A DNA stretch of 24,263 bases from a virus, in IMG/VR virus record IMGVR_UViG_3300028393_000325, positions 1 through 24,263 of that record. One strand, 5' to 3'. Each line of letters begins with the position of its first letter. Positions within the stretch are counted from its first letter, which is position 1. The notes beneath the pieces are model-generated. The model had not been told where the DNA came from and made no database searches. It saw nothing but the letters and a program-made list of their open reading frames with translations. A program made the translations under genes and the position numbers. Shown piece by piece: positions 1 through 24,263 of the stretch.

Positions 1-332
1 ATCTCAAGTAGATCATCTATGGGAACGTGATGTGCGCCTTTTGTGGTTACAAAGTTTGCTCTAAATGACTCAAGCCATTCGCCATCCCAACGCTGCCACT
101 TGGAACGCCTTAGACCTGTTATACGCCACTTTGCAGGGTCAAGTTCAAACTCTGCTAGAAGTTCAGCATGATCGGGTTCATTCCCTGCCGGGCGCGGTAC
201 TGATCGCAGAACGCCACCAGTTGAGTCGTACTCAATGCCGGGTTCAAACCCTGCTGGAATAGATTTGGCTACGCGCTTTCTTTGTTCGTCATCCCCTAGC
301 TTTGAGAGATCATCTGTAAGGCTCATGGGCAT
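1..332 (-). CDS. Partial phage protein, N-terminus only (possible metallophosphoesterase)
   Basis: An open frame runs from an ATG at 332 off the left edge of the window with no stop, giving about 110 residues. A second in-frame ATG at 326 overlaps the upstream stop as ATGA. The ATG at 332 lies 5 bases from an AAGGA ribosome-binding site (338-342), while 326 would be 11 bases away, so 332 is slightly preferred. The visible part is acidic and Trp-rich, with a segment reading KWRITGLRRSKWQRWDGEWL. From memory, this segment begins actinophage proteins that continue into a calcineurin-like phosphoesterase domain, but that domain is outside the window, so the function is a guess. The reading frame itself is well supported by length and spacing. 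Confidence 0.6.
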   Translation of the reverse strand, partial: MPMSLTDDLSKLGDDEQRKRVAKSIPAGFEPGIEYDSTGGVLRSVPRPAGNEPDHAELLAEFELDPAKWRITGLRRSKWQRWDGEWLESFRANFVTTKGAHHVPIDDLLE

Positions 333-565
333 TTACATCCTTCCGCATTTGTGTTGCGGTTGCGGTGTCGGTTTATTGTTTGTCGGCTTATCTTGTAGCC
401 GTTTTTGTTTAGAATCATTGCTAGATTTGTTGGACTTGAATCAGGATCATCTAGTGCTTTGTTTAGTGCTTTGGCTTCTTGCGTATTAAGGGTCTTGATT
501 ATTTCAGCAATGCTGCAATTAACTTTCTTATGTCTTACGTTTTCTAGATCGTCAAGTAAGGCCAT
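323..565 (-). CDS. Small helix-turn-helix-like phage protein
   Basis: An 80-residue protein starting at ATG 565. An AAAGGTGG ribosome-binding site lies just upstream, and a longer GTG start at 574 would sit inside that site, so it is rejected. Residues 43-70 look like a helix-turn-helix: a helix, the turn KNGYKIS, and a recognition-like helix RQTINRHRNR. The protein ends in a Cys-Lys-Cys pair. The stop overlaps the next start (ATGA), so it is coupled to the gene running off the left edge. Similar small proteins with an RHR plus Cys-x-Cys tail recur in actinophages, usually without an assigned function. It could be a DNA-binding regulator or a recombination accessory factor. Neither is shown. 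Confidence 0.7.
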   Translation of the reverse strand: MALLDDLENVRHKKVNCSIAEIIKTLNTQEAKALNKALDDPDSSPTNLAMILNKNGYKISRQTINRHRNRNTNAEGCKCP

Positions 566-591
566 TGTGACCACCTTTCGTCTAGATAAGT

Positions 592-888
592 CTAGGGCGC
601 AAGTCTGTCAGGATGTTGTTTTTTGGTGCGTGTCGCAGGCTTTGTAACCAGTTCTTCGATGGAATTTAGGCGATAGTCAAGATCGCTCATACGGGTTTCA
701 ATGCGGTTCACCGTCTGCGCTACATCTGCAAGGCTTCGACCACCATTAGCAGCTGGATGGATTGGATAGGTTGCCTGATCAATATAAAGTTTGATCGGCT
801 TTAGGATTGCCCATTTGATAAACATTCCGACAAGTAACGCGATTGCGCTAATTGCTCCAGCATACTGACCCAGTTGCAAGATTCCCAT
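592..888 (-). CDS. Membrane protein with one TM segment and a coiled coil (holin-like accessory)
   Basis: A 98-residue protein directly behind the endolysin gene. Residues 8-29 form one hydrophobic segment followed by KPIKLY. Residues 53-81 show heptad-spaced hydrophobics with alternating charge (QTVNRIETRMSDLDYRLNSI), typical of a coiled coil. The tail is basic. Single-TM plus coiled-coil proteins next to a peptidoglycan hydrolase are usual for type II-like holins, holin accessory proteins or spanin-like lysis factors. Since a two-TM holin candidate lies on the other side of the endolysin, this is probably the second membrane component of the lysis cassette. No signal peptidase or lipobox site is seen. 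Confidence 0.75.
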   Translation of the reverse strand: MGILQLGQYAGAISAIALLVGMFIKWAILKPIKLYIDQATYPIHPAANGGRSLADVAQTVNRIETRMSDLDYRLNSIEELVTKPATRTKKQHPDRLAP

Positions 889-891
889 GAC

Positions 892-1290
892 TTACTTTGC
901 AAGAATTGCGGCAGGGTTTAGACCGCCACCTTTAACCCAATGAGATGCGGCTTGAAGTTCCATGTGAAGATGCGCTCCAGTTACGTTTCCTTCTGCTCCA
1001 ACGTGTGCAATTACTTGACCAGTTTTAACTTTGTCCCCAACTTTGACTAGGTATTCTGAGCAATGAGCAAACAACAAATATCCTTCAGCTACTTTTAACA
1101 GAACTGAATGCTGACCGAATGACTTACCCCAAACTTGACCAACGGCTACGACTGTTCCGGCACAAGGCGCGAAAACATTAGTTCCAACTGGTGCGGCAAA
1201 GTCCACGCCTTCGTGTCTTTTGCTTGACCATCGACTTCCCTTAACTCCAAATGGTGTCGAAAGTGGATGACCTTTAATTGGCAATGCCAT
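892..1290 (-). CDS. M23-family endolysin (peptidoglycan metallo-endopeptidase)
   Basis: A 132-residue, single-domain LytM/M23 peptidase that should cut peptide cross-bridges of the host wall. Zinc ligands are visible: H26 and D30 in RHEGVDF, and H109 in GAHLHME, with H107 and H76 (LLFAHCSEY) as the usual catalytic histidines. It has no signal peptide and no cell-wall-binding domain, so export must rely on the flanking membrane proteins. The start has an AAGGA site a few bases upstream. The neighbours are a two-TM holin-like protein upstream and a TM/coiled-coil protein downstream, a typical lysis cassette. A tail-associated role is possible for M23 domains, but the position and the stand-alone form favour endolysin. 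Confidence 0.92.
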   Translation of the reverse strand: MALPIKGHPLSTPFGVKGSRWSSKRHEGVDFAAPVGTNVFAPCAGTVVAVGQVWGKSFGQHSVLLKVAEGYLLFAHCSEYLVKVGDKVKTGQVIAHVGAEGNVTGAHLHMELQAASHWVKGGGLNPAAILAK

Positions 1291-1292
1291 GA

Positions 1293-1496
1293 TTATTCCT
1301 TATTTCCAAAACGATCATCTGCCGGGTTCAAAGCTGACACCAAAACGGGCAACGAAGAAACCAACGCAATGGCAAGAGCAGGATGAATATTAAGAGTATT
1401 GACATTAAGAATAAGCCAACCCAAAATGCCTGCAATAAACACACGCAGAAATGATGCAATGGGACTTTTGGCAAACCAGAGTTGTAGTTGTTCCAT
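1293..1496 (-). CDS. Putative holin, two TM segments
   Basis: A 67-residue protein with two hydrophobic stretches at residues 15-33 and 39-55, joined by a short turn (NTLNIHP), and a charged C-terminal tail starting NPADDRFGN. This layout, together with its place right before the M23 endolysin, fits a class II-like holin that forms the membrane lesion timing lysis. The N-terminal amphipathic stretch LWFAKSPIASFLRVF resembles other small phage holins I recall. Holins are poorly conserved, so the call rests on topology and context. Confidence 0.8.
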   Translation of the reverse strand: MEQLQLWFAKSPIASFLRVFIAGILGWLILNVNTLNIHPALAIALVSSLPVLVSALNPADDRFGNKE

Positions 1497-1505
1497 AAGA
1501 ACAGT

Positions 1506-1721
1506 TTACAGGGCAGATATTTCTGCTTGTGTTAGACCTAATGCCTTTAGTTTTGCAAGTGCAGATGTACGCGCAGTTGCTTTGGCATCTGCTTGTGCTT
1601 GGCGTAATTCAAACTCTGCTTTCATTGTTTCGTGATTAGCCATTTCAGAATCAGTAAATGGTCGCTCAGTTACTTCGCCAGTTGCGACATCAACAATATA
1701 AGCGTTCAAAGTTTCAGACAT
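1506..1721 (-). CDS. Small tail-fibre chaperone-like protein
   Basis: A 71-residue protein whose start overlaps the stop of the upstream tail gene (TAATG at 1721). It begins with a short beta-like stretch (AYIVDVATGEVTERPFT) and continues as a long helix rich in Ala, Gln and Glu, ending KLKALGLTQAEISAL. That C-terminal signature is common in small phage proteins next to tail fibres (XkdW or tail-fibre-assembly type). The likely role is chaperoning or capping the preceding tail-tip protein. The exact family is uncertain. Confidence 0.65.
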   Translation of the reverse strand: MSETLNAYIVDVATGEVTERPFTDSEMANHETMKAEFELRQAQADAKATARTSALAKLKALGLTQAEISAL

Positions 1722-2434
1722 TATGCGTTCCTGTATCCATAGATTTTTAGAGTTCCGGTGCAGTTACCTGCAAAATTGAAACGAATGCCAAATGCTGCAA
1801 CTGAAACTTTGTAAACACTTGCATGATTTGTAGCATTTATATCGGTTGCACTTTGGGAAATGGTCAAACCAGTTAATACAGTTGGTTGTGCGATTGGTGC
1901 GTTTAATATATCACCAACCCATGAAGCTGTATTTTGATTTGTATATCCAACTATTGCAGATGTTCCACTTGCAGATGATCCCAAACTGGTTGGAGTTGTA
2001 GCCGCAGTTGCTGAAAATCCAGTGTTAATATATCCATAACTTGCAGCATTCAAATCTGCTGGCGCTGATGTTCTCAATGTTGCAGTTATAGTTCCCGGAG
2101 TTACTACCGATGTTGTTGTTAAAATTATCCGATAGTTATCGTATGCAGTTGTAAATACGTTATCTACTTGTATCGATGATGCTGTTGTAAATGTCGAAGC
2201 ATTAAGCAAAGTCAATCCACATAGATTTTGATACGCAGCACCTGTATAAGTTTCAAGTTGTGGCGGGGTAGTTCCAACATAAGTAGTCATGCCTGTTGTT
2301 GGTGTAGCAATAGCTGATGAACGTGCAGCAGTTCCTGCAAAGACCATGTTGGTCTGATCCATTAAATAGTTTTGAACATCACTTGCCGTAAGCACATCAC
2401 CAGCGGTGAATACTTTTCTACCTAAGCCTGCCAT
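1721..2434 (-). CDS. Tail-tip or receptor-binding protein
   Basis: A 237-residue protein with a strong AGGAG site 8 bases before the ATG. The N-terminus (GRKVFTAGDVLTASDVQNYL, then residues 20-70) is a module I recall from many actinophage and environmental phage tail proteins. It ends in the patch TTPPQLETYTGAAYQ, probably an attachment module. From about residue 75 it is Thr/Ser/Ala-rich and beta-predicted, with VDNVFTTAYDNYRIIL opening a jelly-roll-like C-terminal domain. Its position behind the hub protein and before a chaperone-like gene supports a distal tail role. Host-receptor binding is inferred. Confidence 0.75.
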   Translation of the reverse strand: MAGLGRKVFTAGDVLTASDVQNYLMDQTNMVFAGTAARSSAIATPTTGMTTYVGTTPPQLETYTGAAYQNLCGLTLLNASTFTTASSIQVDNVFTTAYDNYRIILTTTSVVTPGTITATLRTSAPADLNAASYGYINTGFSATAATTPTSLGSSASGTSAIVGYTNQNTASWVGDILNAPIAQPTVLTGLTISQSATDINATNHASVYKVSVAAFGIRFNFAGNCTGTLKIYGYRNA

Positions 2435-2469
2435 TGTTTTACTCCTGTGTTGTTTCTAAGTTTAGTTGC

Positions 2470-3006
2470 TTATGCGGATTCGTAGGTTAAACCAAAATAG
2501 AGAATGTCACTTGTATTGAAAGTGGCTGGTGTTGTTCCAGACAAGTCATTGTAAATACCATAAATACCATTAGCAACTAATGTTTTAAATCTAACTGTTG
2601 TAGCAGATTGTGCAATTATTGGTATTGGATAAAAGTTTGATGCAATTGAGCAATAGGCATTGGAATTTAATTGTAAAGCAGTATTTGCAGCAGCAATAGG
2701 AAGTGATACATCACAACCAGAACCTTTTGTTGTTGAACTTCCAATAATAAAATAAGCGTTTACATGAACTGTTTTTCCAATTTGTACATAACGAGCAGTC
2801 CAAGTTCCATTACCATTTGCCCAACCATATGAAAGTGTTGGGGTGTAAGTTTGCCAAGCATTTACAGCAGGAACTAGAACGGTTTCAATGGCTTCGATAG
2901 CATCATTAGCGTTTGCGTGTTGCAAAGAATGGCTAGGACTATTTAGAGAATCATTAGAAATGGGGTTGGTTAAAGCATCAACGCTAGTTGGAAAGTTAGT
3001 TGCCAT
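2470..3006 (-). CDS. Minor tail protein with beta-sandwich C-terminus
   Basis: A 178-residue protein starting at ATG 3006, 6 bases after an AAGGA site. A TTG one codon earlier is possible but less likely. The N-terminus (ATNFPTSVDALTNP through HANANDAIEAIE) is a short attachment motif that I recall at the start of many phage tail-tip proteins. The rest, from WQTYTPTLSYG, is a beta-rich domain with the pattern WTARYVQIGKTVHVNAYFII seen in phage tail lectin-like domains. It sits between the hub-type protein and a second tail-tip protein, so the two probably form alternative or stacked tip components. Confidence 0.75.
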   Translation of the reverse strand: MATNFPTSVDALTNPISNDSLNSPSHSLQHANANDAIEAIETVLVPAVNAWQTYTPTLSYGWANGNGTWTARYVQIGKTVHVNAYFIIGSSTTKGSGCDVSLPIAAANTALQLNSNAYCSIASNFYPIPIIAQSATTVRFKTLVANGIYGIYNDLSGTTPATFNTSDILYFGLTYESA

Positions 3007-3015
3007 CAAGAATCC

Positions 3016-4323
3016 TTAGTATGCAAGAACGTAGCCAAATTGCTCTGACCCATCGTAGTTTATCAGGGCTGCATCGTAAGCGGTAGTAGCTGAATCGTAG
3101 ATAGGCAATGCGCCACCCAAGCGACCATAAATAGTGTTGTCTAGAATTAACGGGAATGACGATACCGAACCTAGTTCAAAGGTTAATTCATGTCTGTCAA
3201 TGCCTATGTTGTTCTTGATACCGGTGACAATTGCGTACTGATTTATGGCTGTACCGATTTTGTTAGGCGTAAAGATTACGTTTACAACATCAGCAATTTC
3301 AATGTTTAGAAGATTATCTACCTGTGCCGGTGTCTTGTTATGAAGAACAACTGTTATCTCGTTAATGCGTAGTTCAGGTTCGTCATACAAACCGACTAAG
3401 TAACTGGCAAGGCTTAAGGCTTCAGCATCGCTAGTTAATAGAACCCCATCAATAGAATAAGCAGACACACCATACTTCTCCTGTGATGCTAATGAGTCAG
3501 CAACTTGTGGCGTTCCACCTGCTCTAGTAATTGTCACGCGGTTATAGAGGTTTTCTGAACCATAAACAACACCAATGTTTGTGTAAGGAACTGCGTTAGC
3601 CGTAGCATCGTCAGCAAAAGTAACTGTTGTTGTTAGCGGTGGAATTGTTAAACGATTCTTAAAGGTAACTGCACCAGAACGGTCAATGAAGAACTGTCCA
3701 TTCTCTGTTGTTTCTACAAGTTGTAGATACTGTAAAGCATTGGCATTCTCTGGAACTACATCAGCCTGCAAAGTTGTAAGACCAGTTTGAATAGAACGAT
3801 TAGCGATAGGCCATGCCACTTCTGGGCGATTAAGAATGGCAGTTACACGATCAGAACTAAGTTGGCTTGTGGCTGTAAACGAATCTAGTTCAGCTGCGGA
3901 TAAACGTAAGAAACCATCAACAGCAGAAACGCTTGCATAAGACTTGCCTGAAATGTCATAGGTCAAATCCCAGTCATCTATGAACCCGGTGAACACACGG
4001 TCACCATTTGTTTCAATTGCTATCGGCTTGCGTGGAAGAATCTGCGAATAATAAATGCTTGAAGCATTAAATGGGTCAAAGATACGAGAGTCATTGTGCA
4101 GGGTTACTGATGCGTGTCCTGCTGTATATCTGTCCAGTTCACGCGACTTGCCACGATCAACGGTAACAGAAGCAACATACTGAGTAACATCAGTAAGCAC
4201 ATCGCCACCAAGCACATAAGTCGAATTAAGTTTGCCCTTAGTCGTGTCATTAAGAGTAAACAAGTTGCCACCAGAAGCAGCCAAGTCAAAGCCAATGTAG
4301 ACCTTAGTTGTTGGAACTGGCAC
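3016..4323 (-). CDS. Minor tail / baseplate hub-like protein
   Basis: A 435-residue protein directly after the tape measure. Its GTG start overlaps the tape-measure stop (TAGTG), so translation is coupled. The N-terminal half has the pattern GDVLTDVTQYVASVTVDRGK followed by RELDRYTAGHASVTLHN and FTGFIDDWDLTYD. This resembles distal-tail/hub proteins of actinophages that wrap the tape-measure tip. The middle shows FFIDRSGAVTFKNR, a beta repeat seen in gp27-like hub domains. The C-terminus is beta-rich. No peptidase or glycosidase motif is visible. Confidence 0.82.
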   Translation of the reverse strand: MPVPTTKVYIGFDLAASGGNLFTLNDTTKGKLNSTYVLGGDVLTDVTQYVASVTVDRGKSRELDRYTAGHASVTLHNDSRIFDPFNASSIYYSQILPRKPIAIETNGDRVFTGFIDDWDLTYDISGKSYASVSAVDGFLRLSAAELDSFTATSQLSSDRVTAILNRPEVAWPIANRSIQTGLTTLQADVVPENANALQYLQLVETTENGQFFIDRSGAVTFKNRLTIPPLTTTVTFADDATANAVPYTNIGVVYGSENLYNRVTITRAGGTPQVADSLASQEKYGVSAYSIDGVLLTSDAEALSLASYLVGLYDEPELRINEITVVLHNKTPAQVDNLLNIEIADVVNVIFTPNKIGTAINQYAIVTGIKNNIGIDRHELTFELGSVSSFPLILDNTIYGRLGGALPIYDSATTAYDAALINYDGSEQFGYVLAY

Positions 4324-6545
4324 TACGCGCTCGCAAAGACTGGGCCACTCACGCGCTCGTAACGCTTAATAATGTCTACGATCTCACGACCTATTTGATT
4401 ACCATCTGCGCCCATACCTGCATTAACAGTTAGGTTAATTGTGTTGCCCATTCCAGCGTTGCGACCATTCAAAGGAACAACGGCTTCAGGCCCGGCTTCA
4501 CCAATCAAAGCTAGAGTTGGCTTTGTAACAATTCCACCAGCAGCCATTGCAGGAACTGGAACACCTAGCGAAGTAGCCAAGTTAGTAATGACTTGACGTT
4601 CTGCCGGTGAGATCGCCGCTCCCATAGTGGAAGTTGGCTTTTTATATTGTGCGAGTTTTGCAGCGACTTTGGCAATCGCACCAGAATTTATTATTTGATT
4701 ATCAGCACCAATTGAAAAACCACTAGAAGCAATTGCAGCTTTGACACCATCAACTAATGCTTGACCTGCGGTCACACCTGCTTGATAAAATTGTGCAGCA
4801 GCTGATTCACCAACCGCATCTGCTACTGATTGAGTTGCACTAACTAAGTCATTGACTTGAGTAACAACTGTTGCACCACCTGCAATAATCTCATCTGCAA
4901 TCTTCGTTCCAACATCTGCACCTGCTGCTAATACCTGACCAATTGCAGATTCAGATAATCCCATCGAAAGTAACTGTTGAACTTTAGAACCAAAGTTGGC
5001 AGCCTTAGCCGCTTGAGCAATCAAATTTTCTACGAATGATCCAGTTTCAGCAGTAGCAGCAGCACCAAAATCTATAATTCCAGTTATTACATTCTTAACA
5101 CCATCTTTGAAATTGGCATAACTTTCTTTTGCCTTAGCGAGAATGTCATTATTGTTTGCTAATTCAGTTGTTAATTTTGCCATTTCTTTTTGTGCAAGTT
5201 TGCCAGCTCTGCTCAAATCAAAAACGGCAGCAACTACCTTCACAGTCTTTTCTGCAGTCTTAGTTAGTGCATTATTGCTAATCTGAGAAGCTAACTTGGC
5301 AGCAGCAGCAGCATCTCTTTGAGCCTTGAGATCATAGTTAATTTTTGTGCGTGGCTCAAGTCTTTTATTTTCTAAAGTATCGCTTGCGTGTCTAGCAGCA
5401 AAACTAATGTCATCCATTTTAATTACGACTTTATTAGCCGCATCTTCCATCGCTTGAAATCTATTAGTCGCAGTTTTAGACATAATTACAATGTCAGAAG
5501 TAGTATTTTGAGATTCAATTCTCATCTCGATTAACTTGCCAACTACAAGTCCAAGACCTATAACTAGCAGACCAATACCAGAACTTGCCAATGAAGTTTT
5601 AATTGCAACGCCTAAAATCTTAAAGCCCTCAGCACCATACAAGGCAGCAATTCTCATTGTGGTTAAGGCTCCGGTTACGGCAGCAATTAGTGGTGGCGCA
5701 ATAGTGAAGGCAACTAATGCAATCTTTATTCCAATAAATGCAAAAGCAACTTCTTTTGCGAGCTTTGCAACTCCACTTAAACCAGACAATGTGTTGGCAA
5801 TTTCAATTACTAATTGTTTAAATCCACCATTAGCAACACGCTCTATTGCTGGAACTACAATGTTCAAAAAGTAATCAACTAGATTGGTCAAAATTGGAAT
5901 TAACTTTGCACCAATAGTTTCTTGTGCTTCTTGTAAACGCTGTTTCAAAATTTCTAACTTGCCTTGAAATGTTCCAGCAGCAACGGCAGCCTGACCGCCA
6001 AATAATGTGTTTAAGTATTCTTGAACCTTTGCAAAGTCTTTAGTTTTCTTAATATTGTCAGGAATGACAATGCCCAAACGCTGTAATGCGGTGAACTGTC
6101 CACCCTGTGCCTTTGCTAATGCTATTGAAATGCTTTCTAAATCGCGCCCGGTTCCTGCGCTTACATCAAGTCCAAGTTTGAGTAATTCTTGTGCCTTTGT
6201 AACATCACCAGTTGCACGAACTAATGTTTCCAATGCCGGGCGAAGTTGAGTATCAGCTACACCAGTTGCAAATTGTTGAGCGGTAATAAATTTTTCTACT
6301 GCAGCAGTTTGTGCATCGGTAGCACCTGTTACATTCTGTAAAGTCTTAGCAAGTTTTAGTTGCGCTTTCTGATCTTCCGCAGCAGCTTTGACTGAATCAA
6401 ATCCAAACTTTCCAACTGCAACACCTAATGCACCAAAAGCAATAGAAGCAGTTTTAGCAGTTCCGCTTAGACCCTTAAATGCGCGTTGAGCCTTATTGAC
6501 TCCATCGGGATTAAAGGTAGAAAGAATAGGAACGATAATAGCCAT
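4323..6545 (-). CDS. Tape measure protein
   Basis: A 740-residue protein, the longest tail gene, placed after the chaperone frameshift region as expected. Residues 1-260 are mostly helical and Ala/Lys/Gln-rich, with the PhageMin_Tail-type segment around QFATGVADTQLRPALETLV and ALAKAQGGQFTALQRLGI. Two hydrophobic segments occur at about 265-292 and 320-338, typical of tape measures that enter the host membrane. Further coiled-coil-prone helices follow, and the C-terminus carries ALIGEAGPEAVVPL, a hallmark of many tape measures. Using the usual 1.5 Angstrom per residue, the tail would be about 110 nm. No lytic domain is seen. Confidence 0.95.
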   Translation of the reverse strand: MAIIVPILSTFNPDGVNKAQRAFKGLSGTAKTASIAFGALGVAVGKFGFDSVKAAAEDQKAQLKLAKTLQNVTGATDAQTAAVEKFITAQQFATGVADTQLRPALETLVRATGDVTKAQELLKLGLDVSAGTGRDLESISIALAKAQGGQFTALQRLGIVIPDNIKKTKDFAKVQEYLNTLFGGQAAVAAGTFQGKLEILKQRLQEAQETIGAKLIPILTNLVDYFLNIVVPAIERVANGGFKQLVIEIANTLSGLSGVAKLAKEVAFAFIGIKIALVAFTIAPPLIAAVTGALTTMRIAALYGAEGFKILGVAIKTSLASSGIGLLVIGLGLVVGKLIEMRIESQNTTSDIVIMSKTATNRFQAMEDAANKVVIKMDDISFAARHASDTLENKRLEPRTKINYDLKAQRDAAAAAKLASQISNNALTKTAEKTVKVVAAVFDLSRAGKLAQKEMAKLTTELANNNDILAKAKESYANFKDGVKNVITGIIDFGAAATAETGSFVENLIAQAAKAANFGSKVQQLLSMGLSESAIGQVLAAGADVGTKIADEIIAGGATVVTQVNDLVSATQSVADAVGESAAAQFYQAGVTAGQALVDGVKAAIASSGFSIGADNQIINSGAIAKVAAKLAQYKKPTSTMGAAISPAERQVITNLATSLGVPVPAMAAGGIVTKPTLALIGEAGPEAVVPLNGRNAGMGNTINLTVNAGMGADGNQIGREIVDIIKRYERVSGPVFASA

Positions 6546-6553
6546 GAAGCAAC

Positions 6554-7069
6554 CTATCCTTTAAGTTTTCGATTGTATTCTTGTTGCAGTTTCTTAATTG
6601 TACCGCGCACAACATCTTGAACTAAAGGTATTTCTCTTAATGCAGCTGGATAGACATAACGTGAAGCCTGACCCGATGAATTAAGTTTGCGAATCATTGC
6701 CTGCCCAGCGCGTGTTTTGCCTTTACGTTTGCGACCTGCAATGTCTGCAATTTGAAATGCGGCTGAACCTTGTGAATTCTTACCTTGTGAGCCGGCAACA
6801 ATAGAAACTAATGAAGTTGCTTTGCGTTCTGCCTTTTTACTGAAGTTAGTTTTAACTGTTACCTTAACCCCGGCAGGTTTCCATGCAGTTCTGCCATTGT
6901 GAACCATGCCGCGCAATGGTGATTCAGTTGGAATGTTTCTTTTAACTGCATCAGCTACTGGTCTTGCGCCTGTTCGTAAATCCTTACGGGCATCATTGAC
7001 TAATTTCTTATCTATCGTTTTAAGAGTACTGACAACTTCAGCGATACCCGTAATCTTTAGATCAAGCAT
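6554..7069 (-). CDS. HK97 gp10-like head-tail / minor tail protein
   Basis: A 171-residue basic protein between the tail chaperone and the tape measure. Its ATG overlaps the stop of the -1 frameshifted chaperone (TAATG) and follows an AGGGG site. The N-terminal part (TGIAEVVSTLKTIDKKLVND) is a helix of the HK97 gp10-like type, followed by KNIP-type linkers, a Lys/Arg-rich middle, and a helical end. Members of this family act at the head-tail joint or tail completion. Its position after the chaperone is less usual than next to the connectors, so a minor tail role is also possible. Confidence 0.65.
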   Translation of the reverse strand: MLDLKITGIAEVVSTLKTIDKKLVNDARKDLRTGARPVADAVKRNIPTESPLRGMVHNGRTAWKPAGVKVTVKTNFSKKAERKATSLVSIVAGSQGKNSQGSAAFQIADIAGRKRKGKTRAGQAMIRKLNSSGQASRYVYPAALREIPLVQDVVRGTIKKLQQEYNRKLKG

Positions 7070-7469
7070 TATGTCCCCTGACTATTGCGCCAGCGCAGAT
7101 ACATTCCCAACGTATAAAGCATACGTTCAGATTCTTGCATTAAAACTGATGGAGCAATACCAGTTTCAACTGCAAGATAAGCCAAATACCAATGTTGGGA
7201 TGAGTCACCCAACCCGATTATTTTGGGTCTTGTTCACTCGCTTCAATTGTTTCAACGTCATCGCACCATTCTTCAAAACTTTTTTTAGTCTTGCCGAATC
7301 GATGTAGCCAATGCCACGCCAACCAAAGTAGGTCAGTTATGCGAAAGTCTGATTCAAGTGAAGCAACCGACTTTGTGAACTTGTCCTCGAAAGCAACAAG
7401 GTCACGAGCAGTAGCAGAAACTTCTTCTACTGTTTCGTCATTAAAAGTTACGCGCAGGTTTACTTTCAT
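7069..7469 (-). CDS. Tail assembly chaperone, long G-T form by -1 frameshift
   Basis: The upstream 83-codon frame ends in CCCAAAATAA. Slipping back one base on C CCA AAA opens a second frame of 50 codons, stopping at TAA 7071-7069, so the fused product is about 133 residues. The extension reads HWYLAYLAVETGIAPSVL and ends TLGMYLRWRNSQGT. This is the typical C-terminal T domain of siphovirus tail chaperones and has no start codon of its own. A hairpin lies 7 bases past the slip site. The -1 frame stop overlaps the next gene's start (TAATG), which links frameshifted ribosomes to the downstream gene. Known family behaviour (lambda G/GT) and position between tube and tape measure agree. Confidence 0.88.
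7194..7227 (-). promoter_or_regulatory. Programmed -1 ribosomal frameshift signal (slippery heptamer plus hairpin)
   Basis: Reading the minus strand, the heptamer CCCAAAA (7227-7221) is in the X XXY YYZ phase with the zero frame (C CCA AAA) and is followed at once by TAA. After a 7-base spacer, GTTGGG (7213-7208) can pair with CCCAAC (7199-7194) across an 8-base loop, giving a stimulatory stem of six pairs. Confidence 0.85.
7218..7469 (-). CDS. Tail assembly chaperone, short G form
   Basis: An 83-residue protein made when ribosomes do not shift frame. It starts three bases after the tail-tube stop, without a clear ribosome-binding site of its own, so it is probably coupled to the tube gene. 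The sequence is a short beta start (KVNLRVTFNDETVEEV) then helices with FEDKF and ITDLLWLAWHWLHR, the usual look of G-type chaperones that bind the tape measure and keep it ready for tail-tube assembly. The acidic C-terminus leads into the slip site. Confidence 0.88.
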   Translation of the reverse strand: MKVNLRVTFNDETVEEVSATARDLVAFEDKFTKSVASLESDFRITDLLWLAWHWLHRFGKTKKSFEEWCDDVETIEASEQDPK

Positions 7470-7472
7470 TGG

Positions 7473-7880
7473 TTAGACCGTACCGCGTGTAACAGTTCCG
7501 CTTGTTGGCCATGTAATACTGAACGTGGCCAAATCCCCAACAGATGAAGCGTGTGGACTGTAAGAGTTCACTAGGCATACTGCGGTGTAACTTGGGTTAG
7601 TTGCAGATACTGTTGCAGAAGTTGGTGTAATTACAACGGTTGCCAAAGTATTGAACAATGGGAAAATCGTTGCATCTACGGCTGAAGCTGCAAAATCCTG
7701 CATGAACTGAAGTGTCAATGAACCAGTTTTTAGTCCACCAATGCGCTCGCGGAAAGTTCCACCGAATGCGGTTGTTTCTAAATCATCGGATGATAAAGCC
7801 AATTCAACTTGATTAAGTGAAGTCGAAAGGTTTGTGCCGTTAATGGTCACCTTGTAATCGGTAGCTGCGAATTTCGCCAT
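7473..7880 (-). CDS. Major tail tube protein
   Basis: A 135-residue protein with a strong AGGAG ribosome-binding site. It starts MAKFAATDYKVTINGTNLS and includes DLETTAFGGTFRERIGGLK, GSLTLQFMQDF and a C-terminal ATFSITWPTSG. This pattern is characteristic of the short tail-tube proteins of actinobacterial siphophages, which stack in hexameric rings around the tape measure. Position between tail terminator and chaperone is canonical. The strong translation signal fits a high-copy virion protein. Confidence 0.9.
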   Translation of the reverse strand: MAKFAATDYKVTINGTNLSTSLNQVELALSSDDLETTAFGGTFRERIGGLKTGSLTLQFMQDFAASAVDATIFPLFNTLATVVITPTSATVSATNPSYTAVCLVNSYSPHASSVGDLATFSITWPTSGTVTRGTV

Positions 7881-7892
7881 GCTGTTTTGCTC

Positions 7893-8300
7893 CTAGTCTG
7901 CGTAGCAGAGAACTACGAACTCTGCCGATAAATAGTTTACCTCACCAACAATTAGTTCCCCATAGTTACGCATATCCGTAACTCGTAGATCGAACGCCTT
8001 GCCAGCAAGAGTCTTATCTGATTCTATCGCTAGTTTAATACTATTAGCCCCGGTGCTTGAGCAGTAAGAATCTAACGTGCTTTGTCCTGATCGTTCTGAA
8101 ACCTTGCCAACAATTACTTGAACCGCAAAAGTATAAGTCTGCATTCCTCTATGAAAGGTTTCGTCATAGTTAAGTGAAATGGGAAAGACAATCGCAACTG
8201 GTGGGTTGATGTTATCCGGCTGATAATCGGAAACTCTAAGACCATTGATAGTTGCAAGATTTGTTTTGATTCCTGCGCGTAGCTCTGTGATCGAAGCCAT
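7893..8300 (-). CDS. Tail terminator / tail completion protein
   Basis: A 135-residue protein whose ATG overlaps the connector stop (TAATG at 8300). The pattern is an N-terminal helix (ITELRAGIKTNLATINGLR), then INPPVAIVFPISLNYDETFHRG, a beta strand FAVQVIVGKVSERSGQ, and FDLRVTDMRNYGELIVGEVN. This matches the alpha/beta tail-terminator type proteins found before the tube gene in actinophages. It should cap the tube and dock the tail on the head connector. Head closure is the alternative role. Confidence 0.78.
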   Translation of the reverse strand: MASITELRAGIKTNLATINGLRVSDYQPDNINPPVAIVFPISLNYDETFHRGMQTYTFAVQVIVGKVSERSGQSTLDSYCSSTGANSIKLAIESDKTLAGKAFDLRVTDMRNYGELIVGEVNYLSAEFVVLCYAD

Positions 8301-8905
8301 TAGACCAAATTACGCATTCTGCGATATGGCGCAACAAGCTGCTCAACATCTGGATCAAGATAGCGACTAACACGCATTGCACCCATGTCACCAAATCCAG
8401 CTATGCCCAATGGACTATCCAAACGCTTAAAAATTCTGCTTGCCTGAATTATGCAGGCTTGAGTTATTGAAGTTGGAACGGCAGGCCAACCAAAGACTCC
8501 AGTTACTTTAACTAAAGCATCCCCACCTTGAATTGGAAACAGATAGTTTTGAACCGCCCGTATGCGTGTGTATGGCACAACTAATCCATCTACTACACCA
8601 TTGGTTGGTTCTAGCTGATAATCACCAACTGCCCATGTAACGTCAAAGTTTCTTTGTGCATTAGATGAACTTTGAAGCGTTAATGCAGTTCCAGAAAGAT
8701 CATCTATCTCACAAACAAAAGATTCATCTGCGGTGAAGTAACGTGTAGCAGTTCCCGATGAATAGAAATATCGCCCAGCATGACCATCAATAGCGCGAGA
8801 AGCAGATTCAACTGCCATCTCTAATAACGAATCATCAACGCTATCTTGAATGCGAGCTGCTGCCTTGATTTGTGCAAGTGTGCAATAGCCATTTGTGATT
8901 GCCAA
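8300..8905 (-). CDS. Head-tail connector (gp6-like adaptor)
   Basis: A 201-residue protein with a TTG start 5 bases after AGGAG. The N-terminal helical part (YCTLAQIKAAARIQDSVDDS and AVESASRAIDGHAGRYFY) is the usual beginning of HK97 gp6/SPP1 gp15-type adaptors, which bind under the portal. A beta insertion follows, with YFTADESFVCEIDDLSG. The helical C-terminus includes SITQACIIQASRIFKR. It begins a new transcription segment after the glycosyltransferase cassette and is coupled to the tail terminator. Confidence 0.85.
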   Translation of the reverse strand: MAITNGYCTLAQIKAAARIQDSVDDSLLEMAVESASRAIDGHAGRYFYSSGTATRYFTADESFVCEIDDLSGTALTLQSSSNAQRNFDVTWAVGDYQLEPTNGVVDGLVVPYTRIRAVQNYLFPIQGGDALVKVTGVFGWPAVPTSITQACIIQASRIFKRLDSPLGIAGFGDMGAMRVSRYLDPDVEQLVAPYRRMRNLV

Positions 8906-8926
8906 AGTAACTCCTAAGTCGTATTT

Positions 8927-8957
8927 ATTCTACCAACTCAAAACTTAGATAAGTTTT
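8927..8957 (-). promoter_or_regulatory. Candidate promoter and inverted repeat before the connector-tail genes
   Basis: On the minus strand, a perfect 7-base inverted repeat AAAACTT-ATCT-AAGTTTT (8957-8940) lies right after the glycosyltransferase stop and is followed by a good -10 box, TAGAAT (8932-8927). The -35 region (AACTTA at 17-base spacing) is poor and overlaps the repeat. This may be an operator-controlled promoter or a weak A+T hairpin terminator. It is one of the few non-overlapping junctions in the window. Confidence 0.35.
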
Positions 8958-9647
8958 CTAAAGTCCTAATTCTGCTCTTACTTGTTGGATATGTGCCTTA
9001 CCAATCGAATCATGGTCTGATGGTCTGCCTATTCCACTCATTGTTACCCTGCCGTATCCAATGTCATAAATACAACGAACGGTTGTCGCGTGAAAGGGTT
9101 TCGCTCCAGCTGCTACACAACGAATGTAAAGTTCCCAGTCATCAAATATTGCGCCTTTAGTATGTCCACCAGTTCGTTCAAATAACTCTCGCTTGATTGG
9201 TGCAGAACCGGGGCAGGTCATTTGGCTAGGTATCAATTCAGGAATCCATCGACCTTCCATAATTGAACCATCATGCTTCAGTTGTAACTTGTCAATGTAG
9301 ATATCGCATCCTTTTGCATCGGCTTGATCTAGTTCATCGAATGCGCCCGGTAGATAGCAGTCATCAACACCAATAAGCGAGAACCAATCGGCAGTTTGTT
9401 CTGTTTGGATTCTAAGCATGAAGTCTGCAAACTCGCCTTCCATCTCGATAATCTTGGTTATGTTTTTATACTTTTGTGGAATCGCTGAATGCACTAATTC
9501 TTTATTTTGTGCATCGTGCGCAAGCACTATTGAATCTGGTTGCCTAAGAAGTGATTGAACACCTGTCCAATAGGTAGGCAAAAACTCACTATAAGTTGTG
9601 CCAAATAAACAAACACCTAAACCAAGTGTTAATGAATCACTTTTCAT
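8958..9647 (-). CDS. GT-A type glycosyltransferase
   Basis: A 229-residue protein. ATG 9647 overlaps the preceding stop (ATGA). A TTG further upstream exists but lacks a reason to be used. The fold pattern is GT-A/GT2-like. The N-terminal strand LGLGVCLFGTTYSEFLPTYW is followed by SIVLAHD. A DD pair in SLIGVDDCYLPGAF could bind the nucleotide-sugar metal, and AIFDDWELYIRCVAAGAKPF resembles the acceptor/catalytic ED region. It is the third gene of a coupled sugar-transfer cassette, so it probably adds a sugar to a virion glycan or host surface structure. Donor and acceptor cannot be told. Confidence 0.8.
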   Translation of the reverse strand: MKSDSLTLGLGVCLFGTTYSEFLPTYWTGVQSLLRQPDSIVLAHDAQNKELVHSAIPQKYKNITKIIEMEGEFADFMLRIQTEQTADWFSLIGVDDCYLPGAFDELDQADAKGCDIYIDKLQLKHDGSIMEGRWIPELIPSQMTCPGSAPIKRELFERTGGHTKGAIFDDWELYIRCVAAGAKPFHATTVRCIYDIGYGRVTMSGIGRPSDHDSIGKAHIQQVRAELGL

Positions 9648-10447
9648 TGTTGCACCAATCGCCAAAAGGTATCCCCTGCATTATCGATCATGTGTCTTAA
9701 GTGATCCGCATCTGCCCAATCTTCAACGCTGGTAATTCCTACATTCTCATTTGTGTGAATCCTGCAACCAGAAAGAACAGCTTCCATAACTGCGCGACAT
9801 TCTGATTCAAATGCTAAAGGTAAATGAACAAACCATTCTGATCTAGCCATTGCATCTAATACTTCATCACGTGATACGTTACTAAGTGCTTTGAATTTGT
9901 AACCTGCCTGCGATGCCCAAATCTCTGCTTTTAGTTTTCCTTTTAGTGGATGACTACGCGCTGCCCATAATGCAAACGGTTGTTTGTCCAAATGGTCATA
10001 ACATTTAGAAGTGTCAAAGTAGCTTAGAACCTGCGCCGTCTTGCGTGGCTTTGCCCAAGATAATTCTCTGCGCATATGTGCCGGGGTATGGGTTACGAAT
10101 AAGCGACTGCCTGCGATCAAGGCCAACAATCCTGCGCGTGGGGTTTGTAGGTGATGCACGAACACGAATGGGTCATACTGACTCAGGCGGTTCAGCTGCT
10201 GTTCTGTGAACAAGTCTGTACCTGTTACAACTATCGAATCGAATTGGTCTAGGTCATACACATCGAAGGTATATGGCGTGACTATCTGAATGTTAAAGTC
10301 CAAAGGTGCTTGCAAGCGGTATTCGTAATCTGACATTTCTGCCCCACCTGCGAACTGCCCTGTGAATAGTCCTGAAACGCTCTCAGACGAACGTAGAGCC
10401 ACGTTAGGGTCATTCTCTATGTGATGTGTATACCAACCTATTTTCAT
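9644..10447 (-). CDS. GT-B type glycosyltransferase (GT4-like), short
   Basis: A 267-residue protein. The start at 10447 (MKIGWYTHH) overlaps the preceding stop as ATGA and is preferred over a longer frame starting at 10501. The N-terminal domain is reduced, with FDSIVVTGTDLFTEQQLN and FVFVHHLQTPRAG. The C-terminal half shows LWAARSHPLKGKLKAEIW and SEWFVHLPLAFESECRAVME, where FESECRAVME holds an E-x7-E pair typical of GT4 retaining enzymes. At 267 residues it is shorter than usual GT4 enzymes (about 350-400), so it is a minimal or divergent member. It probably acts with the two flanking transferases. Confidence 0.8.
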   Translation of the reverse strand: MKIGWYTHHIENDPNVALRSSESVSGLFTGQFAGGAEMSDYEYRLQAPLDFNIQIVTPYTFDVYDLDQFDSIVVTGTDLFTEQQLNRLSQYDPFVFVHHLQTPRAGLLALIAGSRLFVTHTPAHMRRELSWAKPRKTAQVLSYFDTSKCYDHLDKQPFALWAARSHPLKGKLKAEIWASQAGYKFKALSNVSRDEVLDAMARSEWFVHLPLAFESECRAVMEAVLSGCRIHTNENVGITSVEDWADADHLRHMIDNAGDTFWRLVQQ

Positions 10448-11625
10448 GCTGTAGGGCGTTCTGTGCCTTTTGCACCAATTACTTCTAAAGCAGGTTTCCA
10501 ATGTTTGTTGAAAACGTAATCTGCGTTATAGCCACTTGCAAACTCGATTGCCTTTTCTGATCTACCGCGCCCACGTTGGTAAGCCTGTTCTAGTGCATCG
10601 ACAATTCCGGGAACGCTAGGCATATGAAACCAAGCAGATTGTGGTGCATCCCATAAAGGCTGACCATCAACTAACCAACCATCACCAACGAGTTCCGTTG
10701 AAGCTGCAAAGTCAGAAACGATTACGGGAGTTCCACAAGCCTGCGCTTCAACTGTTGGAACTCCAAAGCCTTCGCCGTAGCTAGTGGCAAGTAAAACATC
10801 CATAGCGGTATAAAGCGTTGCCAAAGTAGGTTGATCTATTCCTGTTCTAAGTAGATAAGGATCAACAAATGAATACTGGTGTTCTTTGATTCCACAAGAT
10901 AAAATAAGTTCTTGAAGTTTGATTCCGCCTAATGAACCACTTGCGTCTGTATGTAGGTATAGAACAACGTCATCGTGCATCTGCGCGAACATACTAAACG
11001 CCAGAATGTTTTCACCAAATGCTTTGCGATTAGGTGATACACCTTTGTTAGCCGCATTCATTCCAACAATAAATACATCGTCACTAGCACCAATAAAATC
11101 TCTGCCAGTTGTTCCCTTGTGTCGCTTCATTGGCTTAAATGCTGAATCAACTGCATGAGGAATATATAACGCTTCGATACCTACGTTTTCTAACATGGCC
11201 TGCCCGTACTGGCTCATTGCAATTGGGGTAACAAAATCCTGTCTGCACCATGCTGCAACTTGTGGTGGTGCTGGAATGTGATCAACTGGAACCCAACTAG
11301 CAACATTCCAATCTGACCAACGCTTACCCTTTAGAACCCACGCATCGTAAAGAGTAAATAGAATGTGATTTTGTTTTGGGTTACGTTGCGCCCAATCAAA
11401 CATATGAGCAGGAATCACATCATTGGAATACATATCTGCACCGCGTTGATAAATTGGGATGCCGTTCCATTCGCTATTGCTACCTTCAAGTCCATAGTTA
11501 TTGAAGATTGCTACGTTGTGATTCATTGCTTTCATACGGCTAGTAACTTGAGCAGTTGCAACTCCGTAGCCTGTGTTCGCCCAAGGCGCGTTAGACACCC
11601 AACCAATACATAAAGAATCCTGCAC
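10444..11625 (-). CDS. GT-B type glycosyltransferase (GT4-like), full length
   Basis: A 393-residue enzyme. The N-terminal Rossmann-like domain starts LCIGWVSNAPWANTGYGV, typical of the acceptor-side loop. The linker region has YIPHAVDSAFKP, and the C-terminal donor domain has FIVGMNAANKGVSPNRK. The E-x7-E signature is E285 and E293 in TSYGEGFGVPTVEAQACGTP. It should transfer a sugar from an activated nucleotide donor. The gene lies behind the strong capsid terminator, so it needs its own promoter or read-through. It heads the ATGA-coupled cassette of three transferases. Confidence 0.9.
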   Translation of the reverse strand: MQDSLCIGWVSNAPWANTGYGVATAQVTSRMKAMNHNVAIFNNYGLEGSNSEWNGIPIYQRGADMYSNDVIPAHMFDWAQRNPKQNHILFTLYDAWVLKGKRWSDWNVASWVPVDHIPAPPQVAAWCRQDFVTPIAMSQYGQAMLENVGIEALYIPHAVDSAFKPMKRHKGTTGRDFIGASDDVFIVGMNAANKGVSPNRKAFGENILAFSMFAQMHDDVVLYLHTDASGSLGGIKLQELILSCGIKEHQYSFVDPYLLRTGIDQPTLATLYTAMDVLLATSYGEGFGVPTVEAQACGTPVIVSDFAASTELVGDGWLVDGQPLWDAPQSAWFHMPSVPGIVDALEQAYQRGRGRSEKAIEFASGYNADYVFNKHWKPALEVIGAKGTERPTA

Positions 11626-11674
11626 AGATAATCCTTTGTTCGCAGTTAGTAGAAACTTATCTTAAAACCTGCCC

Positions 11675-11720
11675 AAACAAAAGCAGAACCCCACCAAGCC
11701 TGCGCTCCCGGTGGGGTTCT
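11675..11720 (-). terminator. Strong intrinsic terminator after the major capsid gene
   Basis: On the minus strand, AGAACCCCACC pairs perfectly with GGTGGGGTTCT (11 pairs, 14-base loop), followed by GCTTTTGTTTG. It starts about 18 bases after the capsid stop codon. Confidence 0.92.
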
Positions 11721-11738
11721 ACGTTTAGTGTTTCCTGA

Positions 11739-12923
11739 TTAGGAAGCGGCACCTACAAAGTACTTAACGTGTGAAGTTTGTGGCAAGTTGCCATCAACAC
11801 GGAAAGTAGCTCTGAATGTGATTAGGTCATTCTGGAATGCGTAATCATCTGAACGATCCAAACGAATGCCACCAACAGAACGAACGTAGTAGCTAGGTAG
11901 GTGTCCGAAGATAACCGACTTTGCACTTGTTGCTGCGTTAGCCATTGCTGGGTTTTCGTAGATTGGGTAACCAAGAAGCAAGTCACGAGCTTCAGCGGTT
12001 AGTGATGGTGAGAATAGGTAGTTGCCTACGCTGTCCTTCAGTTTACGAACGCGACCGATAGTCTGTCCGTTCATCTGCCAACCAGTTCCCGGCATTGTGC
12101 GACCTGCAACATCTACAGAGTAAACCAAGTCAATTAGGTTATCTGCGGTGAATACGCCTGCTACACCAGTTCCGCCTGTGATACCTGAACCTGCTGCGGT
12201 TACGATACCTGTTGGCTGTACTGTTCCAGTTCCAGTTGTTAGTGCTGTATTTACTGCATAGCCAAGTGAGTTTCCAACCTGTGTTGCAAGGAATCCTAAG
12301 ATGTCCACGCCTGAATCGGATACCATTTCACGGCTGATCTGGGTTAGGAATGAATACTTGTAAGCATTCAATGTGATGAAGCTGTTAAAGGTCATGTCGG
12401 ATTCTCCGATTGCATTTCCTTCACTAGTTACAGTTCCAGTGGAGCGAGTTGCAAGAGATGGAATCTGCAAATTTTCGCCACCGGCGGTGTTGATTGTGGT
12501 TGATGTTTCCAACATTGGGCCTACATAACGGGCTAGATCAATAACTTGATTGTAGAAAGATGTTGGTACTGGTGCTCCAGTTGATGACTTAAGAATGTCG
12601 CGCTTCTCAAATGAAAGCGAACGAACATCACCAAGAGCAAGCGAACGAATCATTTCTGCTTCATCGGTGCTGCGGGCTTCAGTCTTTGCCTGTGCTTCGA
12701 AACCTTCCATTGCTTCAGCTGCGCGAGTTTCGCGTTCTACTGATGCCTTGATGGTGTCGATTGTGGCCGCGCGCTGATCAAGATCAGCCATGATGCGGTC
12801 ATACGTTTGGTTTTCTTCTGCGGATAGATCGCGCTTTTCAGCTGCTGCTGAGTCAAGAAGAGCCTTTGCTTCTTCCCAAGCCTTTGCACGAGCTTCCACT
12901 TGCTGACGAATGTAGTCAGACAT
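11739..12923 (-). CDS. Major capsid protein, HK97 fold
   Basis: A 394-residue protein with AGGAG 6 bases before the ATG. Residues 1 to about 100 are a highly charged helical delta/scaffolding domain (ARAKAWEEAKALLDSAAAEK onward), normally removed by the prohead protease after assembly. The capsid core follows, with SSTGAPVPTSFYNQVIDLAR, IPSLATRSTGTVTSEGNAI and FLTQISREMVSDSGVDI, all typical of HK97-type actinophage capsids. The C-terminus reads DRSDDYAFQNDLITFRATFR. It is the only structural gene here free of overlaps, flanked by terminators on both sides, which fits separate high-level expression. The cleavage site is not certain; about residue 95-115 is expected. Confidence 0.96.
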   Translation of the reverse strand: MSDYIRQQVEARAKAWEEAKALLDSAAAEKRDLSAEENQTYDRIMADLDQRAATIDTIKASVERETRAAEAMEGFEAQAKTEARSTDEAEMIRSLALGDVRSLSFEKRDILKSSTGAPVPTSFYNQVIDLARYVGPMLETSTTINTAGGENLQIPSLATRSTGTVTSEGNAIGESDMTFNSFITLNAYKYSFLTQISREMVSDSGVDILGFLATQVGNSLGYAVNTALTTGTGTVQPTGIVTAAGSGITGGTGVAGVFTADNLIDLVYSVDVAGRTMPGTGWQMNGQTIGRVRKLKDSVGNYLFSPSLTAEARDLLLGYPIYENPAMANAATSAKSVIFGHLPSYYVRSVGGIRLDRSDDYAFQNDLITFRATFRVDGNLPQTSHVKYFVGAAS

Positions 12924-13030
12924 AGTTACTCCTAAAGTGTTTGATTGGATTGGACTTACAGTTTCTGCGTGGCTCCACGACAGTTGCGCAATAGCGGCTC
13001 CGCATAATGCTTATCTAATTATGTCACAAA
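12924..13030 (-). promoter_or_regulatory. Leader of the capsid gene, probable promoter region
   Basis: This 107-base stretch lies between a terminator and the capsid start, so transcription must begin here or read through. On the minus strand it starts A+T-rich with CATAAT (13023-13018) and TTGTGA just upstream. No promoter with both boxes at good spacing is obvious. Two small inverted repeats, GCGG-AG-CCGC (13003-12994) and CGTGG-AG-CCACG (12979-12968), share a GGAGCC core and are 25 bases apart centre to centre. The region ends with the AGGAG site of the capsid gene. Confidence 0.4.
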
Positions 13031-13069
13031 TAAAAACAGACCTACATCCTTCCCCTGATGCAGGTCTGT
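13031..13069 (-). terminator. Intrinsic terminator between prohead protease and capsid genes
   Basis: On the minus strand, ACAGACCTGCATC pairs with GATGTAGGTCTGT (13 pairs including one G-U, 8-base loop), followed by TTTTATTTG. It begins 12 bases after the protease stop codon. The run of U continues directly from the stem. Confidence 0.88.
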
Positions 13070-13081
13070 CTATGAGAAAGA

Positions 13082-14176
13082 TTACAAGGCTTTTAGCATT
13101 AGATCAAGTTGCTTACGCTTAATCTCAAGTAGATCATTTTGATTAGGTTCTTGTGAACGCAATTTGGAAACAACTTCACTAATCAAATCTGCGTGATTAG
13201 CTTCTAAAGTTTCACCTGCTTCTAGTCTTGAGATCGCATCGCTTAATGCATCTACATCTACGGCAGTACGAGTTGCAAGAATGTCTAATGAACGAACGCT
13301 TGCAGTTGTCGCTTCGTAAGCAGGGAATCCAGTAACAATAGAAACTTCATGTAAACGAACTTGGTTCAGTTCACGAGTGTTTCCATCTTGACTCCATGTA
13401 TCACCTTTAGGTGGAACACTAAAGCCAAATGACATTGAAGATACATCGCCACGTTTCATAAGCACAGATAGATCGCGCCCGGCAGTTGTATCTGGTAAAT
13501 CGGCAGTTGCTAGTAATCCGCGTGAATCTTCAGTTAGTCGCAAAGTTCCAGCACGAGTTGAACCTAGAACTACGTCTGTATTGTGGTTCATAAATAGTTT
13601 AATTTCATTGCGCGACTTTAGAGAACGCTTAAATGCGCCTTCTTTGATGACTTCAGTAAACGGCAATGGCTCACTAGGGGAATTGAATACGGCTGCGTAT
13701 CCTGTAAAACTCATACCATCGCTTGATGATTCAGCTGCTCGAATGTCAAACTCAACATTATTAACGCGGCGTTCTACCGTTGTTTCCATTGACTGCCCTT
13801 CTTTACTTCTTAAGTTTAGCGTTACTGACTTCCATCTAGAATTCATCTCTGCAACAGTTTCAACCATAGGTTCTTGAATCCCTAAGTAACTTTCAGGAAT
13901 TACCCAAAGTTTGCAGATTGCTTCAGGCTCAATCATCCCTTCGACAATCTGACATTGTTGAGCATTCTCGTTATAGAAAACACAATTGTTACAAACAAGA
14001 CCATCTGCCTTAAATGGATTATTAGACGCAGGTGCGTAGTGCGCTCCATCTGCATCTGTTGATTGATTGAACATTCCATATTCCAATGCAAGATTTGCTT
14101 GATTTTCAGCCTGCTCTTGTTGGCGTTCGTTAAGTAAATCCCATTCAGCTATATCGCGTACTTCATAACTGGTCAT
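13082..14176 (-). CDS. Probable nested product: prohead protease with four-Cys segment
   Basis: ATG 14176 is in frame with the 667-residue gene (residue 304) and has TAGGAGCAAAACA directly before it. This is nearly the same ribosome-binding sequence as for the tail-tube gene (AGGAGCAAAACAGC) and the 2434 tail gene (AGGAGTAAAACA). A second possible start at 13789 (residue 433) has AAGGG 6 bases upstream and would give the bare 235-residue protease, close to the classical HK97 gp4 size. The 364-residue product would keep the four-Cys segment and protease but lose the HAD part. Expression is inferred from the site alone. Confidence 0.5.
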   Translation of the reverse strand: MTSYEVRDIAEWDLLNERQQEQAENQANLALEYGMFNQSTDADGAHYAPASNNPFKADGLVCNNCVFYNENAQQCQIVEGMIEPEAICKLWVIPESYLGIQEPMVETVAEMNSRWKSVTLNLRSKEGQSMETTVERRVNNVEFDIRAAESSSDGMSFTGYAAVFNSPSEPLPFTEVIKEGAFKRSLKSRNEIKLFMNHNTDVVLGSTRAGTLRLTEDSRGLLATADLPDTTAGRDLSVLMKRGDVSSMSFGFSVPPKGDTWSQDGNTRELNQVRLHEVSIVTGFPAYEATTASVRSLDILATRTAVDVDALSDAISRLEAGETLEANHADLISEVVSKLRSQEPNQNDLLEIKRKQLDLMLKAL

Positions 14177-15085
14177 TGTTTTGCTCCTATTTGTTTGATC
14201 AATTTTAACGCGATTAGAAACGCTTTGTGCATAATCTAGAACTCGTTGTGCTTGTCTGCGGTTTGAACCTGATCCCCAAAGTAAATGAGCAACCACGCCC
14301 GGACTTGGATAATTAGGGGAATCTGGTTTTGCATCTGGCGAATCCAGATCGCCAATGTGTCGTGCAATCCAAGCTGCTAGTCGAACCCATTTATCATCTG
14401 AAACTTTTCCATCTGCCATAAGTCGTGCTTCGCGTATAGTTCTTTCAACTAAACCTTGACCGCCTTTTCCTTCTGCATAATAAGCAAGACCACGCCTAGC
14501 GTTGGCTCTCATGTAAGCAGGTGCATCCTGATTTATGGCGCGAGATTCTAAACTTCGTGTCATTGGAACATCCGTAACATTTAGAGCAGTAATTCCTAGA
14601 TCACGATAAGCGGCGCGATTATTGGCATTGTTATCTATTGCAAGAATGACGTTGTATTCCTTAAGCAATGATTCTGCTGTCGCTTTCTTAAATGCAACTG
14701 TATCTGCTGAGCTTCCGGGATTCATAAATAAACGATTATATTTCACGCCTAAAGATTTTAGTTCTGCACTAGTTTCATCTCGTGTTGAATTATTGCGCCC
14801 TGTAACTATAAAAATTTTCGTATCAGTCATTGCTTTTATATAGTCATTAGTTTTTTGAATCAAACGACCACCAGAAATAAGTGTTCCGTCAATGTCCACA
14901 ATTACAGCTAATGGGCCAGAATCAATACGTTCACCGCCGGGTTGCATATCCTCAGCTAGTGAAACTGCAACCATCTGATCGACTGCATCTTGCTTTGTAG
15001 CATGACAACCAATGACTTCGCCATCTTCTTTTATAGTTGCCCAACCTGCACAATCTTGTGCCTTATCTGTTATGAAGTAAGGCAT
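13082..15085 (-). CDS. Multi-domain prohead protease with N-terminal HAD phosphatase
   Basis: A 667-residue protein starting by TAATG overlap with the fibre gene. Order of parts: residues 1-50, a small module with GWATIKEDGEVIGCHATK; 58-172, a HAD phosphatase with DIDGT (D64, D66), IVTGR (T95), K133/K134 and AIDNN (D151), near to polynucleotide 3'-phosphatase types; 188-296, a helical module with WIARHIGDLDSP and PGVVAHLLWGSGS; 365-391, four cysteines (C365, C368, C378, C391) in CNNCVFY and EPEAICKLWVIPE; 440-590, HK97 (U35) prohead protease with probable H501 in FMNHN and S552 in SSMSFGFSVP. The protease trims capsid and itself during maturation. What the HAD part does is unknown. Usual proteases are about 200 residues. 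Confidence 0.9.
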   Translation of the reverse strand: MPYFITDKAQDCAGWATIKEDGEVIGCHATKQDAVDQMVAVSLAEDMQPGGERIDSGPLAVIVDIDGTLISGGRLIQKTNDYIKAMTDTKIFIVTGRNNSTRDETSAELKSLGVKYNRLFMNPGSSADTVAFKKATAESLLKEYNVILAIDNNANNRAAYRDLGITALNVTDVPMTRSLESRAINQDAPAYMRANARRGLAYYAEGKGGQGLVERTIREARLMADGKVSDDKWVRLAAWIARHIGDLDSPDAKPDSPNYPSPGVVAHLLWGSGSNRRQAQRVLDYAQSVSNRVKIDQTNRSKTMTSYEVRDIAEWDLLNERQQEQAENQANLALEYGMFNQSTDADGAHYAPASNNPFKADGLVCNNCVFYNENAQQCQIVEGMIEPEAICKLWVIPESYLGIQEPMVETVAEMNSRWKSVTLNLRSKEGQSMETTVERRVNNVEFDIRAAESSSDGMSFTGYAAVFNSPSEPLPFTEVIKEGAFKRSLKSRNEIKLFMNHNTDVVLGSTRAGTLRLTEDSRGLLATADLPDTTAGRDLSVLMKRGDVSSMSFGFSVPPKGDTWSQDGNTRELNQVRLHEVSIVTGFPAYEATTASVRSLDILATRTAVDVDALSDAISRLEAGETLEANHADLISEVVSKLRSQEPNQNDLLEIKRKQLDLMLKAL

Positions 15086-17958
15086 TAGTTAGCCAACTTC
15101 TCTAGGGTTGCGTATTCAAATGTGTAAGTGTTTGAAGCGTTGCCAGAAATGATTGTTGCTTCAACTTGATTGGCAACAGTTGTATTGACTGCTACAGCCG
15201 TTGTAAATGAGTTATCTCCACCAGTTGTAGTTACGTCAATCTTTCCAACACCGCCAACAGTTCCAGATGAGCCAGAAGTACGAACAGTTACCAATGCTTC
15301 AAACTTGTAAACGCCAGTAGTTGTTGAGGTTGTTGTTGTAGAGAATGGTTGGTTTCCAGTTAATGTTGTTGTACCAATGCGAATCCTAAAAGTGGTAGTT
15401 GCTGCGTTTGCGCCAGCACGAGTTGCATAACCGACAAATCTAAATGTATCGCCAGCAACAATGCTGTTAGCAGCGGCAGTAAATCCAACAATGCGAGTTT
15501 CAGTATTAGCAATAGCGGATGTGGCGGCAGTTAGTTTTGCAACAAGTCTGTCAGAGTTTGCCTGAACATATTCAGTGGTAGCAATTCGAGTGCTGTTGGT
15601 TGCTCTTGCAGCCGTTGTTGCTAATGGTGCACCAGTTAATGATGGACTATTAAGTTTTGCATAACCTTGTGAAATGACATATTCAGTCGTAGCAATCTGT
15701 GTGGTATTGGTATCAACAGCAGCAGTAGTTGATAACGGAGTTCCAGTAAGGGTTGGGCTTGCAAGTTTTGCGTAGTTTTGATTTAAAACAAAAGCAGTAG
15801 TAGCAAGTTGTGTTGTAGCGGTATCAACGGCAGCAGTTGCCGCAGTTGGTATGCCATTTAATTGAATGTTGGTTGTTGCACCAGATACAGTAGAACCAAT
15901 GGTTATATTTGTAGTTGAACCAGAAAGACCTTGTGTTCCAATGCTTACTGACTTAACAACACCTGAAGGTGTAGCACCACCAAATAAAAGTAATGATTTT
16001 GTTGCAGTAGACGTAGACCCAATGGAAAGATTATTTGCTGCACCGCCAACATTTAATGATGTTGCTGTTGTATTAAACAAATCAAATGATGTTGAAGATG
16101 TGTTTAAACTTGTAGTAAAAGTTGGACTTGCTGTTCCAGCCTTGGAATCTAACTGTGTTTGTATTGAAGAAGTTACTCCATCTAAATAACCTATTTCAGT
16201 TGCACTTACGGTACCGATTGAAGTACTGCTAGGTAACTCTACATACCCAAATAATGCGATTGTTCCCTGCGGCGTATAATTAGGAGTACCAATTCTTATT
16301 AGTTTGTAATTACTTCCAGATCCAGAAGTAATAGCACCAGTACCTATGTTTATTACATGTCTTACTGAACTACCACTATCAACAGCCTCAAGATTTCTAA
16401 CTGAATAGTTATCCTCTACGGCTATTTCACCAGAAACAGTAGCATAACTTGAGCCACCACTTAGTATGTTATTAGTTCCACCCGTTTGTGGATATACATA
16501 ATTAGCAACATTACCAAGAGATAAATTATCTGTACCAGTAAATGCAGAAAATGTTGCGCCACCAAGAACACTTGTAGTTAGTGTTGGACTTGTTCCAAAA
16601 ACTAAAGAACCAGTTCCCGTTTCATTTGAAATAACTCCAGCAAGTTCTGCGGAAGTGGTTGCAGCAAACTGAGATAACTTACCAGCCGTTATAGCTTTAG
16701 CAGCTAAGTCGGTAGTTAGACTCGTAACTTGTGATTGCGCAATTGTGATTGGATCGCTACCTGCACTTGCGTGAGAACTAGCATGAGAAGTTGGCGTTCT
16801 AGAATCGCTTAGTCGTGAGTCAGTTGTAATAACTGCTGTGCCAGATACTTTAGTTGGGTCAATAGCCGCACTTGCGTTAATGTCTGCGTTAACTATTGTT
16901 CCATCTACTATTTTTGCAGAAGTAACAGAGTTATCTACCGGAGTGCGTTGGTCAGATAATCTAGCATCAGTTGTAATTACCGCCGTACCTGTCACCTGAC
17001 TTGGAGTAATAGCCAAAGCAGTTTGATCTATACCAATGGTCGCAGCTGAACTTGTACCTGAGTTAGTTATAGGTGCGGTTACTGCTACAACACCGCTTGC
17101 GCCCTGAACACCTTGAGTTCCCTGAATGCCCTGGATACCTTGTGGGCCTTGTGCGCCAGTTGCTCCAGTTGGGCCTTGTGGGCCTACGTTACCAACTGAA
17201 ACAATGATAAATAGAACAGCATGATTATTGGAAAAGTTAGTTGTTCCAACTCCACCCGAAGCAATTAAAGTTACTGGAAATGAATCCCATGTTGAATTGT
17301 AAGTGGGTGTTCCCGATACTTCCCACTTTTGATAATTGGCTGAATCATTTTGATCTTGAATGATAAGAACATCGTATTGATTTATTAGATCAAGAAACAC
17401 GCTATCGTCTTGAGCATCGGCATCTAAATGGCTAACTCTTAGTGCAGTAGAACTTACCTGTGTCGTATTATTCCAACCAAGATTGTTACTTGTCGGATCA
17501 CCACTTGTTGAAGTTGTTTTAGCTTTGTAGTGATAATGCGTAGAGCTTCCACCTGAAGTTCCTTGTGGCCCCGTTGCGCCTGTATCGCCTTTATCACCTT
17601 TAAGTCCTTGAATGCCTTGAATGCCTTGAATGCCTTGAGAACCAGTTGCGCCAGTTGCTCCCGTAGCACCAGTTGCACCAGTAGCACCAGTATCGCCTTT
17701 AGGCAAAACCAAGTTAAGAACTTGTGCAGGTGTCGTGCCTGTGATTGTTGCGCTAGCTGTTACGCCGCCCGTAACTGTTCCAACTGATAAAACATTAGAT
17801 GGCCCGGTTGCACCTGTTGCACCTGTCGCACCTTGAACGCCAACATTTGAAGTCGTTATTTCAGCATTTGTTTCAGTTACCGAAATTGTTGCAGACGTAT
17901 CAGAAGTAACTACTATGCTTGCATTTGTTTCTGCAATAACGATAGTTGAATCTGACAT
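15085..17958 (-). CDS. Collagen-like fibre protein
   Basis: A 957-residue protein, coupled on both sides by TAATG. Residues 1-36 are a short beta repeat. Gly-x-y collagen-like blocks lie at about 40-53, 88-134 and 257-289, separated by a globular part (140-255) with LRVSHLDADAQDDSVFLDLI. Later come two copies of GTAVITTD(A/S)RLSD(Q/S)RTP, then phage-fibre repeats with ATTAFV/ATTEYV near 700-800, and a beta-rich C-terminal domain (about 803-957). This is a trimeric fibre, likely binding a receptor or surface. Its place between portal and capsid protease, not behind the tape measure, is unusual and leaves open a head or neck fibre. Confidence 0.88.
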   Translation of the reverse strand: MSDSTIVIAETNASIVVTSDTSATISVTETNAEITTSNVGVQGATGATGATGPSNVLSVGTVTGGVTASATITGTTPAQVLNLVLPKGDTGATGATGATGATGATGSQGIQGIQGIQGLKGDKGDTGATGPQGTSGGSSTHYHYKAKTTSTSGDPTSNNLGWNNTTQVSSTALRVSHLDADAQDDSVFLDLINQYDVLIIQDQNDSANYQKWEVSGTPTYNSTWDSFPVTLIASGGVGTTNFSNNHAVLFIIVSVGNVGPQGPTGATGAQGPQGIQGIQGTQGVQGASGVVAVTAPITNSGTSSAATIGIDQTALAITPSQVTGTAVITTDARLSDQRTPVDNSVTSAKIVDGTIVNADINASAAIDPTKVSGTAVITTDSRLSDSRTPTSHASSHASAGSDPITIAQSQVTSLTTDLAAKAITAGKLSQFAATTSAELAGVISNETGTGSLVFGTSPTLTTSVLGGATFSAFTGTDNLSLGNVANYVYPQTGGTNNILSGGSSYATVSGEIAVEDNYSVRNLEAVDSGSSVRHVINIGTGAITSGSGSNYKLIRIGTPNYTPQGTIALFGYVELPSSTSIGTVSATEIGYLDGVTSSIQTQLDSKAGTASPTFTTSLNTSSTSFDLFNTTATSLNVGGAANNLSIGSTSTATKSLLLFGGATPSGVVKSVSIGTQGLSGSTTNITIGSTVSGATTNIQLNGIPTAATAAVDTATTQLATTAFVLNQNYAKLASPTLTGTPLSTTAAVDTNTTQIATTEYVISQGYAKLNSPSLTGAPLATTAARATNSTRIATTEYVQANSDRLVAKLTAATSAIANTETRIVGFTAAANSIVAGDTFRFVGYATRAGANAATTTFRIRIGTTTLTGNQPFSTTTTSTTTGVYKFEALVTVRTSGSSGTVGGVGKIDVTTTGGDNSFTTAVAVNTTVANQVEATIISGNASNTYTFEYATLEKLAN
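17560..17700 (-). repeat. Tandem 9-base repeats coding collagen triplets
   Basis: The fibre gene holds tandem 9-base units in this stretch. On the plus strand, about four copies of GCCTTGAAT type units lie at 17606-17639 (Gly-Ile-Gln repeats), and copies of GCACCAGTT type units lie at 17641-17695 (Gly-Ala-Thr repeats). Such runs can gain or lose units by slippage while keeping the frame. Confidence 0.8.
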
Positions 17959-18305
17959 TACTTTGTAACCTCTGGATCAACTAGGAATGTTCCTTGAATT
18001 AAACGAGTCACCGCGCTACCGCCAGACACCATTTCAAGATCATAAACATATTGACCAGTTGGAACGCCTGCCGTTGTAGCAGCTGAAGCGGCTACTGTAA
18101 TCGTTCCAGCAGTACCGCCCAAAGTAATTCCAGAACCGTTCGTCAAACTCAAAACTGTTGAACTGGCATCGTAGCTTGTTCTTACCTGCATACGACTTGA
18201 GTAACCAGTTAAATTAACTGGAAGTGAATTGACATTCCAAGTAAGCGACAAATCAAAAGTCGCGCCTTGATACATTGTGATGTTGTAGATTGCAGGATTT
18301 TGCAT
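17958..18305 (-). CDS. Beta-rich fibre-associated structural protein
   Basis: A 115-residue protein linked by TAATG to both portal (upstream) and fibre (downstream). It starts NPAIYNITMYQGATFDLSLT and ends with YVYDLEMVSGGSAVTRLIQG and VDPEVTK. This pattern (strand, Gly-rich turn, YDLE, RLIQGTF, PEVTK) is shared by small proteins I recall beside tail fibres in many environmental phages, including marine ones. An immunoglobulin-like beta-sandwich is likely. The probable role is an adaptor for the collagen-like fibre or a virion decoration. Confidence 0.7.
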   Translation of the reverse strand: MQNPAIYNITMYQGATFDLSLTWNVNSLPVNLTGYSSRMQVRTSYDASSTVLSLTNGSGITLGGTAGTITVAASAATTAGVPTGQYVYDLEMVSGGSAVTRLIQGTFLVDPEVTK

Positions 18306-19663
18306 TATTGGACTCCGTAAACTGATTCAGGATTTAGTGGGTCAATTTGTGCGATTGATTGCAATGCAGTTGATGGAAGTCCAGTATGAGAAATCTTAGG
18401 TAGATTTAACGCCACCAAAACGGAAGCAGGGTCAAAGCCCGACAAGATAAGTTTTTGAGCCATCGTAACGCGCTTATCTGTTTCAACAAGAGAAGCAGCA
18501 CCCAAATCAACATTGGCCAAAGGAACGCGGTAAACATCGCCACCATCAACAGGTCGCAAATCTTCAAATCGTCTAATGTCATTAACACTTAAGAATCCTG
18601 CCTGCGAACCAATTGAATAACCATTCATGCGAGTTGCAAAGTCACCACGCAAAAGACCATCTACGTTGAAGCGAATGAATGCGCCTTGTGGCAATAGTGC
18701 GCTGTAAGCATCTTCCATCTTCGCAATGTATGGGCGCAAAGTATGAGTAACAAAGTTAATGCTGTTTTGCTCTACCGATGCATATGACTGCGCACCCGGT
18801 GTTGTAACGCCGATCATATGTGGTGGCACTCTAAACATTCTTGCCACTTCTTCAATGGCTAACTTGCGACTATCAAGCATCTGTGCTTCATCTGGGTTTA
18901 CACCAGTTCTAACAAACTTTGCACCACCAGTTAGAAGTCCAGTTTTATTTGACTTTCTAAATCCACTATGACGTTGATTGAATCCATCAACAAGATTCTT
19001 AGCTTGATCGCTATTAAGACTTTGTGGAGTTTCAATAATTCCTGAAGTTGTTGCACCTTGTCCAAAGAAACGTGAAGCAAAAGATTGTAATGCAGTTGTC
19101 AGACCCAAATTGTCTTTGAGTTCTGTGACTCTAGACATTCCGCGTAGATCGCCAGCCTTGCGCAATTCTGTAATCTGGAGCATATCTTGTTTGCTAACTG
19201 CTGTAGATTCATTTTCATCAATTACATATTCGATTTCACGAGTTACTTTATTGCGAGATACACGAACGCGATATGGGTCTATTACAACAAGATTGATAAC
19301 CTGACCAGAGTTATCTCTGAATACTCTGATGAAAGCGTTGCCATCTAGCAATAGCGAAATAAGAACCTGTTGATAATGTTCTGAACGCAACAGATCAACA
19401 TCTGGTCTTTGAATCCAAGCAGGTTGTGGTCGATAAGGAACGCGATCACCATCACGGCGAATAAATGAATCAACTGGAAGTGTAGAAATAGTGTCAGAAA
19501 TTAAAAGAACGCAAGCATAGAAAGCGTTAATTTTCATCGCTTGAGTTTGATCTATGTTTGTGCCGGCTTCAGTTGTGAATGCAAAAGAATCACCTGCGCC
19601 CCAAATGGATTGAAAGCTGATCGCGCGTTCTTCTTCGTTACGACCTGTTAAATTACCAAGCAT
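18305..19663 (-). CDS. Portal protein, HK97 gp3-like
   Basis: A 452-residue protein starting at TAATG overlap with the small hydrophobic protein. It shows KINAFYACVLLISDTISTLP, then GNAFIRVFRDNSGQVINLVV and IDPYRVRVSRNK, and the helical core KLAIEEVARMFRVPPHMIG followed by SYASVEQNSINFVTHTLRPY. These are standard segments of HK97-type portals, which form the dodecameric DNA gate at one capsid vertex and bind the terminase. Length is normal for the family (about 400-450). Confidence 0.96.
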   Translation of the reverse strand: MLGNLTGRNEEERAISFQSIWGAGDSFAFTTEAGTNIDQTQAMKINAFYACVLLISDTISTLPVDSFIRRDGDRVPYRPQPAWIQRPDVDLLRSEHYQQVLISLLLDGNAFIRVFRDNSGQVINLVVIDPYRVRVSRNKVTREIEYVIDENESTAVSKQDMLQITELRKAGDLRGMSRVTELKDNLGLTTALQSFASRFFGQGATTSGIIETPQSLNSDQAKNLVDGFNQRHSGFRKSNKTGLLTGGAKFVRTGVNPDEAQMLDSRKLAIEEVARMFRVPPHMIGVTTPGAQSYASVEQNSINFVTHTLRPYIAKMEDAYSALLPQGAFIRFNVDGLLRGDFATRMNGYSIGSQAGFLSVNDIRRFEDLRPVDGGDVYRVPLANVDLGAASLVETDKRVTMAQKLILSGFDPASVLVALNLPKISHTGLPSTALQSIAQIDPLNPESVYGVQ

Positions 19664-19800
19664 TATTGACCCTTCTCAAATGCAATACCAACTAGCAAAA
19701 TACTTATGCCAGCTGCAACTATGCCTAATGGCAGGATGAACAAACCTAGACCCAGTGAGATTGTTGCTAGACCAACCACTTGCAGGATAGACGGGATCAA
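19663..19800 (-). CDS. Tiny hydrophobic protein between terminase and portal (TTG start)
   Basis: A 45-residue frame. TTG 19800 lies 5 bases after AGGAG (19810-19806), which itself overlaps the large-terminase stop. The TAA stop overlaps the portal start (TAATG). Apart from the first residues and the end FEKGQ, the protein is hydrophobic throughout (LQVVGLATISLGLGLFILP, then GIVAAGISILLVGIA), giving two short TM segments with a Pro-Gly turn. It fills nearly all of the gap between the two genes. I recall similar tiny membrane proteins at this spot in actinophages and prophages. Function unknown. Without the TTG start it is easily missed. Confidence 0.75.
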   Translation of the reverse strand: MIPSILQVVGLATISLGLGLFILPLGIVAAGISILLVGIAFEKGQ

Positions 19801-19808
19801 TGCAACTC

Positions 19809-21323
19809 CTAGAAACTAAAGAACTGTGGCACAACGGGTTCTTCACGCGAAACAGTTGCCCTATCAAATCCTATGATACTAGCAACGGCGGCATCTATCT
19901 TTCGTGGCGAACCACGATGTTCTTTCACGATGCGTGGCCCTAGTCTGTCGGTCTTAACAACTGCGTTCTGCAAGTGACGTAGAAGCAACGGATTTCCATC
20001 ATGCGTGAGTTTCCCAGACACAACTGCATCATAAAACTTTGAACACGCCGGAACCATGCGAGCAGGTGAAGTTGAAGGCCATTCGACTATTGGAAATCCT
20101 GCTTCATCTAGAACCTGCATTGTGCGTTGCCAACGGAAAGGGTCACACGCAATTTCTCTTACATTTTGTGTGCCACAGAATTCAATGATTGTATTTTCTA
20201 CTTCTAAAATGTCCACTCGCCAATCGTCTTGATCTTCAGGTTGCTTTTCCCATGCCTTGACCATAAAGACATACGGCTGTTCTTCACAAGTAACGCCGAC
20301 AATAACTGAAGCATCACCGCTAAACGAACCATCGAAACCTAAGACAACTGGAACGTCTGGATCAATAGTGCGTTTAACTTCTAGTTGTTCCCATGCTCCG
20401 TTAGGTAGCCATGCCATTTGACTACTCACCCATTGATTGCATCGCTTAGTTCTGAACTCTGCTTCTGGCGTTCGCTTGACCATAGCTGCAAAATCTTTAG
20501 GATCATTGAGATCACCAAATGCCGGGTTTGCTTGTTTCCAAGTTGATTCGAGATGATGATCTGCTTCGCCTTCTGCTTCCCACCATGCCATAAAGAAACT
20601 GGTATCAACAACTTCCTTCTGTGCCACACGCTTTCCGTATTGGTAAAGGTTGTAAGCGATTGAATCTTGACCAGTTGAATCAGCTTTGACTCCAGCGGTT
20701 GTTAATGAGATCAACATTGGTTCACGCCTTGCGCCCATTCCAAGTTGCATAACGTCAAACAGTTCGCGGTTGGGTGATGCGTGAAGTTCGTCAAATATAA
20801 CGCAGGTTGGACTTAGACCTTCTTTGGAATAAGACTCACTTGAAAGAACACGATATACAGAACCAGTTGCCGGTACTTCTATGGCATCGCGGTACACGTT
20901 GCAAATTTCTGCAAGTTCTGGTTCTGCTTCAATCATTCTCTTAGCATCGCTGAACACAATACGCGCCTGATCTTTGTCAGCTGCACAAGAATAAACTTCG
21001 CCACCTGCCGGCCCCATGATCAATGACCAAAGACCAATGCCAGAACCTAATGCGGATTTACCGTTCTTGCGAGCCATGCCAATTAGCGCGGTGCGGTGTC
21101 TAAACTTTCCATCTGCGCCAACGGCAAACAAATGCCTAAACAATTCATGCTGCCAAGGTCGAAGTTGCATCTTGTCACCTGCATACCCGGCAACAGTTTC
21201 CTTAGTTTGGATAGCAAACGTGTCTATAAAGTCAGACACTTGCGAGCCACGCGATTTGGTAAGCGCAGCTTTGTTAACAGGTGTTAGCCAAGTTGGTGGC
21301 CAAGATTCAATTTTGGCTGGCAC
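19809..21323 (-). CDS. terL: Terminase large subunit
   Basis: A 504-residue packaging motor. The ATPase part has Walker A GMARKNGKS (82-90), Walker B VIFDE (175-179) and coupling motif SLTTAG (206-211). The RNase H-like nuclease part has D331 and D337 in GFDGSFSGDAS, D394 in IACDPFRWQ and D477 in RKIDAAVAS. An adenine-binding-like segment LRPWQHELF (54-62) precedes it. It overlaps the small subunit by 17 bases. It belongs to the Terminase_1/HK97-like group, often used by cos phages. Together with the portal it moves DNA into proheads and cuts concatemers. Confidence 0.96.
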   Translation of the reverse strand: MPAKIESWPPTWLTPVNKAALTKSRGSQVSDFIDTFAIQTKETVAGYAGDKMQLRPWQHELFRHLFAVGADGKFRHRTALIGMARKNGKSALGSGIGLWSLIMGPAGGEVYSCAADKDQARIVFSDAKRMIEAEPELAEICNVYRDAIEVPATGSVYRVLSSESYSKEGLSPTCVIFDELHASPNRELFDVMQLGMGARREPMLISLTTAGVKADSTGQDSIAYNLYQYGKRVAQKEVVDTSFFMAWWEAEGEADHHLESTWKQANPAFGDLNDPKDFAAMVKRTPEAEFRTKRCNQWVSSQMAWLPNGAWEQLEVKRTIDPDVPVVLGFDGSFSGDASVIVGVTCEEQPYVFMVKAWEKQPEDQDDWRVDILEVENTIIEFCGTQNVREIACDPFRWQRTMQVLDEAGFPIVEWPSTSPARMVPACSKFYDAVVSGKLTHDGNPLLLRHLQNAVVKTDRLGPRIVKEHRGSPRKIDAAVASIIGFDRATVSREEPVVPQFFSF

Positions 21324-21756
21324 GAGCCTTCAGTTCTTCTAACTTAGATGCACGTTTGACTTCAGCTACGCCAAGTCTTGAACGGTCTGTTGGCGTGAAT
21401 CCTAAAAGTGACAAGTTAGCAACTAACTGACGGTCAAGGTCGCGCAAGGCTTTGCGTTCATCTGGTCTGTTGTTTTGCAAAACCTGAATGCGCAAGTTAC
21501 GGCGTTCGTCTAATAATTCACAAGTCATAAGAAGAATCTCAATGTCGGTTAATGGGCTTAACCACGTTTGTCCCATTCCCCAAATACGTTCCCAAAGTTC
21601 TGTTCCGGCAGAACCTAATGGGCGGTTAGGTTCTGGAATGTCATAAGCAGAAGGCAACAGCACAAGTTCTTTTTGGTCTGGCAATGTACGTTTGCCTGGG
21701 TTGCCAGTAAGCCGTTTCTGTTCAATCGGTTTTGGTGGTCTGCCACGCGGAGCCAT
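21307..21756 (-). CDS. terS: Terminase small subunit, P27 family
   Basis: A 149-residue basic protein. The start GRPPKPIEQKRLTGNPGKR is the P27-family signature, and the helical remainder has GTELWERIWGMG and TDIEILLMTCELLDERRN. It ends with a helix that oligomerises in relatives. It recognises the packaging site and guides the large subunit. A GAGGA site lies in the last codons of the methyltransferase gene, 7 bases before the ATG. It overlaps the large subunit by 17 bases. Confidence 0.93.
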   Translation of the reverse strand: MAPRGRPPKPIEQKRLTGNPGKRTLPDQKELVLLPSAYDIPEPNRPLGSAGTELWERIWGMGQTWLSPLTDIEILLMTCELLDERRNLRIQVLQNNRPDERKALRDLDRQLVANLSLLGFTPTDRSRLGVAEVKRASKLEELKARASQN

Positions 21757-21759
21757 TGT

Positions 21760-22839
21760 TTAGTCCTCTAACAGTTGTGCTTCTAGACCAGTTTGTTTTT
21801 CTAATCTATCAAGTATGACATCAACATATTTTGGGTCGAGTTCAACACCAAAGGCTTGCTGACCATTTCTATCTGCTGCTAACAGAGTTGAACCGCTTCC
21901 TGAAAATACATCAAGTATTTTTGCGCCTTTGTCAATAAATGAAACGCACCAATCCATAACCGGTGATGGCTTCATTGTGACGTGTTGTTTCGTTTCACCA
22001 GACCAATGATGTTCCAACAATCTAGTTTGCTTTCCTAGATTTGTCCAAGCCAATTCAAACTCGCTAAATGAAACATTAGCAATTTTTTTGTACCAACAAA
22101 GCCAATGATTATTAACAGGCAACTGATCTGTAAAATAATTGCCTCCCCAAATAATTGCTTTTGGAGCTAGATTTAGAATGAAAGTAACATCTGGTTTAAA
22201 TGAATCCCAATCTCCTCTATGAAATTCTTTTTTTCCATTTCCTAAAGTTTGCTTGTCTGCATTTATTCCATAGGGAGGATCTGTAATTACAGCATCAAAT
22301 GTTGTACCAAACCTATTAATAACATTTTGATCAGATGAGTCACCGCAAATAACATGATGCTTTCCAATCACCCAATGGTCACCTAGCTTTGCTCTTGTAG
22401 GAGCATCTTCAAAAGACAAGGGGTCATCGTTATCATCTTGAGCAACTGGCGGTTCTAGATTCTCAAATCCAAGTTCCTCAAGCTCCCAACCATTGGCATC
22501 AAGTTCAAGTAACTGATCTGCAAGAACCTTGTCATCCCATTCAGCAAGTTCTGCGGTGCGGTTGTCAGCTAGTGCGAAGGCGCGTATCTGTTCCCAACTC
22601 CAACCAATCGGAGTTCTGGCAATTACGATTTCAGTCCAGCCCAAATTCTTTGCAGCTTCTAGTGTGCCGTTGCCGGCAACCACGATTGAGTCGGGCGTTA
22701 CGCAGATTGGTTTGCGTTGCCCAAATTTAAGAAGTGAGTTCTCGATTGCTTGCAGGTTTCGCGCATCATGTTTACGCGCATTCACCGGGTCTGGTGTCAG
22801 GCTGCTGATCGCAACGGTTTCAATTTTCAAATCGGTCAT
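21760..22839 (-). CDS. ParB-like domain fused to DNA methyltransferase
   Basis: A 359-residue protein. Residues 1-100 are a ParB/sulfiredoxin-like domain (ISSLTPDPVNARKHDARNLQ, IVVAGNGTLEAAKNLG). After an acidic linker, the methyltransferase starts about residue 150 (GDHWVIGKHHVICGDS). The catalytic motif is DPPY (187-190), and the AdoMet motif FSGSGS lies at 312-317, after DPPY, so the order is of the beta class. DPPY favours N6-adenine; N4-cytosine is possible. No restriction partner is next to it, so protection of phage DNA or marking of the packaging region is likely. No strong ribosome-binding site is seen. Confidence 0.92.
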   Translation of the reverse strand: MTDLKIETVAISSLTPDPVNARKHDARNLQAIENSLLKFGQRKPICVTPDSIVVAGNGTLEAAKNLGWTEIVIARTPIGWSWEQIRAFALADNRTAELAEWDDKVLADQLLELDANGWELEELGFENLEPPVAQDDNDDPLSFEDAPTRAKLGDHWVIGKHHVICGDSSDQNVINRFGTTFDAVITDPPYGINADKQTLGNGKKEFHRGDWDSFKPDVTFILNLAPKAIIWGGNYFTDQLPVNNHWLCWYKKIANVSFSEFELAWTNLGKQTRLLEHHWSGETKQHVTMKPSPVMDWCVSFIDKGAKILDVFSGSGSTLLAADRNGQQAFGVELDPKYVDVILDRLEKQTGLEAQLLED

Positions 22840-22965
22840 GAATTGAGTCTAATCAAAAACCGCATAAAACCGCCATTTTTTCAAATCGGGAATTTCGCGG
22901 AGATGTGCAAAAGTTTGGGTCGGGGTATGCTGTGTCAAACCTATGTGAGATTTTGACCCACTCCC
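22840..22965 (-). promoter_or_regulatory. Leader upstream of the methyltransferase-terminase genes, candidate promoter
   Basis: A 126-base gap between the HNH stop and the methyltransferase start. On the minus strand a perfect TTGACA (22938-22933) is present, with AACTTT at 17-base spacing (22915-22910), a weak -10. A 12-base sequence CCGATTTGAAAA occurs at 22889-22878 in the leader and again at 22835-22824 inside the first codons of the gene. No convincing terminator or additional gene is seen. Confidence 0.3.
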
Positions 22966-23289
22966 CTATTTTTCTGGTGGATTATTGCCACGCCTTGAGT
23001 TACATGACCTATGAGCTGCGATAAGTGGACTAGATGGATCGCCCGGATAGTAATGGTCAGCCGTAAACGGATCATCTAATCTACGGCCTTGACCGCATAA
23101 CCAACAGACTGTTGCCGTATCCCTAACGATCTTTGCCTGCTTCTGATAAGAACCCTTGTAATGCGGTCTAGTAGCGTTCCTAGTGGCATCTGCGACCTTC
23201 TGACAGTCGTTACAGAGTGATGGGTTGCGGTGTAAGGCTTTGCACTTTAGGCAGGGTTTATTGAACGGCACGTTGCATAACTTTGCCAT
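22966..23289 (-). CDS. HNH endonuclease
   Basis: A 107-residue protein. An N-terminal zinc-like pair (C-x2-C in PCLKCKAL, then CNDC) is followed by a basic stretch, then CWLCGQGRRLDDPFTADHYYP, where the DH is the first catalytic part. AAHRSCNSRRGN supplies the last His and Asn-type residues. ATG 23289 overlaps the hydrolase gene by 32 bases. A GTG at 23271 giving VPFNKPCLKC is plausible because relatives often begin MPF. HNH nucleases next to terminases help cohesive-end cutting in several phages. Confidence 0.88.
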   Translation of the reverse strand: MAKLCNVPFNKPCLKCKALHRNPSLCNDCQKVADATRNATRPHYKGSYQKQAKIVRDTATVCWLCGQGRRLDDPFTADHYYPGDPSSPLIAAHRSCNSRRGNNPPEK

Positions 23290-23818
23290 TGGCGTAACTG
23301 CGGTACTGGTCTATGGTTCCCCTAGTGTTGGGGTCGTGCATTGAAGAACATTCCATCGCTCGTAGCGCAGATAGATCATGGTTCTTGTTCCAGTCTGGTT
23401 TGTATTGCTTGTCAGCTAATGAACCCAATGCAAGGTTCGCTCCCGATCCAATAGCCCAGTAAGGGCTGGCAGATAGAACACTTAAGTCCTCATTGATTAA
23501 GAATGACTTGCCATGCGTTACAAGGATTGCTTCAGCATCCATCTCTTTATCTTTAACAACGTGATCAATTAACGGGATCACTTTATTTATTAACCACTTA
23601 AGCCATACGCCAGACTTAACAACATCTAATGGCGGTTTAGGGTATTCAATGCCGTACTGCAACTGATCGCACAGTCTTGCGCTACCTGCAACACCAATTA
23701 GCCAAGTATCTTGTTGAACTATCTTCTTCATGTCAGGATGAATAACGTCTGAAGTTATACCCTGATCTGCTGTTAATGTGCAGAAGTTGTTGCCGGTTGT
23801 GGTGATGATCGTTGTCAT
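23258..23818 (-). CDS. HslV/proteasome-like Ntn hydrolase
   Basis: A 186-residue protein. After Met removal it begins TTI as HslV does, with T1 as nucleophile, D17 in TADQG and K30/K31 in DMKKI standing close to HslV's T1, D17 and K33. The G-x-A-G of WLIGVAGSA matches the HslV Gly45 region, and YWAIGSGANLALGSL matches the conserved IGSGG serine loop. Length (186) is near HslV's 175. The family makes ring-shaped threonine proteases fed by an ATPase (HslU). No ATPase is in the window, so it may act alone, use a host ATPase, or have a changed function. Similar phage proteins may be annotated as proteasome-like. Confidence 0.8.
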   Translation of the reverse strand: MTTIITTTGNNFCTLTADQGITSDVIHPDMKKIVQQDTWLIGVAGSARLCDQLQYGIEYPKPPLDVVKSGVWLKWLINKVIPLIDHVVKDKEMDAEAILVTHGKSFLINEDLSVLSASPYWAIGSGANLALGSLADKQYKPDWNKNHDLSALRAMECSSMHDPNTRGTIDQYRSYANGKVMQRAVQ

Positions 23819-23830
23819 GCGCTTAGTCTA

Positions 23831-23944
23831 TTAAGGTCTAAGGCTTGTCTTGTCTATCGACACATTGGCAGCTTGTAAGCATTCCCAATAACTATCGTGG
23901 TCTTGTGTGTCGCATCCAGCGCGGCAGATACCGTTGGCTTCCAT
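23831..23944 (-). CDS. Small Cys-rich phage protein (37 residues)
   Basis: ATG 23944 overlaps the previous stop (TAATG) and the frame ends at TAA 23833-23831. It reads ICRAGCDTQDHDSYWECLQA, then ends in NVSIDKTSLRP. The pattern C-x3-C, QDH, SYxECL, then AANV..DKT is common, in my memory, among tiny actinophage proteins of unknown role, some of them near terminase genes. It is short but the overlap and family look make it real. The three cysteines and one histidine could bind a metal. Confidence 0.7.
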   Translation of the reverse strand: MEANGICRAGCDTQDHDSYWECLQAANVSIDKTSLRP

Positions 23945-24126
23945 TACTTATCCCCGTCTAATGCCTGAATAGTTGCACAAGGCATACGAATCATTCCATC
24001 TGGCATACATTCCATGCAAATACCTGCACCATTTGGTTTATGCAATTCACGCACACGCTCAATGGATTCATTAGCCTTTGATAATGCAATCGCTACTTCT
24101 TCAATAACTTGTGCAAGAAACAACAT
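23944..24126 (-). CDS. Small protein with C-x2-C motif (60 residues)
   Basis: Residues 1-30 form one amphipathic helix (VIEEVAIALSKANESIERVR). The second half has ICMECMPDGMIRMPCATIQA, with three cysteines and a H29 upstream that could form a small zinc site. The ending PCATIQAL resembles the PCPT(I/V)xAL tail of many actinobacterial phage and host mini-proteins. Start and stop both lie in TAATG overlaps with neighbours. Function unknown; nucleic-acid or protein binding is plausible. Confidence 0.72.
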   Translation of the reverse strand: MLFLAQVIEEVAIALSKANESIERVRELHKPNGAGICMECMPDGMIRMPCATIQALDGDK

Positions 24127-24152
24127 TACTTCACCGTCAATGGTTTAGTCAT
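24126..24152 (-). other. Eight-codon linking ORF (possible coupling peptide)
   Basis: ATG 24152 overlaps the stop of the HNH-type frame (TAATG), codes MTKPLTVK, and its TAA overlaps the next ATG (TAATG). It may only let ribosomes carry on to the following gene. No ribosome-binding site is evident. Confidence 0.3.
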
Positions 24153-24263
24153 TAGTCATCCCAACTATTCTTAAGCCAGCCTTCAGATTTACCTTGTGCC
24201 GGGTTCTGTGTAATAAACGTGTGACATGGTCTGCAAAGCAATGCAAGGTTATCCCTGTCTGCA
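24152..24263 (-). CDS. Partial HNH-type protein, C-terminal end
   Basis: An open frame enters from the right edge and stops at TAA 24154-24152, giving 36 visible residues. It reads RDNLALLCRPCHTFITQN then GWLKNSWDD. The NLALLC-x2-CH segment is the typical second half of an HNH nuclease (Asn-Leu-x-x-Leu-Cys-x-x-Cys-His). The start and first catalytic His are outside the window. Confidence 0.65.
   Translation of the reverse strand, partial: ADRDNLALLCRPCHTFITQNPAQGKSEGWLKNSWDD

Follow-up and report, generated by a model that had tools for sequence, protein, structure and literature searches.

Why does a virus encode a proteasome-type peptidase beside its DNA packaging genes? The question is raised by the window, a 24,263-nt stretch of the IMG/VR virus record IMGVR_UViG_3300028393_000325, in which a sequence-only reading had described an HslV-like threonine protease at 23258–23818. 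The open reading frame is real, but it lies on the minus strand; on the plus strand, the same interval contains many stop codons. The predicted protein begins Met-Thr-Thr-Ile, with Thr1 directly after the start methionine. No propeptide is visible, and the start codon adjoins Thr1 in the family members that cover the start. The motifs first described are present, counted after the methionine: T1, T2, I3, D17, K30/K31, G-V-A-G and IGSG.

The protein matches the Pfam Proteasome family (PF00227; E 2.3e-5; 24.5 bits, above the gathering cut-off of 22.4) and, over residues 1–173, PHROG 1040, the 'peptidase HslV family' (E 8.6e-17). The PHROG 1040 profile also matches bacterial and archaeal control genomes, and is thus a broad one. 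As a single phmmer query against the PDB the peptidase gave weak matches only; a profile of its family (A3) matched HslV and BPH (E 1e-7 to 1e-6). No match to the HslV equivalog was found at E 0.01 (NCBIfam). Sequence and model together make it very nearly certain that the predicted product is an Ntn peptidase of proteasome fold whose active site is intact. Assignment to HslV proper was rejected, as no HslU was found in the relatives surveyed, the equivalog is not matched and the tree separates the protein from cellular HslV. Thus, the earlier classification stands for a proteasome-type peptidase with an intact active site, but not for HslV in the strict sense.

An AlphaFold model based on 53 aligned sequences (pLDDT 91.1, pTM 0.88) has the Ntn alpha-beta-beta-alpha fold of proteasome beta subunits; a model from a 40-sequence alignment (pLDDT 47) was set aside and the broader alignment used instead. 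Proteasome beta chains and BPH are among the Foldseek matches. VIA-align superposes the model on the T. acidophilum proteasome beta subunit with Z 20.6 and rmsd 3.0 over 177 residues, and on BPH with Z 19.7 and rmsd 2.5 over 166 residues. The aligned ranges begin at ORF residue 2 and chain residue 1, so that Thr1 is superposed on Thr1. Helices at residues 64–69 and 72–87 occupy the place of H2. The best viral structure models are those of a Caudovirales protein (44% identical) and then of a phage protein named HslV. Structure prediction, which had been proposed as a check on the fold, thus points to a proteasome-like protein and assigned no different fold. A family missing from the structural ranking was not counted as evidence.

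In the active site, K31 is invariant and is the equivalent of the catalytic lysine (Lys33), position 30 is variable (K, P, H, L and others), and the oxyanion position is Gly44, within G-V-A-G. The close family keeps T1, T2, D17, K31, G-V-A-G and IG(S/T)G. Among 109 distinct phage homologues, with identity down to about 26%, those covering each site retain T1 (107/107), T2 (107/107), D17 (107/107), K31 (108/108) and Gly44 (109/109), most of these homologues having been fetched by motif seeds, some of which contain the catalytic residues. Relatives fetched via terminase also keep the catalytic residues. Loss of Thr1 or of the lysine was not observed in any homologue that covers them. Cellular relatives are mostly Ser1. 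Purifying selection on the gene is strong, as judged from dN/dS values of 0.06–0.11 against ten relatives, for which dS is partly saturated.

We identified 24 close relatives in IMG/VR (77–92% identical). The nearest relative in a deposited phage, at 35% identity, is that of ct2KA10 (OX376641). Nine of the ten contigs of at least 25 kb that were found by TerL encode the peptidase; it is missing from the tenth, L188 (34 kb), and from Pontimonas phage phiPsal1. Thus, the gene is common but dispensable. In the tree, the window family is a long branch by itself (support 100/100) within a phage group of moderate support (90/92). Cellular HslV and the Guernseyvirinae are placed on other branches, and support is weak at deep nodes.

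Genes of the PHROG 1040 type occur just before the holin and endolysin genes in Guernseyvirinae, near the right end and with HNH in Arthrobacter phages Hum25 and Pitbull, adjoining WhiB in phage DSL-LC01, and among unrelated genes in large phages. Microbacterium phage WaterT encodes one in addition to a capsid maturation protease. A scan of genome collections recovered distant cellular relatives only (Planctomycetes, Gamma- and Alphaproteobacteria, many with Ser1), and a class-level search gave weak matches only. No actinobacterial chromosomal copy was found in the motif-seeded genome-collection scan, an absence that carries little weight. One cellular Ser1 homologue, in a Thiotrichales MAG (L109, 8001–8594), is encoded inside an apparent riboflavin gene cluster. 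Among those in MAGs L113 and L116–L118, several are from Planctomycetes and follow a sugar-isomerase-like gene.

The peptidase gene adjoins the packaging genes, as the sequence-only reading had placed it (Table 1). The order in relatives is WhiB, SSB, small genes, a 98-aa gene, peptidase, HNH, ParB-like/methylase, TerS, TerL and portal, and HNH follows the peptidase at every locus that reaches far enough. Judged from relatives, the HNH gene probably starts at the GTG at 23271. Many related contigs stop just before or begin just after the sequence CCCGACCCA. Because these contig ends flank it, we infer a cos site there, and the linear genome would therefore end with the peptidase and HNH genes. 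The pattern suggests a cos with a 3' overhang that is lost in end repair. No sigma-70-type promoter was found in 22700–24263.

Table 1 Positions of the peptidase gene and of other features in the window.
Feature	Position	Strand	Basis or remark
Proteasome-fold (HslV-like) Ntn-threonine peptidase, 186 aa	23261..23818	-	Stop codon at 23258–23260; Pfam, PHROG, model
Small HNH endonuclease, overlapping the end of the peptidase gene	22966..23289	-	PHROG 338, E 2.9e-7; downstream in 29/29 loci
Putative cos, about 9 nt, CCCGACCCA, between the HNH and ParB-like genes	22916..22924	-	Ends of related contigs
ParB-like domain fused to N6/N4 DNA methylase	21760..22839	-	First gene left of the putative cos
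Terminase small subunit (P27-like)	21307..21756	-	TIGR01558, E 4.9e-7, below the curated cut-off; position
Terminase large subunit	19809..21323	-	57% identical to TerL of Pontimonas phage phiPsal1
HK97-type S78 prohead protease with N-terminal HAD-like phosphatase domain	13082..15085	-	One 667-aa ORF; HAD_PNKP, E 4.6e-8

The 98-aa gene upstream of the peptidase, which has a weak RHH match, is present at 26 of 31 loci; it was rejected as an obligatory partner because neither the window nor its nearest relative, L001, was seen to have it near the peptidase gene. Several of these phages, among them that of the window (23944–24126, minus strand), L002 and L258, also encode near the peptidase gene a small protein of a recurring type, with a motif resembling 'ELHKP ... 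C..C ... PC.TI'.

The sequence-only reading had held that this phage encodes two unrelated peptidases. This is borne out by a separate S78 prohead protease, in which HAD_PNKP spans residues 59–171 and S78 residues 446–599, and an M23 endopeptidase is encoded as well. S78 was identified in the window; each of the 12 related contigs that were tested has it as well, even L188, in which no peptidase gene was found. Since S78 is present even where the peptidase is missing, the latter is unlikely to mature heads; this role was rejected as unlikely on the indirect test that S78 is always present in the window lineage.

Between the portal and prohead protease genes, the head module encodes a 957-aa protein with collagen-like repeats (15085–17958, minus strand); at this position phiPsal1 encodes no more than a short hypothetical protein. 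Directly after the capsid gene are one or more glycosyltransferase-type genes (8958–11625, minus strand), and phiPsal1 likewise has glycosyltransferase genes there. A group 1 glycosyltransferase at 10444–11625 is confirmed by Pfam, and the other two ORFs of this interval have no Pfam match.

By TerL and capsid (46% identical) the closest phage is phiPsal1, whose host is an actinobacterium. Because of this relationship, and because relatives of the window phage carry WhiB, its host is probably also actinobacterial, and the phage would be a freshwater actinophage.

The peptidase was said to have no ATPase partner, and none was found in the relatives surveyed: AAA and AAA_2 unfoldase domains were not identified in 15 relatives of 29–35 kb (virus records, possibly fragments), nor was AAA_2 in six other peptidase-carrying phages. 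A host HslU could still serve as partner. As none of 13 records has a second PF00227 gene, there is no gene pair for 20S-type alpha and beta subunits. Given a single subunit gene of the family per genome, any ring would be a homo-oligomer.

The peptidase of ct2KA10 has M-TTI, D17, HPDM.K, G.AG and IG[ST]G, and its phage is also a probable actinophage, by WhiB. Relatives of the ct2KA10 type are encoded in 199 IMG/VR stretches. In the loci read among phages of this type (L027/L108 and L028–L107), the gene is directly behind the portal and shortly before a gene whose product is very large (1,711 aa in ct2KA10). Unlike the window lineage, which has S78, ct2KA10 has no S78 protease and has different head genes. 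The H3–H4 loop is 11 residues longer in the window family than in the ct2KA10 family. The H3–H4 region makes double-ring contacts in proteasomes, and the longer loop in this putative contact region makes a ring less than certain.

The reading that we prefer, and hold to be somewhat more likely than not, is that the peptidase cuts proteins during infection, within the host cell and with no unfoldase encoded by the phage. Removal of the methionine would expose Thr1, which would act with Asp17, the Lys33 equivalent and the oxyanion glycine, as predicted from sequence and model. The product would be a homo-oligomeric accessory peptidase that is active inside the infected cell, and may cut host or phage proteins that are fully or partly unfolded, with no ATPase of its own, by analogy with what is suspected for BPH and for the uncapped 20S core. 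Alternatively, it may borrow an AAA+ unfoldase of the host to be fed. The neighbors of the gene vary by lineage (HNH and cos, after the portal, before holin and endolysin, next to WhiB), and an accessory intracellular role thus fits better than a fixed role in the virion. The trimming of virion proteins, one of the roles named in the sequence-only reading, is not supported as the leading role. On the other side, the constant place beside cos and HNH/terminase, and that directly behind the portal in a second lineage, could point to a role in morphogenesis.

The accessory distribution and varied position of the gene, the intact and strongly constrained active site and the lack of an identified phage unfoldase would also suit a counter-defense or host takeover function, in which a specific host defense or regulatory protein is destroyed, possibly with feeding by host unfoldases of the ClpX, ClpC or Mpa type. 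We consider this rather unlikely, as no target or defense context is seen, the sequence is unusually constant, and the gene is present in most members of the group (9/10 of the TerL-found contigs above), unlike fast-changing counter-defense genes. It is unlikely that terminase, portal, HNH or an ejected protein is a substrate of the peptidase in late assembly. The constant HNH neighbor and the adjoining terminase genes and putative cos are consistent with such a packaging or virion-assembly protease, as is the second actinophage group, where the gene is between the portal gene and that of a very large, probable virion protein and ct2KA10 is without S78. However, S78 is always present in the window lineage, at least one near relative (L188) is without the peptidase, and the corresponding gene precedes the lysis genes in Guernseyvirinae and is among unrelated genes in large phages.

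Very improbable is a specific amidase or ligase of proteasome fold in place of a general protease. The proteasome superfamily does include a ligase, connectase (Fuchs, Alva & Lupas, 2021; PMC8665760), no unfoldase was found and the branch of the window family is divergent. However, the connectase-type S3/S4 helical insertion is missing, with no helices there in the model, and all of the usual proteolytic residues are retained. It also seems quite improbable that freshwater actinophages have, on two or more occasions, made a proteasome-fold peptidase part of their late program, where it acts on proteins of assembly or packaging. If it were true, a relative of the proteasome would serve virion morphogenesis, beside cos and HNH in the window lineage and behind the portal in the S78-less phages of the ct2KA10 type.

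These findings add to the phage proteasome homologues a conserved subfamily, catalytically intact by sequence, from abundant environmental and probably actinobacterial phages. Being small, encoded at a constant position, limited to one subunit and seemingly unaccompanied by an unfoldase, it lends itself to tests for ATPase-free action and for substrates.

The peptidase shares with HslV (ClpQ) its fold, the Thr-Thr-Ile mature N-terminus and the IGSG motif, but it differs in the lack of an identified HslU partner and of an equivalog match, and in its separate place in the tree. The likeness of the model to BPH (5ovs, 5ovt) and the 20S beta subunit (Z-scores above) is accompanied by an identity of about 15–16%, and the window phage has no alpha subunit gene. 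Two kinds of phage proteasome homologue, PPH and AAH, have been described; neither has a known function or an AAA+ partner that occurs with it (Fuchs, Alva & Lupas, 2021; PMC8665760), and a literature search found no paper on what phage homologues do. The window peptidase resembles both in being a compact phage homologue that has no propeptide and for which no accompanying AAA+ partner was found. PPH, of about 140 residues, is missing helix H2 (PMC8665760), whereas the window protein has 186 residues and retains H2 in the model; thus it is not a PPH. No AAH was found in actinobacteria-specific phages by Fuchs, Alva & Lupas (2021; PMC8665760). The window family, Arthrobacter phage Hum25, Microbacterium phage WaterT and DSL-LC01 indicate that actinophages carry related peptidases, whether or not these are AAH.

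Phage HslV-like peptidases are thus already known, from PHROG 1040, from PPH and AAH and from annotated phage genes, and the window family is its own branch. It shares the catalytic set with PHROG 1040, which is annotated in phages of Arthrobacter, Microbacterium, E. coli, Salmonella and Klebsiella, and is distinguished from it by a long, fully supported branch of its own, a longer H3–H4 loop and a location at HNH and cos.
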